Assembly: GCF_022832975.1 (NCBI RefSeq)
Contig: NZ_CP094846.1
Span: forward strand, 2,121,501 to 2,185,500
Direction: 5' to 3'
From: Ornithobacterium rhinotracheale
GTDB taxonomy: Bacteria > Bacteroidota > Bacteroidia > Flavobacteriales > Weeksellaceae
Length of the DNA: 64,000 nt
In this document: positions 1 through 64,000 of the stretch, in pieces
Layout: every line of letters starts with the position of its first letter
Numbering within the stretch: position 1 is the first letter of the stretch
The notes under the pieces: generated by a model
What the model was told of the DNA's origin: nothing
Database searches by the model: none
Seen by the model: only the letters and a program-made list of their open reading frames with translations
Program-made: the position numbers and the translations under genes

Positions 1-196
1 CTTTAGCTCTTGGCAAATTTTGTTTTCTCATTTCCCAAAAAGCCAAAAGTATATATTCATTTCTAAAATACAAGAAAATCGGAATTGCCGTAAGCAGCGA
101 CACAATCACACCCCATCCATATTCTTCGTTGTAAAACAAATATCCTGCAGCCAAAAACAATAAAACGGCAATCGAAATTTTGATGTTTTTATTCAT
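1..196 (-). CDS. Partial small membrane protein, C-terminus outside window
   Basis: The reading frame opens at an ATG at 196 and runs off the left edge, leaving about 65 N-terminal residues. They form two hydrophobic segments (roughly residues 7-22 and 28-43) with a short acidic turn (YNEEYG) between, followed by a charged stretch ending in QNLPRAK. This looks like a two-helix inner-membrane protein or the membrane anchor of a longer protein. I do not recognise the family. The start is divergent from the downstream esterase gene, and the 114 bp between them would hold both promoters. Confidence 0.6.
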   Translation of the reverse strand, partial: MNKNIKISIAVLLFLAAGYLFYNEEYGWGVIVSLLTAIPIFLYFRNEYILLAFWEMRKQNLPRAK

Positions 197-310
197 AGTA
201 ACAATTTATTTTCTTCGCAAATTTAAAAATCTTTCTTTAGTTTATAAAGTGAAACCGAAAGTTTTATTACTTTAGCCTATCTTTCAATTAAAATATTTAG
301 CTAAAAAATC

Positions 311-967
311 ATGAAACTACACACCGACTTATCTTTACCCTACTTAATTAGAAAATCCTCTAAGCCCAATGCCCCACTTTTACTTCTACTTCATGGCTAC
401 GGCAGCAACGAGGCCGATTTATTCTCCTTTGCGCCCGAATTGCCAGAAGATTTCTGCGTTGTGGCTTTTCGAGCACCTATTGATTTAGGTTTTGGTGGCT
501 ATGCATGGTATGACATCAATTTCACGGATTTAGAAAAATTCAACGATGTAGAACAAGCGAGACAAGCCATTGCATTGATCAAAAAATGTATTTCTGAGCT
601 AATTTCCACCTATGATTTAAATCCAGAAAATATTTGGCTTTGCGGATTTAGCCAAGGTGCAATTTTAAGCAATGCACTCTGTATTCAATCGCCAGAAAAC
701 ATCAAAAATGTAATTATGCTTAGTGGATACTGGGCAAGCGATATTATTGGAAATTTCAGACCAAAAGATTATTCAAAAATCAGATATTTTATCTCTCACG
801 GAACCGAAGATGCCGTAATCCCAATTGAATGGGCAAGAAAAACGCCTGAAAATCTGAATTTACTCGGAATCAAAAATATCTATCACGAATACTTGAGCGG
901 ACATGGAATTGTACCTCAAAATTTCCACGATTTTCTAACCTTTGTAAATACTAATCTTCATCGCTAA
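311..967 (+). CDS. Alpha/beta hydrolase, phospholipase/carboxylesterase family
   Basis: This 218-aa protein has the features of the small cytosolic phospholipase/carboxylesterase (acyl-protein thioesterase-like) family. An HGYG oxyanion-hole motif lies at residues 28-31. The nucleophile elbow GFSQG is at 112-116 (Ser114), the acid is Asp167 in HGTEDAVIP, and the His is His198 in SGHGI, so the triad is complete and in order. There is no signal peptide, so it is expected in the cytoplasm. The substrate cannot be read from sequence; such enzymes hydrolyse short acyl esters or lysophospholipids. It stands alone, 113 bp upstream of kbl on the same strand. Confidence 0.88.
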   Translation: MKLHTDLSLPYLIRKSSKPNAPLLLLLHGYGSNEADLFSFAPELPEDFCVVAFRAPIDLGFGGYAWYDINFTDLEKFNDVEQARQAIALIKKCISELISTYDLNPENIWLCGFSQGAILSNALCIQSPENIKNVIMLSGYWASDIIGNFRPKDYSKIRYFISHGTEDAVIPIEWARKTPENLNLLGIKNIYHEYLSGHGIVPQNFHDFLTFVNTNLHR

Positions 968-1079
968 ACAACTGCAAAATGTAGATTTTACACGGTTTAG
1001 CGTTAAAAATCCGTTCGAGAAAATTGCATTTAATTGTATTTAATTTTTTAACTTTAACACTCATTTCAAAGCTAAAAAA

Positions 1080-2276
1080 ATGTATAACGATCAATTTAAA
1101 AAACATTTGCAAAGTACCCTCAACCAAATCAAGGACGAGGGGTTGTACAAAAAAGAACGCATCATTGCCTCTCAACAAGCGGCAGAAATCACTTTAGAAA
1201 ACGGCTCTAAACTCTTGAATTTCTGTGCAAACAACTATTTGGGTTTATCCAACACCCCAAGAGTGATGAAAGCCTCTCAACAAGCAATAGACTCCCACGG
1301 ATACGGCATGTCTTCAGTAAGATTTATCTGCGGAACTCAAGATATACACAAGCAATTAGAAGATAAGATTTCTAAATTTTTAGGCACAGAAGATACAATT
1401 TTATATGCAGCCTGTTTTGACGCTAATGGTGGTGTTTTCGAACCACTTTTAACAGCTGAAGATGCCATTATTTCTGATGAATTAAACCATGCCTCTATTA
1501 TAGACGGGGTGCGCCTCTGCAAGGCGATGCGCTACCGCTATAAAAATAACAATATGGAGGATTTAGAAGCTCAATTAAAAGCCGCTGATGAGGCTGGTGC
1601 ACGCTTTAAGCTCATTGTAACAGATGGCGTTTTCTCAATGGACGGTATCGTGGCAAATCTGAAAGGGGTGTGCGATTTAGCCGAAAAATATAACGCCCTT
1701 GTAATGGTAGACGATTCTCACGCCACGGGATTCATCGGGAAAACTGGCCGCGGAACGCACGAAGCGAATGGTGTAATGGGGCGTGTAGACATCATCACCT
1801 CCACCCTAGGCAAAGCGCTGGGCGGTGCGCTGGGCGGTTTCACCTCTGGTAAAAAGGAAATCATTGATTTGCTAAGACAGCGCTCCCGACCTTATTTATT
1901 TTCAAACTCGCTAGCCCCTAGCATTGTGGGAGCTGCCATAGAGGTTTTAGATATGCTTACAGAAGACACCTCTCGCCGCGATAAAGTAATGGCTAATGCC
2001 GAATATTTCCGCAACGAAATGAAGGCTAAGGGCTTTGATATTCCTGATGGAGATGCTGCCATTGTGCCTGTGATGCTTTATGATGCTAAACTTTCGCAGG
2101 AAATGGCTGATAAACTTTTGGATGAGGGCATTTATGTCATCGGCTTCTTCTACCCTGTGGTGCCAAAAGGCAAAGCAAGAATCCGTGTTCAGCTCTCTGC
2201 GGGGCACACCAAGGAGCATTTGGACAAAGCCATTGCCGCATTTAAAAAAGTGGGAAAAGAATTAGGAGTAATTTAA
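1080..2276 (+). CDS. kbl: Glycine C-acetyltransferase (2-amino-3-ketobutyrate CoA ligase)
   Basis: The 398-aa length and sequence match the alpha-oxoamine synthase family of PLP enzymes. The internal aldimine lysine is Lys245 in [13 protein letters not shown], the PLP-stacking and phosphate motifs include DDSHATGF (211-218), and NNYLGL (51-56) is the family's N-terminal signature. Kbl condenses glycine and acetyl-CoA, or in the degradative direction cleaves 2-amino-3-ketobutyrate formed from threonine by threonine dehydrogenase. No tdh gene is adjacent. Serine palmitoyltransferase, used by many Bacteroidota for sphingolipids, is a related alternative, but the overall sequence looks like Kbl. 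It ends before a strong shared terminator. Confidence 0.85.
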
Positions 2277-2315
2277 TTTTTAAAGTTTTTTAGTCCTAAT
2301 TTCTTAAAAACAAAG

Positions 2316-2341
2316 ACGCCGTTTCAACATTGAAACGGCGT
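2316..2341. terminator. Bidirectional rho-independent terminator between kbl and clpP
   Basis: Two perfect 12-nt arms (2316-2327 and 2330-2341) form a GC-containing hairpin. A-tracts on the left and T-tracts on the right serve convergent transcripts on both strands. Confidence 0.85.
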
Positions 2342-2370
2342 TTTTTAATACATATGATAAAAATTTAAGT

Positions 2371-3036
2371 TTAAGCTCTTTTTCGCTCAAGCACTTCATC
2401 GATCATGCCTTTTTCTTTAGCTTCGTAAGAAGTCATCCAGTAATCTCTGTCTGATGCTTTTTCCACCCACTCAAAACTTTGCCCTGAATGGTTTGCGATG
2501 ATTTCGTACAATTCTTTTTTCAATTTAAGCATTTCTCTTAAATTAATCTCCATATCTGCTGCCACACCTTGTGCGCCACCGCTTGGCTGGTGAATCATCA
2601 CACGCGCATGTTTCAAAGCTGAACGCTTTCCTTTTTCGCCTGCGCACATCAACACCGCTCCCATCGAAGCTGCCATACCAGTACAGATTGTCGCTACATC
2701 GGGCTTAATGATTTGCATGGTGTCGTAAATTCCAAGTCCTGCATACACGCTACCCCCAGGAGAGTTGATGTACATTTGGATATCCTTGCTCGCATCTACC
2801 GACTCCAAGAACAATAGCTGCGCGGTGATGATGTTTGCCACTTGGTCATCGATTCCTGTTCCTAGGAACAAAATTCTATCCATCATCAAACGAGAGAAAA
2901 CATCCATTTGCGCTACATTCAATTTGCGCTCTTCTATAATGTATGGCGTAAGGCTGTTCTCGAAATCATGAAGTGTTTGGCTACTGATCCCTTGCCCTTT
3001 GACTGCGTATTTTTTAAATTCTTTTCCGAAATCCAT
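2371..3036 (-). CDS. clpP: ATP-dependent Clp protease proteolytic subunit
   Basis: At 221 aa this is a standard ClpP serine protease. The catalytic triad is visible: Ser124 in GMAASMGAVLM, His149 in MIHQPSGG and Asp198 in DRDYWM, with the same spacings as the E. coli enzyme (25 and 49 residues). ClpP forms a barrel of two heptamers in the cytoplasm and degrades proteins fed to it by ClpX or ClpA/C. No clpX or tig gene lies next to it here, so the chaperone partner must be elsewhere. A TAATTTTG -7 box on the minus strand at 3093-3100 gives a leader of about 50 nt. Confidence 0.96.
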   Translation of the reverse strand: MDFGKEFKKYAVKGQGISSQTLHDFENSLTPYIIEERKLNVAQMDVFSRLMMDRILFLGTGIDDQVANIITAQLLFLESVDASKDIQMYINSPGGSVYAGLGIYDTMQIIKPDVATICTGMAASMGAVLMCAGEKGKRSALKHARVMIHQPSGGAQGVAADMEINLREMLKLKKELYEIIANHSGQSFEWVEKASDRDYWMTSYEAKEKGMIDEVLERKRA

Positions 3037-3139
3037 TATTTCTTTAGTTTTTAATATTTATAAAATTGTAATTAGCATATTTAATACCAATACAAAATTA
3101 ATGTTATTTTGTCAGTTAAAAAAATAGGATTTTTTTGGA

Positions 3140-5608
3140 TTAAAATTTAAAAGTCAGTTTTGCGGCAAAGTTTCTCGGATCAATTCGATTGATATACACA
3201 TTTCGGTATGCGTTGTATCCAATTTCATCCAAAATATTATTGGCAAAAAACTGAATTCCAAATTTTGGCGTATTATACGCAATTTGTGCATTTATTGTAG
3301 TGTATGCTTTGTTATGCCAAGGTTTAGCTTTTACATCGATTCCATGAATTTGCATACCTTTTCGGGTATAATCGTTATATGGTCTATCGCCTAAATAGTA
3401 AACACCTGCCCCCACCGACAAACCATTGAGCACTCCTTGATTAAAGGTATAGTTTGTCCAGAAATTAGCCACATTGTGCGGCGTATTGTTTGGCGCACTT
3501 CCGTTCACAAATCGCGTACTGTTTTTATACTGTGCATCTAGATAAGAGTAGCCTCCCATGATTTCTAAATTCGGTAAAATACGACCAATTAACTCCAGCT
3601 CGATTCCTTGTCTTGTATCGTCGCCACCTTTAAAGTAATAGGGCTCAAATTGCCAAACTCCGTTAGAATCCATGGTCACCTCTTGCATAATCATATTTTT
3701 GTTCTGAACATTAAAATAGGTAGCATTAAATCTTAATCTTTTATTGAACCATTCGGTTTTCAATCCGGCTTCCCATTGGGTAGCTACGGAATTCCCTAGC
3801 TCTTTTCCATTTTTGTCTAAACGCGCTGAATTTCTTGGATCTGAAATATTTGTATACGAAGCAAAAACCCCTATGTTTTTAATCGGATTTGCCAAAATTC
3901 CAAAAATTGGATTGATGGTATTTCCTTCCACTAAATTACCCTTCACCTTATCATGCGAAGTATAGTGAGAGTAGCGAGAGCCCATAAACACACGCAGATA
4001 ATCTTCCACCTGCATTACATATTGTGCCATTCCGCCCAATTCTTTGGCATAAGTTTCGCCTTTTCCGCTTTCTGCAAAGGCAGGAATACCATTTGGCAAA
4101 CTATTAGAAATAACATTATCATTCACATTGATTTTATCGATCACCACACTATTGAACGCTGTAGTTTCCACTTGGCTTTCTTTAAAATCAAAGCCCACTT
4201 GGAACAAATGCTTCACAATTCCAGTTTGGAAATTTTGCCCCACCAAATCCAATTGAAATACTTTATTATCGTCAATTCTTGGCGATTTGGTCAAAGCTCT
4301 CGTTACTTCGTAAGGGCTACCTTTAATTTCCTTGGTTTTCTTGTCCAAATTTTGTTTCAAGCTGATTCCCACACCATTTAAATCTAAATGCGATGCAAAA
4401 TATCCCGCGCGCAAGTACAAGTGCTTGTTTAAATCATATTTTGCTCTAGCACTATAAGTCAAGTTTTTGGTTAAAGATTCGTTGTCTTTAAATCCTAAGA
4501 ATTTGCTTTTTGGCAAGTCTAAAATTTCGTTTTTGGTATTATCTTTTGATAAATTGATGGTTCCAGGATCTGGTGTTCTTTTATCGTCGAGATAATCCAT
4601 TTCCAGCGTTACTTCTAATGATTTTGTAGGTTTCCATTTCAATGATGGATTAAAATAATATTTATTAAAAGTGTTTTCATCTCGGTACCCATCGCTATGT
4701 TCATACGCACCATTTAGCCTAAATGCCAAAGTATTATTTTTATCTAAAACACGGTTTATGTCCAGCGTTGGGCGAATCGTATTGAAACTTCCATAACGCA
4801 AAGATACTTCGCCAAAATTCTTAAATTTCGGTGTTTTTGTTACTAAATTCACTACACCACCGGCAGAGCCTAAATCTAGCCCAAACCCTTGTGTTACAGC
4901 AGTAGCTCCTTTCAAAACTTGCACACTTTCCACACCTTCCATATCGGTTATAATTCCTTGCCCTCTAAAATCTGAATGTACGCGTACGCCATTTTTCAAA
5001 ACAGGAATTCCGCGGAATCCACGCGAACCTAAACTTTCTCTTTGGTTTCCAAAAGTAGCATATGTATATACACCAGGGGCATTTCGTGTAGCATCGGCTA
5101 TATTCAGAATCCCTTGCCTATCAATTACTTGTTCTGAAATAGTGGTAATTGTCTGAATATTCTCTTGCGGACTAAGCGGTAATCTAGTAATTTCGTCTAA
5201 CTTCTCTGGTTGCTTGTGCCTATCGCCAAAAAGTTCCACGCCTTGCAAGGCAATAGTTTTATCTACCAACAAATCAAGCTGTTTCACTTCATTTGGACGA
5301 AGATTTATTTCATATTTTTCACTTTTTTGATTGTAGAGAAAAATCACCCACTGCCCCGCTGAAAGTCGCAATTTATAATTTCCTTTGTCATTGGTTTTAA
5401 CTAATATTTCTTCTCTACCAAAATCACTTTTAGCACGGACAACGGCTCCCCCTACATGCTCCCCTTGCGCATTACGCACAGTACCTGTAACGATGCATTC
5501 GCCCTCTACTTGCCTGTGATGTTGTATCTTTCCTTTGTGATGCTGTGCCTGCATTGCGCTCATCCCCATAAGCGCAAAAAATAGGCATGTAATCTTCATG
5601 TGTTTCAT
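3140..5608 (-). CDS. TonB-dependent siderophore-type receptor
   Basis: This 822-aa outer-membrane receptor has a signal peptide (LFFALMGMSAMQAQ) and a carboxypeptidase-regulatory-like beta-sandwich (about residues 38-115). A plug domain carries the typical GFRGIPVLKNGVR and VQVLKGATAVTQGFG motifs, and a 22-strand-type barrel ends in an aromatic C-terminal strand (LTFKF). The sequence resembles ferric-siderophore receptors. It is the second gene of a two-gene operon behind the PepSY protein, with a 28-bp gap. That pairing (receptor plus PepSY membrane protein) is typical of ferric-siderophore uptake and intracellular release. The exact siderophore cannot be told. Confidence 0.9.
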   Translation of the reverse strand: MKHMKITCLFFALMGMSAMQAQHHKGKIQHHRQVEGECIVTGTVRNAQGEHVGGAVVRAKSDFGREEILVKTNDKGNYKLRLSAGQWVIFLYNQKSEKYEINLRPNEVKQLDLLVDKTIALQGVELFGDRHKQPEKLDEITRLPLSPQENIQTITTISEQVIDRQGILNIADATRNAPGVYTYATFGNQRESLGSRGFRGIPVLKNGVRVHSDFRGQGIITDMEGVESVQVLKGATAVTQGFGLDLGSAGGVVNLVTKTPKFKNFGEVSLRYGSFNTIRPTLDINRVLDKNNTLAFRLNGAYEHSDGYRDENTFNKYYFNPSLKWKPTKSLEVTLEMDYLDDKRTPDPGTINLSKDNTKNEILDLPKSKFLGFKDNESLTKNLTYSARAKYDLNKHLYLRAGYFASHLDLNGVGISLKQNLDKKTKEIKGSPYEVTRALTKSPRIDDNKVFQLDLVGQNFQTGIVKHLFQVGFDFKESQVETTAFNSVVIDKINVNDNVISNSLPNGIPAFAESGKGETYAKELGGMAQYVMQVEDYLRVFMGSRYSHYTSHDKVKGNLVEGNTINPIFGILANPIKNIGVFASYTNISDPRNSARLDKNGKELGNSVATQWEAGLKTEWFNKRLRFNATYFNVQNKNMIMQEVTMDSNGVWQFEPYYFKGGDDTRQGIELELIGRILPNLEIMGGYSYLDAQYKNSTRFVNGSAPNNTPHNVANFWTNYTFNQGVLNGLSVGAGVYYLGDRPYNDYTRKGMQIHGIDVKAKPWHNKAYTTINAQIAYNTPKFGIQFFANNILDEIGYNAYRNVYINRIDPRNFAAKLTFKF

Positions 5609-5636
5609 AAAATATTTATTTTGTAGTGTTTAAATT

Positions 5637-6752
5637 TTATCGTAATTTTTTTCCTTTGTTCCACCAGATTAAAAACCCTGTGATAGGTAATAATGCTCCA
5701 ATTAAAGAAAACAACAGAAAAAGGATTTTATTGAAAGTGCCATACAATTTACCCATGTGCAAATCGTGCACGGATTTAGCCAAAAACGCATTAAATGCTA
5801 AATCTTTGATTAATTGTTGTTCCAATACTTTGCCCGTTTTAGGCGAGAAATAATAAGTATCGGGTAAACTGATAGCCGCAAAACCATTTTTATACGCATT
5901 TACCGATAAGGCTTTATTTTCAAGATTAAAGTCCGAAAAACGCAAAATATCATACTCATATAAAAGATGCTGATTGACTTTTTCTACTGATTGGCTTAAG
6001 GTTAAATTTTCGCCCTGCTCAGGTACTTGAATTTCTGTTTTTTCACGATTAAAGATTTCTGCCCCAATGACAAAACTCGACGCATCTTTCCACCAAGTGA
6101 ACGACCAACATAGCCCCGTAACCCCCATTACGAAAAGAAACACCAACGAATACAGCCCAAAACTATTGTGAAAATCGTGATTAATCCTTTTCCAATTGGC
6201 TTTCCATTTGATTTTAAAACCATTTTTATAATGTCTTAAATTTCTTGGAAACCACACCACCATTCCCGTCATGAGCCCCAAAACAAAAAGTAAAGTTGCA
6301 ACCCCCATAATCGGGCGACCAGCATCCATCGGCATAAGTAGCCAACGGTGTAATTTGAAATTAAACATAAAAAAATCATTTCCCACTAGCTCTTTGCCAT
6401 TGCCTAAAATCTCGGCTGTGTATGGATTAACAAACACGCTTTCAGGGCGGCCTTTTGGCTGTTTTTTATCTTTTAGCATAAAAGTAAAAGGCGCATTTGC
6501 TTGCTTATTTAGCTCAAAAGAAACCACTTTTTTTTGGGTTTTTGTTTCAATTTTTTGGATTAATTGTTCGATTTTCTGTTTTTCTCTTGATGCTTGAATT
6601 TTGAAAACCGAAGGATTCATCGCCTTGGTTAAATCATCTCTGAACACCAAAATACTTCCCGTAAAACAAAGTATAAAAATGAAAACTCCACCAATCAATC
6701 CTGCCCAGAGGTGGATAATCCTAAACCATTCTCTTACTTTTCTCCAATTCAT
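5637..6752 (-). CDS. PepSY-domain iron-uptake-associated inner-membrane protein
   Basis: This is a PepSY-associated membrane protein of about 371 aa with an N-terminal helix (HLWAGLIGGVFIFILCFTGSILVF), a periplasmic PepSY-like region, two central helices and a C-terminal helix (LLFSLIGALLPITGFLIWW). Conserved His residues near the helices (IHLWAG, KLHRWL, HDFHN, SVHDLHMG) suggest heme or metal electron transfer, as proposed for ferric-siderophore reductases of this fold. An upstream ATG at 6773 exists, but the -7 promoter box (6776-6783) would put transcription start just inside it. I therefore prefer the ATG at 6752. It is the first gene of the operon with the TonB receptor. Confidence 0.85.
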   Translation of the reverse strand: MNWRKVREWFRIIHLWAGLIGGVFIFILCFTGSILVFRDDLTKAMNPSVFKIQASREKQKIEQLIQKIETKTQKKVVSFELNKQANAPFTFMLKDKKQPKGRPESVFVNPYTAEILGNGKELVGNDFFMFNFKLHRWLLMPMDAGRPIMGVATLLFVLGLMTGMVVWFPRNLRHYKNGFKIKWKANWKRINHDFHNSFGLYSLVFLFVMGVTGLCWSFTWWKDASSFVIGAEIFNREKTEIQVPEQGENLTLSQSVEKVNQHLLYEYDILRFSDFNLENKALSVNAYKNGFAAISLPDTYYFSPKTGKVLEQQLIKDLAFNAFLAKSVHDLHMGKLYGTFNKILFLLFSLIGALLPITGFLIWWNKGKKLR

Positions 6753-6775
6753 ATCTCTTTTTTTTTGTTGCATGG

Positions 6776-6783
6776 CAAATATA
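6776..6783 (-). promoter_or_regulatory. -7 promoter element (TATATTTG) of the PepSY/receptor operon
   Basis: On the minus strand this reads TATATTTG, matching the Bacteroidota -7 consensus TAnnTTTG. It predicts transcription start near 6770, about 18 nt before the chosen start codon at 6752. Confidence 0.6.
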
Positions 6784-6790
6784 ATATTTA

Positions 6791-6819
6791 TTTTTATTTA
6801 GAATAAAACTAAATAAAAA
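6791..6819. promoter_or_regulatory. Fur-like palindromic operator
   Basis: Two perfect 11-nt arms (6791-6801, 6809-6819) surround a 7-nt centre; the core is TATTTAG-N7-CTAAATA. The palindrome sits 8-36 bp upstream of the -7 box of the PepSY/TonB-receptor operon, so it covers that promoter's -33 region. The arms resemble iron-regulator (Fur-type) sites. The link to iron is inferred from the genes it precedes. Confidence 0.55.
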
Positions 6820-6893
6820 ATATTTTAAATTTATTTTCTATGAATTTGAATTAAAAAATACGATAAGATTGATTGTAAATCTTGTGTAACAAG

Positions 6894-6901
6894 TATCTTT
6901 G
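6894..6901 (+). promoter_or_regulatory. -7 promoter element, leaderless TrmH-like gene
   Basis: TATCTTTG lies 5 nt before the ATG at 6907, and a TTG at 6873-6875 is 18 nt upstream of it, matching the -33/-7 spacing of Bacteroidota promoters. Transcription is predicted to begin at or beside the start codon. Confidence 0.65.
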
Positions 6902-6906
6902 CACCC

Positions 6907-7434
6907 ATGAGAAAACTACGAGTAGATGAGCTAAACCGACTTAGCGTAGAAGATTTTGAGCATGCGCCCAAGATTCCGCTAGTGGTGGTTTTAGACAACA
7001 TAAGAAGTATGCACAATGTGGGCGCTGTTTTCAGAACGGGCGATGCTTTTGTGATTGAAAAACTGGTGCTTTGTGGCATTACGGCGACGCCGCCCAATAA
7101 GGAGATTCGCAAAACTGCCATCGGTGCCACCGAAAGTGTGACTTGGGAATACGAGAAAGAAACCATAGATGCCGTGCAAAAATTAAAAGATGAAGGCTAC
7201 AAAATTGTGTGCGTAGAGCAAGTGGAATCTAGCACAGATTTCACGGATTTTGTCCCAGAAAAAGGCGAAAAATACGCGTTAATTCTCGGAAACGAAGTTT
7301 CTGGTGTGCAACAATCGGTGGTGGACTTGAGCGACATTTGTTTAGAAATTCCACAATCGGGTACTAAGCATTCGCTGAATGTGAGTGTGTGCGCGGGTAT
7401 TGTGATGTGGCAATTCTATAAATATTTGAAATAA
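6907..7434 (+). CDS. TrmH/SpoU-family RNA methyltransferase
   Basis: This 175-aa SPOUT-class enzyme transfers methyl groups from S-adenosylmethionine to a ribose 2'-OH in tRNA or rRNA. The three family motifs are present: IRSMHNVGAVFRT (about 33-45), LGNEVSGV (about 126-133) and the knot motif IPQSGTKHSLNVSVCAG (about 146-162), which forms the cofactor pocket. It lacks the extra N-terminal RNA-binding domain of RlmB and is close to the TrmL/TrmH minimal size. The target nucleotide cannot be decided. The start is fixed by the TATCTTTG box ending 5 nt upstream. Confidence 0.88.
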   Translation: MRKLRVDELNRLSVEDFEHAPKIPLVVVLDNIRSMHNVGAVFRTGDAFVIEKLVLCGITATPPNKEIRKTAIGATESVTWEYEKETIDAVQKLKDEGYKIVCVEQVESSTDFTDFVPEKGEKYALILGNEVSGVQQSVVDLSDICLEIPQSGTKHSLNVSVCAGIVMWQFYKYLK

Positions 7435-7470
7435 AAAAATCGATTTTTAAGCATTTTTTTTAAAAGAAAA

Positions 7471-7498
7471 AAGCCTTTATCTTTTGGGATAAAGGCTT
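7471..7498. terminator. Terminator between TrmH-like gene and ychF
   Basis: Perfect 11-bp arms (7471-7481 and 7488-7498) with a 6-nt loop and A/T tracts on both sides; it lies between convergent genes and probably works for both. Confidence 0.8.
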
Positions 7499-7525
7499 AA
7501 AAATTTATAATTTGCTATATTTTTT

Positions 7526-8617
7526 TTAGACATTAAATCTAAAGTGCATCACATCGCCGTCTTGCACCACATATTCTTTTCCTTCGATGCTTAATTTTCC
7601 TGCTTCACGGCATTTAGATTCTGAGCCATATTTTTCGTAATCTTCAAAATGAATTACCTCGGCACGAATAAATCCTTTCTCAAAATCTGAGTGAATCACC
7701 CCCGCAGCTTGTGGTGCTGTATCTCCTTTGTGAATAGTCCATGCACGCACTTCTTTTACCCCCGCAGTAAAATAAGTTTGAAGTTTTAATAAATCATACG
7801 CCGCACGAATCAATCGATTGACACCTGGCTCTTCTAAGCCCAATTCGTCTAAGAATAATTGTCGCTCTTCGTAAGTTTCAAGCTCCATGATATCGGCTTC
7901 GATTTGTGCCGCAAGCATGATAACGAGGGCATCTTCTTTGGCTGCAAATTCTTTTACTTTTTCTACATACTCGTTGCCTTGTTTCACAGCGGCTTCGTCC
8001 ACATTACACACATACAAAACGGGTTTAGCCGTTAATAAATGTAACTCATCAAAAACAGGTTGCTCTGCATCGCTCCACTCAAGCTGGCGAGTATTCTTTC
8101 CTTCTTCTAAACAAGCGTAGCATTTCTCCAAAACTTCTTTTACAAGTGTAGCTTCTTTGTCTCCAGTTCTAGCTGCTTTTTTTGCTTTTTCTAGTCTTTT
8201 CTCAATGGTTTCTAGGTCCTTTAATTGTAATTCTAAATCAATGATTTCTTTATCACGAATCGGATCGACACTTCCCTCCACATGGGTGATGTTTCCATTA
8301 TCAAAACAACGCAAAACATGGATTATGGCTTGGCATTCTCTAATATTTGCCAAAAACTGGTTTCCCAATCCTTCTCCTTTGCTCGCACCTTTTACCAAAC
8401 CTGCAATGTCCACAATTTCTACCACGGCAGGCTGCACGCGTTGCGGATTCACTAATTGCTCAAGCACTGCAAGTCTTGGGTCTGGCACTTGCACTGTTCC
8501 CAAATTGGGCTCGATGGTACAAAACGGATAGTTGGCTGATTGTGCCTTGGCACTTGATAAGCTATTAAATAAAGTTGATTTCCCAACATTGGGCAAACCT
8601 ACAATTCCACATTTCAT
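7526..8617 (-). CDS. ychF: Redox-regulated ATPase YchF
   Basis: This 363-aa protein of the Obg-related P-loop family starts with the G1 motif GLPNVGKST and has DIAGLVKGASKGEGLGNQF as its G3 region. G4 reads NVDE in place of NKxD, the feature that makes YchF prefer ATP over GTP. A coiled-coil insertion (about 130-170) and the C-terminal TGS domain follow. It is a cytoplasmic ribosome-associated ATPase linked to translation and oxidative-stress responses. It is monocistronic, with a minus-strand TATATTTG at 8647-8654 as probable promoter. Confidence 0.96.
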   Translation of the reverse strand: MKCGIVGLPNVGKSTLFNSLSSAKAQSANYPFCTIEPNLGTVQVPDPRLAVLEQLVNPQRVQPAVVEIVDIAGLVKGASKGEGLGNQFLANIRECQAIIHVLRCFDNGNITHVEGSVDPIRDKEIIDLELQLKDLETIEKRLEKAKKAARTGDKEATLVKEVLEKCYACLEEGKNTRQLEWSDAEQPVFDELHLLTAKPVLYVCNVDEAAVKQGNEYVEKVKEFAAKEDALVIMLAAQIEADIMELETYEERQLFLDELGLEEPGVNRLIRAAYDLLKLQTYFTAGVKEVRAWTIHKGDTAPQAAGVIHSDFEKGFIRAEVIHFEDYEKYGSESKCREAGKLSIEGKEYVVQDGDVMHFRFNV

Positions 8618-8844
8618 ATGTTGTAAGACTTAAAAATTTGAAAGGCAAATATACGATTTTGTAGCAAATAGTAAGTAGCATTATGCTTGCGAATCATAGG
8701 AAACCCTGGTTATGAGGAAAAATGTCTTAAATATTATTTTTTTTATAGCTTAAAATATGTTATAATTTTCTCAAATATTGCCATCCCCTTTTAGAATCAT
8801 GTGAAATAATCTATATTGCACCCTTAAATGATTGAATTTTAAAT

Positions 8845-11272
8845 ATGAGAAATGTAGTAAATTTAATATTGATGTTATTTTGTGTGGCAATTTCTGCACA
8901 AAATGTTGAGGTGAAAGGGCAAATTAGAGATTCCGAAAATATACCTTTGGCATACGCCTATATTACGCTGGAAAACATAAAAAGCGATAAGATTTTTAAA
9001 GAAACTTATACCGAAGATGATGGTTCTTTTAAAGTAGAAATTCCAGTGGGAACTTATGAAATGAGTATTCAGCCTACGCATGGTGGATTGATTAAAAAAG
9101 AGAAAATTTTTAACAAAAATACCGATTTGGGCATTATTCAAATTGAGGCAAAAAGCATTGCACTTTCCGAGGTGAAGGCCATGGGGAGCAAGCCACTCTA
9201 CCGCTTGGAGCTGGATAAGCGCGTGTATGATATGGAACGAGACCCTACGGTGAAGGGGGGCTCAGTTTCCGATGCACTAAACAATGTACCCTCTGTTCAA
9301 GTGGACGGACGGAGAGGGGACTATTTCGCTTAGAGGAAATACAAATTTGCGCGTTTTGATTGATGGGAAGCCCTCTGCCATGACGGGAATTTCTAATGTG
9401 GGCGATGCTCTCAAAAATCTGCCAGCAGATGCCGTACAGCGTGTGGAAATAATCACTAATCCAAGTGCACGCTATGATGCCGAGGGCACGGCTGGTATCA
9501 TTAATATTGTAATGAAAAAAGGAGCAAATCAAGGTTTTAATGCTAATTTCAACACCTCGCTCGGCATACCTGAGCAAGCGGGAATTAGTGCTAATTTAAA
9601 TTATAAAACTCAAAAATGGAATTTCTTTTTTAATCCCAATTTTAGATATGATAATTCCAATGTAGAGAGAAGTTTTACGAATGTTTTTTTAGATGAAAAG
9701 AGAAAAGAAAAAAGCATGGAGATGCAAAAAGGTGATATGAAGAGAAAAAGACTTTCTACTGGGGTGAATTTAGGCGTAGACCATTATCTAACTGAAAAAA
9801 CAAGCCTTTCTCTTTCTGGGAATTACCGTTACGACGAAAGTAAAAACACAAACACCTCTAACTACGAGGATTTCGCTTACGGAGTGATAAGTGGTAAAAG
9901 CCAGCGTTTAGAGAATGAAAAAGAATTTGATACTTCGGCGGAGGCTAACTTCTCCTTAAAACATGAATTTAACAAAAATGGGCACGAGCTTAATTTTGCA
10001 GCGAGCACTTCGTATGGCAAAGAAGATGAAAATTCTAATATCTTAGGTAAAAGTATTTTAGGAAATAAAACTGAAACTAATCAAATTACAAGCAACAAAG
10101 AGAGCCAAACTAGAAATTTTTTGAAACTAGATTATGTGCTCCCATTGGGAGAGAAATCTCGTTTTGAATTTGGCTACAAAGGCGAATGGGAAAGCAATAA
10201 TAGCGATTACTGGGTGCAGAGCCTTGAAAACTCACAATGGATTATTAAACCAGGATTTGCCGATGTGCTGGATTACGACCAAAACATACAAGCACTCTAT
10301 TCCCAATGGGGAAATAAATTCGGGAGATTTTCTTATTTATTAGGCCTTAGAATGGAGGCTTCAGATATTAAAATTCAATCCAAAAACGCTAGCGGAAAAA
10401 ACAAAAAATACACGAGCTGGTTCCCAACAGCTACCTTTAATTATAGTTTAGATAATGAAGAAAAAAATCAAATTCAAATTAGTTATAGCCGACGAATCCG
10501 CCGGCCTATGGGGCGATTTTTAAGTCCATTTAGTAATTTTTCTGATGATAGAAACACCTTTATAGGGAACCCAGATTTAGACCCTACTTTTAATGATTCT
10601 TACGAATTATCATACATCACTCAGATTGGTAAAATCAATATTACACCAAGTATTTACTACCGATACAGCCAAGATGAAGTGAATATTTTCAGGCGAAAAG
10701 CAGAGCTTGATGGAGCTCAAATTTTCATTACCCAACCTGTGAATGTGGGAAATCAAAAAAACTTAGGAGCGGAATTCACCCTATCTGCCCCCCTTGCAAG
10801 GTGGTGGCGAATGTTTACCAATTTTAATTTTTTCAAATCAAAAATGGAAGCCGTTTACAACGATCCAATCTCAAAAAAAGCCTATGATTTAAGCCAAAAT
10901 TCCTTTAATTGGTTTGGTAGAATTTCAAACAATATTACTCTGCCAAGTAAAATCGAAATGCAGCTTAGCGCATTCTATGGCGGGCCTACGAGAAATGCAC
11001 AGGGCAAAAGCAAAGCCTCGTATAGCATTGATTTAGGTGCAAGCAAAGATGTGCTAAAAGGCAACGGAACGCTCACGCTCAATGTGCGAGATATTTTAAA
11101 TTCTAGAAAAAGACGGGTAGAAAATTACGGCGAGGATTATTTCTCTGAAATGGAAATGCAGTGGCGTCCGAGAAGCGTGAGCTTGAGCTTTTCGTACCGA
11201 ATCAATCAGAAAAAGAAACGAGAGCGTAGCAATCGTGAAGATATGGGCGGCGATGAAATGATGGAATTTTAA
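8845..11272 (+). pseudogene. Outer-membrane beta-barrel receptor, frameshifted by a GGAC duplication
   Basis: The gene is split into 8845-9333 (162 aa: signal peptide, carboxypeptidase-regulatory-like domain, start of plug) and 9284-11272 (rest of plug and the beta-barrel). Frame one ends ...NNVPSVQVD then runs into nonsense; frame two continues GEGTISLRGNTNLRVLIDGKP. Deleting one copy of the tandem GGAC at 9303-9310 restores one protein of about 807 aa with the usual plug sequence VQVDGEGTISLRGN. The family is the TonB-receptor-like outer-membrane proteins common in Bacteroidota (OMP_b-brl_3 type). It may be a pseudogene, a phase-off allele or a sequencing error. No other damage is visible, which argues for a recent event. 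Confidence 0.85.
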
Positions 11273-11297
11273 TCCTTGATTTTTCAAGAACATTTAT

Positions 11298-11305
11298 TAA
11301 CTTTG
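11298..11305 (+). promoter_or_regulatory. -7 promoter element before small membrane ORF
   Basis: TAACTTTG matches TAnnTTTG and lies 15 nt before the open frame beginning at 11321. Confidence 0.4.
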
Positions 11306-11320
11306 AAAAATAAATTTTAA

Positions 11321-11491
11321 ATTATAAAAACAATAAACGCTACTTTTTTGCAATCCAATGGCACCAATTGGGAATTTATAGATTGGCTTGCGAGCATAGA
11401 TAATCTCTGGATGTTTATCCTGCTTATTGTTTTTATCTATGTAGTGATTAAATTCTTTCAAAATAAAAGGAAAGAACGAAACAGATTGTAA
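11321..11491 (+). CDS. Small single-helix membrane protein, non-ATG start
   Basis: An open frame of at most 56 codons ends at TAA 11489-11491. It encodes a polar N-terminus (NGTNWEFIDWLASIDNLW), one clear transmembrane helix (MFILLIVFIYVVIKFF) and a basic tail (QNKRKERNRL), a normal small inner-membrane protein layout. There is no suitable ATG at the front. Candidate starts are ATT 11321, TTG 11348, or an internal ATG that would leave only 26 aa. A -7 box upstream and a terminator just downstream make it a self-contained unit. The function is unknown. Confidence 0.45.
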   Translation: MIKTINATFLQSNGTNWEFIDWLASIDNLWMFILLIVFIYVVIKFFQNKRKERNRL

Positions 11492-11510
11492 ACTGTTTTT
11501 TTAGACATAA

Positions 11511-11536
11511 AAAAATCCGCTTTTTAGCGGATTTTT
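11511..11536. terminator. Terminator between small ORF and der
   Basis: Arms at 11511-11520 and 11527-11536 are perfectly complementary with a 6-nt loop and T/A tracts at both ends, so it can act for both converging genes. Confidence 0.8.
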
Positions 11537-11544
11537 AATTTTTA

Positions 11545-12855
11545 TTATTTCTGTCTGAAATGTACTTGAATCGGCACGCCAGAGAAATCAAAATGTTTTC
11601 TCAATTGATTTTCCACAAAACGCTTATACGGCTCTTTCACATATTGTGGCAAATTCGCGAATAAGGCAAATTGTGGCGTATTAGTCGGCAATTGTGTGAT
11701 ATATTTAATTTTGATATATTTTCCTTTGGTGGCAGGTGGCGGAGTAGCTTTTACGATAGGCAATAAAATATCGTTTAGCTGGCTGGTTTTTACTCTTCGC
11801 TTGCGATTCTCATACACACGCACTGCAGTTTCAATGGCTTTGTGAATTCTTTGTTTAGTTAATGCTGAAATGAACAAAATCGGCACATCGGTAAATGGTG
11901 CAATTCTTAATTTTATCGCCGCTTCCATTTCCTTCATGGTATTGGTTTCCTTTTCCACGGCATCCCATTTATTGACTAAAATTACAATTCCTTTTCGATT
12001 TTTTTGAGCTAAATTAAAGATTTTCATGTCTTGAGACTCAATCCCTCGCTCGGCATCAATCATCAAAATCACGACATCGCTATCTTCTATTGCTCGAATG
12101 GATCGCATCACGGAATAAAATTCCAAATCCTCTTCTACTCTATTTTTTTTACGCATTCCTGCCGTGTCGATCAACACGAATTCTTGTCCAAATTTTGAAT
12201 ATAGTGTTTCGATAGAATCTCGCGTAGTCCCCGCAATATCGGTTACGATGTTCCTTTCCACTCCTAGCAAAGCATTTGTTAAAGTGGATTTCCCCACATT
12301 AGGTCTACCCGCAATCGTGATCTTTGGCAAACCTTCAAATGGATCTTTGTGCTCATCGCTTGGCAAAGCTTCTACAATCGCATCGAGCAAATCACCTGTT
12401 CCACCTCCACTTGCTGCAGAGATGGTATAATATTTCTCGAAACCTAATTCGTAAAATTCCACCGCATCTAATATATTTTTATTACTATCTACCTTGTTCA
12501 CTGCCAAGAAGATAGGTTTATCGGTGGTTTGTTGTAACAACAACGCCACACGCTTATCCATATCGGTAACCCCGATTTGGTTATCCACCACAAAAACGAT
12601 GATGCTTGCCTCCTCAATAGCTAATTCTACTTGCTTTCTGATTTCTCCTTCAAATGCGTCGTCCGATCCTTCGATGTATCCGCCCGTATCAATCACGGTG
12701 AATTCCTTCCCGTTCCAGTCAGACTTGCCGTAGTGGCGATCTCGGGTAACCCCAGACACGCTATCTACAATCGCCTCGCGGCGTTGCAATAACCTATTAA
12801 ACAAAGTGGATTTCCCTACATTGGGTCTCCCAACGATTGCTACAATATTTGCCAT
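11545..12855 (-). CDS. der: Ribosome biogenesis GTPase Der (EngA)
   Basis: This 436-aa protein carries two tandem GTPase domains. Each has a GRPNVGKST P-loop (near residues 8 and 188), a DTxG switch (DTGGYIEG and DTAGMRKK) and an NKxD base motif (NKVD and NKWD). A C-terminal KH-like domain ends in FSGVPIQVHFRQK. Der binds the large ribosomal subunit during assembly and is essential in most bacteria. A start two codons earlier (12861) is possible; I prefer MANIVAIVGRPN. A minus-strand TATCTTTG at 12869-12876 suggests a very short leader. Confidence 0.97.
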   Translation of the reverse strand: MANIVAIVGRPNVGKSTLFNRLLQRREAIVDSVSGVTRDRHYGKSDWNGKEFTVIDTGGYIEGSDDAFEGEIRKQVELAIEEASIIVFVVDNQIGVTDMDKRVALLLQQTTDKPIFLAVNKVDSNKNILDAVEFYELGFEKYYTISAASGGGTGDLLDAIVEALPSDEHKDPFEGLPKITIAGRPNVGKSTLTNALLGVERNIVTDIAGTTRDSIETLYSKFGQEFVLIDTAGMRKKNRVEEDLEFYSVMRSIRAIEDSDVVILMIDAERGIESQDMKIFNLAQKNRKGIVILVNKWDAVEKETNTMKEMEAAIKLRIAPFTDVPILFISALTKQRIHKAIETAVRVYENRKRRVKTSQLNDILLPIVKATPPPATKGKYIKIKYITQLPTNTPQFALFANLPQYVKEPYKRFVENQLRKHFDFSGVPIQVHFRQK

Positions 12856-12927
12856 ATTCAAATTTTTGCAAAGATACGCATTTTTTTTATGCTTTGGTTT
12901 TTACTTAAGCTGATACATATATCAAAA

Positions 12928-12957
12928 AAACGCCCTAAAAATAAATTCAGGGCGTTT
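12928..12957 (-). terminator. Terminator of the lipoprotein gene at 12981
   Basis: Arms 12928-12936 and 12949-12957 form a 9-bp GC-rich hairpin, followed on the minus strand by a T-tract. Confidence 0.8.
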
Positions 12958-12980
12958 ATGATATGGTTTCTCAATCTGCT

Positions 12981-14042
12981 TTAAGCGTCTTTTCGATCAA
13001 AATTTAATCTTTTAGCTAATTCATTTGCCAAATTACTTAATTTGGTTTTCGCCTCTTCTGCCTTCCAGAAATTCACAGAATTTATATAATTTAAAACCTC
13101 TTCATTGGTAAAATATGGCTTCCCTGTTTTTGGATTGTAAGTGAATTGTAATCCGTAAACAAAACCTAAACCTTCAGACATTTCATGTACTGCCGTAACT
13201 CGTTTTTCATCGCTTTTCAAATCGTCTGAATATTCATCAAAATAATGGGTTGCTCTCAAAGCTAAAATTTTAGCTACTGATTCTGAAATTACATCTAAAC
13301 TTGCATTTAATTTTTTAGAGTCAACACCCTGTTTAGTTGCAACATTTACCGCAGAAACTATATTTGCCAAAATGGGTGTTTTTGGATTTTCGCTCACTTG
13401 ATTTATATAGCGTAAAAGTTCGTTTTTAGGTCTTATGTTTTCATCATTATTTACAATTAATTTGTATTTTCCTTCCTTGTTTGTAGCCAATGTAAAATCA
13501 TCTACCCCCAAAAGATAACCTAATAATTCATTTAGATTTGCCTGAACATCTTTACCTGCTTTGATTTTCAAGACTCTATCGCTTATGTTGTGAATTTGCA
13601 ATCCTCCGGTAATGCCTTTTTTATAAAGCATAAAGGTCTCTACCCCTTTAGCATCTACAATTCTTTTGCCTAAATACCCAGCTTTTCCATCTACAGCAAC
13701 AACTTTTTGATTTTCTTTTGATTTTTGCAACCATTGCTCAAACTGTTTTGATTGACCAACATAAGGGCTAATAGTTTTAAATTTCTCCACCAATTGCTCA
13801 GGAGTGTTGTCACCAAACATTGCATTAATTTCGGCAGCCTTCTTAACATTTTCGCTCCCTGCTTGAAACTGTGGATTTGATTTTAAATTTTTTAATTCCT
13901 TATTAAATAAATCAGCATCCGTGGCACTTACTGTTTCTTTCTTAATTGAAGGATCCACTTGATTGTTTTCATCATCATTACTATTACAACTTGTAAAAGC
14001 AACGAAACTAGCTACTAAAGCTAAAATAATTGATTTTTTCAT
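12981..14042 (-). CDS. Lipoprotein of unknown function
   Basis: The 353-aa product has a lipoprotein signal peptide (MKKSIILALVASFVAFTSC) with Cys20 as the lipidated residue, then an Asn/Asp-rich linker typical of surface-exported Bacteroidota lipoproteins (SNDDENNQVD). The remainder is mostly predicted helix, rich in Lys, Asn and Glu, with no motif I recognise. Paired helical segments (FNKELKNL, EQLVEKFKTI, WKAEEAKTKLSNLANELAKRL) suggest an all-alpha soluble fold. It is monocistronic, with a TAATTTTG box on the minus strand at 14067-14074 and its own terminator. Confidence 0.8.
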   Translation of the reverse strand: MKKSIILALVASFVAFTSCNSNDDENNQVDPSIKKETVSATDADLFNKELKNLKSNPQFQAGSENVKKAAEINAMFGDNTPEQLVEKFKTISPYVGQSKQFEQWLQKSKENQKVVAVDGKAGYLGKRIVDAKGVETFMLYKKGITGGLQIHNISDRVLKIKAGKDVQANLNELLGYLLGVDDFTLATNKEGKYKLIVNNDENIRPKNELLRYINQVSENPKTPILANIVSAVNVATKQGVDSKKLNASLDVISESVAKILALRATHYFDEYSDDLKSDEKRVTAVHEMSEGLGFVYGLQFTYNPKTGKPYFTNEEVLNYINSVNFWKAEEAKTKLSNLANELAKRLNFDRKDA

Positions 14043-14133
14043 AATTTTAATTGTTTATTATACGCACAAAATTACCCATTATTTATATTAAGTCCAAATA
14101 AAATTAATCTAAATTTTAGTTTTAGCAAAAAAA

Positions 14134-14160
14134 ACGCTGAATAATTAAATTATTCAGCGT
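14134..14160 (-). terminator. Terminator of lpdA
   Basis: Two perfect 13-nt arms around a single central base (14134-14146, 14148-14160), followed on the minus strand by eight T residues. Confidence 0.8.
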
Positions 14161-14188
14161 CCTTAAAAAATATAAATTTCGATGTTTT

Positions 14189-15589
14189 TTAGCTATGCAA
14201 AGCGCGTTTTTCAGTAGCATCGAGCGCGGCTTCTTTCACCGCCTCCATGTAAGTAGGATGTGCATGGCAAATTCTTGCTAAATCCTCTGCCGAAGCTCGG
14301 AATTCCATTGCAGTCACAGCCTCTGCAATCATGTCCGCAGCTCTTGCCGAAACGATATGCACGCCCAAAATTTCGTCTGTTTTTTCATCGGCAAGCACTT
14401 TCACAAATCCATCGATGTCTCCGCTCGCTCTGGCTCTTCCCAAAGCTCTTACATTAAATTTACCTACTTTATACGCTACTTTTTCTTCTTTTAACTGCTC
14501 CTCGGTTTTGCCTACTCCCGCCACTTCTGGCCAAGTGTAAACTACGCCTGGAATGAGATTGTAATCAATATGTGGTTTTTGTTTTGCCAAACGCTCTGCC
14601 ACATACACGCCCTCTTCCTCTGCTTTGTGTGCCAACATGGCTCCTTTTACCACATCGCCAATTGCATAAATCCCCCCGATATTGGTTTCTAAATGCTCAT
14701 TGGTCACGATACGCCCACGCTCGTCTACTTCTACGCCTACTTTTTCGAGCCCAAGCCCTTCGGTATAAGGTTTTCGCCCTACGGCTACCAGAACATAATC
14801 GCCTGTGATTTCTTCGGTTTCGCCTTTTTTATTTTCAAATGCTACTTTCACCTCGTCTCCCGTTCTTTCTACCTTTGAAACTTTGCAAGAAAGGTTCAAA
14901 TCCATTCCGAGTTTTTTCAAGATTTTGCGCAATTCTTTAGACACATCACCATCCATAGTAGGGACTAATCTATCGGCATATTCTACCACGCTCACTTTTG
15001 CCCCGATTCTCTGATACACAGAGCCCAATTCAAGACCGATGACACCCCCGCCGATTACGATTAAATGTTTTGGAATTTCCTTTAAACTTAAAGCCTCGGT
15101 AGAAGTGATGATTCTTTCTTTATCAATTTTGATAAAAGGAAGGCTCGCAGGTTTTGACCCCGTTGCGATAATGGTATTTTTAGTTTCGATTTCTTGGGTT
15201 TCGCCTTCAGATTGTATCAAAATATGGTTTTTATCCTTAAAACTTCCTAAACCTTTAAAAACCTGAATTTTGTTTTTATCCATCAAGAAATCAATCCCTT
15301 TGGTAGTTTGCTCAACTACTGCGTTTTTACGCTCAATCATTTTAGCTAAATCAATCGACAAATTATCTAGCGCAATGCCGTGTTCCTTGAAGTTTTTGTG
15401 TGCGTTGTGATAATGTTCAGACGAGTCCAACAAGGATTTAGACGGGATACACCCCACATTTAGACATGTTCCTCCAAGGGTATTATATTTCTCGATTAAA
15501 GCCGTTTTGAAACCTAATTGTGCGGCTCTTATGGCAGCTACATAGCCCCCAGGACCAGAGCCGATTACGGTAACATCAAATGATTGCAT
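14189..15589 (-). CDS. lpdA: Dihydrolipoyl dehydrogenase
   Basis: This 466-aa flavoenzyme is the E3 subunit of 2-oxoacid dehydrogenase complexes and the glycine cleavage system. It reoxidises dihydrolipoamide with NAD+. The FAD-binding GSGPGG motif follows the start, the redox disulfide is in GGTCLNVGCIPSK, the NAD-binding GGGVIGLELG is central, and the C-terminal HAHPTYMEA supplies the catalytic His-Glu pair. An in-frame upstream ATG (15622) would add 11 residues before the FAD motif. The -7 box at 15620-15627 makes the start at 15589 more likely. E1 and E2 genes are not adjacent. Confidence 0.96.
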   Translation of the reverse strand: MQSFDVTVIGSGPGGYVAAIRAAQLGFKTALIEKYNTLGGTCLNVGCIPSKSLLDSSEHYHNAHKNFKEHGIALDNLSIDLAKMIERKNAVVEQTTKGIDFLMDKNKIQVFKGLGSFKDKNHILIQSEGETQEIETKNTIIATGSKPASLPFIKIDKERIITSTEALSLKEIPKHLIVIGGGVIGLELGSVYQRIGAKVSVVEYADRLVPTMDGDVSKELRKILKKLGMDLNLSCKVSKVERTGDEVKVAFENKKGETEEITGDYVLVAVGRKPYTEGLGLEKVGVEVDERGRIVTNEHLETNIGGIYAIGDVVKGAMLAHKAEEEGVYVAERLAKQKPHIDYNLIPGVVYTWPEVAGVGKTEEQLKEEKVAYKVGKFNVRALGRARASGDIDGFVKVLADEKTDEILGVHIVSARAADMIAEAVTAMEFRASAEDLARICHAHPTYMEAVKEAALDATEKRALHS

Positions 15590-15694
15590 AGCGATTATTT
15601 TATTAAATGTTGTGATTAACAAATTTAATAAAATTCATCTGAATTGAAAGAAAATTTAGTTCAAATTTAAATTTCTGTCTATTTGATTAAACTT

Positions 15695-16882
15695 TTAAGC
15701 CAGACTACTACGACGTGCCCACGCAATGAAAATGAAACCAAATAAACTCAGCACAACCATAAACCAAATGAGCGGATATTGTGTTCCGTTGTAGCACACG
15801 CCCATCATTGCCGAAGTAAGTGCTGAGGTGGCCATACGCACGGCTCCGTTTAATGCAGATGCTACGCCAATGTTTTTCTCAAAAGATTCGAGTGCCAAGG
15901 CGGTGGCGTTTGGATTGATAAAGCCCAACAAAAACAAAACGACAAAAACAAAGGCTAAAAACACAGGCAACGGCAACTCAAAATTGTAAGCCAAGATTAA
16001 AAATGTGACTGAAACCAAAAGCTGCACAAACGAAATTACTCGGGTTAAATTATGCAATTGGAATTTTCTCAAAAGCAAACGATTGAGTTGGCTTCCCGAA
16101 ATAAAACCTGCCGAATTGCACGCAAAAATAATCCCAAAAGTCCCAGTCGAAACCTTGTAAATATTCATCAAAATAAATGGAATACTCGACACATAGGCAA
16201 ACATGATTGCCATGGCAATGCTACCGCCTAGCGTATATTTCACAAATTTAGATTGCCTCAAAGCGGTGTAGTAATTATACAAAATCGGGCGAATTCTAAA
16301 ATCCATATGCGGCTGGTAGCCATGCGTTTCAGACAAAAACATTTTTAAACTTAAAATCAAAACACCCGAAACCAAGGTTAAGAAATAAAAAATGTATCGC
16401 CACGACAAATGCGAGATAAAGAAACTCCCGAGCGACGGAGCAATCACGGGAGCCACGCCCATGACCAATAAAACCGAAGAAAGCATTTTTGCCACTTCGC
16501 TCGCGCCATATTGGTCACGAATAATGGCTGGCCCCGCCACCATACCGACACTCACGCCGAGCGCTTGCACAAATCTTGCTAAAATCAAAATATACACATG
16601 TGGCGACAACGCACAAACGACAGAAGAAATTAAATACAAAGTAAGCCCTAAAAGCAGTGGTTTCTTTCTTCCGAATTTATCCAAAATAGGTCCGTAAAAC
16701 AATTGCCCAATAGAAATTCCGATAAAATAACTCGTTAAAGTATAAGAAACCATTTTTTCGGTCGTGTTTAGGTCTCTAGCAATGGCAGGAAAACCGGGCA
16801 AATACATATCTACCGTAAATGGTCCAATGGCCGCAATCGCTCCAATAAGGAAAATTAATCTAGTTTTAGGATTCATAATCAT
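15695..16882 (-). CDS. Bcr/CflA-family multidrug MFS exporter
   Basis: This 395-aa protein has twelve predicted membrane helices of the major facilitator superfamily. The N-terminal signature TVDMYLPGFPAIARDL and the loop DKFGRKKPLLLG are typical of Bcr/CflA drug:proton antiporters, which export bicyclomycin, chloramphenicol or similar compounds. An alternative ATG two codons downstream (16876) would give MNPKTR. It sits downstream of the two tRNA genes on the same strand, separated by a repeat-like hairpin region. The substrate is inferred only from the family. Confidence 0.88.
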   Translation of the reverse strand: MIMNPKTRLIFLIGAIAAIGPFTVDMYLPGFPAIARDLNTTEKMVSYTLTSYFIGISIGQLFYGPILDKFGRKKPLLLGLTLYLISSVVCALSPHVYILILARFVQALGVSVGMVAGPAIIRDQYGASEVAKMLSSVLLVMGVAPVIAPSLGSFFISHLSWRYIFYFLTLVSGVLILSLKMFLSETHGYQPHMDFRIRPILYNYYTALRQSKFVKYTLGGSIAMAIMFAYVSSIPFILMNIYKVSTGTFGIIFACNSAGFISGSQLNRLLLRKFQLHNLTRVISFVQLLVSVTFLILAYNFELPLPVFLAFVFVVLFLLGFINPNATALALESFEKNIGVASALNGAVRMATSALTSAMMGVCYNGTQYPLIWFMVVLSLFGFIFIAWARRSSLA

Positions 16883-16981
16883 TTAGGATTTTACAAAACA
16901 AAAAAAAGCCAGCCAACAAATAATTGAACTGACTTTCGTGTTAAAAAAAACAACACACTATTCACACTTTATAAAAAAAAC

Positions 16982-17020
16982 AAAAAGCCAGCCTTAATAA
17001 ATAAAAAAAGCTGACTTTTT
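16982..17020 (-). terminator. Hairpin downstream of the tRNA pair, with an upstream degenerate copy
   Basis: AAAAAGCCAGC (16982-16992) can pair with GCTGACTTTTT (17010-17020) with one mismatch. This is the likely terminator of the Leu-Gly tRNA transcript. A similar AAAAAAGCCAGCC...ACTGACTTT block lies at about 16902-16936, so the region between the exporter and the tRNAs is a degenerate tandem of the same element. Confidence 0.55.
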
Positions 17021-17023
17021 AGT

Positions 17024-17106
17024 ACCCGAGGCGGGACTTGAACCCGCACAGCCTAATGGCCACAGGATTTTAAGTCCTGCGTGTCTACCAATTCCACCAC
17101 CCGGGC
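17024..17106 (-). tRNA. tRNA-Leu (anticodon TAA)
   Basis: The minus-strand sequence folds as a class II tRNA with a 7-bp acceptor stem (GCCCGGG with CTCGGGT, including G-T pairs) and a D-arm GGTGGAATTGGTAGACACGC. The anticodon loop ACTTAAAAT gives TAA. A long variable arm and the T-arm GGGTTCAAGTCCC follow. It reads UUA leucine codons, common in this AT-rich genome. CCA is not encoded. Confidence 0.93.
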
Positions 17107-17149
17107 GGCTTATGCCTTAAAATATTTTAATGAACTAAATTTGTCGTTG

Positions 17150-17222
17150 AGCGAAAAACGGGATTCGAACCCGCGACCTCAACCTTGGCAAGGTTGCGCT
17201 CTACCAACTGAGCTATTTTCGC
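17150..17222 (-). tRNA. tRNA-Gly (anticodon GCC)
   Basis: The minus strand gives a 73-nt cloverleaf with acceptor stem GCGAAAA/TTTTCGC, D-arm AGCTCAGTTGGTAGAGC and T-arm GCGGGTTCGAATCCCG. The anticodon arm CAACCTTGCCAAGGTTG carries GCC. It lies 43 bp upstream of tRNA-Leu, and the two are probably co-transcribed. Confidence 0.95.
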
Positions 17223-17331
17223 GTGTCGCTTGACGCCATATCTCTCAAACGGATTGCAAATATAAAACAGAATTTTGATTCTGCAAATTTTTTATCTAAA
17301 AAAATTAATTTTTTTTCATTTTGGTTTTAAT

Positions 17332-17339
17332 TACCTTTG
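17332..17339 (+). promoter_or_regulatory. -7 promoter element, leaderless era
   Basis: TACCTTTG ends 4 nt before the era ATG at 17344. This spacing leaves no room for a leader or ribosome-binding site and rules out the longer in-frame start at 17275. Confidence 0.6.
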
Positions 17340-17343
17340 CCAC

Positions 17344-18231
17344 ATGCAAAAGAATTTCAAATCTGGTTTTGTAAATATCGTAGGAAATCCCAATGTAGGA
17401 AAATCTACGCTTATGAATCAATTGGTGGGCGAGCGCCTTTCTATTATCACAAACAAAGTGCAAACAACCCGCCACCGCATCATGGGAATTGTAACAACAC
17501 ACGAGATGCAAATCATGTTCTCGGACACACCGGGCGTGCTACAACCTGCTTATGAGTTGCAATCGCGCATGATGAATTTTGTGGAAGAAGCTTTCAAAGA
17601 TGCCGACATTATTCTCTATGTGGTGGAACCGAACGAAAAAGAGCTTTTGAACGAGGAGTTTAATGAAAAGTTGAAGAAATTAAATATTCCTGTCATTATT
17701 CTCATCAACAAAATAGACGAATCTACCCAAGAAGCCATGGAATCTGCCGTAAACTTCTGGCATGAACAATTGCCAAAAGCCGAAATTTTACCGATTTCTG
17801 CCTTGGAAGGATTTAACACTGATTTACTTTTAGACAAAATTAAAGCTTTATTGCCATTTGGCCCACAATATTATCCTGAAGATCAATTGACCGACAAATC
17901 TGAACGCTTTATCGTGAACGAAGTCATTCGTGAAAAGATTTTGGAAAATTACCAAAAAGAAATTCCTTATGCGGTGGAAGTGGTAACAGAACGCTTTAAG
18001 GAAGATTTACACATGATTCGCATCGATGCAGATATTTATGTAGAGCGCGATTCGCAAAAAGGAATTTTGATTGGGCACCAAGGCAGCTCGCTCTCTAAAG
18101 TGGGTAAAGAAGCCCGCTTGGCTCTTGAGAAATTCTTTCAGAAGAAAGTGTACTTGCAATTATATGTGAAAGTGCGCAAAAACTGGCGAAAAAAGGATTC
18201 GGATTTGGAGCGATTTGGCTATAAAAAATAA
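17344..18231 (+). CDS. era: GTPase Era
   Basis: This 295-aa protein is a cytoplasmic GTPase that binds the 3' end of 16S rRNA during small-subunit assembly. The GTPase domain shows GNPNVGKST, the switch TTRHRIMGIV, DTPG and NKID. The C-terminal KH domain contains GILIGHQGSSLSKVGKEAR, the RNA-binding loop. The open frame extends upstream to 17275, but those 23 residues (ILQIFYLKKLIFFHFGF...) are not part of Era and lie upstream of the promoter box. MQKNFKSGFVNIVG is therefore the start. It is monocistronic. Confidence 0.97.
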   Translation: MQKNFKSGFVNIVGNPNVGKSTLMNQLVGERLSIITNKVQTTRHRIMGIVTTHEMQIMFSDTPGVLQPAYELQSRMMNFVEEAFKDADIILYVVEPNEKELLNEEFNEKLKKLNIPVIILINKIDESTQEAMESAVNFWHEQLPKAEILPISALEGFNTDLLLDKIKALLPFGPQYYPEDQLTDKSERFIVNEVIREKILENYQKEIPYAVEVVTERFKEDLHMIRIDADIYVERDSQKGILIGHQGSSLSKVGKEARLALEKFFQKKVYLQLYVKVRKNWRKKDSDLERFGYKK

Positions 18232-18234
18232 AAC

Positions 18235-18266
18235 AAAATCCCGATTTTAAAGAAAATCGGGATTTT
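18235..18266. terminator. Bidirectional terminator between era and the MFS permease
   Basis: Perfect 14-bp arms (18235-18248 and 18253-18266) with a 4-nt loop and A/T tracts on both sides. Confidence 0.88.
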
Positions 18267-18287
18267 TTATGTTTTTACTTATTGTTG

Positions 18288-19619
18288 TTATTTTTTCTCG
18301 TCGTCATAAGTAAATGGCACAAACCATGTCATAAGCAAAGCTGGAATAGTAAACACCATCACGAGCATAAAAAACAACTCATATCCTAAGAATTCTTGCG
18401 GCACCCAATTCGTAAGATTTAATTTATCTAAAATTATAATTTGAGTCGGTTTTTCACTCAACAATCCACTTACATAGCCTGGCACCAAAACGCTTAGATT
18501 CATAATGCTATTAGCAAAGGCATAGTGCGTCATTTGATACTTGCCTGGTGCGATTTGCTGCATCATAAATAGGATTAACCCCACAAAACCAAAGCCATAA
18601 CCGAAATATTCAAAAATAATCCCGATGGAAACTATATACAAACTATGCGGATGAAATATCGCTAAAAGCAAATACACCACAAACGGAATATTGAATGCCA
18701 AAGCGAGTGTGAACAAAGTTTTCTTTAGCCCAAATTTAGAAATATAATACCCCGCCAAAATCGAACCCGTGATAAATGCCACGGCTCCGAAAGTTCCGTA
18801 AATCAATCCATATGATTCATTGCTTAAATTTAATCCGCCATTGGCTATGCTATCTTTTAAAAACATAGGCGCCACTTTCATCGCCAGCCCTTCCGCAAAT
18901 CGGTAAAATAGGATGAAAAACAAATAGTACAAAATATGTTTTTTGGTAAAAAAATCTTTGAGAATAAACCATAATTCCTGCAAATTTTCTTCTAAATTAC
19001 CTTCTTTCTTTTGCTTGACATCTTTTGGCAAAACGAAAATATGGTACACCGCTACCAATGCCATAATCACTGCGCTTATCACCATCACAGACTGCCAAGA
19101 TTCTACAGGAGAAAAGCCCAAATTTGAAGAAAGCCAGCCTGCCAAAAACACCAAACCACCATTTGCCAAGACTTTAGCCATATTATAAAAAGCACCTTGC
19201 CAGCCCGAGTATTTGCTTTGGGTTTCGGTATCGAGTTGCTCCATATAAACTCCATCTCCTGCAATATCGTGCACCGAGCCACTAATTGCCATCACCCCCA
19301 TAAAGGCGATAGCTATTCTAAAGAAGTTGGGTAACGGCAAGGCAAAAACCACGGCTCCAAGCATAATGGCTGAGATAAATTCGGCGAAAATGAGATATTT
19401 TCTTTTGGTGCCGAAAAGTTCCATAATGATACTAAAGAGTGGCTTGAGCGACCAAGGCAACATCAAAAGTGATGTATAGCGTGCAATTTCATCGTTGCTT
19501 ACGCCCAAATCCTTGAACATCACCACCGAAACCATTGAAATGGTGATCAACGGGAATCCCATCGCAAAGTAAACGGTAGGCACCCATTTTAGTGGATTTT
19601 TTGTTTTAACTAAATTCAT
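18288..19619 (-). CDS. AmpG-like MFS permease (PAT family)
   Basis: The 443-aa protein has about twelve hydrophobic helices. The N-terminal layout MGFPLITISMVSVVMFKDLGVSNDEIARYTSLLMLPWSLKPLF resembles the peptide-acetyl-CoA / AmpG permease group of the major facilitator superfamily. The conserved acidic helix IAGDGVYMEQLD is also present. AmpG proteins import muropeptides or small glycans. Here the gene follows a GH92 mannosidase and a GH2 glycosidase on the same strand, so import of sugars or glycopeptides released by those enzymes is a reasonable inference. A hairpin lies between it and GH92. Confidence 0.8.
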   Translation of the reverse strand: MNLVKTKNPLKWVPTVYFAMGFPLITISMVSVVMFKDLGVSNDEIARYTSLLMLPWSLKPLFSIIMELFGTKRKYLIFAEFISAIMLGAVVFALPLPNFFRIAIAFMGVMAISGSVHDIAGDGVYMEQLDTETQSKYSGWQGAFYNMAKVLANGGLVFLAGWLSSNLGFSPVESWQSVMVISAVIMALVAVYHIFVLPKDVKQKKEGNLEENLQELWFILKDFFTKKHILYYLFFILFYRFAEGLAMKVAPMFLKDSIANGGLNLSNESYGLIYGTFGAVAFITGSILAGYYISKFGLKKTLFTLALAFNIPFVVYLLLAIFHPHSLYIVSIGIIFEYFGYGFGFVGLILFMMQQIAPGKYQMTHYAFANSIMNLSVLVPGYVSGLLSEKPTQIIILDKLNLTNWVPQEFLGYELFFMLVMVFTIPALLMTWFVPFTYDDEKK

Positions 19620-19641
19620 TTTGTTTTAAATTAAATAAAAA

Positions 19642-19673
19642 ACGAAGCCTTTAATTAAGATTAAAAGCTTCGT
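19642..19673 (-). terminator. Hairpin between GH92 gene and MFS permease
   Basis: On the minus strand ACGAAGCTTTTAAT pairs imperfectly with the TAATTAAAGGCTTCGT region and is followed by TTTTTTATTT. It may terminate the GH92 transcript or attenuate read-through to the permease. Confidence 0.65.
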
Positions 19674-19682
19674 GGAAGTGTT

Positions 19683-21947
19683 TTAGTTTAAAGTTCCGCT
19701 TTTGTTCGGCTCTGCACCCAATTCAAGCACCAAAGCTCCTCCTTGCATGATTTGCTCATGAGTGATTGAAGTGCCTTGCAAAGGTTTGCCGTTTAGCGTT
19801 GCTTTCTGGATATAAATGTTCTTATCTGAAAAGTTTTTCGATTCGATTGTGAAGGTTTTTCCGTTGCCCACTTTAAGCGTGGTTTTAGCAAACATAGGCG
19901 AAGTGATTTCGTATTCGGTAGAGGCTGGATTCATCGGATACAAGCCAATCGCACTCATCACATACCAAGCCGACATTTGTCCGCAATCTTCGTTTCCGCT
20001 ATAACCCTCTGGTGTGGTGTTATACTGAGTTTTTAAAATATGATTTACCCAATATTGTGTGCGCCACGGCTGCCCCGCTTTGTTGAACAAATAAGCAATG
20101 TGGTGGCTTGGCTCGTTTCCGTGTGCGTATTGCCCGATAAGTCCAGAAATATCCACAGAAACATTTTCTCCCGTAATTTCAGAGCTTTCGGTAAATAGAT
20201 TTTCTAACTTTTTGGTAAAGGCGTCTTTGCTTGGGAACAAAGCAATAAATCCATTGACATCTTGTGGCACAAACCAGCTATGCTGCCAAGCGTTTCCTTC
20301 GGTGTAGTCGGTGTGCTCTCTGTGGTTGGAGTGTTTTGGATCAAAAACAGGATTCCATTGCCCGTCGGCAGATTTTCCTCGCATAAATTCCACGCTTGGG
20401 TCAAACAATTTTTTGTAAGCCATGGAACGATTCAAGAAATATTTATAATCCTCTTCCTTGCCTAGTTTTTTAGCCATTTGTGCCAAACACCAATCGTCGT
20501 AAGCATATTCCAAAGTAATAGTTACCGATTCGTCTAATTTATCATAAGGCACATAGCCGTATTTTTTATACAAATCCAATCCGCGCGCATCGCTCATCAT
20601 AGTTGCTTTCATAGCTTCGTATGCTTTTTCGGCATCAAAACCTGTTACTCCTTTTAGGTAAGCCTCCGCAATCACCGCCACAGAATGATACCCCGTCATG
20701 GTGTTGGTCTCGTTTCCGTACAAAGTCCAAACAGGCAATAATTTATGCACCTGATAATATGCTAGCATAGAATTAATCATATCTGCCACCTTGTCTGGAT
20801 CTGTAATTGTGAGCAACGGATGTTCTGTTCTGAAGGTATCCCACAATGAGAAAGTAGAATAGGCTGTATAATTGGCTTTTTTCACAATGCTATCGTTCTC
20901 CAAGCGGAAATCGCCGTTTTCGTCTGAGAAAGTAACAGGAGCGACTTTGGTATGATACAACGCAGTGTAGAAAATCGTTTTTAAATCTTTGTTGTCGCTC
21001 TCTACATTTATACTTTCCAAGGCTTCGTTCCAAGCGAGTTTGGCTTTATCTCTAATTTCATCAAACGGGAAGCCCTCTCCTTCGGTTGCCATGTTTTGCA
21101 AAGCATTGTCGGTGCTCACCGAAGACAGTGCCACTTTTACTAAAAGTTCTTTATTTTCATTATTAAAGAAAGCTTGCGCAGAAGTGATGTTTTCGCCTTG
21201 CATATGCGTTTTAAACTCAGTGATTGGTTTATTAAAACGAACGGCAAAAAATACTTTTTGATTTTTAGCCCAGCCTGTGCTGAATCTTTCACCCACCAAG
21301 GTATTTTCATCTTTTTGGGTTAAACGCATATGCGTAGGATCGTCCCAATTGATGGCAAAACCTGGATTAAACACCACGCTCTGCTCCGCGCCATCAGCAT
21401 AAGTATAACGATGGAACGCCACTCTCTTTCCCGTGGTGAGCTCTACATTGATTTTTGGATCTTCTAAAAATACTTGATAATAACCTGGCGTAGCGGTTTC
21501 GTTGCTGTGCGAGTAGCGAGATTTATAAGGCAACATATCGCGCAAAGCGGTTGATTTCTCTGGATACTGCTTGTCTTTCCCTACGCTAAGTTGTGCTAAA
21601 TCTACCGTCACAGAAGCGGGCATCAATTTCACATCGTTTAAATCCCCAATCCCTGTTCCGCTCAAGGTTAAATGCCCAAAACCGATAATGATGCTGTCTG
21701 AATAATGATACCCCGAACACCAGTCCCAAGCACTCACGCCATTGATAGGGCTCACCTGCAACATCCCAAACGGCATAGTAGCCCCAGGGTAAGTGTGCCC
21801 ATGCTCGCCCGTCCCGATGAACGGATTTACATATTGTACTAAATCTAATTTTTCGGCATTTTTCTCCTCAGTCGATGCTGTTTTTTTCTCGCAATGGGTA
21901 AAAAACAGCAGACCTGCCAACGCTAAAATTGTATGTCTGATTTTCAT
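19683..21947 (-). CDS. GH92 family alpha-mannosidase, lipoprotein
   Basis: This 754-aa enzyme has a lipoprotein signal (LALAGLLFFTHC, Cys at about 19) and the full GH92 architecture. An N-terminal beta-sandwich opens with YVNPFIGTGEHGHTYPGATMPFGMLQVSP, and the (alpha/alpha)6 catalytic domain contains SLWDTFRTEHPLL, YTEGNAWQHSW and GYSGNEDCGQMSAWYV, all family hallmarks. GH92 enzymes are calcium-dependent exo-alpha-mannosidases, mostly alpha-1,2 and alpha-1,3, acting on high-mannose N-glycans. The lipid anchor puts it in the outer membrane or on the surface. Its neighbours suggest breakdown of host glycoproteins. The exact linkage is not decidable. Confidence 0.93.
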   Translation of the reverse strand: MKIRHTILALAGLLFFTHCEKKTASTEEKNAEKLDLVQYVNPFIGTGEHGHTYPGATMPFGMLQVSPINGVSAWDWCSGYHYSDSIIIGFGHLTLSGTGIGDLNDVKLMPASVTVDLAQLSVGKDKQYPEKSTALRDMLPYKSRYSHSNETATPGYYQVFLEDPKINVELTTGKRVAFHRYTYADGAEQSVVFNPGFAINWDDPTHMRLTQKDENTLVGERFSTGWAKNQKVFFAVRFNKPITEFKTHMQGENITSAQAFFNNENKELLVKVALSSVSTDNALQNMATEGEGFPFDEIRDKAKLAWNEALESINVESDNKDLKTIFYTALYHTKVAPVTFSDENGDFRLENDSIVKKANYTAYSTFSLWDTFRTEHPLLTITDPDKVADMINSMLAYYQVHKLLPVWTLYGNETNTMTGYHSVAVIAEAYLKGVTGFDAEKAYEAMKATMMSDARGLDLYKKYGYVPYDKLDESVTITLEYAYDDWCLAQMAKKLGKEEDYKYFLNRSMAYKKLFDPSVEFMRGKSADGQWNPVFDPKHSNHREHTDYTEGNAWQHSWFVPQDVNGFIALFPSKDAFTKKLENLFTESSEITGENVSVDISGLIGQYAHGNEPSHHIAYLFNKAGQPWRTQYWVNHILKTQYNTTPEGYSGNEDCGQMSAWYVMSAIGLYPMNPASTEYEITSPMFAKTTLKVGNGKTFTIESKNFSDKNIYIQKATLNGKPLQGTSITHEQIMQGGALVLELGAEPNKSGTLN

Positions 21948-22012
21948 ATCTAAATTTAAAATTGGGTTTAAAGTTAAAAAATAAAAATCGATTTTTAATT
22001 ATGATTAAAATC

Positions 22013-22044
22013 AAAAAAGCCCAAAAATCAAATTTTTGAGCTTT
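22013..22044 (-). terminator. Terminator of the GH2 gene
   Basis: On the minus strand AAAGCTCAAAAAT pairs with ATTTTTGGGCTTT (one G-U) and is followed by further T residues. Confidence 0.7.
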
Positions 22045-22067
22045 CTCTACCTATTTTAAAACATTGA

Positions 22068-24554
22068 TTATTTTACCTCAACATTTACTTTGCCCGTCTT
22101 TACACCTTTGGCTTTTACTTCAAGTGTTGCCTTGCCTGCCACCTCTTTCGCTTGAACAATCGCCACTAACTTTCCATTGAAAAAGTGCATTTTTGGCAAA
22201 TGAAACTGATCCACACAAGTAGGGTCTCCATTGGCTCCTGCACGATAAGTCCCCGCTCCAGAGACTTTAAAATTCGCTAATTCGTTATAATCTGGCACCA
22301 AATTTCCGTCTTTGTCCACCACTTCAATCGTTACAAAAGACAAATCTTTCCCGTCGGCTTTAATGCTTGGATTCTCCACCGTCATTCTGAAATGATCTGG
22401 CTTTCCTGCCGTGTGAATTTCTTTCTCTGCCACGGCTTTCCCGTCTTTATCATAAGCAACTACTTTGAGCGTTCCTGGCTCGTATTTGATATCCATCCAC
22501 ATAAGGCGATAGCGTTTTTGGCGTTCGAGATTCTTTTTCGCTTCATCGGTTCCGCTTGCGTCTAAATCCACACTTTGCTTGGTTCGTTTTCCTTGGCTTT
22601 TCCCATTGATGAATAGCTCTACCGTAGGATAATTGGTGTAAACGAAAACAGGCGTAATTTGCCCTTCTCTTCCTTTCCAGTTCCAATGCGGCAAAATGTG
22701 CAAGGTTTCTTCTCCTTTATTCCAATGGCTTCTATATAAATAAAATCTATCTTTTGGAATCCCCGCCAAGTCAATGGCTCCAAAATACGAGCTATGCGAC
22801 GGCCATTCTGAATAATAGGGCGTAGGCTCGCCTAAATAATCAAAACCTGTCCAGATAAACTCGCCAATGGTGTACGGCAAATCTTCTTGCACAATCCAAT
22901 CATCTTCTGGCAAGTTTGACCATGAACAGTGCGACAAATCGTATGATGAAATTTGCTGATCTTTATACTTAGGCATTGATTGTCTTTCCACAGGAAATTT
23001 ATACACGCCACGCGAACTGATAGTGGAAGCAGTCTCGCTCCCCAAAATGATTTGCTGCGGCAAGGTTTTGTACTCTTCCTGATACTTGTGCGGACGATAG
23101 TTGAATCCCGCTACATCAAGCGTTGCCGCCATATTGTTTTTCAGTACATGGTCTGGCCTGTCCATTCCATTAGAAACAGGTCGGGTTTTGTCTAAATGAT
23201 GAATAATATCTTGCAATTGTCTCGCGACTTTAGCCCCCTGCGGATTGCTTTGCTCCTCCACTTCGTTTCCGATGAACCACATAATCACACTTGGGTCGTT
23301 GCGGTAGTGTTTCACCACATTTTCTAAATCCTTTTTAGCCCAATCTTTAAATTCTAAATGATAGCCATTTTCCACTTTTGGAATACCCCACTCGTCAAAA
23401 GTTTCCACCGCGAGCATCATTCCCATCTCGTTGGCAAGTTTCACATACTCAGGCGCAGGCATGTTGTGCGAAGTTCTAATTGCATTTACTCCCATATCTT
23501 TGAGCATACGGATTTGGCGGCGAATGGCTGCCTCATTCACTGCGCCCCCTAGTGGGCCTAAATCGTGGTGCATACAAGCGCCTTGAATCATAATTTTTCT
23601 ACCATTTAGATAAAATCCATCGTTTGGCTTCACCTCAATGCTACGAATCCCGAAAGTCGTGGTGTACTCGTCTTCTAAATTTTGATTATGGTATAATTTG
23701 GTAATCGCTTTGTATAAATTAGGGTGTTCGGTATCCCACAATTCTGGGCGGTCTACATAAATATCTTGCTGAATGGTATTGTCTACCGCATATTTGTCTA
23801 ATTCTTTTTTCTCAGTCTTAACCACTTGCCCTTGCGGATTCACAATTTCAGTTTGCACCCAGAAAGTGCCTGATTTTTGCCCACCTTTGTCTACTTGGGT
23901 TTTAATTTCAACCTTGGCAAAATCTTTCTTAATCACAGGCGTTGTAATTTGCACGCCCCAAATCGGGATATGAATTTTATTCGTCGTGATTAAATGCACA
24001 TTTCGGTATAATCCCGCACCAGGATACCAGCGAGATTGTTGGGTTTTATTCTCCAAGCGCACCGCCAATTCGTTTTTGCCCTTATGCACAAATGGCGTAA
24101 CATCAAAATAAAAAGTATTGTATCCATAAGGCCAAACACCCACTTTCTTGCCATTGACGAAAACTTGCGCATGACTCATGGCCCCATCAAATTGAATGTA
24201 GACCTTTTGATTATCATTAAACGAAGGCAAATCAAAAGCTCTGCGATACCAGCCCACGCCCACAAACGGCAATCCGCCCGTTCTACCTGCGTGTGCTATA
24301 GGCGCTTTTTGTCCGTCTTGCTTTATGGCTGTGCGCTGAATGTCGTTTTCGATATCAAACGGACCATAAATCGCCCAATCATGCGGAATACGCACTTTTT
24401 GCCATTTACTATCGTTTAATTTTTCGTTTGAGAAAGAAGCATCATCTTGTCGGGTAAAACGCCAATCTTTCTCGAGCAAAGTATTGCTTCGATTTTGCGC
24501 AGAAAGATTCGCTACCCATAAAAGGCTTGCAAGCCAAAATCCTATTTTTTTCAT
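22068..24554 (-). CDS. Glycoside hydrolase family 2 protein (beta-galactosidase-like)
   Basis: This 828-aa secreted enzyme has a signal peptide (MKKIGFWLASLLWVANLSAQ). The order is sugar-binding jelly roll (about 25-190), Ig-like domain (about 195-305) and TIM barrel with acid/base Glu431 in WFIGNEVEEQ and nucleophile Glu507 in ILGSETAS. A DUF4982-like domain (about 625-720) and a C-terminal Ig-like domain (KDLSFVTIEVVDKDGNLVPD) follow. This layout is that of Bacteroidota GH2 beta-galactosidases; beta-glucuronidase or beta-mannosidase activity is less likely but possible. With GH92 and the AmpG-like permease it forms a small glycan-use cluster lacking SusC/SusD. Confidence 0.9.
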   Translation of the reverse strand: MKKIGFWLASLLWVANLSAQNRSNTLLEKDWRFTRQDDASFSNEKLNDSKWQKVRIPHDWAIYGPFDIENDIQRTAIKQDGQKAPIAHAGRTGGLPFVGVGWYRRAFDLPSFNDNQKVYIQFDGAMSHAQVFVNGKKVGVWPYGYNTFYFDVTPFVHKGKNELAVRLENKTQQSRWYPGAGLYRNVHLITTNKIHIPIWGVQITTPVIKKDFAKVEIKTQVDKGGQKSGTFWVQTEIVNPQGQVVKTEKKELDKYAVDNTIQQDIYVDRPELWDTEHPNLYKAITKLYHNQNLEDEYTTTFGIRSIEVKPNDGFYLNGRKIMIQGACMHHDLGPLGGAVNEAAIRRQIRMLKDMGVNAIRTSHNMPAPEYVKLANEMGMMLAVETFDEWGIPKVENGYHLEFKDWAKKDLENVVKHYRNDPSVIMWFIGNEVEEQSNPQGAKVARQLQDIIHHLDKTRPVSNGMDRPDHVLKNNMAATLDVAGFNYRPHKYQEEYKTLPQQIILGSETASTISSRGVYKFPVERQSMPKYKDQQISSYDLSHCSWSNLPEDDWIVQEDLPYTIGEFIWTGFDYLGEPTPYYSEWPSHSSYFGAIDLAGIPKDRFYLYRSHWNKGEETLHILPHWNWKGREGQITPVFVYTNYPTVELFINGKSQGKRTKQSVDLDASGTDEAKKNLERQKRYRLMWMDIKYEPGTLKVVAYDKDGKAVAEKEIHTAGKPDHFRMTVENPSIKADGKDLSFVTIEVVDKDGNLVPDYNELANFKVSGAGTYRAGANGDPTCVDQFHLPKMHFFNGKLVAIVQAKEVAGKATLEVKAKGVKTGKVNVEVK

Positions 24555-24652
24555 TTATCAAGTTTTTTCAGCCCTCTAAAAAACGAATTTTTTATGAATT
24601 TTTCAACTTTTGGACGTATGAGTTTTGTCGTGTTTGGACTTTAATTAAAAGA

Positions 24653-24686
24653 AAAAAGGCTGAAAATCAATTTTTTCAACCTTTTT
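24653..24686 (-). terminator. Terminator of the nucleoid-associated protein gene
   Basis: On the minus strand AAAAAGGTTGAAAA pairs with TTTTCAGCCTTTTT (one G-U pair), followed by T-rich sequence; it overlaps the end of the gene by a few bases in this AT-rich region. Confidence 0.55.
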
Positions 24687-24693
24687 ATGTTTT

Positions 24694-25704
24694 TTACTTT
24701 TCTTCTTCGAAATAGATTTTATAATATTTCCCCTTACTGTCTTCTTCTCGCGTTATTTTCTTGCGGTCGCCATGAACATAAATATGGAAATCTTTATCTA
24801 ATTTAATCACACTTTTAAACAAGCGATTTTGTTTTTTCACCGCCGTTTTATCCAGCGAGAAATTATCCTTTAACCCCACCTCAAAATCGTTGTTACATTG
24901 CTGCACATAACCTTCAAAACTCTCGATCAGCTCATCGCTACCAAAGACCTGATTGCAGAATTTATCGTGTTCAAATTTTTCTTGCTGTTTAAAGAAATCA
25001 ATCGAGCGATTCAACAAATCGGCTTGATCCACGCGCGTTACATCAAACTCCTCAGGCATTTGTTGAGTTACAAAATTTCGGCAAGTTGTCATCACATAAT
25101 CCGTGTTAAAGTAATTATTCTCCACTTGCGAAAGCTGCAAAAATCCATCTACCCAAAAATGCGCTTCCTCGCCGCCTGTCGCTTTATCTATGGTATAAAC
25201 ACGATAGCCGTCTTCTTTATCTGTATTATAAATAATACAACCCTTGTCTATTTTCTTGGTTGAAATCCCCTCGTGCAATTCAATGGTATAGCCCTCATTT
25301 TTAGGATACACTTTCAGAAATTGCTCGTGCGTCTCGGTTTTAAAGAGCCCCACGGCTTGCACGATTTCATTTCGGTACTCGATAGAGCTAAAATATACGA
25401 GATAAAACTCTCCCGGCTTAATCCTCGGGTGCTCTGAATAATCAAAAAGACGCTGCGCCAATTTTTCCGAAGCCTCGTGCGCATATTCAGGATCTTCAAA
25501 TACTTTAGCAACCTCAGCAAAAACCTCATTCCCTCCCTCTGAGTTATCAAAATGAAAAAGCTCCTCACTTTTAAAATGTTTGGTAAAATAAGATTCCAGC
25601 ATAGGCATATCTTCGCCATCTACCAACACAGGAAAATCCGAAATAATTAATGTATCGTCTAGGGTTTTGTTGCCCACTTTATGCACCGAAATACTTTCAA
25701 TCAT
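24694..25704 (-). CDS. Nucleoid-associated protein (YejK/NdpA family)
   Basis: This 336-aa cytoplasmic protein matches the nucleoid-associated family named for E. coli YejK. Recognisable segments are the N-terminal ESISVHKVGNKTLDD and the C-terminal LDKDFHIYVHGDRKKITREEDSKGKYYKIYFEEE, with conserved GEFYLVYF and YEI-type strands between. E. coli YejK binds the nucleoid and interacts with topoisomerases. Bacteroidota members are uncharacterised as far as I know. It is monocistronic and divergent from aconitase, sharing a 282-bp AT-rich intergenic region. Confidence 0.85.
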   Translation of the reverse strand: MIESISVHKVGNKTLDDTLIISDFPVLVDGEDMPMLESYFTKHFKSEELFHFDNSEGGNEVFAEVAKVFEDPEYAHEASEKLAQRLFDYSEHPRIKPGEFYLVYFSSIEYRNEIVQAVGLFKTETHEQFLKVYPKNEGYTIELHEGISTKKIDKGCIIYNTDKEDGYRVYTIDKATGGEEAHFWVDGFLQLSQVENNYFNTDYVMTTCRNFVTQQMPEEFDVTRVDQADLLNRSIDFFKQQEKFEHDKFCNQVFGSDELIESFEGYVQQCNNDFEVGLKDNFSLDKTAVKKQNRLFKSVIKLDKDFHIYVHGDRKKITREEDSKGKYYKIYFEEEK

Positions 25705-25953
25705 GATTCTATCTTTAATATAAGATTACAAAACTAAGTAATAATTTTCAGCCATTCAAAAAAGCTTAAAAATGCATTTTTTGATATTTCACTAAAATCA
25801 CAGGCTCAACACTTTGAAGCCAAAAACCGAATTTGAGCCATTTTTTAATTATAAATAATTGAAGAAATAAATAGAATGATTCTAAATATGGGAAAGAAAG
25901 CGAATTTTAAATAGATTTAAGCGCTTAAAACTTTTAAATTTAATCATAAATTT

Positions 25954-25961
25954 TAAATTTG
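25954..25961 (+). promoter_or_regulatory. -7 promoter element of the aconitase gene
   Basis: TAAATTTG fits the Bacteroidota -7 consensus and predicts a leader of about 20 nt before the ATG at 25987. The rest of the 25705-25953 interval is AT-rich with no other gene or structure that I can support. Confidence 0.55.
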
Positions 25962-25986
25962 TAAAAATACAAAAAACACAACAATT

Positions 25987-28254
25987 ATGGCATTTGATAT
26001 TGATATGATTAAAGGCGTGTATGCCAGAGCCAAACAACGAATCGACAAAGCAAGAGAAGTTGTGGGGCGTCCGCTTACACATGCCGAGAAAATTCTTTAT
26101 TCGCATTTATCTCAAGGCGAAGCAACTGAAACTTACGAGCGAGGAAAGTCTTATGTAGACTTTGCGCCCGATAGAATTGCGTGCCAAGATGCGACTGCAC
26201 AAATGGCACTTTTGCAATTTATGCAAGCTGGAAAAAGCAAAGTTGCCGTACCTACAACGGTGCACTGCGACCACCTAATTCAGGCAAAGGAAGGCGCTTC
26301 CAAAGACCTCCAACACGCACTAAGCCAATCGCACGAAGTTTTTAGATTCCTAGAATCCGTATCCAATAAATATGGCATTGGCTTCTGGAAACCAGGTGCA
26401 GGAATCATTCACCAAGTGGTGCTTGAAAATTACGCTTTCCCAGGCGGAATGATGATTGGGACCGACTCTCACACACCAAACGCCGGTGGACTAGGCATGG
26501 TAGCAATCGGTGTAGGTGGTGCCGATGCCGTAGATGTAATGGCAGGCATGCCTTGGGAGCTTAAATTTCCTAAATTAATCGGTGTTCACTTAAAAGGCAA
26601 ACTCAATGGCTGGACAGCCCCCAAAGACATAATCCTAAAAGTAGCCGAAATCCTCACCGTGAAAGGCGGTACAGGTGCTATCGTTGAATACTTTGGCGAG
26701 GGCGCTCAATCCATCTCCTGCACGGGTAAAGGCACCATTTGCAATATGGGCGCAGAAATCGGCGCTACTTGCTCTACTTTCGGTTATGATGAGTCTATGG
26801 AGCGTTACTTGAGAGCTACAGATCGCGCCGATGTGGCTGATGCTGCCAACGAAATCAAAGATTACTTAACAGCCGACCCCGAAGTGTACCAAAATCCTGA
26901 AAAATATTTCGATGAAATTATTGAAATTGATTTAACTGAATTAAAACCTCATTTAAACGGACCGTTTACGCCAGATTTAGGAACACAAGCAGGAAAAGAC
27001 ATGACCCAAAAAGCCACCGAAAATGGCTGGCCACTAGAAGTAGAATGGGGATTGATTGGCTCTTGCACCAACTCTTCTTACGAAGACCTTACCCGTGCGG
27101 CTTCAGTAGCTAAACAAGCACTTGAAGCAGGGGTAAAACCTAAAGCGGATTTCGGTATCAACCCAGGTTCTGAGCAAATTAGATACACTGCTGAACGCGA
27201 TGGTTTATTAAAAACTTTTGAAGATTTGGGCGCAACTATCTTTACCAATGCTTGTGGCCCATGTATTGGACAATGGGCACGATACAGCGATCCTAAAAAC
27301 GCCCCTAAAAACTCAATCGTTCACTCGTTCAACAGAAACTTCTCTAAGCGTGCCGATGGAAACCCAAATACACACGCTTTTGTAGCTTCTCCTGAAATGG
27401 TAGCGGCGATTGCGATTTCTGGTCGTTTGGATTTTGACCCAACTACCGATACGCTTACCAATGAAAATGGCGAAGCGGTAAAATTAAACCCACCAACAGG
27501 AGACGAATTGCCTACCAAAGGTTTTGCCGTAGAAGATGCAGGCTACCAAGCTCCCGTAGAAGATGGTAGCGATGTAGAAGTGGTAGTGGATCCAAATTCT
27601 GAAAGATTACAACTTTTAACGCCATTTAAACCAATCGGCAAAAACATCACTGGAGCTAAACTTTTAATTAAAGCCTTCGGAAAATGTACTACCGACCACA
27701 TCTCTATGGCGGGTCCATGGTTGAGATTCCGCGGACACCTTGACAATATTTCAAACAACTGCTTAATCGGTGCGGTAAATGCATTCAATAAAGAGACTAA
27801 CTTTGTTAAAAACCAATTGACAGGCGAATACGGCCCCGTGCCAGATGTTCAGAGAGCGTATAAAGCTGCAGGTGTTCCGACTGTGGTAGTAGGCGACCAA
27901 AACTATGGCGAGGGCTCTTCTAGAGAGCACGCTGCCATGGAGCCAAGACACTTGGGCGTAGTTGCAGTAATCGTGAAATCTTTTGCAAGAATCCACGAGA
28001 CCAACCTTAAAAAACAAGGCGCGCTGGCACTTACCTTTAACAATGAGGCTGATTACGATTTAATTCTAGAAGATGATACCTTCAACTTTATAGATTTAGA
28101 CGAATTTGCGCCAGACAAGCAATTGCATGTGGAGGTGGTGCACAAAGATGGTTCAAAAGACATCATCACGCTGAACCATACCTACAACCAAAGTCAAATT
28201 GAATGGTTTAATGCAGGTTCTGCACTCAACTTGATTAAAGCACAAAACGCTTAA
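25987..28254 (+). CDS. Aconitate hydratase (mitochondrial-type)
   Basis: This 755-aa TCA-cycle enzyme isomerises citrate to isocitrate through cis-aconitate. The three cysteines that bind the [4Fe-4S] cluster are Cys360 in SCTNSSYED and Cys423/Cys426 in [10 protein letters not shown]. The swivelling C-terminal domain shows [15 protein letters not shown], which supplies catalytic Ser and Arg residues. Its length and domain order match the single mitochondrial-type aconitase typical of Bacteroidota rather than E. coli AcnB. It is monocistronic, ending at a shared terminator. Confidence 0.96.
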
Positions 28255-28273
28255 TTAAAATTATTTAATTATA

Positions 28274-28309
28274 AAAAACTCGCTATTTTATTAGGAATAG
28301 CGAGTTTTT
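28274..28309. terminator. Bidirectional terminator, aconitase / GLPGLI gene
   Basis: Perfect 14-nt arms (28274-28287 and 28296-28309) with an 8-nt loop and A/T tracts on both sides; it closes the aconitase gene and the converging four-gene operon. Confidence 0.88.
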
Positions 28310-28334
28310 ATATTAATTTAACCCTTAAATAACC

Positions 28335-29111
28335 TCAATCTTTATCTTCAATTCCCTCTCCTTGCATTTCTGCTTGTTTTTCCCTAAACCTTTTAAACTC
28401 CGCCTTAAGCTCCTCGCTAGTTACCACTTTTCCCTTACTTGGCTTTTCTATTTTTATGCTTTCTGAAATTTGAATAGCTTTTGCCAGATATTCCACTCCT
28501 ACTTTAGAACTAGTATAATATTGCAATTCTAAAATCAAACCAGGAAGACCGCAAAATCTATCAGGCCCATCTTTTATAGGCAATTTAGGGGCATACCATG
28601 CTATAATTTCCATTTCCCCAACCTTTCCAATGGCTTTTTTTACCTTATAGCCCAATATGTGTTTAGATTCATTAATTAATTCCCAGTTAAAATCCATCAA
28701 AGAATCTTTTAGCAAAAATTGCTGAAAACCAGCATCTAACTCTTTAAGGAACAAATGATCTTTAAAATCCTTATAAAGCGAGCCTTTGTCAGCATTTTGG
28801 AGTAAATTTTTTATAAAATTTTCTGAACTCTGGCTGTTATCCAATTTCTGAACAATGTGAAATGTACTATTCTCAATATTAGACTTCAACACATAATCCG
28901 TAAAAACGCCCGCTTTTAATTCTTGCTTTACAACATTTCCTTTCTCTAATTTAAGATCAGCTGGCATAGTAGACAGAACAAAATCAGGGTCTAAAAGTTC
29001 TTTTCTCTGATATTCAACCTCTACACCTTCTTCAAAAAATTCTTTTTGTTGTGCAAAAACTGCAACAAAAGGCAAAAAAGTAACCAAAAAGTTTAAAGTA
29101 ATTCGTTTCAT
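28335..29111 (-). CDS. GLPGLI family protein
   Basis: This 258-aa exported protein has a signal peptide (MKRITLNFLVTFLPFVAVFA) and the sextet GLPGLI in FCGLPGLILELQYY (about residue 190) that names this Bacteroidota-only family. The central WYAPKLPIKDGPDRF is also typical. The function of the family is unknown; members are periplasmic or outer-membrane associated. Here it is the last gene of a four-gene operon, 15 bp after the HTTM membrane protein, so a role in maturation, export or immunity for the small peptide of that operon is possible but unproven. It has a charged C-terminus. Confidence 0.85.
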   Translation of the reverse strand: MKRITLNFLVTFLPFVAVFAQQKEFFEEGVEVEYQRKELLDPDFVLSTMPADLKLEKGNVVKQELKAGVFTDYVLKSNIENSTFHIVQKLDNSQSSENFIKNLLQNADKGSLYKDFKDHLFLKELDAGFQQFLLKDSLMDFNWELINESKHILGYKVKKAIGKVGEMEIIAWYAPKLPIKDGPDRFCGLPGLILELQYYTSSKVGVEYLAKAIQISESIKIEKPSKGKVVTSEELKAEFKRFREKQAEMQGEGIEDKD

Positions 29112-29126
29112 ATTATATTTTTATAT

Positions 29127-29981
29127 TTAAATGATTTTCATCTGTTTGTTTTTAGTTACCTCTGTCCATGCTATAAGATTTAATAAAATTAGCAAAGAGC
29201 CAAAGGTATAAAAATGTAGAAAAATAATAATTCCTACATGGAGCAATACTATAAAAAGAAGTTCTATTTTTTTCGACTTAACATTATGATACATAAAAAG
29301 GGGATAAAAAATCTCTATTACAACAACGGCAATTGAAATCATATGAAATAAATATGAACATATTTCTTTCATACCATAATCAACAATATTAAATACAAAA
29401 TCTTGTGAAAAGTTATTAAGTACATACCAAATAGCATTACCATTAAGCCAATCAACCCCCAAAGCCTTCCCAAATCCAGCAAAAAAATAGACGATACACA
29501 AATGTATCTGTACTAAACGAATGGTAAAACTCTTGAGATAAGGAAAGTAGCTTGACAAATGGAATAGCATATTAACAAAAAGAATAAATGTAATAAAGTA
29601 GTCTGCTCCATAAGAAAAGAAATAAGAGGCATTAACAATCATCAAGTGAAATAACCACGCTATGATCGAAAATAAAAGAGCTTTTATTCTAAAAAGTATC
29701 ATCAGTAAAGAAATAGCATATACGCCCCAAAACAAAAGAAGAAAGATATCTTCCTTTACCTCCATGAAATTTAAAGCAAATGGGGTTAATTGAGAATTTG
29801 AAAAAAGACCATTCAAAGAACCCTCTATAATACCATTTCTAGAAATAATAGAACTATAATCGGGAAACAAAAAAAGAAAATTAAGTAAGCAATAAATAGC
29901 AATAGCTTCTTTCTTATATCTCAGAGAAACCTTTGTCTCAAAAAAGAAATGATTTATCTTAGCATAAACACTACTTTGCAT
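29127..29981 (-). CDS. HTTM / SdpB-like multi-pass membrane protein
   Basis: This protein of about 284 aa has six or more membrane helices. The pattern NASYFFSYGADYFITFILFVNMLFHLSSYFPYL followed by IHLCIVYFFAGFGKALGVDWLNGNAIWYVL is characteristic of the HTTM superfamily, which includes vitamin-K gamma-carboxylase-like proteins and SdpB of the Bacillus sporulation-delaying peptide system. The ATG at 29981 overlaps the upstream gene's stop by 11 bp, indicating translational coupling; a start at 30008 is possible. In Bacillus, SdpB and SdpA are needed to make active SdpC toxin. The placement next to an SdpA-like protein and a small secreted peptide supports the SdpB reading. Confidence 0.75.
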   Translation of the reverse strand: MQSSVYAKINHFFFETKVSLRYKKEAIAIYCLLNFLFLFPDYSSIISRNGIIEGSLNGLFSNSQLTPFALNFMEVKEDIFLLLFWGVYAISLLMILFRIKALLFSIIAWLFHLMIVNASYFFSYGADYFITFILFVNMLFHLSSYFPYLKSFTIRLVQIHLCIVYFFAGFGKALGVDWLNGNAIWYVLNNFSQDFVFNIVDYGMKEICSYLFHMISIAVVVIEIFYPLFMYHNVKSKKIELLFIVLLHVGIIIFLHFYTFGSLLILLNLIAWTEVTKNKQMKII

Positions 29982-30507
29982 AAGTTTTGAAAAAATTAAT
30001 GGTGTCACATTGAATTTCGTAATCAGATTTCATTTCTGAGAATTTCTTAATAACCATACTAAAACTAGCAGAATCTATTTTTTGAGAAGATTTATGAATA
30101 TGATTTGCTATAGAATTGTAAAACTTTCTTTGAAAACATTTCTTTGATAATTTTGGGAGAATCAAATATTTGAAGGTTTCATTCTTCACTTTTCCCTCAA
30201 AAGATTTCATCAAAATATTTTTATTCTCCCCATTTACTACAACTAATAACTCTACCTTACTATTACTCACATTAGGCGAAAAAAATTCATACCCTCTATC
30301 TACCCCTATTAAATTTGCAACTTTAACAAACCCATCATGTAAAGAGCTATGATAAGTATACCCATCATACATAGACAAATACACAGAGCCGAAAAAATTC
30401 AACCTTAAATTTTCTTTTTCACCCATTGAAAAAGAGAACAAAAGCACATTCACATACAGCGTATTAATAATGTAGACAAAAAACAATAATAAGAAAAAAT
30501 TCTTCAT
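29971..30507 (-). CDS. SdpA-like membrane-anchored protein
   Basis: This protein of about 178 aa has one N-terminal membrane anchor (MKNFFLLLFFVYIINTLYVNVLLFSF) and a soluble domain outside. It contains GYEFFSPNVSNSKVELLVVVNG, resembling the WxFF(T/S)-P segment seen in SdpA and similar partners of HTTM proteins. Its length fits SdpA (about 160 aa). The frame is open to an ATG at 30546, but the anchor begins naturally at 30507. Similarity is judged by eye and is weak, so the gene's position directly before the HTTM gene carries much of the argument. Confidence 0.55.
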   Translation of the reverse strand: MKNFFLLLFFVYIINTLYVNVLLFSFSMGEKENLRLNFFGSVYLSMYDGYTYHSSLHDGFVKVANLIGVDRGYEFFSPNVSNSKVELLVVVNGENKNILMKSFEGKVKNETFKYLILPKLSKKCFQRKFYNSIANHIHKSSQKIDSASFSMVIKKFSEMKSDYEIQCDTINFFKTYAK

Positions 30508-30516
30508 ATCATTATG

Positions 30517-30553
30517 ATAAAAAAAGAAAAAGCAGGAGCTAATCATTAGCCCC
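30517..30553 (-). terminator. Attenuator-like hairpin between small peptide gene and SdpA-like gene
   Basis: On the minus strand GGGGCTAAT (30553-30545) pairs with ATTAGCTCC (30543-30535) with one G-U. It is followed by TGCTTTTTCTTTTTTT. A partial terminator here would make the peptide mRNA more abundant than the downstream genes, a common design in bacteriocin operons. The very tight loop weakens the case. Confidence 0.45.
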
Positions 30554-30568
30554 CACTTCTCTTACAGG

Positions 30569-30784
30569 CTATTCCATATCCTTAATTGATTTAGTAGGAG
30601 TATCAACAATCAAAACATAATCCTGACTAACAAAAGCCCACCCAGCAAAAGAAGGGCTTATTGACTCAACAAGCTCCCTGGGAGCAATTGTATAATGCTG
30701 AATCTCATTATTGACTCTAGAAGAAGAAAACAATAAAGATCCCACCAATGAAATGCTTCCAAATAACAATAACATCTTTTTCAT
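30569..30784 (-). CDS. Small secreted peptide, candidate precursor of an Sdp-like locus
   Basis: The 71-aa product has a clear signal peptide (MKKMLLLFGSISLVGSLLFSSS) and a mature part of about 49 aa. That part contains a short hydrophobic patch (SFAGWAF, DYVLIV) and no cysteine. It is the first gene of the operon with the SdpA-like, HTTM and GLPGLI genes, 61 bp before the preferred SdpA-like start. It has its own strong promoter and a following hairpin. I recognise no family. Position suggests the substrate (toxin or signal) of the membrane pair. The lack of cysteines and of a long hydrophobic core means it is not a simple SdpC copy. Confidence 0.65.
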   Translation of the reverse strand: MKKMLLLFGSISLVGSLLFSSSRVNNEIQHYTIAPRELVESISPSFAGWAFVSQDYVLIVDTPTKSIKDME

Positions 30785-30809
30785 TTTTTATATATTTAAA
30801 TTAATATCA

Positions 30810-30840
30810 CAAACATATAAAAATAAAAAATAAAAACCAA
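30810..30840 (-). promoter_or_regulatory. Full -33/-7 promoter of the Sdp-like operon
   Basis: On the minus strand TTG (30840-30838) is followed 20 nt later by TATGTTTG (30817-30810), a good match to the Bacteroidota promoter layout. Transcription is predicted to start near 30804, with a leader of about 20 nt. Confidence 0.65.
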
Positions 30841-31047
30841 GAAATATTTTATTTTTTTTTGAATAATTAACTAAAAATAAAAATTTTTCGCAGCTCATGC
30901 AATTAACAGAAAAAAGGCCTTCCTTACCACTTTATCAAGAAACCTCTACGAGCCTCTAAAAGTAGCCATGCGCAAAAATAAATGCACATAGCTGTTAAAT
31001 ATTTGACAAATCTATAAAAGAGTAAATTTATTTTACATTTAAATACA
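30841..31047. other. Intergenic region without a supported gene
   Basis: This AT-rich stretch lies between two divergent units. A less AT-rich block at about 30885-30990 has no open frame of useful length and may be a remnant of an older gene. A weak inverted repeat GTAAA-N5-TTTAC (31022-31036) lies just upstream of the next promoter and could be an operator. I see no RNA gene here. Confidence 0.4.
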
Positions 31048-31055
31048 TATATTTG
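31048..31055 (+). promoter_or_regulatory. -7 promoter element, zinc-ribbon gene
   Basis: TATATTTG ends 5 nt before the ATG at 31061, another case of a box so close that a leaderless transcript is expected. Confidence 0.55.
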
Positions 31056-31060
31056 CGAGC

Positions 31061-31462
31061 ATGAAGAGTTTGGAAAATGTGTTTTTAGAGACGAATTTAG
31101 TGGATTTTGCCCACATGATTCAGAGCGACGAAGACTGCAAGCAATTCCTAGTAGAATACAAATGGAAAGAAGGTTTTGAGTGTCACAAATGCCACCACAC
31201 GGCATTCCAAGAGCGCAAAGACCACTCCAGAACCTGCAACAAGTGCAGCTACACGGAATCGCCTACGGCTCACACGATTTTTCACAAAGTGAAATTCGGG
31301 CTGACTAAATCATTTTTTATTGCTTTTGAATACTTTAAATACAAAAATGTAGACACCACGAGTATCAGCAAAATTTACGACATTCGAAAGTCTACCGCCG
31401 CTCATTTCGTAAAAAAACTCGAAAAAGTACATTGCCTAAACCCAAATTGCACTTGCCATTAA
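31061..31462 (+). CDS. Transposase-derived zinc-ribbon/helix-turn-helix protein
   Basis: The 133-aa protein matches only the N-terminal part of IS1595-type transposases. It has a zinc ribbon with CHKC...CNKC (about residues 41-69), the following HTIFHKVKFGLTKSFFIAFEYF segment, and a helix-turn-helix (ISKIYDIRKSTAAHFVKKLEKV). The DDE catalytic domain is absent and the protein ends in an extra Cys/His cluster (HCLNPNCTCH). No terminal inverted repeats are visible. It is joined to a TonB-receptor gene with only 3 bp between and has a promoter, so it looks like a kept DNA-binding protein, possibly a metal sensor, rather than a decaying transposase. Confidence 0.75.
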   Translation: MKSLENVFLETNLVDFAHMIQSDEDCKQFLVEYKWKEGFECHKCHHTAFQERKDHSRTCNKCSYTESPTAHTIFHKVKFGLTKSFFIAFEYFKYKNVDTTSISKIYDIRKSTAAHFVKKLEKVHCLNPNCTCH

Positions 31463-31465
31463 ATC

Positions 31466-33772
31466 ATGAAAAACAAACTACATTTAACCACATACCTTTT
31501 ATTGATTTTTAGTTTTCTTTCAGCACAAAAACTGGAAGTGAAAATTTATGACCAAATCAATTTTCAGCAGATTTTTGATGCAAAACTCATCATCAACAAT
31601 CAAATCATCACGCCCGACCACGGCGTGTACAGCTATTCACCTGCTCAAAAACTTTCGGTGAAGATTGAAAAAAACGGCTATGAAACCTATGAAGATACTT
31701 TTAGCCAAAAGCTCCCAGAAAAGCTATTCATCACGCCACTAGCTCAAAAGCTGGCAAGCGTGGTGGCACAAGGGAAAAATCAAAATTTAGAAATCACACA
31801 GGCTAGCTCTGATATTCATGAAGATAAAATCTTAAAAAACTCAGGAAAGGATTTAGGCAAAATCCTTGAAAATGTGGCAGGTGTGAGTATGCTCCAAACG
31901 GGTGGAACGATTTCTAAACCCATCATCAACGGGCTGCAAGGAACTCGCGTGGTGATTATGAATAATGGTTCGCGCCTCGAAAGCCAACAATGGGGGGCAG
32001 ACCACGCCCCTGAAATCGACCCTGGAATGGCAAAAAAAATTACTATTATTAAAGGTGCCGATGCCGTGAAATATGGTGCCGATGCCTTGGGCGGAATCAT
32101 TCTGCTTTCGGCGGGAGATTTACCTTATCATGGAGATTTTTCGGGGAATTTAACTTCTGGCTATGAGAGCAACGGGCAAAAATATAGCCTCTCTGGAAAA
32201 ATGGAAGGTAGCCTAAAATCTCACCCACATTTTGCGTGGCGCGTGCAAGGAGTCGCTAAAAACTCGGGAGACTTAAAAACCGCTGATTACTATTTAAACA
32301 ACACAGGAAGCCGCGAATACGATTTTTCAGCAACTTTAGGCTTAGATTATAACAATTATGGTGTAGAAGCATTTTACAGTCGATTTAATACAGATTTGGG
32401 CATTTTCTACGCAGCGCACGCAGGGAATTTAGACGATTTTTATGGGGCTTATTCATTAGGCAAACCTGCTATAACTTATGATTTCAATCGTGAAATCGAG
32501 GCTCCCAAACAAGCCGTTTCGCATGATTTAGCCAAAATTAAAACTTACTTTAAATCAGATAAATTGGGGCAATTTGATTTGCAATATGCCTTTCAGTTTA
32601 ATCACAGACAAGAATATAGCCGCCGCCGTGGAACACGCACCAAAATCCCTGCCGTAGATATGGAACTTAAAACGCACACCATAGATTTCGGTTGGCATAA
32701 AGAGTATGCCAACTATTGGAAATCTTCATTGGGCGCAAATTACATTTATCAAGAAAATTACAACAATCCGAGCACGCAAGCCGTGCCACTGATTCCTAAT
32801 TTCGCATCTGAAATATTTGGGATTTATGCAATTCAAAAATACGCTCAACGAAAATGGAGTGCAGAAATGGGAGCAAGATATGATTACAAAGACATGGATT
32901 CCAAAGGCTATGATTTGTATGGAAACTTTTATGGCGGACGCCGAAATTTCGGGAACTTTACCTATAGTTTTGGCTTAGCTTATCAGCCTACGCACACATT
33001 CTACATTAAGTCTAATGTAGGCATGGCGTGGCGCGCCCCACAAGTGAATGAGCTATACAGCAACGGGCTACATCACGGTGCAGGAAACTTTGAAGTAGGG
33101 GATAAAAACTTAAACTCCGAGCGTGGACTGAAATGGGTGAGTTCAGTACATTTTCATACTAAAAAATTTAGTATTGAAACTGATTTTTATTGGCAAAATA
33201 TTAAGAATTATATTTTTAATGTGCCTACGCAAGAAACCAAAACGCTGTTTTCTGGGATTTATCCTATTTATAAATACCAACAAACTGATGCGGTGTTTAC
33301 AGGAATTGATGCGGATTTTTCTTACAAAATCATTCCACAACTAGATTATCGTGCAACGGCTGCATTTATTTGGGCTAAAAATAAAACTACCGATACTTAT
33401 TTGCCCAACATTCCGCCTACCAACATAAGCCAAGAGCTAGTGTGGCACAAGGATTTTGAGAAAACATTAAAGTCTTTATCATTTGGCATTCAGCATAGAT
33501 TTACAGCAAAACAAAACCGCTATACTGCGGCAAACGAAATGCCTTTTGATGCATATTATGTGAATAAATTAGTTGAAATCACTCCGCCTGCTTATCATTT
33601 ATTCCAAGCTTCGGCAAATGCAGATTTCAAAATTAAAAATAACAATTTTCAGGTTTATTTAGTCGCAGATAATTTGTTCAACAAATTGTATAAGGACTAC
33701 AACAACCGCTTTAGATTTTTTGCCCACGACATGGGAAGAAACATTCAAGCAAGAATCGTATATAAATTTTAA
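31466..33772 (+). CDS. TonB-dependent receptor, ZnuD-like
   Basis: This 768-aa outer-membrane receptor has a signal peptide (MKNKLHLTTYLLLIFSFLSAQ) and a short carboxypeptidase-like domain. Its plug includes KPIINGLQGTRVVIMNNGSRLESQQWGADHAPEID and ITIIKGADAVKYGADALGG. The plug resembles zinc/heme receptors of the ZnuD type, where a short loop with DHA follows the NG motif. The barrel ends in NIQARIVYKF. It lies between a zinc-ribbon protein and a His-rich lipoprotein, which supports metal (zinc or copper) uptake. The metal itself is an inference. Confidence 0.85.
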   Translation: MKNKLHLTTYLLLIFSFLSAQKLEVKIYDQINFQQIFDAKLIINNQIITPDHGVYSYSPAQKLSVKIEKNGYETYEDTFSQKLPEKLFITPLAQKLASVVAQGKNQNLEITQASSDIHEDKILKNSGKDLGKILENVAGVSMLQTGGTISKPIINGLQGTRVVIMNNGSRLESQQWGADHAPEIDPGMAKKITIIKGADAVKYGADALGGIILLSAGDLPYHGDFSGNLTSGYESNGQKYSLSGKMEGSLKSHPHFAWRVQGVAKNSGDLKTADYYLNNTGSREYDFSATLGLDYNNYGVEAFYSRFNTDLGIFYAAHAGNLDDFYGAYSLGKPAITYDFNREIEAPKQAVSHDLAKIKTYFKSDKLGQFDLQYAFQFNHRQEYSRRRGTRTKIPAVDMELKTHTIDFGWHKEYANYWKSSLGANYIYQENYNNPSTQAVPLIPNFASEIFGIYAIQKYAQRKWSAEMGARYDYKDMDSKGYDLYGNFYGGRRNFGNFTYSFGLAYQPTHTFYIKSNVGMAWRAPQVNELYSNGLHHGAGNFEVGDKNLNSERGLKWVSSVHFHTKKFSIETDFYWQNIKNYIFNVPTQETKTLFSGIYPIYKYQQTDAVFTGIDADFSYKIIPQLDYRATAAFIWAKNKTTDTYLPNIPPTNISQELVWHKDFEKTLKSLSFGIQHRFTAKQNRYTAANEMPFDAYYVNKLVEITPPAYHLFQASANADFKIKNNNFQVYLVADNLFNKLYKDYNNRFRFFAHDMGRNIQARIVYKF

Positions 33773-33807
33773 AAATAATTAATAACCAATCTAAAACAAA
33801 AAAGATT

Positions 33808-34719
33808 ATGAAAAAAATCAAAAATGCTTTATTAGTAATTTTCGCAGCTACTGCACTATTTAGCTGCGTGAACGACGACAGCGCGCCTACGCCAACTGAT
33901 GTAACTAAAGACAAAGGACATGATGAGTGGTCTAAAGTGGAAATCACCTTTAAAGAAGGTCACCTTCACGGGGCTAATTTCCATGGCGACCCAGACTATC
34001 CCGAAACCATTAAATTCTTCAGAAGAGAGCAAAAAATATCATTTACACAAGATGAAAAAGGAAATGTAGTACCAAGCACAGACAAACCAATTTTATTCTT
34101 GGCAGGAAACTCTTACGCCGTTCTTATCAATTATTACAACAAGTCGGGAGAGCTGATGAATTCAGAATTTGTTAAAGATGGTATGGATAAAATTCACCAA
34201 CACTTTTTCTACTTAACAAACATTAAACCTACTCACGGGAACAAAGAAATCAACGAAGATGAATTAATGACCTACACTTATAGAGATTCTGAATCATCTA
34301 TTAACGAAGGAAGACCTGAGTTGAAAAAGAGAACATGGGACAGCAACAACCCAAATGCCTACGACCCAATTGGGCTAAAAGGATATTTTACAGTGCCTAA
34401 AGATCACCCTTATTATACTTTTGATTTAAAAATCTTATTAGCTCACTTTAAGGTTGAAAACAAACTGAATAAAAACAACAAAAACGAGCCATATGCTTAC
34501 AATGACAAACCAGCTCCTGGCATCTACGATAGCGATTTATATGTTTCTATCCCTGTTGATATTTATTCAAGCATTAATTTCCAAGAAACGGAAGAATTAA
34601 AAGAAAATGTATTTTTCCCAGACGCCGCAAAAGCTTATGGCGTATCGGTAGAAGACATCAAAAAAGATTATGACTTAATTTTCGAATTAGATCCTGAAGG
34701 TGGAAACTTTTGGTTATAA
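33808..34719 (+). CDS. Histidine-rich lipoprotein beside the ZnuD-like receptor
   Basis: This 303-aa lipoprotein has a signal peptide ending in ALFSC (Cys at about 20). The mature part is rich in His near possible metal sites: GHDEWSK, GHLHGANFHGD, KIHQHFFYL, PTHGN, DHPYY and LLAHFK. It follows the receptor by 35 bp and precedes a strong terminator, so it completes a three-gene unit. A role as a surface metal-binding partner of the receptor, in the way HmuY works for heme, is plausible. I do not recognise a named family. No enzymatic motif is visible. Confidence 0.75.
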   Translation: MKKIKNALLVIFAATALFSCVNDDSAPTPTDVTKDKGHDEWSKVEITFKEGHLHGANFHGDPDYPETIKFFRREQKISFTQDEKGNVVPSTDKPILFLAGNSYAVLINYYNKSGELMNSEFVKDGMDKIHQHFFYLTNIKPTHGNKEINEDELMTYTYRDSESSINEGRPELKKRTWDSNNPNAYDPIGLKGYFTVPKDHPYYTFDLKILLAHFKVENKLNKNNKNEPYAYNDKPAPGIYDSDLYVSIPVDIYSSINFQETEELKENVFFPDAAKAYGVSVEDIKKDYDLIFELDPEGGNFWL

Positions 34720-34740
34720 TTCATCAAATCAAATGTAAAT

Positions 34741-34767
34741 AAAAAACCCGCAAAATGCGGGTTTTTT
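34741..34767. terminator. Bidirectional terminator, lipoprotein / PLP decarboxylase
   Basis: A 12-bp hairpin (34741-34752 with 34756-34767) with A6 and T6 tails between converging genes. Confidence 0.88.
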
Positions 34768-34769
34768 AT

Positions 34770-36158
34770 TTATTCCACACTTTCCAGAATTAAATCTAAA
34801 TCTTTTTCCGTGGTATCTGGATTGATGAAACAGAAACGCGCCACGGTTTCAGAAGTTCCGTCTTTGGTCCATTGTGTGGGTGTTACAAATGCAAAATCTT
34901 TTTGAATATTGGCGTAAGTCCAATCTTTATAATCCTGCGTTTGCCAACCTTTTCTGCGGAAAAGCACACAGCTTAATCCAGGCTCTCTCACCAGCTCCAC
35001 ATGGGGCAATTCATTGATTTTTTGTGCGGCAATTTGTGCCAATTCCAAGCCTCGCTCAATCGATCTTTTGTACATATCGGTTCCGTGCATGGCAAGCGAG
35101 AACCACAAAGGCAGCCCCCTTGCTCTACGCGTGAGCGAAGTTTGGTAATCTGTAGGGTTAAAGCCTTTAGCCCCAGGATCATCAAAAATTTCCAAATACG
35201 AACCATGCTGCGCATGTGCGGCTTTTGCCAATTCGGGATTTTTGTAAATAATCGCTCCACAATCATACGGTGCAAAAAGCCATTTATGCGGATCGATGGT
35301 TACGCTATCGGCGCGCTCAATACCTTTAAACAAGTGCTTAGCCGAATCCGAAGCTAAGGCACCACCGCCATACGCGGCATCTACATGCATCCAAAGCCCT
35401 TCTTTCTCGCACACCGCAGCCACTTCTTCCAAGTTATCTACAATTCCTGCATTGGTGGTTCCGCCCGTGGCTACGACTGCAAAAAGCCTTTGGCGTTCTT
35501 CTGCCGACAATTCATCGATGGCTTTTTGGAGTGCAACTCCTTCCATTCTTTCTTCGCTTTCTATGATTTTCACTTCGGCATCGGTTACTTTTGCCATGGC
35601 TTTCACCGATGAATGCGCCCCTGCCGAGGTTAAAATTAAACCTTGTAATTTCTTATTTTCAGGTTTTTTTGCACGCCAGTTCTCTCTCGCCGTTACAATC
35701 GCGGAGAGGTTTGCCGCCGTCCCGCCAGAGGTAAACACGCCAAAAGCTCCTTCAGGCATACCCGTAAGCGATACCAGCCATTCCATCGCTTGATTTTCGG
35801 CAAAAATCGCTCCTGCCCCTTCCAACCAATACGCCCCATGAATACATGATGCTGAAACGATTAAATCAAACATAATCGAAGCTCTTGACGGCGACGCCGC
35901 CACAAAGGCTAAATGCCTTGGGTGATCAACACTCGCACAGGCTGGCGCTAGGTATTTTTTCCACTTGTCTAAAGCGACCTCTCCTCCTATTCCATCTTTA
36001 GTGATAGTCTCACCCACTAGTTCTTTTAATTTCTTCTCGGATTTAAACTGCCCCAAATGTGGCTCCGTGTCTGTGATGCGCGCAATGGCGTATTTCATCA
36101 CATCGAGTGTCATCTCGATTAAATCGATATCAATATCGTGAATACTATTTTTTTTCAT
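34770..36158 (-). CDS. PLP-dependent group II amino-acid decarboxylase
   Basis: This 462-aa cytoplasmic enzyme belongs to the group II decarboxylases (aromatic-L-amino-acid, tyrosine and glutamate decarboxylase relatives). The PLP lysine is Lys292 in TIDPHKWLFAPYDCG, the ring-stacking residue is in GAHSSVKAMA (180-189), and DAAYGG (260-265) holds the pyridine nitrogen. The N-terminal PRHLAFVAASPS is typical of bacterial members. The substrate cannot be assigned. It is third in an operon with namZ and an alkyltransferase-like gene, and its ATG overlaps the previous stop by 4 bp. Confidence 0.85.
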   Translation of the reverse strand: MKKNSIHDIDIDLIEMTLDVMKYAIARITDTEPHLGQFKSEKKLKELVGETITKDGIGGEVALDKWKKYLAPACASVDHPRHLAFVAASPSRASIMFDLIVSASCIHGAYWLEGAGAIFAENQAMEWLVSLTGMPEGAFGVFTSGGTAANLSAIVTARENWRAKKPENKKLQGLILTSAGAHSSVKAMAKVTDAEVKIIESEERMEGVALQKAIDELSAEERQRLFAVVATGGTTNAGIVDNLEEVAAVCEKEGLWMHVDAAYGGGALASDSAKHLFKGIERADSVTIDPHKWLFAPYDCGAIIYKNPELAKAAHAQHGSYLEIFDDPGAKGFNPTDYQTSLTRRARGLPLWFSLAMHGTDMYKRSIERGLELAQIAAQKINELPHVELVREPGLSCVLFRRKGWQTQDYKDWTYANIQKDFAFVTPTQWTKDGTSETVARFCFINPDTTEKDLDLILESVE

Positions 36159-36496
36159 TTATTCTCATTTATATTTTTAAAGTCCCAACGGATTTCATTA
36201 AAATTTACAATTTCATCGTTTTTTACTTGAATTCCTTCGGCTTCGAGTTTTTTTTGCATTAAATCGGGATGTGCAAAATGGGCTTTTCCCGTGAGCTGTC
36301 CATTTCTGTTGACTACACGATGAGCAGGGATTTCCTCGCTCAATCCATGACTTGCGTTCATCGCCCAACCCACGACCCGAGCCGACTGTGGCGAACCGAT
36401 TCTTTTAGCTATATCGCCGTATGTAGCAACACGCCCGCTAGGGATTTGCTTGACTAATTCATAAACTTTTTCAAAAAAATCTTTTTTATCTTCCAT
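36155..36496 (-). CDS. Alkyltransferase-like protein (MGMT fold, Cys replaced by Ala)
   Basis: This 113-aa protein has the DNA-binding domain of O6-methylguanine methyltransferases: PSGRVATYGDIAKRIGSPQSARVVGWAMN (helix-turn-helix and arginine finger) and IPAHRVVNRNGQL. The motif that normally reads PCHRV is PAHRV, so the alkyl-accepting cysteine is absent, as in alkyltransferase-like (ATL) proteins. Those bind alkylated guanines and pass them to nucleotide excision repair. The start is the ATG at 36496, overlapping the namZ stop by one base (TGATG); a TTG one codon earlier is unlikely. The operon context does not suggest DNA repair. Confidence 0.88.
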   Translation of the reverse strand: MEDKKDFFEKVYELVKQIPSGRVATYGDIAKRIGSPQSARVVGWAMNASHGLSEEIPAHRVVNRNGQLTGKAHFAHPDLMQKKLEAEGIQVKNDEIVNFNEIRWDFKNINENK

Positions 36497-37710
36497 CAAG
36501 GGTACAACAAGTATTTAGCTCTGGTCTTTTTAAATTTCTCTAAACCTTTTTGCCAAGTTTTCTTGATTTTGGCTTCGTCCCAGCCCGCAATGATTTGTTT
36601 CCTAAGCGATGGTGTCCCCGCTAATTTATCAATCCAATAAGAACCACCAAAAACGGTAAAAAATGGATTTTTGGTGTTTTTCTTATACGCGTCTAAAAGG
36701 AATTTCAGGCTGATTTCATTGAGTCGTTCATGATTGCTTAAATCTTCGCCATAGCAAGTTTTACCATTGAATTTTGGATTTTTGGCGCCTTCGTTGGGCT
36801 TGGGCATAAATTTAAAAGTCTCTCCTTTTAAATAAGGTGAACCATATATTTGAAACTGCTTATCGGTTCCGCGCCCTGCACTCACATTGGCTCCTTCAAA
36901 AAAACAAAGACTTGGATACAAGTTCACAGATTGGGCATTTGGCAAATTAGGCGAAGGTTTCACAGGCAAATCATAAGGCGTGTCGTGCGTGTAGTTTTGC
37001 AACGGGACCACCGTTAAATCCGCTTGAATTCCGTTTTTAAGCCATTTTTCTCCATTGATCATTTGGGCATATTCTCCAATCGTCATCCCATACACAATTG
37101 GCACCTCGTGCATGCCGACAAAGCTACGCAATGCTGGCTCCAGCACAGGCCCGTCGATATAGTGCGCATTAGGGTTTGGTCTATCGAGCACGATGACTGG
37201 AATCTCTTTTTCTGCAGCGGCTTCCATCACATAATGCAAGGTAGAAATGTAGGTGTAAAAACGAACGCCTACATCTTGCAAATCAAATAAAATCACCTCT
37301 AAATCTTGCAACTGACTAGGTTTTGGTTTTCGGTTATCGCCATACAATGAAATAATGGGCAAACCCGTTTTTTCATCTATTCCACTTTTCACTTTCTCTC
37401 CGGCATCGGCTTTACCACGAAATCCGTGTTCGGGCGAAAATATCTTTTTTACATTAATTTTTTGGGCTAAAAGAAAATCCACCAAATGCTCATCGCCATA
37501 ATTGGGCAAAATCCCCGTTTGATTAGTCACTACCCCAACTTTCTTATTGACTAACAGTGGCAAATACACTTTGGTGTTTTCTGCCCCCACTTTAATTTGG
37601 GGATTTTCAAAACATTTTGTTACTAAATGAGTATCCACCGATGGTTTTTCTTGCGCTTTACAAAAAATTAGTAGTAAAAATAAACTGAAAAATGTATATT
37701 TGAACCGCAT
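36496..37710 (-). CDS. Exo-beta-N-acetylmuramidase NamZ-like (DUF1343)
   Basis: The 404-aa secreted protein has a signal peptide (YTFFSLFLLLIFCKAQ) and the DUF1343 family body. Recognisable parts are KVGVVTNQTG, FSPEHGFRG, LFDLQDVGVRFYTYISTL, VLDRPNPN and GRGTDKQFQIYGSPY. Members of this family, now GH171, remove N-acetylmuramic acid from the non-reducing end of peptidoglycan fragments, supplying MurNAc for recycling. The Cys before AQ could make it a lipoprotein, though cleavage at the AQ site seems as likely. It is the first gene of the operon with the ATL protein and the PLP decarboxylase. Confidence 0.9.
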   Translation of the reverse strand: MRFKYTFFSLFLLLIFCKAQEKPSVDTHLVTKCFENPQIKVGAENTKVYLPLLVNKKVGVVTNQTGILPNYGDEHLVDFLLAQKINVKKIFSPEHGFRGKADAGEKVKSGIDEKTGLPIISLYGDNRKPKPSQLQDLEVILFDLQDVGVRFYTYISTLHYVMEAAAEKEIPVIVLDRPNPNAHYIDGPVLEPALRSFVGMHEVPIVYGMTIGEYAQMINGEKWLKNGIQADLTVVPLQNYTHDTPYDLPVKPSPNLPNAQSVNLYPSLCFFEGANVSAGRGTDKQFQIYGSPYLKGETFKFMPKPNEGAKNPKFNGKTCYGEDLSNHERLNEISLKFLLDAYKKNTKNPFFTVFGGSYWIDKLAGTPSLRKQIIAGWDEAKIKKTWQKGLEKFKKTRAKYLLYP

Positions 37711-37777
37711 AATAAAATTTTTGATTTTCCAAAGATAATAATCGTGGGATTTAATACCTAATAAAAATTACAACACA

Positions 37778-39016
37778 TTGAAATTTAGCCGATATTTTGC
37801 ATATAAAATCGCTTGGGGTAAAACTTCGCAAGAGAGTCTTTCGCGAAACATTGTACGCATTGGGCAATTTGCGGTGGCTATCGGTATCATTGTCGCGCTA
37901 ATTACGCTCTCTACAGGCATTGGTGCCAAAAAGGAAATCAAACAAAAATTGGCGGATTTTGGCGGGCATCTCACCATTACACCCTACAACAGCAATCTTT
38001 CGATGGATTCGGACACCTTACACCTTAATCCTAATTATTATCCCAAATTCCCGTCAAAAAACATAGAACACATCCAGAGCTATGCAGTAAAAAGCGGAAT
38101 TATTCGCTCTAAAGAGAGTTTTGATGGTGTGCTCTTTAAAGGCGTGGACGCAAAATACGACACAGTAAGGTTTCAAAAATTTCTAAAAAAAGGACATTTT
38201 CCGAAATTCAATCCTAATAAAATCAGTGATGAAGTTGTTGTTTCGCAAGAAATTGCCAATAACTTTTATTTAAAAGTAGGGAGCACTTTTGTCATGGTTT
38301 TCATCAATGAAAAAAATCCTGAGGCAAAACCGATTTATCGAAAGTTTAAAGTGGCAGGCATCTATAGCACCGATATTGAGCAATTTGACAAATTGTATGT
38401 AATCGGGGATTTGAAGCAGGTGCAACGCATCAATCAATGGGCTCCCGATGTGGTGGGTGGCTATGAGCTTTTTGTGCCCGATGTAGACCAAGATTTGAAT
38501 CCTATAAAAGAAGAAGTAAATAATTTAATCAATTATAATTTAATTGCACTCACCGCAACCGACCACTTCTCCGAAATTGAAGAGTGGATTAAAATCTTTG
38601 ACACCAATATTTTCATCATTTTATTTATCATGCTTTTTGTCGTGGTAATCAATATGGTGATGGTACTTTTAATTTTAATTTTGGAGCGCACTCATTCCAT
38701 CGGAGTTTTAAAAACTTTGGGTGCCAATAATTCACAAATTAGGCAAATTTTCATTGCCTACGCCGTTTTTATCATGCTCCCAGGGCTCATTGCAGGAAAC
38801 AGCATTGCACTTATACTTTTATGGATTCAAAGCGAATTTGGTGTCGTGCAATTGCCGCCCGAAAATTATTACATTTCGCAAGCCCCGGTGTTTTTATCTT
38901 GGCAGATGATACTTTTGGTAAATTTAGGCAGTATCCTCATCAGCATTTTAGCCTTGTGGCTACCAAGTCTTTTGATTAAACGCATCACGCCTACACGCGC
39001 CCTAAAAGTGAAATAA
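37778..39016 (+). CDS. LolE/FtsX-like ABC transporter permease
   Basis: This 412-aa inner-membrane protein has an N-terminal helix (QFAVAIGIIVALITLSTGIGA), a large periplasmic MacB-PCD-like domain and three C-terminal helices of the FtsX type, with LERTHSIGVLKTLGANNSQIRQIF between. This is the lipoprotein-releasing permease layout (LolC/LolE). It would work with a separate LolD ATPase to move lipoproteins from the inner membrane, although FtsX-like permeases for other substrates share the fold. The start codon is TTG; no in-frame ATG precedes the N-terminal KFSRYFAYKIAW, which is the conserved family start. Confidence 0.88.
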   Translation: MKFSRYFAYKIAWGKTSQESLSRNIVRIGQFAVAIGIIVALITLSTGIGAKKEIKQKLADFGGHLTITPYNSNLSMDSDTLHLNPNYYPKFPSKNIEHIQSYAVKSGIIRSKESFDGVLFKGVDAKYDTVRFQKFLKKGHFPKFNPNKISDEVVVSQEIANNFYLKVGSTFVMVFINEKNPEAKPIYRKFKVAGIYSTDIEQFDKLYVIGDLKQVQRINQWAPDVVGGYELFVPDVDQDLNPIKEEVNNLINYNLIALTATDHFSEIEEWIKIFDTNIFIILFIMLFVVVINMVMVLLILILERTHSIGVLKTLGANNSQIRQIFIAYAVFIMLPGLIAGNSIALILLWIQSEFGVVQLPPENYYISQAPVFLSWQMILLVNLGSILISILALWLPSLLIKRITPTRALKVK

Positions 39017-39067
39017 TTTGATTTTTCTATAATTAAAGATTAAAGCCTAATTTCCACAAAAAATAAG

Positions 39068-39075
39068 TACTTTTG
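39068..39075 (+). promoter_or_regulatory. -7 promoter element, leaderless mutS
   Basis: TACTTTTG ends 4 nt before the mutS ATG at 39080. The interval holds only TTTT, so no ribosome-binding site is possible. Confidence 0.6.
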
Positions 39076-39079
39076 TTTT

Positions 39080-41671
39080 ATGGCAAAAAAAGAAAAAAAG
39101 GAAACTCCGCTCATGCAGCAATACAACAAAATCAAGGCGAAATATCCTGATGCGATTTTGCTGTTTAGAGTAGGCGATTTTTACGAAACTTTTGGCGAAG
39201 ATGCCATCAAAGCATCAAAGGTACTCGACATTGTGCTCACTAAACGAGCCAATGGTTCTGCTTCTCATATAGAATTGGCAGGATTTCCGCACCATTCGAT
39301 TGAAGCCTATTTGCCAAAATTGGTGCGTGCAGGCTATCGTGTAGCGGTGTGCGACCAGCTGGAAGACCCATCGCAAACCAAAAAAATCGTAAAACGCGGC
39401 GTAACCGAACTCGTAACCCCTGGTGTGGCATTGAATGACCAAGTTATAGGCTCATCTTCCAACAACTTTTTGCTTTCCATTCATCAAGAAAAAAACCTCT
39501 ACGGAATGGCTTTGCTCGACATTTCTACGGGCGAATTTTTTCTGCAAGAGGGCGACGAACAAGCTGTTTTAAAACTAATTCAAAACTTTTCGCCAAGCGA
39601 AATCATCCATCAAAAAAGGAAAAAAATCGATTTTTTGCCCCACACGATCAGTCGGTTTTATTTAGACGATTGGGCATTTCAATACGAATTTGCTTATGAA
39701 AAACTTACACGCCACTTTAGCACACAATCGCTCAAAGGATTTGGCGTGGAAGACATGCCGCTTGCCATTACTGCCGCGGGGAGCGTGATGGCGTATCTTG
39801 ACGAAACGCATCATTTTGATTTAAAACACATCAATAAACTTCAGCGTATTGCCAATGATAATTTCATGTGGCTAGACTCGTTTACCGTGCGAAATTTAGA
39901 AATATTCAACTCGCCTCACCCCGATTCGGTAACGCTTTTAGACATTCTAAACCATACGCTTACCCCTATGGGAACGCGTATGCTCCGCCGATGGTTGGCT
40001 TTACCTCTAAGCCAAGTAGAACCTATTGTTTTAAGACAAAATACCGTAGATTATTTATTAAAGCATCCCGAAGTTTCGTTGCCTTTGGCAGAGGAACTTA
40101 AAAACATGCCCGACATTGAACGACTTTGTGCTAAAATCGCTACGGGCAAAATTACGCCAAAACAATTAACTCAACTGACGGACGCACTGGCTTCGGTACA
40201 AAATATTGTCGAAATTCTGCAAGATTATGATCCTACGAAATTAAAGGCTACCGCCTTCTCGTGGGACACTTTGCCACATCTTCATCAGCAACTTACGGAA
40301 GCTCTGACCGATGATCCACCACATTTCATCAACAAAGGAAATGTGATTGCCGAAGGGGTGAGCCAAGAATTAGATGAATTAAGAAATATTTTAAGCCATG
40401 GAAAAGAATATCTCGAAAACATGAAAAACCGCGAGATTGAAAATACAGGCATTCCTAACTTAAAAATCAATTTCAATAATGTCTTTGGCTACTTTATCGA
40501 GGTGAGAAACACGCACAAAGACAAAGTGCCAAGCGACTGGATTCGCAAACAAACACTGGTAAATAGCGAACGATACATTACCGAAGAGCTAAAACAATAC
40601 GAAGAAAAAATCTTAGGTGCGGAAGAGAAGATTCTGCAAATTGAAACGCAATTGTTCCAAGAATTAATTGCTGCAATTATGCCTTTGATTCCGAAATTGC
40701 AAGAAAATGCCAATGCACTTGCAAGGCTTGATTGCTTGCTCAATTTTGCGCATTTGGCACAAAAAAATTATTATGTAAAACCGAGCTTAAGCACAAATAC
40801 CCATTTGCATATCGATGAGGGACGCCACCCCGTGATTGAACAGCAATTGCCGCCCTCTTCTCCTTATATTTCAAACTCTGTGTATTTGGACGACAAAGAC
40901 CAACAAATCATGATGATTACAGGTCCCAATATGTCGGGTAAATCGGCTTTATTAAGGCAAGTTGCCTTGATTGTTCTGATGGCTCAAATCGGAAGCTATG
41001 TTCCTGCAAAGGCGGCAGACATCGGTATCGTGGATAGAATCTTTACTCGTGTAGGGGCTTCGGATAATCTTTCCATGGGCGAGAGTACTTTTATGGTAGA
41101 AATGAACGAAACGGCTCAAATTCTGAATAATTTAACCCCAAAAAGTTTAATTCTCCTAGACGAAATTGGGCGTGGAACGAGTACCTATGACGGGATTTCG
41201 ATTGCGTGGTCTATTGCAGAATTTTTGCATCAAAGTAAATTTAAACCCAAAACACTTTTTGCTACACACTATCATGAATTAAACGAAATGGCAAAATCCT
41301 TTAAACGCATCAAAAACTACAATGTGAGCATCAAGGAAACCAAGGATACCATTTTGTTTTTAAGAAAACTGCAACCAGGCGGAAGTGAGCACAGTTTTGG
41401 TATTCACGTTGCCAAGCTCGCAGGTATGCCGCAAGCTGTGCTTAGCCGTGCCAAGGAGGTTTTAAAACAGCTAGAAAACGCACACGCAGGACAGGGCGAA
41501 AAGGTGAAAAACATCGCGGCGCAAGAGGGCGTTCAGTTGAGTTTTTTCCAATTAGACGATCCTATTTTGGTTTCAATCCGCGAGGAAATCGAGGGCACTG
41601 AGATTGATACCCTCACGCCTGTGGAAGCGCTGATGAAGCTCAATGAGATTAAAAAGAAATTAGGTAAATAA
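39080..41671 (+). CDS. mutS: DNA mismatch repair protein MutS
   Basis: The 863-aa length is standard. Domain I begins with TPLMQQYNKIKAKYPDAILLFRVGDFYETF, which includes the mismatch-contacting Phe-x-Glu in DFYETF. The lever and clamp domains fill the middle. The ATPase domain has Walker A GPNMSGKS (about 615-622), Walker B LILLDEIGRGTST and the ATHYHEL switch. MutS recognises base mismatches and recruits MutL. The C-terminal helix-turn-helix for dimerisation is present (TPVEALMKLNEIKKKL). The gene is monocistronic with a promoter box directly against the start. Confidence 0.98.
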   Translation: MAKKEKKETPLMQQYNKIKAKYPDAILLFRVGDFYETFGEDAIKASKVLDIVLTKRANGSASHIELAGFPHHSIEAYLPKLVRAGYRVAVCDQLEDPSQTKKIVKRGVTELVTPGVALNDQVIGSSSNNFLLSIHQEKNLYGMALLDISTGEFFLQEGDEQAVLKLIQNFSPSEIIHQKRKKIDFLPHTISRFYLDDWAFQYEFAYEKLTRHFSTQSLKGFGVEDMPLAITAAGSVMAYLDETHHFDLKHINKLQRIANDNFMWLDSFTVRNLEIFNSPHPDSVTLLDILNHTLTPMGTRMLRRWLALPLSQVEPIVLRQNTVDYLLKHPEVSLPLAEELKNMPDIERLCAKIATGKITPKQLTQLTDALASVQNIVEILQDYDPTKLKATAFSWDTLPHLHQQLTEALTDDPPHFINKGNVIAEGVSQELDELRNILSHGKEYLENMKNREIENTGIPNLKINFNNVFGYFIEVRNTHKDKVPSDWIRKQTLVNSERYITEELKQYEEKILGAEEKILQIETQLFQELIAAIMPLIPKLQENANALARLDCLLNFAHLAQKNYYVKPSLSTNTHLHIDEGRHPVIEQQLPPSSPYISNSVYLDDKDQQIMMITGPNMSGKSALLRQVALIVLMAQIGSYVPAKAADIGIVDRIFTRVGASDNLSMGESTFMVEMNETAQILNNLTPKSLILLDEIGRGTSTYDGISIAWSIAEFLHQSKFKPKTLFATHYHELNEMAKSFKRIKNYNVSIKETKDTILFLRKLQPGGSEHSFGIHVAKLAGMPQAVLSRAKEVLKQLENAHAGQGEKVKNIAAQEGVQLSFFQLDDPILVSIREEIEGTEIDTLTPVEALMKLNEIKKKLGK

Positions 41672-41707
41672 TAATTAAATGCCTACCCGTTTTTAAATTT
41701 TTGATTG

Positions 41708-41715
41708 TAAATTTG
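41708..41715 (+). promoter_or_regulatory. -7 promoter element of corA
   Basis: TAAATTTG fits the consensus and lies 24 nt before the ATG at 41740. It also shows that the longer in-frame TTG start at 41701 is too far upstream. Confidence 0.5.
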
Positions 41716-41739
41716 CCCAACCCAAAAAAAACATTGCTT

Positions 41740-42675
41740 ATGTTAAAATTGTTTTCTAAAATAGACGGAAGAATTGTGCAGAGTGCAGAGCTTAATGCCG
41801 AAGACAAAGAACATATTTTTTGGGTGGATTTGATCGACCCGACAGAGGACGAAAAAAAGAAAATCGAGCAAGTGTTTAATATCGAGCTCTTTACCGATCA
41901 AGAATCGGAGGAGATTGAGCTCAGTTCGCGATACATTGAAACCGAAGAAGAAATCGGTATCAATATGAACTTTACCAATAATAAACACGATGAGGAGTTT
42001 CTAGAACCCGTTTCTTTCATCTTGAAAGACAATGTTTTGTTCACAGAAAGAGATAATGAATATGTAACTTTCCGAGCCACTTCTCGCAAAGTGCGAATGC
42101 TCAAACCCCAAACAGGCGAACGAGCGTTTTTGATGATTTTGGACACCCGAATTGATTATTTGGCGGATTCCATTGAGTTGATTACTGAAAAAATTTCTAA
42201 ACTCACCAAGAAATTGGTAAAAGAGGAAAAACTTGACAGCGATTTATTGAAAGAAATTACCAATCTACAAGAAAAAAGCATGGTAATTCGAGAAAACTCA
42301 ATGGAGATGCAGCGTGTGCTTTCTTCCTTAAATAAATCACGAATTTTCCCGAACGATTTCTACGAAACCATCACGATTATGCTAAAAGACCTTAGCTCAC
42401 TGCTTGAGCATGTGTCGTTTAACTTTCATCGTTTGGAGTTTTTGCAAGACACTTTCCAAGGTTTGGTAGACATGGAACAGAATCAAATCATGAAAGTATT
42501 TACCATCATGACCGTGATTTTTGCACCAGCTACTTTGATTGCTGGAATTTACGGGATGAACTTTGAATACATGCCTGAACTTAATGAAAAATATGCCTAC
42601 CCTCTTGCCTTGTTAGGGATTTTAATTTCTATGGTGGCTCCTTTGGGCTATTTCAAAATGAAAAAATGGATTTAA
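41740..42675 (+). CDS. corA: Magnesium/cobalt transporter CorA
   Basis: This 311-aa protein has a large cytoplasmic N-terminal funnel and two C-terminal helices. The first helix ends in the selectivity motif GMN (YGMNFEYMPELN), and the second is PLALLGILISMVAPLGYFKM. CorA forms a pentameric Mg2+ channel in the inner membrane. The start is the ATG at 41740 (MLKLFSKIDGRI); an upstream TTG frame would add 13 residues lacking in the family. A 57-aa membrane protein follows after one base. Confidence 0.95.
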   Translation: MLKLFSKIDGRIVQSAELNAEDKEHIFWVDLIDPTEDEKKKIEQVFNIELFTDQESEEIELSSRYIETEEEIGINMNFTNNKHDEEFLEPVSFILKDNVLFTERDNEYVTFRATSRKVRMLKPQTGERAFLMILDTRIDYLADSIELITEKISKLTKKLVKEEKLDSDLLKEITNLQEKSMVIRENSMEMQRVLSSLNKSRIFPNDFYETITIMLKDLSSLLEHVSFNFHRLEFLQDTFQGLVDMEQNQIMKVFTIMTVIFAPATLIAGIYGMNFEYMPELNEKYAYPLALLGILISMVAPLGYFKMKKWI

Positions 42676-42676
42676 A

Positions 42677-42850
42677 ATGCGTATTTTAAGAGCTATCATC
42701 GTAACACTTGTAGCATTCAACTTGGTGTATATGCTATTTCATTGGGAGCCTACTTCAGACTTTTTAGGCTACAATATCCCGACTTGGGTGTATGTAATCG
42801 TGCAAGTGATTTTTATTTTCTTGGTCGTAAAATCAGCAAAAAAGCATTAA
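42677..42850 (+). CDS. Small two-helix membrane protein downstream of corA
   Basis: A 57-codon gene begins with ATG one base after the corA stop. It encodes two hydrophobic helices (LRAIIVTLVAFNLVYMLF and TWVYVIVQVIFIFLVV) joined by a polar loop (HWEPTSDFLGYNIP) and ends in a basic tail (KSAKKH). The one-base spacing implies translation coupled to corA, so it may be a small regulatory or accessory subunit. I do not recognise a family. It is followed within 4 bp by the converging nuclease gene, with no terminator between. Confidence 0.7.
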   Translation: MRILRAIIVTLVAFNLVYMLFHWEPTSDFLGYNIPTWVYVIVQVIFIFLVVKSAKKH

Positions 42851-42853
42851 ATT

Positions 42854-43369
42854 CTAATTTTTTCTACGACTTAATTTTCTAAAATCAGACGGAGACATTG
42901 CGTGTTCATCGCTCCAAAGCCCTACTTTATTTTGTCTAGCTTCGATTTCTAATTGTGCATATTCTTGATTTTTAGAATATTTTTTAAAATGCCAAGCCAA
43001 ACCTTTTTTCACTAAAAGTTTATTCACATTAGTGCTATCTTCCATGATGATTTCAGCGATTAACCGCCCATATTTATCTTTTTCACCGCCCCAAACGAGA
43101 TAAACATTTTTCCCAAAAATTAAATCAGAAATTGCTTTTTTAGCCACATTCCCAAAAGCCTGCCTTCTCTCGGGGCAATCAATGTGGGCTAGGCGCACCT
43201 TCTGCTCCACGCCATTGATTAAAAGTTTTACCGTATCGCCATCAGAGATGCCGATTACTTTAAAGGTCTCTCTCTGCGGAATGCTCTCCTCGCGCTGAAT
43301 GTGCTTTGAAACTTCCTTGCACGCGCTACAAACTAAGAAAATGGATAAAAGAAAACTTCTAATGTACAT
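42854..43369 (-). CDS. Thermonuclease-family (SNase) lipoprotein
   Basis: This protein of about 171 aa has a lipoprotein signal (FLLSIFLVCSAC) and a staphylococcal-nuclease fold. Catalytic features are ISDGDTVKLL (calcium Asp), RLAHIDCPE (Arg and Asp), KDKYGRLIAEI (Arg) and LLVKKGLAWHF, in the correct order. It would cut DNA or RNA at the cell envelope. An in-frame TTG at 43384 could extend the protein by five residues; ATG 43369 starts just before the signal peptide. It converges with the corA small gene with a 3-bp gap. Confidence 0.9.
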   Translation of the reverse strand: MYIRSFLLSIFLVCSACKEVSKHIQREESIPQRETFKVIGISDGDTVKLLINGVEQKVRLAHIDCPERRQAFGNVAKKAISDLIFGKNVYLVWGGEKDKYGRLIAEIIMEDSTNVNKLLVKKGLAWHFKKYSKNQEYAQLEIEARQNKVGLWSDEHAMSPSDFRKLSRRKN

Positions 43370-43410
43370 ACTTTTGAATTTCAACTAATTTTCTTTACTA
43401 ATTAATGTTT

Positions 43411-44403
43411 TTAACTTGATAATTTCTCTATTTTAATACTTAAATCCTCGGGCGTAATGGCATCAAAACAAGCCCAATCGCCTCGGAAGCATTTTTTATC
43501 GCCAAATACCGAACACGGGCGACAATTTAGCTCCGTATCCTGCACGGCGTTTTCAGCACTCTGCCCGTAGCCCATAAAGCCTGCATACGGATGTGTGGCG
43601 CCCCAAACGGAGACTACTGGCACGCCCACTAGCGATGCCATATGCATATTGCTACTATCCATACTGAGCATACAATCTAGCTGACTGATGAGTTTTAGCT
43701 CTTCTTTAAAACTTAACTTCCCTGCAACGATTTCAATGTTTGGGTCTTTAATTCCATCTAAGCTCGCGGCCTCTTGCTTGCTCCCAAAGATATATACTTT
43801 TTTGCCACGCTGAGTGAGGTGCAATATTAGCTGTAAAATCTCATTAAGTGGGTAGCGCTTACCCTTATGCTTGGCAAAAGGGGCAATTCCCACCGCATTG
43901 CCCAGTTTAGGCTGTGGCGTAAATAAATGATTTTTTAATTCATGGTTTAATTCTACCTTAAGCCCTAGATTTCTAAATACATCCGCGTAGCGTTCAGTAG
44001 TATGTTTCAATGGTTTTAGGATTTTGTGATATCTTCGCGTGAGCATTCGTTTTTGTGAACGCCCCTTATCGATTTTGCTTATTTTTACGCCTGCATTTTT
44101 TAGTAAAAAACCTAAAACAAAACTCCTCAATACGCCGTGCAAATCGGCAAAGGCATCAAATGGCTCTTGGGTGATTTCTTGGCAAAAATGATAGATTCCT
44201 GCAAGGCCTCTGTGCTTATTTTTTTTATCAAAATCCACTAAACGCAATCTTGGGTGCTGGGGGTAAAAATCGTGCAACATACTGGGGACTACCATTGTGA
44301 TTTCCACTTGTGGGTTTTGCTCCAAAACGGCTAAAATCACTGGCACCGTCATGGCAACATCTCCTAGCGCAGAGAGGCGAAAGGCTAAAATTTTCTGCAT
44401 CAT
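43411..44403 (-). CDS. Glycosyltransferase family 9 (heptosyltransferase-like)
   Basis: The 330-aa protein begins with KILAFRLSALGDVAMTVPVILAV, the GT9 N-terminal signature. It contains the C-terminal donor-site region SMDSSNMHMASLVGVPVVSVWGATHPYAGF, typical of ADP-heptose:LPS heptosyltransferases. It probably adds a sugar to the lipopolysaccharide or lipooligosaccharide core at the cytoplasmic face of the inner membrane. Several cysteines near the C-terminus (ELNCRPCSVFGDKKCF) are common in Bacteroidota members. It follows sufE with a 9-bp gap and is probably co-transcribed. The sugar is not certain. Confidence 0.88.
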   Translation of the reverse strand: MMQKILAFRLSALGDVAMTVPVILAVLEQNPQVEITMVVPSMLHDFYPQHPRLRLVDFDKKNKHRGLAGIYHFCQEITQEPFDAFADLHGVLRSFVLGFLLKNAGVKISKIDKGRSQKRMLTRRYHKILKPLKHTTERYADVFRNLGLKVELNHELKNHLFTPQPKLGNAVGIAPFAKHKGKRYPLNEILQLILHLTQRGKKVYIFGSKQEAASLDGIKDPNIEIVAGKLSFKEELKLISQLDCMLSMDSSNMHMASLVGVPVVSVWGATHPYAGFMGYGQSAENAVQDTELNCRPCSVFGDKKCFRGDWACFDAITPEDLSIKIEKLSS

Positions 44404-44412
44404 TCTTGGGGC

Positions 44413-44835
44413 TTAAGCATTTTTAGCATCAAAAGCGATGGCATAAAATTTAATTTGCTTAATCATTGCCAAAAGTCCGTTGGCGCGCGTGGGCGATAAA
44501 AACTCTTGTAATCCGATTTTTGCGATGAAATCTTCGTTGCTCTTCAAGATTTCTTGTGGCGTATGCCCAGAATACACTTGCACCAAAAGTGCCGCGATGC
44601 CTTTGGGCAAAATGGCATCACTATCAGCAGTGTAGCGCACTTTTCCGCCTTCTAGGTGAGCGCTGAGCCACACACTGGACTGGCAACCTTGCACTAAATT
44701 CTCTGGCTGCTTATCCTCCTCTGGCATAGGGGGCAGGGACTTCCCAAGGCTTATTAAATGGTCGTAGCGGTCTTGCCAATCTTCGAAAAAAGAAAAATCA
44801 TCTATAATTTGCTGTTGAGCTTCTTGTATTGTCAT
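44413..44835 (-). CDS. sufE: SufE family sulfur acceptor
   Basis: This 140-aa cytoplasmic protein matches SufE. Persulfide sulfur from the cysteine desulfurase SufS is passed to Cys51 in VQGCQSSVWL, then to the SufBCD scaffold for Fe-S cluster assembly. The C-terminal FLSPTRANGLLAMIKQIK is also typical. The rest of the suf operon is not nearby; sufE is often detached in Bacteroidota. It forms a pair with the downstream GT9 gene. Confidence 0.93.
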   Translation of the reverse strand: MTIQEAQQQIIDDFSFFEDWQDRYDHLISLGKSLPPMPEEDKQPENLVQGCQSSVWLSAHLEGGKVRYTADSDAILPKGIAALLVQVYSGHTPQEILKSNEDFIAKIGLQEFLSPTRANGLLAMIKQIKFYAIAFDAKNA

Positions 44836-44880
44836 AGCACAAAGTTACATTTTTTTTGAAAGGATTCAGTTTTTGGGCAT

Positions 44881-44916
44881 AAAAAAATTCTGCAAACCAT
44901 GGTTTGCAGAATTTTT
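44881..44916. terminator. Perfect 36-bp palindromic terminator of rplS
   Basis: Every base from 44881 to 44916 is part of a perfect palindrome centred on CCATGG, with A6 at the left and T6 at the right. In RNA it forms a stem of about 16 bp followed by a U-tract on the minus strand. Confidence 0.85.
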
Positions 44917-44942
44917 TGCTTACACAAATAGATTCAAGTATC

Positions 44943-45287
44943 TTAAGCTTCTTTAATTCTAGCTTTTTTACCTCTAAGTCCTCTGAAATAGAAAATTCTA
45001 GCTCTTCTAACTTTACCTCTTTTGTTTACTTCGATTTTCTGAATAGCAGGCAAGTTAATTGGGTAAATTCTCTCTACTCCTACTTCACCACTCATTTTTC
45101 TTACAGTGAAAGTTTCAGTAGCACCTGTACCTCTTCTTTGTAAAACTACGCCACGGAAAAACTGCACACGAGTTTTACCGCCCTCGGTAATTTCTTGATA
45201 AACTGTGATGGTGTCTCCTGTTGAAAACTCAGGGAAATCCTTTTTGGCTACGTACTTATCTTCTACGTACTTTACTAATTGATCCAT
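44943..45287 (-). CDS. rplS: 50S ribosomal protein L19
   Basis: At 114 aa this is a full-length L19, located at the 30S-50S interface. The recognisable segments are FSTGDTITVYQEITEGGKTRVQFFRGVVLQRRGTG, ETFTVRKMSGEVGVERIYPINLPAIQKIEV and the C-terminal RRARIFYFRGLRGKKARIKE. It is not accompanied by rpsP, rimM or trmD, which is common in this phylum. A -33/-7 promoter lies 70-100 bp upstream, leaving a leader of about 66 nt that can fold. Confidence 0.98.
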   Translation of the reverse strand: MDQLVKYVEDKYVAKKDFPEFSTGDTITVYQEITEGGKTRVQFFRGVVLQRRGTGATETFTVRKMSGEVGVERIYPINLPAIQKIEVNKRGKVRRARIFYFRGLRGKKARIKEA

Positions 45288-45297
45288 TTGATAATAA

Positions 45298-45352
45298 ATT
45301 AAATGTTTTAGCGTTAAACAACATTCACGATTCTCGTCAGAGGTTATTTAAT
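45298..45352 (-). promoter_or_regulatory. Possible structured leader of rplS mRNA
   Basis: The leader between the predicted start (about 45354) and the ATG (45287) is closed by complementary 7-nt segments (45298-45304 and 45346-45352). Inside is a small hairpin ACGA-TTC-TCGT. This could be an autoregulatory L19 binding site; the evidence is only pairing seen by eye. Confidence 0.35.
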
Positions 45353-45359
45353 CGATGGG

Positions 45360-45389
45360 CAAAATTACAAATTATTGGCATTTCTACAA
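45360..45389 (-). promoter_or_regulatory. -33/-7 promoter of rplS
   Basis: On the minus strand TTG (45389-45387) precedes TAATTTTG (45367-45360) by 19 nt, matching the Bacteroidota consensus spacing. It overlaps the end of the upstream DUF2007 gene. Confidence 0.55.
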
Positions 45390-45599
45390 ATTTTTTTCCA
45401 AAATATGTTTTGCCTTGTCCAAATCCTTTGCCTTAATTTTCAGCTGAATTTCTCCTGAATTGCCAATTGTAAAACCCAGCGTATAGACTGAATTTTCGTT
45501 GAACAAATAGGCGCTCACGCCCTCTGCCTCTAAGCGCGCTCTTACTACTTCTGCCTCAAAATCATTGGTAAAAGTCATCAGTGTAATTAATTCACTCAT
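45384..45599 (-). CDS. DUF2007-family small protein
   Basis: The 71-aa protein has the compact ferredoxin-like fold of DUF2007 (putative signal-transducing proteins). MTFTNDFEAEVVRARLEAEGVSAYLFNEN is followed by IQLKIKAKDLDKAKHILEKN. The family resembles an ACT-like or P-II-like domain and its function is unknown; it is often found as a single small cytoplasmic protein. It lies upstream of rplS on the same strand, and the rplS promoter begins in its last codons. Confidence 0.85.
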   Translation of the reverse strand: MSELITLMTFTNDFEAEVVRARLEAEGVSAYLFNENSVYTLGFTIGNSGEIQLKIKAKDLDKAKHILEKNL

Positions 45600-45640
45600 A
45601 ATTGTTTATTTTATTTTCGTACATTCTTCTTTTATATTGG

Positions 45641-45656
45641 GATATTTTAAAATATC
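45641..45656. repeat. Palindromic repeat copy at the end of duplicated membrane gene 1
   Basis: GATATTTTAAAATATC is a perfect 16-bp palindrome that overlaps the restored stop of gene 1. The same sequence in the same context occurs at about 46198-46213 at the end of gene 2. Confidence 0.7.
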
Positions 45657-46188
45657 AATTTCTTTTTGTATTGGCAAATTCTAAAAGTAGTCAAGACAAT
45701 AAAATTAATCGGAAAAAAAATATATAAAGGAATAAGACCTACACTTAGAGGGAAAAAAATACTGAGGAAAAAAATGAGAACACAAGTATATAGTATTAAA
45801 AAAATCAAATCGTTCAATAAATAAATATTTTTGTTTTTTTTTTAGCAAAAAAACAAAAAATTATTGGGTTTATGATGTAGAAAACAAAAAGAAGTACAAG
45901 AATCATAATATAAAAAATTCCAATCCTCGTTCCAGCTAAATAAAAAGGAGTAAAATCATTTATGGTCAAGATACTATATTTAAAAAAATCACTTGTAGAA
46001 AATCCTGAATAGGCTGTCCAATTTCCTGCTCTATGTTCCCAAAATATTTTTTCATCCCAATAATCTTCAAATATTTTTAAATTAATAAGGCAAAAATACA
46101 AGAGTGTGTATGCGAGTAAAAAAAACTTAAAATTATTCTTTATCGCTTTATTTATAGATAACTTCATTTTTGTTGATTTGATAAACAT
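45647..46188 (-). pseudogene. Membrane protein, paralogue 1, frameshifted in an A10 tract
   Basis: The open frame from 46188 stops after 124 aa at 45814, but the sequence beyond encodes, in the next frame, a segment matching the end of its neighbour. Examples are LIPLYIFFPI against VIPIYILLPL, and the shared tail QYKKKLIF. The switch falls at a run of ten T on the plus strand (45834-45843, ten A in the mRNA). One more A would restore a protein of about 180 aa ending at 45647, the size of its paralogue. Start sequence MKLSINKAIKNNF and four hydrophobic helices indicate an inner-membrane protein of unknown function. A phase-variable switch or a recent pseudogene are both possible. Confidence 0.75.
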
Positions 46189-46197
46189 ATTTTTTGG

Positions 46198-46213
46198 GAT
46201 ATTTTAAAATATC
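46198..46213. repeat. Palindromic repeat copy at the end of duplicated membrane gene 2
   Basis: This is the second copy of the 16-bp palindrome GATATTTTAAAATATC, overlapping the stop of paralogue 2. About 48 bp around both copies are nearly identical, marking the boundary of the tandem duplication. Confidence 0.7.
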
Positions 46214-46731
46214 AATTTCTTTTTATATTGGCGTATTCTAAAACATAGTAGAATACAAAAAAATAAAGGCAACAATATGTATATTGGAATAACACCTATC
46301 ATAGGCTTGTCTGATAGCCCTATAAAAGCACACCATAAATATATTGAAAAATTAATACTATCAATAATTATAAACATTTTCTTTTGATTCTTTTTTTTGA
46401 ATAGCATTGTTATAGTAGGGAATACAATATAACAAAAAAATAATACAATCAATAATAATAGTAATAATAAAACATCTTCTTGCCTATATGTGTAGGGAAA
46501 AAAAATGTCTTTGATATTTTTTGGTCCATATTCTTTATAATCAGAAAAATTAAATGAAGTTTGATTTATCCAATGCCCTCCTACGCCTGTTCTCATTTCC
46601 ATCCAATACAATTTTTCTTCCCAACAATATTCAAAAAGACTCACATTTATATGTAATAGGTGTAATAAGAACCAAATCAAAAGAGAAAAAAAGAAATTAT
46701 TTTTTATAACTTTATTTATAGATAACTTCAT
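46204..46731 (-). CDS. Membrane protein, paralogue 2
   Basis: This 175-aa protein has four predicted helices. It starts with MKLSINKVIKNNFFFSLL and ends RIRQYKKKLIF, the same ends as the frameshifted copy downstream. Middle regions diverge more: the extracytoplasmic loop between helices 1 and 2 carries EEKLYWMEMRTGVGGHWINQTSFNFSDYKEYGPKNIKD here. I do not recognise the family. The pair arose by tandem duplication of about 550 bp, and the loop divergence suggests the two face different partners or conditions. Confidence 0.7.
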   Translation of the reverse strand: MKLSINKVIKNNFFFSLLIWFLLHLLHINVSLFEYCWEEKLYWMEMRTGVGGHWINQTSFNFSDYKEYGPKNIKDIFFPYTYRQEDVLLLLLLLIVLFFCYIVFPTITMLFKKKNQKKMFIIIDSINFSIYLWCAFIGLSDKPMIGVIPIYILLPLFFCILLCFRIRQYKKKLIF

Positions 46732-46758
46732 TTTTGTTGGTTTTAATTGTTTTTATAA

Positions 46759-46863
46759 ATTTTTCTATTTCTACACGCCATTCTTTGATAAATTCGCAAT
46801 AAAATGCGTTCCTACTTGCGATTTTTCTATTCCTACGAGGCTAAGGCGGAGAGCCGCGCGCAT
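46759..46863 (-). repeat. GC-rich intergenic element with a 16-bp direct repeat and a 30-codon frame
   Basis: Two near-identical 16-mers (46759-46774 and 46821-46836, 15/16 matching) flank a hairpin-forming block (CGCAATAAAATGCG and a second TTGCG). Next to it is a block (46837-46863) much richer in G+C than the neighbourhood. The minus strand holds an ATG frame of 30 codons (46863-46771, MRAALRLSLVGIEKSQVGTH...). I think this is a dispersed intergenic repeat rather than a gene. Beyond it, up to the terminator at 46919, I see nothing. Confidence 0.45.
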
Positions 46864-46918
46864 AGTGTGTTTTTTAATTGATTTTTTTGTTCTTTTAAAC
46901 ATAATTTACCGTTTAAAA

Positions 46919-46958
46919 AAAGCCACACGATTAACTGATAATGAAAATCGTGCGGCTT
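46919..46958 (-). terminator. Terminator of the type IX cargo gene
   Basis: On the minus strand AAGCCGCACGATT pairs with AATCGTGTGGCTT (one G-U), and TTTTTT follows. Confidence 0.8.
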
Positions 46959-46983
46959 AGGCGTATGATAAAATGGATAATCC

Positions 46984-49900
46984 TTATCGGACTATAATTT
47001 TCTCAAAATGGTGCGGCGTGGTTAAGATATAAACGCCCTGAGCCAAGCCCACGAGACTCACGGAATCGCCACTGGCAAATGGCTGAGGAATTTCGCGCAC
47101 TAGCTTGCCTTGCATATCGTAGATTTTAATCCATTTGATTTGGGCTAAATTATCTCCTTTGGCAAACAACTGCTTATTGATTACTGGATTTGGATAAAAT
47201 AATAGCTTACTTTGTGTTTTTCCTTCAAGTGTCTGCATTGTAATTGTCTCACTTTGTGCAATAAGATCTCCGTTGGCTTTTCGAGCAACGATTCTAACCT
47301 TGTAGGTGGTTAAAGGCTTTAATCCAGAAATGGTAATCTCGTTTGTCTTAGTTGCACCTTTCACTTCACCATCAATCAAAACATCGTAATAAGATACTCC
47401 TTTTATGTTGCTTGGCATATCCCAGGTGAGGGTAAAGTTATCTGCATTTACAACCACGAATTTCAATCCACTTAGCCCTTCAATCTCAGGCGGTGTTGGC
47501 TCGCTTGGTGGATTTGGAGACACTGGCGGTTCTGGATTTTGAGGAGGTTGTGGGGTATTAGATCTTTCCTCTCCATTTTTCACGACAATCATCTCTTTGA
47601 TAGTGCGCTCGTGCGAGCCATTAGGAGTAGTTATTTTTAATGTTACATCGTATTTTCCATTATATTTGAATATCACTTTTGGATTTCGCACATTTTTATT
47701 TGAAACATAAGACGGCTGAGGTTTAAAAGACCACTCCCATTTAGCATGATTTTGATTTACAATAGAGTAAGAATCAAATTGCACTTCCTGATTAGCATTG
47801 GCCAACTCTGCTCCCCCTAGGTTTAAGGCAATGGGCTGTGCTACTGGCTTAAAGTTTTGATTATACAACGGAGCCTCCCAAATTCCTTGGCTAGTGGCTG
47901 CTCTTAGCTTCCCTTCTTTAAAGAATGGTACCAAACGAGTCAAACGAGCAGCTGACGGAAATCCTGAAGAGTAATCCGTCCAATTACTCATCGTCTTATC
48001 TTTATAATAGATTTTAGAAGCGCCATCTGTGCCTAAATATACGCCCTCCAACTCATCTCCTGTTATGATAACCCATCGAAATAGCTTATCTTTCATATTA
48101 TCATCTAGCGGATTTATCCAATTTTCACCACCATCTTTGCTATAAAATACGGCTCCTTCTGTGCCTGATTGCACTGCCCATATTTTATTTTCATCATGGG
48201 GATCTACATCAATAAAAGAAGTTGGAGAACCAGTATATCCATACTGAAACCCTAAATTTTTAGGTATTGGGTTTAGCATTTCCCAATTTTCACCATTGTC
48301 TTTCGATTTGTAAATATGTCTATTTCCTGCGGCGTAAATGGTATTCGGATTAGAACGAGCAAAAACTATGTTCGAGAAATTTTCTTGCATCGCTTCTGTT
48401 CCATCTTCATTAAAATCGGTATTGAGCAATTCTTTAAAATTACCATCTTCTCCATCGTTAGTTGTTTCAACTATTTTATGTGTTGCGCTCATCACACCAT
48501 AATAATTATTTCCAGGATGAAACAGTATTCTTTTTGCATAACGGGGGTCAAAGCCTAAAAAACCATTACTTTTCAAAGATTCGTATGGCACTGAGTTAAA
48601 TGTCATATAATTAGGCTTTACTTTTCCACTTATTTCATCAGGCATTATAAACATACCTGCATCGGTAAAATATACTTTTTTAGGATTACTAAGCATTACA
48701 TAACCTGTTGCTTGTTCTACTCCCCCAACTTTAACAGATATTTTTCCATGGCCATAACTTTTGTTGTTAATCATTACCGCATCGCCATTGTGCCATCTTC
48801 CGCCAGCCATCACATCTTCATTCCAGCCCTGCCCAAAGCCCCAAAAATCTGAGGCATATATTCCATTTACACGATTTTCTGCTTTATCTCTACTTTTAAA
48901 AAAGTCTGAAGAATATTTCACACCGCCGTCGTTGGATATCCATACTTGGTTTCCTGCTATGGCAATGTCTTGCATATCTGGGTGGATTGAAAAATTACAA
49001 TAACCACCAATTGCATTGGCAATATATCCTCCTTTCCCTCCTTCTGTAGAGCGATAAGCACTACATAATCCAAAGATCACATGCTCTGGGTCTATATCCG
49101 ACACACCTATCATCATATCAAAATAGCCTTGCCCTCCCTGTTTGGCATCAACTGATGGGCAAAATGTATTCTGTCTCTCTCTTATATTTTCTGTTCTCAC
49201 TGTCTTGTCCTCCCAAGTTCTCCCTGCATCTTTACTTTGTAATATACGGGGCACCCCGTGAGACATGGAAGAATAATCAAAAACATTAACCAAAGCATAT
49301 ACATAATCTCCACCTTTTGGTGCATAGCTTATGGCTAAACGACCAAATTTTATTTGCTTATTGGCTACAATGGCTTCCCCCCTGTCAAAACTCAACCCAC
49401 TGTCTATCGAGGTATAAAGTTTCCCTTCGTATTCTCCATTTTTCTGTGCTAATAAATAAACTTTATCTTTTTGATCGGGCTTAATCTCATGGTCGTAGCA
49501 AATCCCGTTAAATGTTTTTCTTATTTTTTTTGTAGCTTTATTGTAAACATAAAATCCCTCTTTGCTAGCAATGGTAATAATATCTTTATTTACCTTGATA
49601 CTATTTACTCTTTCTCCTATTCCATCTATTCTCTCGAATGACTCTCCTCCATTTGTAGTAACAAAAAGTCCTAAGTCTGACCCCACCCATACCTCATTAG
49701 CATTCTCTTGATTTATGGTGATTGCAGTGATCATATATCCGAAATTGTAAACAGGATCACACGCCACCCATTTTTCACCCCCATTAGTCGTTTTAAAAAC
49801 TACACCTGTTTCGGCTCCACAATATAAAATTTGTGGGTTCTTTTTATACACATCGATTCTAAAGACACTGGCATGGTAGTCATAGGATTTCATATAATCG

Positions 49901-50370
49901 AATCCGTTATTTCTTGCTGTTCTATCTGGACCTATATTCTTCCATACATTAGTAGGTGTCGAAGAGGATGTTGAGCGTTGAAACCTTCCTGAAGGTGTCT
50001 TAGAGGCATTGGCTCGGTTTTGCTGGTCAATCTTTGCCAAATATTCTTTTTTAGTAGGCAAAACGATGTTACCTTTTGAGTCTACAAAGGGGGCATAGGC
50101 CTTTCTCCATCTACGGTAAAAGTTCACCGCTGGCTTTTTGTCTAGTGTTTTCTTCTTCGCGTCGGGGTCCGATGCAAGCCATTCTTGGTATTTCTTTTCC
50201 ATTTCATAGAAATTCACCCCGCGAGGATTCTTTTGAATGTCTTGCAACCATGCAGGATCTTTCCCCGCAAAATACTCTGGCGTGTATGGATCATATAAAT
50301 CTCCCACGCTTTGCGCTCTAACACCTACTACAAAAAGAAAAACAAAAAGATATACACAACACTTTTTCAT
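46984..50370 (-). CDS. Large type IX secretion cargo with sortilin-like BNR repeats
   Basis: This 1128-aa exported protein has a signal peptide (YLFVFLFVVGVRAQ). A beta-propeller region contains many Asp-box (BNR/VPS10-like) repeats such as TTNGGEKW, TTNGGESF, SIDSGLSF, SKDAGRTWED, SKDNGENWE and SKDGGENWI. A PKD-like domain (about 885-960) follows, then a Pro-rich linker (PQPPQNPEPPVSPNPPSEP), a fibronectin type III domain (about 970-1055) and a type A sorting domain (LLFYPNPVINKQLF...GVYILTT). The tail directs it through the type IX system to the surface. Asp-box propellers occur in sialidases and xyloglucanases, but no catalytic residues could be assigned. The substrate is unknown. It is monocistronic. 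Confidence 0.9.
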   Translation of the reverse strand: MKKCCVYLFVFLFVVGVRAQSVGDLYDPYTPEYFAGKDPAWLQDIQKNPRGVNFYEMEKKYQEWLASDPDAKKKTLDKKPAVNFYRRWRKAYAPFVDSKGNIVLPTKKEYLAKIDQQNRANASKTPSGRFQRSTSSSTPTNVWKNIGPDRTARNNGFDYMKSYDYHASVFRIDVYKKNPQILYCGAETGVVFKTTNGGEKWVACDPVYNFGYMITAITINQENANEVWVGSDLGLFVTTNGGESFERIDGIGERVNSIKVNKDIITIASKEGFYVYNKATKKIRKTFNGICYDHEIKPDQKDKVYLLAQKNGEYEGKLYTSIDSGLSFDRGEAIVANKQIKFGRLAISYAPKGGDYVYALVNVFDYSSMSHGVPRILQSKDAGRTWEDKTVRTENIRERQNTFCPSVDAKQGGQGYFDMMIGVSDIDPEHVIFGLCSAYRSTEGGKGGYIANAIGGYCNFSIHPDMQDIAIAGNQVWISNDGGVKYSSDFFKSRDKAENRVNGIYASDFWGFGQGWNEDVMAGGRWHNGDAVMINNKSYGHGKISVKVGGVEQATGYVMLSNPKKVYFTDAGMFIMPDEISGKVKPNYMTFNSVPYESLKSNGFLGFDPRYAKRILFHPGNNYYGVMSATHKIVETTNDGEDGNFKELLNTDFNEDGTEAMQENFSNIVFARSNPNTIYAAGNRHIYKSKDNGENWEMLNPIPKNLGFQYGYTGSPTSFIDVDPHDENKIWAVQSGTEGAVFYSKDGGENWINPLDDNMKDKLFRWVIITGDELEGVYLGTDGASKIYYKDKTMSNWTDYSSGFPSAARLTRLVPFFKEGKLRAATSQGIWEAPLYNQNFKPVAQPIALNLGGAELANANQEVQFDSYSIVNQNHAKWEWSFKPQPSYVSNKNVRNPKVIFKYNGKYDVTLKITTPNGSHERTIKEMIVVKNGEERSNTPQPPQNPEPPVSPNPPSEPTPPEIEGLSGLKFVVVNADNFTLTWDMPSNIKGVSYYDVLIDGEVKGATKTNEITISGLKPLTTYKVRIVARKANGDLIAQSETITMQTLEGKTQSKLLFYPNPVINKQLFAKGDNLAQIKWIKIYDMQGKLVREIPQPFASGDSVSLVGLAQGVYILTTPHHFEKIIVR

Positions 50371-50389
50371 TACTATTACAATTTGGGCG

Positions 50390-50397
50390 CAAATATA
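50390..50397 (-). promoter_or_regulatory. -7 promoter element of the type IX cargo gene
   Basis: TATATTTG on the minus strand, 19 nt before the ATG at 50370. Confidence 0.5.
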
Positions 50398-50560
50398 TCA
50401 CTATTATCATTCAAACGCTAAATTTAAACTCATTTTTATAATCAAATTCACACATTTATAGACCAAAAACGAAAGATCCTCTAGTTTTTTTTTTTTGCAA
50501 TAAAATATTCAATTATACAGAAAAAAAATTACATTTATTTTAATTATTTTTTTCTTGTGA

Positions 50561-50568
50561 TATCTTTG
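50561..50568 (+). promoter_or_regulatory. -7 promoter element of the TonB receptor gene
   Basis: TATCTTTG is an exact consensus match with a leader of about 35 nt before the ATG at 50610. The intergenic region also holds a T12 run (50485-50496), about 65 bp upstream of the box. Confidence 0.6.
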
Positions 50569-50609
50569 CACTCCATAAAAGAAAAATATATATAAAATAT
50601 TTTTGAAAC

Positions 50610-52775
50610 ATGAAAAAATCAATCATCACTGGATTGTCTCTCTGCTTAGCTTATAGTTTAAGCGCACAAGAACAACCTAAACATTACGAACTAGACTCTC
50701 TATTGATTGAGGGTAAGAGTAAAGAGAATTCACAAAAGATAGAAATCATTAAAAATGCTCAAACTACTGATGTGCTTAGCCAAGCCTACTTAAAACGGAA
50801 CAACCCGAATGATTTGGCACAAACTCTAAATACACTTCCTGGTGTTCAAGTAGATAAAAGAACACAATTTGGCGGACAGCGTGTAGTGATAAGAGGGTAT
50901 GGTAATGATCAAAAATTCAACAACTGGGGTGTAAAATTCTATTTAAACGGCGCTCCTATAACGAGTGCTGACGGAGTTACAATTCTAGAGGATTTGGATT
51001 TTGGACTTATCAATCAAATGAACGTAATAAAAGGTCCTGCTAGCGCATTATACGGAGGAGGAACAGGAGGCGTTGTAAATTTCATCATCAACACAAATCA
51101 AGAAAAGGGAGTTAAAATATCACAAAACACCTTAACTGGTTCCTTTAAAACCTTTGGTAGTAGTACTCGTATTGATGCCAAATCAGAAAATTATTCTATG
51201 CTCTTAAACTATAGTCATCTTCAAAGCGATGGATACCGACCTCGAGGCAAAACCAATAAAAACAACTACGCTTTTCTAGGTAACTTTAAATTAAGCCCCA
51301 ATCAAAACATCAATATCTACGCCTCGCACAACAATTCCTTTCAAGGTATTGATGGGCAAATTTCCTATGGAGATTATTACGCTGGGATTGACAATGGAAA
51401 CGCCGCCTATACGAGAAGAAATGGACATAACCATTTTATCTCTTCACGAGCAATAATAAATCATCAATGGCAACTAACCCCAAACATTAGTAGCAACACT
51501 ACTATCTTTTACCACAATCTTGATACCGAAAGAGCCGCTGCTGGAGCCTACGAAACATCTGAACAGCCCACTTACGGAGCTAGAACCGGATGGACAGCGA
51601 ACTATTTATGGAATGAGAAATTTCAAACAATTACACAAATTGGTGCTGAATTCACTAAATCTCTTCCTTTAATCTCAAACTACCGCTTCGACGGTAGCGA
51701 CCCTAACTCCCCCAGATTCCAAACAAAAGACATCAGCAAGGGGGGATATTTCAAATACAATAACTACAATAGCTCTTTTTTCCTTTCCAATCGATGGATT
51801 TACACCCCTTACAAATTGAGTTTAATTACAGGAGTTAGTGCAAACATTGCAGGTTACCAAAGAAAAGATTTACTACATTTCCCTGGTCTCTTACCTAAAT
51901 TAAAAAAAGATGCATCTATAAATAAAGATTTTTCAATAGTTGCCACCCCACATCTAGCAATCCAAAAAGAAATCGGAGATAATCATATTTTAAACTTAAG
52001 CTATAGCGAGGGATATAATTCTCCCACAGCTGCTACAGCGTACATCAAAGGAATAAGCAAAACCAACGATGATTTAAAACCTGAACACGCATACATGTGG
52101 GACTTAATGGCACATGGACTTATCGGTAAAAATCAATTATGGGATTACCAAATTTCGTTATTCACTATGCGAATTAACAAAAAACTCTCCATGCTCTCAG
52201 CTCGTGATGAGCAAAACAATGCATACAGCTACTTCGCCAATACGGGAAAACAACACAATAAAGGAATGGAATTTCAACTAGGGTATACTCATCTGGCTAA
52301 AGGATTCGTTAATCGATTAAGACCCTTTGTAAACCTTTCTCTTTATGATTTTAAATACACCGATTTCACTAACAACGGGAAAAATTTCAATGGGAAAAAA
52401 GTGGTAGGCGTTCCATCTACAAAATACACCATAGGCCTAGATATTGATAGCCCTATAGGCATTTACATGACAAATACCTTCAGCTATTTAAGCGATGTAT
52501 ACACCAACTTTTCAAATACAATAAGCGCAAAAGGATTCAGTCAATATAACGCTAAATTGGGATATCGTGGAAATTTCAAAAATTGGAATTTTGACATATT
52601 TTTGCTAGGAAATAACCTAACTAATCAAATCAATTACACCTATCTTTTTGTAGGAAATGCAGCAGGTGATTATGATGCTGGCAATGGATACACACAAAAC
52701 ACCGTTACTGATGTGAACCCAGGCCCTGCCAAAGCTTATTTCACCGGAGGATTGAACATTGCTTACCATTTTTAA
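50610..52775 (+). CDS. TonB-dependent receptor
   Basis: This 721-aa outer-membrane receptor has a signal peptide (MKKSIITGLSLCLAYSLSAQ) and a plug with LAQTLNTLPGVQVDKRTQFGGQRVVIRGYGND and INQMNVIKGPASALYGGGTGGVVNFII. A barrel ends in GGLNIAYHF. It has no carboxypeptidase-like N-terminal domain, unlike the receptor at 3140. The plug sequence is like that of siderophore or iron-complex receptors (FecA type without the signalling domain), but the ligand is not clear. It is monocistronic with its own promoter and terminator, and divergent from the type IX cargo gene. Confidence 0.9.
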   Translation: MKKSIITGLSLCLAYSLSAQEQPKHYELDSLLIEGKSKENSQKIEIIKNAQTTDVLSQAYLKRNNPNDLAQTLNTLPGVQVDKRTQFGGQRVVIRGYGNDQKFNNWGVKFYLNGAPITSADGVTILEDLDFGLINQMNVIKGPASALYGGGTGGVVNFIINTNQEKGVKISQNTLTGSFKTFGSSTRIDAKSENYSMLLNYSHLQSDGYRPRGKTNKNNYAFLGNFKLSPNQNINIYASHNNSFQGIDGQISYGDYYAGIDNGNAAYTRRNGHNHFISSRAIINHQWQLTPNISSNTTIFYHNLDTERAAAGAYETSEQPTYGARTGWTANYLWNEKFQTITQIGAEFTKSLPLISNYRFDGSDPNSPRFQTKDISKGGYFKYNNYNSSFFLSNRWIYTPYKLSLITGVSANIAGYQRKDLLHFPGLLPKLKKDASINKDFSIVATPHLAIQKEIGDNHILNLSYSEGYNSPTAATAYIKGISKTNDDLKPEHAYMWDLMAHGLIGKNQLWDYQISLFTMRINKKLSMLSARDEQNNAYSYFANTGKQHNKGMEFQLGYTHLAKGFVNRLRPFVNLSLYDFKYTDFTNNGKNFNGKKVVGVPSTKYTIGLDIDSPIGIYMTNTFSYLSDVYTNFSNTISAKGFSQYNAKLGYRGNFKNWNFDIFLLGNNLTNQINYTYLFVGNAAGDYDAGNGYTQNTVTDVNPGPAKAYFTGGLNIAYHF

Positions 52776-52798
52776 AAATTATAATTAAAAGCATATTT

Positions 52799-52824
52799 AG
52801 CCGAGTTTTTGCTCGGCTTTTTTT
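52799..52824 (+). terminator. Terminator of the TonB receptor gene
   Basis: AGCCGAG (52799-52805) pairs with CTCGGCT (52812-52818), followed by a T-tract. Confidence 0.85.
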
Positions 52825-52864
52825 ATTTTGGAAAACATTAATTTAGTACAACCAAATTTTGGCA

Positions 52865-52872
52865 TATCTTTG
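52865..52872 (+). promoter_or_regulatory. -7 promoter element, leaderless rlmD
   Basis: TATCTTTG ends 4 nt before the ATG at 52877. This excludes the in-frame ATG at 52859, which lies upstream of the box, and predicts a leaderless mRNA. Confidence 0.65.
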
Positions 52873-52876
52873 TATC

Positions 52877-54292
52877 ATGGCAAGAAAAGAAAGAAAACCT
52901 TTAATATTAGAAAATATTTATCTTGAAACAGCTGGTGCCAAGGGCGCAAGCATAGGAAAAGCCCCCGATGGCAAAACGATTTTTGTGCGTAATGCCGTGC
53001 CTGGGGACACCGTTGATGTGCGTATTTTAAAGAAAAAACGCCGCTACATGGAAGGCACCGCTGTATTTGTCCAAGATTTTTCCGAATTCAGAACCGAGCC
53101 CGAGTGCGAACATTTTGGCGTGTGTGGTGGTTGCAAATGGCAAAACATGAAATATGTGGCGCAGCTACATTACAAGGAAAAAGAAGTTTACGATCACCTT
53201 ACCCGCATAGGCGGCATCGAAATCGATGGGGGTGCTCAACGAATTTTAGGCTCACAAGAAAAATATTTTTACAGAAATAAATTAGAATTTTCTTTCTCTA
53301 ATCAGCGATGGATCACCGAGGACGAAATCGCTCAAAACAAAGAAGTCACCGATAGAAATGCGCTCGGATTTCACATCCCTGGCATGTGGAGCAAAATCCT
53401 TGATATTAAAAAATGCTGGCTACAAAGAGACCCGTCCAATGCAATTCGTTTGGCGATTAAAAATTATGCCGAAAAACATAATTTAGCTTTTTTTGACCCC
53501 GTGAAACAAGAAGGATTCTTGCGCACGCTTATGATTCGCACCACCACGACAGACGAAGTCATGGTATTGATTCAGTTTTTTGAAGAAAATAAAACCGAGC
53601 GAGAGAATCTATTAAATCATATTTTAGAGCAATTTCCATCAATCACGAGTTTGCTCTACGCCATCAATCCAAAAGGCAATGATTCGGTATATGATTTAGA
53701 CATTAAAACTTTTGCAGGGCAAGATTTCATCACCGAAAAAATGGAAGATTTGCATTTTAAAATCGGCCCAAAAAGTTTTTACCAAACCAATCCTGAACAA
53801 GCCTACGAATTGTATAAAGTAGCACGCGACTTTGCTCGACTCACAGGAGAAGAGCTTGTTTATGACTTATACACAGGCACAGGAACCATTGCACAATTTG
53901 TATCTAAAAAAGCTAAAAAAGTAGTGGGTATAGAATCGGTGCCCGAAGCCATTGCCGCTGCCAAAGAAAATGCCGCTGCCAATGGAATCGAAAACTGCAC
54001 TTTCTATTGTGGCGATATGAAAGATGTCTTTACCGATGAATTTGTAACACAAAACGGAACGCCAGACATAATCATCACCGACCCGCCACGAGACGGCATG
54101 CACCCTAAAGTGGTAGAAAACATTTTGCGCATTGCCCCTAAACGCGTGGTGTATGTGAGCTGTAACTCCGCTACCCAAGCGAGAGATTTAGCCTTGATGA
54201 AAGAGCAATATAAAGTAGTAAAAATTCAGCCAGTGGACATGTTCCCACAGACTTATCATGTGGAGAATGTTGTACTTTTAGAAAAAATTTAA
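52877..54292 (+). CDS. rlmD: 23S rRNA (uracil-5-)-methyltransferase RlmD family
   Basis: This 471-aa enzyme methylates a uridine of 23S rRNA at C5 with S-adenosylmethionine. The order is an N-terminal TRAM domain (about 10-70), a [4Fe-4S] cysteine set (CEHFGVCGGC, with a later Cys in KKCWLQ), and the Rossmann methyltransferase domain with YDLYTGTGTIAQF. The DPPRDGMHPKV motif and the catalytic Cys in VYVSCNSATQARDL follow. RlmD, RlmC and TrmA are similar; the Bacteroidota gene is normally called RlmD. It starts an apparent operon with DUF6452, DUF6048 and coaE. Confidence 0.93.
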   Translation: MARKERKPLILENIYLETAGAKGASIGKAPDGKTIFVRNAVPGDTVDVRILKKKRRYMEGTAVFVQDFSEFRTEPECEHFGVCGGCKWQNMKYVAQLHYKEKEVYDHLTRIGGIEIDGGAQRILGSQEKYFYRNKLEFSFSNQRWITEDEIAQNKEVTDRNALGFHIPGMWSKILDIKKCWLQRDPSNAIRLAIKNYAEKHNLAFFDPVKQEGFLRTLMIRTTTTDEVMVLIQFFEENKTERENLLNHILEQFPSITSLLYAINPKGNDSVYDLDIKTFAGQDFITEKMEDLHFKIGPKSFYQTNPEQAYELYKVARDFARLTGEELVYDLYTGTGTIAQFVSKKAKKVVGIESVPEAIAAAKENAAANGIENCTFYCGDMKDVFTDEFVTQNGTPDIIITDPPRDGMHPKVVENILRIAPKRVVYVSCNSATQARDLALMKEQYKVVKIQPVDMFPQTYHVENVVLLEKI

Positions 54293-54306
54293 ATCTACCT
54301 TTAATC

Positions 54307-54789
54307 ATGAAAAAATACATTTTAGGCATATTTTTAATGATGATTTCGGGGCTTATTTTCTGGGCGTGCGAAGAAGACGATATCTGCACCGAAAACAAAA
54401 CCCCTGAGCTAATCATTAAACTAAAAAATACCGCAAACCCAGGCGAAACTATGGATTCCCTTTATGTCTTAAGACAAGATGCCAAAGATGAATTCACACT
54501 GATTGCGGGCGGCGCAGGAAGAGATTCTATAAGCGTGCCCTTGCCACTCAAGCCCACCACCGAAACCAATTTGATTTTCTCTAGAAGAAAAACAACCGAC
54601 CAATTTCTTGATGTGCTGAAAATTAAATACAAATACAGCACAGAATATGTATCTAAAGCCTGCGGCTTTAAGGCGGTGTATTCTGATTTATCTGCTACCT
54701 CAAGCTCTCATAAATTTATCAAAAGTATAGAAATTCTACAACATGAAGTTACTGACCAAAGCGCTGCTCACATTTTGCTTACTTATTAA
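54307..54789 (+). CDS. DUF6452-family lipoprotein
   Basis: This 160-aa lipoprotein has a signal peptide (YILGIFLMMISGLIFWAC) and the family opening CEEDDICTENKTPELIIKLKN. A set of beta strands and a conserved Cys (SKACGFKAVY) suggest a disulfide with the ICTE cysteine. The function is unknown. In flavobacteria this family is normally found directly after rlmD and before a DUF6048 gene, as here, with 14 bp to the upstream gene and a 47-bp overlap with the downstream one. Confidence 0.85.
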   Translation: MKKYILGIFLMMISGLIFWACEEDDICTENKTPELIIKLKNTANPGETMDSLYVLRQDAKDEFTLIAGGAGRDSISVPLPLKPTTETNLIFSRRKTTDQFLDVLKIKYKYSTEYVSKACGFKAVYSDLSATSSSHKFIKSIEILQHEVTDQSAAHILLTY

Positions 54790-55399
54790 TATTTCGTCGG
54801 TTTTGGGACAAGAAAAGAAGCCCCAAGAAAAAAAAGAGCGAAAAAAAATTTTTGTAGGAATAGACTTGGCACAACCGGCCATGCAGTTTTTCACCGATAA
54901 AATGGGCTACGAAGCCACCGTAGTGGTGCCCGTTCACAAAAAATGGTATGCCGCGGCAGAGGCAGGCTACGAAAAATCGGACTACGACGAAGTGGGCTGG
55001 AAAGGCAAATCTAGCGGATTTTTCGCCAATGCAGGGGCCAACTGGATTGTGAGCCAAGACAAAGACAACCCAAACATGAATTTCTATATGGGCGGTCGCG
55101 TTGGTTTTTCGTTATTCAATCAAGAATTTAGCGAAGCGCCCGTGCAAGGCTATCGCGAAGAGCCAGTGAGCATTTCTATCCCAAGCCATTCAGCAACAGC
55201 CGTTTGGTTTGAACCACTTGTGGGCACTAGCGTGCCAATCGGAAACTCCAATTTTTACATCAATGCCAATACGGGGATCAACATTTTGCTTTTCAAGAAA
55301 ACCGACCAAGACATAGACCCTATCGCTATTCCTGGCTTTGGGAAAAACAACAACGGGCTGAATTTGCGTGTGGTGTGGGCAATTGGCTATGCTTTCTAG
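54743..55399 (+). CDS. DUF6048-family outer-membrane protein
   Basis: The 218-aa protein has a signal peptide (MKLLTKALLTFCLLINISSVLGQ), a short Lys-rich linker and about eight amphipathic beta strands (AAAEAGYEKSDY, FYMGGRVGFSLFN, FYINANTGINILLF). It ends in an aromatic strand (LRVVWAIGYAF), so it is probably a small outer-membrane barrel. The start overlaps the DUF6452 coding sequence by 47 bp, but the signal peptide begins exactly at this ATG, so the overlap is real. With DUF6452 it would make an envelope pair of unknown role. Confidence 0.85.
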   Translation: MKLLTKALLTFCLLINISSVLGQEKKPQEKKERKKIFVGIDLAQPAMQFFTDKMGYEATVVVPVHKKWYAAAEAGYEKSDYDEVGWKGKSSGFFANAGANWIVSQDKDNPNMNFYMGGRVGFSLFNQEFSEAPVQGYREEPVSISIPSHSATAVWFEPLVGTSVPIGNSNFYINANTGINILLFKKTDQDIDPIAIPGFGKNNNGLNLRVVWAIGYAF

Positions 55400-55417
55400 C
55401 TTAAAAAATATTAAAAA

Positions 55418-56005
55418 ATGAAAATTATCGGTATCACGGGAGGAATCGGCTCTGGAAAATCTACTGTAGCAAAATTCATTGCAGAAGCGGGATTTCCCGT
55501 GTACAATTCAGACCAAAGAGCGAAAGATTTATACGAAGAATCACCCGAAATCAAACAACAATTGATTGAATGGTATGGCGAAAATATTTATACCCAAAAT
55601 TCGCTCAATCGAAAAAAATTAGCCGAAATCATATTTTCTAACGAAACAGAACTAAAACGCATCAACGCCCTGATGCACCCCGCGGTGGCCAATGATTTTA
55701 AACAATGGAAAAATGCACAAAAATCGGATTTTGTGTTTAAAGAAACGGCCATTTTATTTGAGTCTGGCGCGTATAAAGATTGTGATTTTGTTTTAACGAT
55801 TTCGGCTCCGATTGAAAATCGCATTGAGCGAGCTACTCAGCGAGACCAAGCCGCTGCAGAGTCCATTATAAAACGCATTGAAAAGCAAATGACCGACCAA
55901 GAACGAGAATCATTGGCAGACTACACTATTGACAATAAAGGCAATTTAGTGGAATTTAAAAACAAAACGCTTGATTTCTTACACAAATTGCCTAATATTG
56001 TGTAA
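55418..56005 (+). CDS. coaE: Dephospho-CoA kinase
   Basis: The 195-aa enzyme phosphorylates the 3'-OH of dephospho-CoA, the last step of coenzyme A synthesis. It has the P-loop GGIGSGKST (about 8-16), the CoA-binding YNSDQRAKDLYE, the LID region ERATQRDQAA and the C-terminal DYTIDNKGN. The gene sits 18 bp after the DUF6048 gene, and a histidine kinase follows 38 bp later. Confidence 0.95.
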   Translation: MKIIGITGGIGSGKSTVAKFIAEAGFPVYNSDQRAKDLYEESPEIKQQLIEWYGENIYTQNSLNRKKLAEIIFSNETELKRINALMHPAVANDFKQWKNAQKSDFVFKETAILFESGAYKDCDFVLTISAPIENRIERATQRDQAAAESIIKRIEKQMTDQERESLADYTIDNKGNLVEFKNKTLDFLHKLPNIV

Positions 56006-56043
56006 AATATCACACCTTTCATCTTTTAATCAATAATATTGAA

Positions 56044-57594
56044 ATGAAAAAAAAATTTTTTAAAATATTAATTGTTTTAATGACAATTTCCCTCGTGGGA
56101 CTCATCATTGTGCAATTATATTGGCTCAAAAAAGCTTTTGACGCCAAAGAAAGCGAGTTCGATAGCCGTGTGTATCGTGCACTGGACGAAACAGCAATGG
56201 CTGTACGCCAGCACGAGGTAGATCGCTACTACAAATACTTCAACACCACACGGAAAACCATGCGCAACAGTGCTGAAAAACCAGAAGTGATCACCTCACA
56301 AATTGAGAGCGATTCGGCTAATGTAAAGTATGTCTACATCACGCGCTATATGATGGATAAGATTAAACTACCTATTTCGGGCATACACAATGATTCATTG
56401 AAAGTTACGCAACTATATTCATCTGAAAAAGCCATTAAAGTAAAAAAACATTCTAGTTTAAAAGGATTTCAGCCCCTACCAATTGATTTAGAAAACGAAT
56501 TCAAAGATGCCACATATACTATTGAGCGTTTTGCAAAACTATACTCAGGTAACACTCCGATAAGCAAACGCATCGATTTTAAAGCCATTGATTCCATTTT
56601 CTCTTTTTATCAAAAAAAATGGAACGTGAGCACGGAATTTAAATTGGCTGTTTTGAACGCAGATTCTACTAGCGTGGCACTTAAAGAAAACGGATATATT
56701 CAGGAAAACGATAATTTTTTGACTCCACTTTTTTCTAATTCTAAAAACAAAGTAAGCTACTACCTTTCGGTATATCTACCACAAAAAAGAGGCACAATCC
56801 TCTCAGCCTATTCGGGATTAGCTACGCTTACTATCTTCTTCACACTTACGATTTTATGCGTGTATGTTGTGTCCATATACATCATGGTAAAACAAAGGCA
56901 AATTTCTCAAATGAAAACGGATTTCATGAACAATATGACTCATGAATTTAAAACACCTATTGCTACAATTTCCGTGGCAGCGGATGCGTTAAAAAGTCCC
57001 GTAGTGTCCAAAAATCCCGAAAAAATTAAGCACTATGCCAATCTGATTAAACAGGAAAACAAACGCATGAACCAACAGGTAGAAAATGTTTTGAGAATAT
57101 CTAAACTTGAAAGACGTGAAATTGTCTTGGATAAATCTATGGTGGAGATGAACGATTTGGTAAAAGATAGCGTAGATTCTATAAGACTGATTGTAGAAAA
57201 CAGAAATGGCACAATTTTTGAAAAATATAATGTTAAATCTTGTGAACTTTCAGTTGACGGGTTCCATATGGGAAATATCATTTTGAATGTATTGGAAAAT
57301 GCTACAAAATATTCTCCAGAAGCCCCTGAAATTTCTGTAACTACTTATATTGAAGATAATAAGTGGTATGTGATAAAAATTCAAGATAAGGGAATGGGCA
57401 TGAGCAAACATGTTATGAGCCGAATTTTTGAGAAGTTTTACAGAGCAGAAACAGGGAACATTCACAATGTTAAAGGGCATGGTTTAGGTTTAGCTTATGT
57501 TAAACACATCATGGATTTGCACAAAGGAATCATTGAAGTTGAAAGCCACAAGGGAAAAGGAACAACATTTTATTTAAAATTATCAATAAATTAA
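56044..57594 (+). CDS. Sensor histidine kinase
   Basis: This 516-aa inner-membrane kinase has helix 1 (about 7-27), a periplasmic sensor of about 225 residues with no recognised domain, and helix 2 (about 258-282). The HisKA dimer contains MTHEFKTPIAT (phospho-acceptor His300), and an HATPase domain has NVLENATKYS, DKGMGMS and the G2 box GHGLGLAYVKHI. It is followed after 6 bp by its response regulator. The sensor helices and partner resemble the Bacteroides RprX/RprY pair; the signal is unknown. Confidence 0.92.
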   Translation: MKKKFFKILIVLMTISLVGLIIVQLYWLKKAFDAKESEFDSRVYRALDETAMAVRQHEVDRYYKYFNTTRKTMRNSAEKPEVITSQIESDSANVKYVYITRYMMDKIKLPISGIHNDSLKVTQLYSSEKAIKVKKHSSLKGFQPLPIDLENEFKDATYTIERFAKLYSGNTPISKRIDFKAIDSIFSFYQKKWNVSTEFKLAVLNADSTSVALKENGYIQENDNFLTPLFSNSKNKVSYYLSVYLPQKRGTILSAYSGLATLTIFFTLTILCVYVVSIYIMVKQRQISQMKTDFMNNMTHEFKTPIATISVAADALKSPVVSKNPEKIKHYANLIKQENKRMNQQVENVLRISKLERREIVLDKSMVEMNDLVKDSVDSIRLIVENRNGTIFEKYNVKSCELSVDGFHMGNIILNVLENATKYSPEAPEISVTTYIEDNKWYVIKIQDKGMGMSKHVMSRIFEKFYRAETGNIHNVKGHGLGLAYVKHIMDLHKGIIEVESHKGKGTTFYLKLSIN

Positions 57595-57600
57595 TTAATT

Positions 57601-58305
57601 ATGGCCAATAACAACATAAAACTACTATTAGTTGAGGACGATCCTAGCTTTGGAACTGTTCTCAAAGATTACCTCCAAATCAACGATTTCGATGTAAAAC
57701 ATGCAATCGATGGAGACGAAGGTCTACGACTTTTCAAAGAGGAAAAGTTCAATCTTGTGATTACCGACGTAATGATGCCTAGAAAGGACGGATTTACTAT
57801 GGCTAAAGAAATCAAGGACATTAATCATGATATGCCTATTATTTTCCTTACTGCTAAAAACATGAGAAAAGATATTCTAAAAGGATATAAATTAGGCGCA
57901 GATGATTATGTGACTAAGCCTTTTGATTCTGAAGTACTTCTCTATAAAATTAAGGCAATTGTACAGAGAAATGGAATCAATGAAGAAAAATTTGAACAAG
58001 ATGAGTTTGAAATTGGAAATTTCCAATTCAATGCTAAATTGAGACATCTTAATGTAAATGGTATTGAATATAAATTATCTCCAAAGGAAAACGAGCTTTT
58101 AAGAATGCTTTGTGTTTTTGAAAACGATTTAATGCCAAGAGAAATTGCGCTGAATCGTATTTGGAACGAGGATAATTACTTCACATCAAGAAGTATGGAT
58201 GTTTATATTGCCAAACTGAGAAAATACTTGAAAGATGATCCAGATGTGGAAATTGTAAACATCCATGGCGAAGGATTCCGCTTGGTTTCAGATAAAGATG
58301 CTTAA
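57601..58305 (+). CDS. OmpR-family response regulator
   Basis: This 234-aa regulator has a receiver domain with acidic pocket VEDD (11-14), phospho-acceptor Asp56 in VITDVMMP, Thr in FLTAKN and Lys in VTKPFDSE. An OmpR-type winged helix with LSPKENELLRML and RSMDVYIAKLRKYL follows. It is the partner of the kinase immediately upstream and resembles RprY. It is the last gene of its operon. Confidence 0.93.
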   Translation: MANNNIKLLLVEDDPSFGTVLKDYLQINDFDVKHAIDGDEGLRLFKEEKFNLVITDVMMPRKDGFTMAKEIKDINHDMPIIFLTAKNMRKDILKGYKLGADDYVTKPFDSEVLLYKIKAIVQRNGINEEKFEQDEFEIGNFQFNAKLRHLNVNGIEYKLSPKENELLRMLCVFENDLMPREIALNRIWNEDNYFTSRSMDVYIAKLRKYLKDDPDVEIVNIHGEGFRLVSDKDA

Positions 58306-58360
58306 GCGTTCTTCTTATTAAAATTGATCATTTTTATTTAGATTTTAATTTGTTATATAC

Positions 58361-58394
58361 AAAATAATCCTTCAAAAATTTGAAGGATTATTTT
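58361..58394. terminator. Bidirectional terminator after the response regulator
   Basis: Perfect 16-nt arms (58361-58376 and 58379-58394) with A- and T-rich ends between converging genes. Confidence 0.85.
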
Positions 58395-58395
58395 T

Positions 58396-61239
58396 TTACA
58401 ATTGTAGTTTTCGTTCCCGCCAATAACCTCGTATTCGGCTCAGATTTATATTTAACAAAAATCTGATTCTCTGAAAATATTGAGGCATAGCTGGCTCAAA
58501 ACCTAAAGTAGACTGCATAGGGAAGTACAATTCTACAAAATCTGGCACCAAGCTTAGCCTTATACCTGTATCGTAAACAAAGTGTGCTTTATCATCCTTA
58601 TTTTGATACATACCAGCATCCGCATAAACATCCAGCATTTTGATGATGGGATACTCCAAATTCAGTGTGAACATTAATTTATTGGCTTTGGCTCCCAATA
58701 ATGACTTAAAACCTCCTTCTGCCATAACGAATTGCTGACTTAAAATTCCCTTTTCTTCCGAACGACCGAGCAAGTTATAAGAATATGTATAATCTGTAAT
58801 TCGATCCAAGCCATAATCATAAAACTTTGTTGCTTTAAATTTATGATTAAAGAATATTCCAGCAAATGCACGAACGCCCATTCTACGATTTTTGCTTAAT
58901 TTCCAACGATGATAAAACTCTGTAGATAATTTTGCAAATTTATTGGAATATTGTACATTCATTCGGCCTGTAGACTCACTGATTGTTTGGTAATTCCTAT
59001 ACACTAGCTGGGTATTAAGCAATTGATATCTTTTCAAATCTATCTCTATAAGGCTGGGCTCTTGAGGCAATTGACGCTGAATATCCTCAAAACCAATTTG
59101 CACATAATAATCCTTTGTGCTTAAAACATCTTTTTTGAATTTAAAATTAACGCCCCCACTGTATTTATAATATTCCAGACCTTGCTGAAAGTGCCCTAGC
59201 CCTGTACCTGCGTAAAAATCTATCTCACGAAAAACATTGCTCTTGTATAACAAATACTTGTATAGGAAACTGGCGCCACCAACAATTTTACCAGAGCCAA
59301 AACTATACATAGGGGTAGCTTTGAAAACAAAATCTTGCGGAAAAACGGTTTCATTTGTAAGCCTCACTCCTAATTGTAATTTATCATAATTATTCCAATT
59401 TGCATTTGGCCAAACAAATAATTGTTGAAATTCTGGCACTTGAATATCCCCCACAGGACTTAATTTTATCTTCGTTTTTCTCCACTTATCTTTTCTAAAA
59501 ACATTATTTGACAATTCTGTTTCAGGGAAGTAATCCCCATGTTTTAGCGTAATGGTATTGTAATCTAATTTGGGTATATTCACCGCAAACTTCTTTTTAT
59601 TAGATTGCACCCATGTTTTGTATAAATCAATGCTATCACGCGAAACTACAATTTGTGTAGGCCCTCCGAATTCATTCTTATTTTTAATTTTGATTTGTGT
59701 ACTATCTGGCAAATCTTTGACTCGTACTATTGCCATATCAAACCCACCTGATTCTTTAATCATTTCATCAAAAAACCAATTTAAATCTTTGCTAGAATGC
59801 TTCATTAAATAATCTTTGAAATACTCTTTGGTCAAAACATCACCTTTCTTTGTTTCAATCATTTCCTTGAAAATCCTATCAAATTCATTTTTAGGCAAAT
59901 ATTCCGCTAGATAATCAAATGCCAATCCCGTTTTTATGGAACTTACTTGTTTTTGATTCACAGAGCGCAATTGATCATATGGCGTATCAATAGGTTGATC
60001 TATATTCTGCTTCATAAAGTATCTGTGGTAAAGCGGGTAACGATCTATATACCCAAACTTGGACGACTCATACCAATGCAGTGGATGTATCTTCCAAATA
60101 CCTAAATCTTCTGGCACTTTTCCAGCAATAGGAGTATTCAGATGAAACCTCTTTAGATACTGAAGAGCCAAATAGCTTTTAAAACCATTGAGCAACCAGT
60201 GATCTCCCCGCTTGTCCACAGAAATGCTTCTGTCGCAATATGCAGAGATTATAGATGGCAAATATTTTAAATCTAAACGGGTACTATCTTGATATATTTT
60301 ATATTTCCCAAAAAGAGGAATTTTCACATCATCGATAAAGTTTTGCTTCTCTTTGCCCAATAATTTACTAGAAACAAATAGAGGCTCGCTAAGGGGAGGG
60401 AGATATTCTTGAAGATAATTCAGCTGCTTGCTCAATACTTTTTTCAATATCAAAGAATCTTTAGAAGGAATTTTTTCTTGAAAAATGATTTTCTGATTTC
60501 CTACATTAATTTCTGTAATTTGATTAGGGTTCAGCAAAGCTAATTCAAAAAAGGATCGATTATCACCCTCGTACACCCCTCCGCCAATCGACTGCAAATC
60601 AGTAAAAATAGTAGAATTAGTATTATTTACAACCTTTATTCTATAATAAGTATTCTCTGAGCTTAGAGATTCTAAATCTTTAAAACTCTGCCACCTGAAT
60701 TTTCCATCTTCGTAGAACCCTGGATGCAAAAGAAAATATTTAAAGAAATAACTTTCTTTCTTCTCATTATACCCATAGCCCGTAAAACCATCCGCGGGTA
60801 GTTTTATTTTATATTTGGCAAAAAAACGAAAACGCTTTCTTTGAGGTTTTAATTTGAGCTTAAAAACTTCGGCATTTAATCTAGCATCATCTTCAATGAT
60901 TTTCCCATTGCTATCATATATTTTCAAATCATAAATCCCACCTAAATTTTTATTTTTAGCAAAATACAATTTCTCGTTTCCGCCTCTTAATTTGACACGA
61001 CTCATCACCGATTTTCTTCTATAAGCATTCACCCAAGCATATATAAAAACCTGATTCTCATCAATTCTTAAAGGCAAATCAAAATGCTGTTCTACCTGCA
61101 CTAAATCCGAATTAGGCTCAAAGATTAACTTGGCTGAAATACTATCGGTTTGCGCATGTAAGGCTCCGACACTCATCAAGCATAAAATAAAAAATAGTGT
61201 ATAATTGTTAATTCCAAATCTATATTTATGAGTTGGCAT
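58396..61239 (-). CDS. Inactive M1-peptidase-like domain fused to an outer-membrane barrel
   Basis: The 947-aa exported protein has a signal peptide (YTLFFILCLMSVGALHAQ), an N-terminal beta region and a helical middle resembling the M1 aminopeptidase core. A C-terminal half of about 350 residues of barrel strands follows (FVFKATPMYSFGSGKIVGGASFLYKYLLY...). The M1 zinc motif HExxH is missing and the following WLNEGFA motif reads WLLNGFKSYL (348-357), with the ligand Glu replaced. The peptidase domain should therefore be inactive. It may act as a binding or assembly domain carried on the barrel. The gene is monocistronic, with TACTTTTG on the minus strand at 61267-61274. Confidence 0.8.
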   Translation of the reverse strand: MPTHKYRFGINNYTLFFILCLMSVGALHAQTDSISAKLIFEPNSDLVQVEQHFDLPLRIDENQVFIYAWVNAYRRKSVMSRVKLRGGNEKLYFAKNKNLGGIYDLKIYDSNGKIIEDDARLNAEVFKLKLKPQRKRFRFFAKYKIKLPADGFTGYGYNEKKESYFFKYFLLHPGFYEDGKFRWQSFKDLESLSSENTYYRIKVVNNTNSTIFTDLQSIGGGVYEGDNRSFFELALLNPNQITEINVGNQKIIFQEKIPSKDSLILKKVLSKQLNYLQEYLPPLSEPLFVSSKLLGKEKQNFIDDVKIPLFGKYKIYQDSTRLDLKYLPSIISAYCDRSISVDKRGDHWLLNGFKSYLALQYLKRFHLNTPIAGKVPEDLGIWKIHPLHWYESSKFGYIDRYPLYHRYFMKQNIDQPIDTPYDQLRSVNQKQVSSIKTGLAFDYLAEYLPKNEFDRIFKEMIETKKGDVLTKEYFKDYLMKHSSKDLNWFFDEMIKESGGFDMAIVRVKDLPDSTQIKIKNKNEFGGPTQIVVSRDSIDLYKTWVQSNKKKFAVNIPKLDYNTITLKHGDYFPETELSNNVFRKDKWRKTKIKLSPVGDIQVPEFQQLFVWPNANWNNYDKLQLGVRLTNETVFPQDFVFKATPMYSFGSGKIVGGASFLYKYLLYKSNVFREIDFYAGTGLGHFQQGLEYYKYSGGVNFKFKKDVLSTKDYYVQIGFEDIQRQLPQEPSLIEIDLKRYQLLNTQLVYRNYQTISESTGRMNVQYSNKFAKLSTEFYHRWKLSKNRRMGVRAFAGIFFNHKFKATKFYDYGLDRITDYTYSYNLLGRSEEKGILSQQFVMAEGGFKSLLGAKANKLMFTLNLEYPIIKMLDVYADAGMYQNKDDKAHFVYDTGIRLSLVPDFVELYFPMQSTLGFEPAMPQYFQRIRFLLNINLSRIRGYWRERKLQL

Positions 61240-61256
61240 ATAGTTTGCTTATTTAG

Positions 61257-61275
61257 GTACTTGTTACAAAAGTAC
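61257..61275. promoter_or_regulatory. Inverted repeat in a divergent promoter region
   Basis: GTACTT (61257-61262) and AAGTAC (61270-61275) form a 6-bp inverted repeat with a 7-nt spacer. They overlap the -7 box of the minus-strand gene and lie 10 bp before the NlpE-like start. A shared operator is possible. Confidence 0.35.
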
Positions 61276-61284
61276 AAATCTGGA

Positions 61285-61707
61285 ATGAAAAAAAATATGA
61301 TAATTTGCTTAATGAGTACTTTTTTAGTAGCGTTCTCATGCAAAACATCTCATAAAGAAGTGATTGTAACCAAATCAGGCGAAATCGTATTAAGCCCTAA
61401 AAGTGACGTTTTTGAACTCGGTTCCAATAATTTTTTTGGCACATACATTGGCAAAATTCCTTGCTCATGTTGTAAAAACGGGGTAAAAACTGTTTTGACA
61501 CTAAAAGAAGATAGTTCTTATCGCTTAAAAGAGGACAGAAACCACCACTCTAAGGTGATAAATGGTTTCTACTCTGTTGAAAATAATATCATCACATTAG
61601 ACGACAAAGATATTTTCCGATTAAATAAAAATCAACTTTACTTCCTACAAAGCAAAGCGCATAATCAAGACAATTCTACTACTTACATACTCAATAAAGT
61701 CAAATAA
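61285..61707 (+). CDS. NlpE-like lipoprotein
   Basis: This protein of about 140 aa has a lipoprotein signal (IICLMSTFLVAFSC) and the N-terminal domain of NlpE, the copper-homeostasis and envelope-stress lipoprotein. GTYIGKIPCSCCKNGVKTVLTLKEDSSYRLKE matches the family pattern of a strand, a CxxC-type turn and a tandem TLTLxxDxxY strand. Here the cysteines read PCSCC. The frame is open upstream to 61228, but MKKNMIICLM starts the signal peptide. It is alone, divergent from the M1-like gene. Confidence 0.85.
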   Translation: MKKNMIICLMSTFLVAFSCKTSHKEVIVTKSGEIVLSPKSDVFELGSNNFFGTYIGKIPCSCCKNGVKTVLTLKEDSSYRLKEDRNHHSKVINGFYSVENNIITLDDKDIFRLNKNQLYFLQSKAHNQDNSTTYILNKVK

Positions 61708-61806
61708 ATTTCAGGGCTAAAGGCACTACCATTTTCGTCCCTATTCTTTTTTCTGACTTTGTGAAGATTATAACATTTTTTTTATCTAAGGAATGCAGAC
61801 ATTTCT

Positions 61807-61814
61807 TAATTTTG
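61807..61814 (+). promoter_or_regulatory. -7 promoter element of the exbB-exbD-tonB operon
   Basis: TAATTTTG, 21 nt before the exbB start at 61836. Confidence 0.45.
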
Positions 61815-61835
61815 TAGCTTAAAAACACAATAAGA

Positions 61836-62534
61836 ATGGAACAACAAGATTCATTATCACTGGCGCAAATCTTAGCAGATAGCGCTTCGCAGACCACAGA
61901 GGTCTCTCTACTAGAAATGATTCAGCAAGGAGGCTGGTTTGGCGGAATCATAATTTTCATCCTCTTCCTGTTGCTACTCTTTACCGTTTACCTATTCTTT
62001 GAGCGTTATTTAAGCATTAATAAACAATCTAGACAAGATTATTACTTCATTAATAATATAAGAGATTTCGTTTACGAAAATAAAATCCCCGCAGCCATCG
62101 AGCTCTGCAAGCGTACCAATACACCAGAGTCCCGAATGATTGAAAAAGGGCTCCTCCGCATAGGGCGCCCATTGAAGGAAATCAGCGAAGCTATTGAAAA
62201 CACTGGAAAGCTAGAAGTATACAAATTGGAGAAAAATGTAAATTACCTTGCCACCATAGCCGGAGCCGCGCCAATGCTTGGGTTTTTAGGCACCGTGGTG
62301 GGAATGATAATGTCTTTTGCCGAGATTGCAAACACCGCAGGGCAGGTAGATGCCAAATTGCTATCAAGCGGAATATATGCCGCTATGCTTACCACGGCGG
62401 CAGGTTTAGTCGTAGGGATTTCTGCCTATATAGCTTACAACTTTTTAGTAATGGAGGTGGATAAAAGCGTTCACCAAATGGAATCCACCGTTACCGAGTT
62501 CCTAGAAGTAATCAATAAACCCGTGGTGAAATAA
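61836..62534 (+). CDS. exbB: ExbB/TolQ proton-channel protein
   Basis: The 232-aa inner-membrane protein has three helices: GGIIIFILFLLLLFTVYLFFERYLS (about 37-61), then LATIAGAAPMLGFLGTVVGMIMSF and AAMLTTAAGLVVGISAYIAYNFL in the second half. The conserved APMLGFLGTVVGM and TTAAGLVVGI line the proton path. With ExbD it converts the proton gradient into motion of TonB. The exbD start overlaps the stop by one base (TAATG). The operon would energise the TonB-dependent receptors in this window. Confidence 0.94.
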   Translation: MEQQDSLSLAQILADSASQTTEVSLLEMIQQGGWFGGIIIFILFLLLLFTVYLFFERYLSINKQSRQDYYFINNIRDFVYENKIPAAIELCKRTNTPESRMIEKGLLRIGRPLKEISEAIENTGKLEVYKLEKNVNYLATIAGAAPMLGFLGTVVGMIMSFAEIANTAGQVDAKLLSSGIYAAMLTTAAGLVVGISAYIAYNFLVMEVDKSVHQMESTVTEFLEVINKPVVK

Positions 62535-62929
62535 TGGATATCAGAGGAAGGAATAAAATAAGCCCGGATTTCAGTATGTCGTCTATGACGGATATTGTCT
62601 TCCTATTGCTTATTTTCTTTATGCTTACATCTACTATGGTCTCCACCAATGTGCTAAACCTCCAATTGCCCAAAGCCGATGGCGCCCCAGCACAGGATAA
62701 GCAGCTCATCGTAAGCATAAACAATCAAGGGCAATACTTCATAGATAAAACCCCCGTGGCAAAAGACCAATTAGAGCCACAGCTGAAAAATCTATTTAAG
62801 CAAAATCAGGAGCCAGCCTTCATTCTTCAAGCCGAGGAGAAAGCCTATACCAAAGACATCGTGTATGTGATGGACATAGCCAATCGCAATCAGTATAAAA
62901 TGGTACTAGCCACCGAGCCTAATGAGTAG
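62534..62929 (+). CDS. exbD: ExbD/TolR biopolymer transport protein
   Basis: The 131-aa protein has one N-terminal helix (MSSMTDIVFLLLIFFMLTSTMV) carrying the essential Asp of the family in TDIVF, then a periplasmic domain with IVSINNQGQYFIDKTPV and the paired strands at the end. It completes the proton channel with ExbB. It starts on the last base of exbB and overlaps the next gene by 8 bp. Confidence 0.94.
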   Translation: MDIRGRNKISPDFSMSSMTDIVFLLLIFFMLTSTMVSTNVLNLQLPKADGAPAQDKQLIVSINNQGQYFIDKTPVAKDQLEPQLKNLFKQNQEPAFILQAEEKAYTKDIVYVMDIANRNQYKMVLATEPNE

Positions 62930-63758
62930 AAAAGAAATCACAGCCAAAAAAGAAAGCTTCCTCATCACTGCCGTGGTGGGCATTTTGTGTTTGTTGCTAC
63001 TATTATTAAACTTTGAGTTTAAAAAAGAAAACAACCAAGCCCCTCTTATGATAGAAATCGCTATGGTAGAAGAGCCAAAACCTATGACCGAGGAAATAAA
63101 TTATGGCAATACCGAGCTAGGGCAGGGGCTCGAAGAACCTGCGCCAGCCACGGAAGCAAAGGCAGCAGTGCCAGAGCCCACTCCTGTGAAAAAAACATCT
63201 GCCCCCGCACCCACTCCTAAGCCTATAAAAGCAGAATCTGCCCCCGCGAAAAATTCACCTGTAAAATCTAAAACCCAAACCACGACTAAAAAATTGCCCG
63301 TAGCTAGCGAAAATCCAGTCAAGGCTACCACAGAATCAGCCAATCAAACGCAGGCAAAGAATAAAAAAACAGCCTCTCAGCCACAAGGCGATAGCCAAGG
63401 GAAATCTGCATTAGAAAACATTTTAGGCGGAATTGGCAAAAATAAATCAAGCGGACAAGGTACGAGTGGCTCGGCAGGGAATTACGGCGACCCCAAAGGA
63501 ACTTCTAGCCAAGGGAAAAACATAGGAGAGAATTGGAAAACCCGCGTACCAGAGGGGCAATCCCACAATTGTGAAGCCTCTGGAAGCGTAATGGTGGACA
63601 TCGTAGTAAATGCCAACGGGAGCATTAAACGCGCCACACCACGCCCTGCGCAAAGCCAATGTTTAGCCGACACGGCTAAAAAGTTAGTCCTAAAGTATGT
63701 AACGGCCTACCCAGGTGAGGACGGGCGCCGTGGAACTTACCTTGTAAATCTTAAATAA
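62922..63758 (+). CDS. TonB-like energy transducer
   Basis: The 278-aa protein has an N-terminal helix (SFLITAVVGILCLLLLLLNFEF), a long Ala/Pro/Lys-rich periplasmic linker (about 60-140), a Gly/Ser-rich segment, and a C-terminal domain (GSVMVDIVVNANGSIKRATPRPAQSQ...) of the TonB type. A conserved Cys pair (HNCEASG and SQCLADT) suggests a disulfide. The location after exbB and exbD with 8-bp overlap supports a role as the TonB of this motor. TolA-like function is possible. Confidence 0.85.
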   Translation: MSRKEITAKKESFLITAVVGILCLLLLLLNFEFKKENNQAPLMIEIAMVEEPKPMTEEINYGNTELGQGLEEPAPATEAKAAVPEPTPVKKTSAPAPTPKPIKAESAPAKNSPVKSKTQTTTKKLPVASENPVKATTESANQTQAKNKKTASQPQGDSQGKSALENILGGIGKNKSSGQGTSGSAGNYGDPKGTSSQGKNIGENWKTRVPEGQSHNCEASGSVMVDIVVNANGSIKRATPRPAQSQCLADTAKKLVLKYVTAYPGEDGRRGTYLVNLK

Positions 63759-64000
63759 ATGACTTACGAGCAAGCCTCACATTGGCTCTTAAATGATTTA
63801 GTGTTTTTTCAGCAGCAAGGGAGTAAAGCCTACAAGCCTGGGCTTGAAAGAATTACAGCGCTCTGTGCATATTTAGGCAATCCACAATCACAGTTTAAAA
63901 GCATTCACATCGCGGGGACTAATGGCAAGGGGAGTACGGCGCATATGCTTAGTGCTGTATTACAAGCTCATAATTTAAAAGTGGGCTTGCACACTTCGCC
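63759..64000 (+). CDS. folC: Folylpolyglutamate/dihydrofolate synthase, partial
   Basis: The ATG at 63759 directly follows the TonB stop. The visible 80 residues match the N-terminus of FolC: NDLVFFQQQGSKAYKPGLERITAL, then the ATP-binding loop HIAGTNGKGSTAHMLSAVLQ and GLHTSP. FolC adds glutamates to folates and makes dihydrofolate. The gene runs beyond the right edge of the window. Confidence 0.95.
   Translation, partial: MTYEQASHWLLNDLVFFQQQGSKAYKPGLERITALCAYLGNPQSQFKSIHIAGTNGKGSTAHMLSAVLQAHNLKVGLHTS

Follow-up and report, generated by a model that had tools for sequence, protein, structure and literature searches.

The window analysed here is a 64,000-nucleotide stretch of the Ornithobacterium rhinotracheale genome (NZ_CP094846.1, positions 2,121,501 to 2,185,500), and the gene of interest lies on its reverse strand. 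The open reading frame runs from ATG to stop with 0 internal stops and encodes 947 residues, in agreement with an earlier note on this DNA that had described a long, intact protein. The parts of the protein are, in order, a signal peptide, a non-catalytic domain of the M1 peptidase fold, a beta-domain and a 16-strand outer-membrane barrel (Table 1). Read by eye, the presumed mature N-terminus is Gln30 and a lipobox cysteine is absent; the family consensus at the mature N-terminus position is QxDSI. One match to the window protein was obtained in its own genome. A divergent gene for an NlpE-domain protein, at 61228, is an envelope-related neighbour.

Table 1. Features of the M1-barrel gene, in window coordinates.
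Feature	Coordinates	Strand	Basis and remarks
Whole gene	58396..61239	-	947 aa; ORF list and full-length AlphaFold2 model
Signal peptide, residues 1-29	61153..61239	-	read by eye; cleavage site putative
M1 N-terminal beta domain, residues ~30-250	60490..61152	-	secondary structure of the model, structural matches to M1 proteins; boundary approximate
M1 catalytic-fold domain, inactive, residues ~251-500	59740..60489	-	model and structural matches; boundary approximate
PSIIS in place of the lost zinc-binding HExxH, residues 328-332	60244..60258	-	alignment to 34 intact relatives
WLLNGF, residues 348-353	60181..60198	-	Asn351 at the position of the third zinc ligand Glu
NIDQ, residues 412-415	59995..60006	-	conservation count, dead versus active
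Ser434 where the catalytic Tyr is expected	59938..59940	-	alignment to intact relatives
Beta-domain linking M1 domain to barrel, residues ~501-590	59470..59739	-	model strands 502-565
Omp85-like barrel, 16 strands, residues ~591-947	58399..59469	-	barrel-only model, Foldseek and VIA-align matches
Strand 11-12 stretch, residues 800-854	58678..58842	-	position of the Omp85 L6 loop; loop name and strand count by reading
YADAG, residues 872-876, strand 13	58612..58626	-	position of the Omp85 'FxDxG' motif

The full-length AlphaFold2 model of the window protein, built with 31 family members, has a mean pLDDT of 84.7. Its residues from about 29 to 604 resemble M1 peptidases such as the tricorn interacting factor F3, aminopeptidase N and LTA4H, with VIA-align Z-scores of about 18-21, and the best 50 VIA-align matches are all M1-type proteins, covering model residues from about 29. 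Against F3 (1z1w), Z reaches 20.7 (3.3 Å, 441 residues), which shows that an M1-like fold is present in the model, while the best Foldseek match of the M1 part among the matches listed is ERAP1 (E 1.3e-13). Pfam and NCBIfam scans of the window protein returned no M1 match; with an E limit of 1, Peptidase_M1 was recognised in 15 of 31 aligned members of the family (best E 2e-6), the window protein being counted in the 31 and standing outside the 15. HExxH occurs nowhere in the window protein, and all five catalytic residues checked (H, E, H, E and Y) are gone. The earlier note's description of a peptidase-dead M1 domain fused to an outer-membrane barrel, with the HExxH motif absent and WLLNGF at the following Glu ligand, is thus borne out by the modelled fold and barrel and by the five lost residues. 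The same genome also encodes two M1 proteins without a barrel, both with apparently intact zinc motifs.

As a single query, the window protein matched 40 of 59 genomes, its own included, and the set of relatives was widened by profile search over 149 genomes of the class and 196 of the order. The resulting 147 proteins (L001-L147) were reduced to 134 by dropping 13 duplicates and fragments by hand, the length filter removed no more, and cutting near-copies by shared 4-mers left 114 non-redundant relatives of 891-1104 aa. L025 was retained despite one TAA in its matched stretch, L124 and L127 have an alignment gap at the first His, and the class-search loci, which are the best 30 matches plus further selected ones, favour close relatives. 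All five catalytic residues are intact in 34 of the 114 relatives, with the motif HEVGH in 30, HEIGH in 2, HEAGH in 1 and HELGH in 1, typically followed downstream by NWFYG and WMDEG. PF01433 scored above its cut-off in all four intact relatives scanned (L040, L064, L067 and L073). Among the other 80, here called dead, 66 keep none of the five residues, 12 keep one and 2 keep two, and none keeps both histidines. The dead proteins come mostly from families f1 (36), f3 (20, plus 2 named Flavobacteriaceae) and f7 (17), and therefore their number is not a number of independent events.

A search with a degenerate DNA pattern that encodes the intact motif gave hits in 86 of the 149 class genomes and in 13 of the 196 order genomes, the latter in families f7, f11 and f14. 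This exact-motif count, which misses variants, was preferred because matches to the A1 profile (140 of the 149 class genomes) include ordinary M1 peptidases. The M1-barrel architecture with an intact site is widespread across the class Bacteroidia, and in itself is not unusual, as the earlier note had called the dead form; the loss occurred once, deep in the Flavobacteriales. In the order sample, the gene is present in 38 of 39 f1 and 39 of 39 f3 genomes, one genome of each family having just fragments of it, located at contig ends, and none of these 78 genomes contains the intact motif. A mostly one-per-genus sample has the gene in 26 of 36 f1 genomes; because the other ten, three of which are less than 85% complete, lack a clear copy, the gene is not indispensable.

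Trees were built without the catalytic columns, using 77 and 32 of the 114 relatives, and were rooted on distant class members. A quick LG+G4 tree (77 rows, 804 columns outside the catalytic region) separated all of its 46 dead proteins from the remaining rows by a branch with an SH-aLRT of 100; it contains a long branch (L071), odd composition in 17 rows and four outgroup rows that do not form one side of any branch. In the mixture-model tree (32 rows, 786 columns), the dead clade has bootstrap and SH-aLRT values of 100/100 and was recovered in 100% of 200 bootstrap trees. Intact proteins of f14, then of f5, split off just before the dead clade with starred support in both trees. Those of f6/f11 diverge before f14/f5 in the 77-row tree, and the f6/f11 pair and L039 are not separated in the 32-row tree. 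Because intact Flavobacteriales proteins branch before the dead clade, the change is a loss rather than a gain, and because the dead proteins form one clade inside this order, catalysis was lost once. The earlier note had asked whether the loss is clade-wide; 80 of the 114 relatives are dead, and the dead proteins placed in the trees belong to one clade, which also means that the pattern of lost sites is not due to chance. We regard a dead M1-barrel protein with a single loss as close to certain.

Synteny agrees with this tree. PadR and PspC genes lie directly upstream of the dead f7 loci L162 and L163 as well as of the intact f5/f14 loci L165 and L166 (the domains were confirmed by Pfam on the L165 pair only), and a large gene after the M1-barrel gene, which by reading we take to encode dehydrogenase E1, is common to the dead f3 loci L159-L161 and the intact f5 locus L165. 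A recent duplication with a dead spare copy was rejected as a general case, given that dead and intact f5/f14 proteins form one lineage and that the f1/f3 genomes are devoid of the intact motif. Dead and intact copies coexist in four f7 genomes (G253, G313, G320 and G369), and three of these intact copies were included in the 77-row tree, where they cluster with f68 and lie far from the dead clade.

The 80 dead proteins were scanned over positions 25-599 for residues that reach at least 85% conservation and could form another metal site. Within the M1 domain, no His, Cys or Glu reaches this level, and the only residues among His, Cys, Asp and Glu that pass are D414 in the M1 domain and E573, which is kept in 72 of the 80 and sits in the beta-domain. 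D414 is found in 75 of 80 dead and 33 of 34 active proteins, and Q415 in 78 of 80 and 33 of 34, respectively. Apart from D414/Q415, the M1-part residues conserved at 85% in the dead proteins are G, W, P, L and N. All of these are also common in the active relatives, except for G373, and position 166 differs; therefore, the conserved residues of the dead M1 part look structural. The earlier note had named two observations that would speak against its reading, and neither arose: the model does have the M1 fold, and an alternative zinc site was rejected on these counts, D414 being shared with the active proteins.

Selection was compared between the two halves of the protein on 19 disjoint pairs (15 dead and 4 active), greedily chosen from 54 close pairs, where the M1 part comprises residues 30-590 and thus includes the beta-domain. 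In all 15 dead pairs dN is higher in the M1 part than in the barrel, while in all 4 active pairs it is lower. The contrast gives a Fisher p of 2.6e-4 under the assumption of independent pairs, a nominal value because there are only four active pairs and many of the dead pairs come from few f1 genera. Several dS values in this analysis exceed 1. For the 11 dead pairs with both ratios finite, omega ranges from 0.033 to 0.083 in the M1 part and from 0.011 to 0.050 in the barrel. Mean pairwise identities turn over in the same way: the dead proteins show 0.26-0.27 in the M1 part, 0.39 in the barrel and 0.51 in the L6-like loop, compared with 0.50-0.58, 0.30 and 0.38, respectively, in the active proteins. 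The dead M1 domain is not decaying but is under purifying selection. Together, the dN contrast and the turn-over in identity indicate that selection has been relaxed on the peptidase part without abandoning it, and that the barrel is now held more tightly.

To characterise the barrel, the last 359 residues were modelled alone with 56 barrels (pLDDT 91.0). The model has 16 strands, counted by eye, and its strands 11 and 12 are separated by 55 residues. Its closest VIA-align matches are BamA, Sam50, FhaC and TamA, with Z up to 18.4 (8xnb_A, 4.2 Å, 285 residues), and the best Foldseek values are an E of 6e-6 and a TM of about 0.5. General barrel likeness accounts for part of these matches, because Z is still 14.5 for what is presumably the porin LamB, one chain of the lambda gpJ-LamB complex, and because other families, namely PelBC (rank 41) and LptD (rank 49), appear among the best 50 Foldseek matches. 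Among the regions compared, the strand 11-12 stretch (SQQFVxAEGGFKS) shows the highest conservation within the dead clade. On strand 13, YADAG occupies the place of the Omp85 motif 'FxDxG'; D874 is invariant across 31 aligned rows, and YADAG lines up with FTDAG of TamL in the profile alignment. The Omp85 L6 loop carries a [V/I/L]RG[F/Y] motif; VRGF/Y is absent from the L6-like loop of the window protein, which reads AEGGFKS. Pfam Omp85 gave no match for the window protein, and PF01103 is listed for none of the 56 barrels. A POTRA domain is likewise absent, its place being occupied in the model by the M1 fold and beta-domain.

Profile comparison by HHalign gave a weak match to TamL (P 5e-4 versus 0.09-0.11 for the reversed profile, probability 13-31%; in another run P 0.003, probability 10%). 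The match to BamA was not significant (P 0.12), and with a larger set it had a P of 0.012 versus 0.087 reversed, with a probability of 3.5%. Omp85 members lacking POTRA domains are described in the part of PMC4104836 that we cite. On the modelled fold, we consider the barrel quite likely to be of the Omp85 type. One further protein, L208 of family f8, consists of an intact M1 domain (HEIGHQWFY) and a barrel that contains LRGY and FADAG, suggesting from its sequence that M1-Omp85 fusions exist. PF01103 scores 34 bits over its cut-off on L208 in the genome search, yet is absent from the hmmscan listing. The M1 part of L208 resembles a soluble M1 protein of the O. rhinotracheale genome, and L208 may be an independent fusion.

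According to the models, the window protein shares its fold with peptidase family M1 (F3, aminopeptidase N and LTA4H; PF01433), but it has neither the zinc ligands nor the general-base Glu nor the catalytic Tyr, and it carries a C-terminal barrel. The predicted likeness to Omp85 proteins (BamA, TamA/TamL, Sam50 and FhaC) consists of the strand number, the long 11-12 stretch and the strand-13 DxG; the differences are the missing POTRA, VRGF/Y and Pfam Omp85 match, with an M1 fold replacing POTRA. TAF2 and other M1 pseudo-peptidases keep the M1 fold as a scaffold without catalysis. These are eukaryotic, soluble proteins without a barrel, whereas the window protein is bacterial and fused to one. 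PlpD, as presented in the excerpt of PMC11116518, similarly places an enzyme-type domain ahead of an Omp85-type barrel; this domain is a patatin lipase and is accompanied by POTRA, while the window protein has an inactive M1 fold and neither POTRA nor a patatin domain. The ten Omp85 subfamilies set out in the excerpted text of Heinz and Lithgow 2014 (PMC4104836) include none with an M1 domain. One of them, 'Metallo', resembles the window protein in that a domain called a metalloprotease is attached to an Omp85 barrel, but the domain given there is PF00149, which in Pfam is Metallophos and not an M1 peptidase; PF00149 gave no match in a Pfam scan of the window protein. Among the titles and abstracts listed from open-licence PMC literature, we found no description of an M1-Omp85 protein and, in the 15 of 246 Tn-seq matches listed, no flavobacterial dataset.

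Since catalysis has been lost while the protein has been kept and conserved, the M1-barrel protein probably serves in binding or as a scaffold and no longer as an enzyme. Its M1 part is most likely on the periplasmic side, given that this domain precedes an even-stranded barrel and that PlpD, an Omp85 protein with its patatin domain in the periplasm (the section cited of PMC11116518), provides a precedent. In the ancestor, an M1 zinc peptidase would have occupied the place that POTRA domains take in other Omp85 proteins, and we infer from the analogy with BepA, a zinc peptidase in quality control in the cited part of PMC13067283, that the intact relatives may be periplasmic peptidases tethered to an Omp85-like barrel for a similar task. 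The catalytic residues would have been lost once, in the ancestor of Flavobacteriaceae, Weeksellaceae and relatives, with the protein retained, so that in the Flavobacteriales version the holding function alone would remain. The former peptidase cleft, or the surface around it, may hold an extended client segment or a partner under the barrel, and the barrel, as the most constrained part, may do the membrane work, whether client release, insertion or partner docking. That the window protein assists, without catalysis, in the assembly or quality control of the outer membrane is a tentative reading, to which we give a little less than an even chance. The earlier note's suggestion that it may bind peptides or help surface assembly is compatible with the data. 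Across the 21 neighbourhoods compared, no neighbour gene is common to the whole clade, and a conserved operon partner was rejected at this scale; PspC, also envelope-related, neighbours the M1-barrel gene in other loci. The six BAM subunits named in the cited portion of PMC12611786 for F. johnsoniae include no M1-barrel protein; the accessory subunits BamG/H/M/P are Bacteroidota outer-membrane assembly parts, and none is described in that portion as an M1-barrel protein.

A different role would be that of an uptake or efflux channel, with the barrel as the pore and the M1-fold domain as a plug, a gate or a periplasmic module that binds ligands such as peptides or other solutes. The 16 strands and the long conserved loop would be compatible with a channel, M1 clefts bind peptides, and genes named by reading as ExbB-, ExbD- and TonB-like adjoin the gene in its own genus and in L151. 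This neighbourhood is, however, confined to near relatives, and the nearest barrels belong to Omp85s of protein assembly and not to porins, which makes a channel rather unlikely. Export of the M1-like domain to the cell surface by way of the barrel, as was once proposed for type Vd secretion, is improbable; the closest barrels do include the translocator FhaC, but in PlpD, the enzyme-headed Omp85 of the PMC11116518 excerpt, the domain resides in the periplasm, and no lipobox was seen by eye in the window protein.

Retained activity, whether at a different metal site or by another kind of chemistry in the old cleft, would be in keeping with the purifying selection on the M1 part and the retention of D414/Q415. 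Nevertheless, the 80 dead proteins as a whole offer no conserved M1-domain His, Cys or Glu, and the only charged conserved M1 residue, D414, is kept equally in the active proteins, E573 being in the beta-domain; a surviving enzyme is accordingly very hard to credit. The loss of catalytic residues could also mark a decaying pseudogene, but the intact frame, an omega of 0.03-0.08 and retention over many genera leave this practically no room, and the low dN/dS by itself speaks against it for the clade.

The assembly or quality-control reading can be extended, more speculatively and with greater doubt than likelihood, to a so far undescribed subfamily of Omp85 proteins that have an M1 peptidase instead of POTRA, acting as a fold-or-degrade device that links barrel handling with proteolysis in many Bacteroidia and, after one ancient event, as a pure client-holding arm in Flavobacteriales. 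Pseudoenzymes are usually inferred protein by protein, while here intact and dead full-length forms share one tree, and a single well-supported loss makes the former peptidase task directly comparable with what remained. Most Omp85 members that have been studied serve to assemble proteins of the outer membrane or to move them, and if the barrel is Omp85, a POTRA-less, M1-headed kind would be added to the family. This would concern a phylum whose outer-membrane assembly was demonstrated only recently to differ from that of E. coli. If the M1-Omp85 subfamily is real, it would provide a natural before-and-after pair on why an outer-membrane protein assembly machine needs proteolysis.

Intact M1-barrel proteins accompany the dead form in four genomes of the Flavobacteriales family f7 (L109, L111, L113 and L115). 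The three of these copies that were placed in the tree all cluster with family f68, which suggests transfer between lineages. In family f77, a relative recovered in the profile search of class genomes (L074, G197 C45) is interrupted by two TAG codons, which could reflect either a broken gene or a different genetic code.

The M1 peptidase part of the L208 protein looks intact (HEIGHQWFY) and its barrel carries LRGY and FADAG motifs, canonical signs of Omp85 in what appears, judged by sequence, to be an M1-Omp85 fusion. PF01103 matched this protein in the profile search of genomes, and the match was absent from hmmscan of the same protein. The same profile search assigned 34.5 bits to the Omp85-like end of the L210 protein, whose N-terminal stretch (WFTDGLTAYY) resembles a degenerate peptidase. 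The 'metalloprotease' Omp85 subfamily of PMC4104836 is defined by PF00149, named Metallophos in Pfam.

Coordinates of the pseudo-peptidase gene and of other features
Feature	Coordinates	Strand	Description
Pseudo-peptidase gene	58396-61239	-	
NlpE-domain gene	61228-61707	+	Pfam NlpE, 34 bits
M1-barrel protein	L208:586-3780	-	family f8, separate protein
L210 protein	L210:789-4040	+	1083 aa; PD40 propeller repeats, PF01103

The pseudo-peptidase and NlpE-domain genes form a divergent pair. The listed start of the latter runs into the former; a start at 61285, yielding a lipoprotein-like signal, looks likelier. At four other loci (L162, L163, L165 and L166), representing three families and both dead and intact forms, PadR and PspC genes lie immediately upstream of the M1-barrel gene, hinting at a link to envelope stress.
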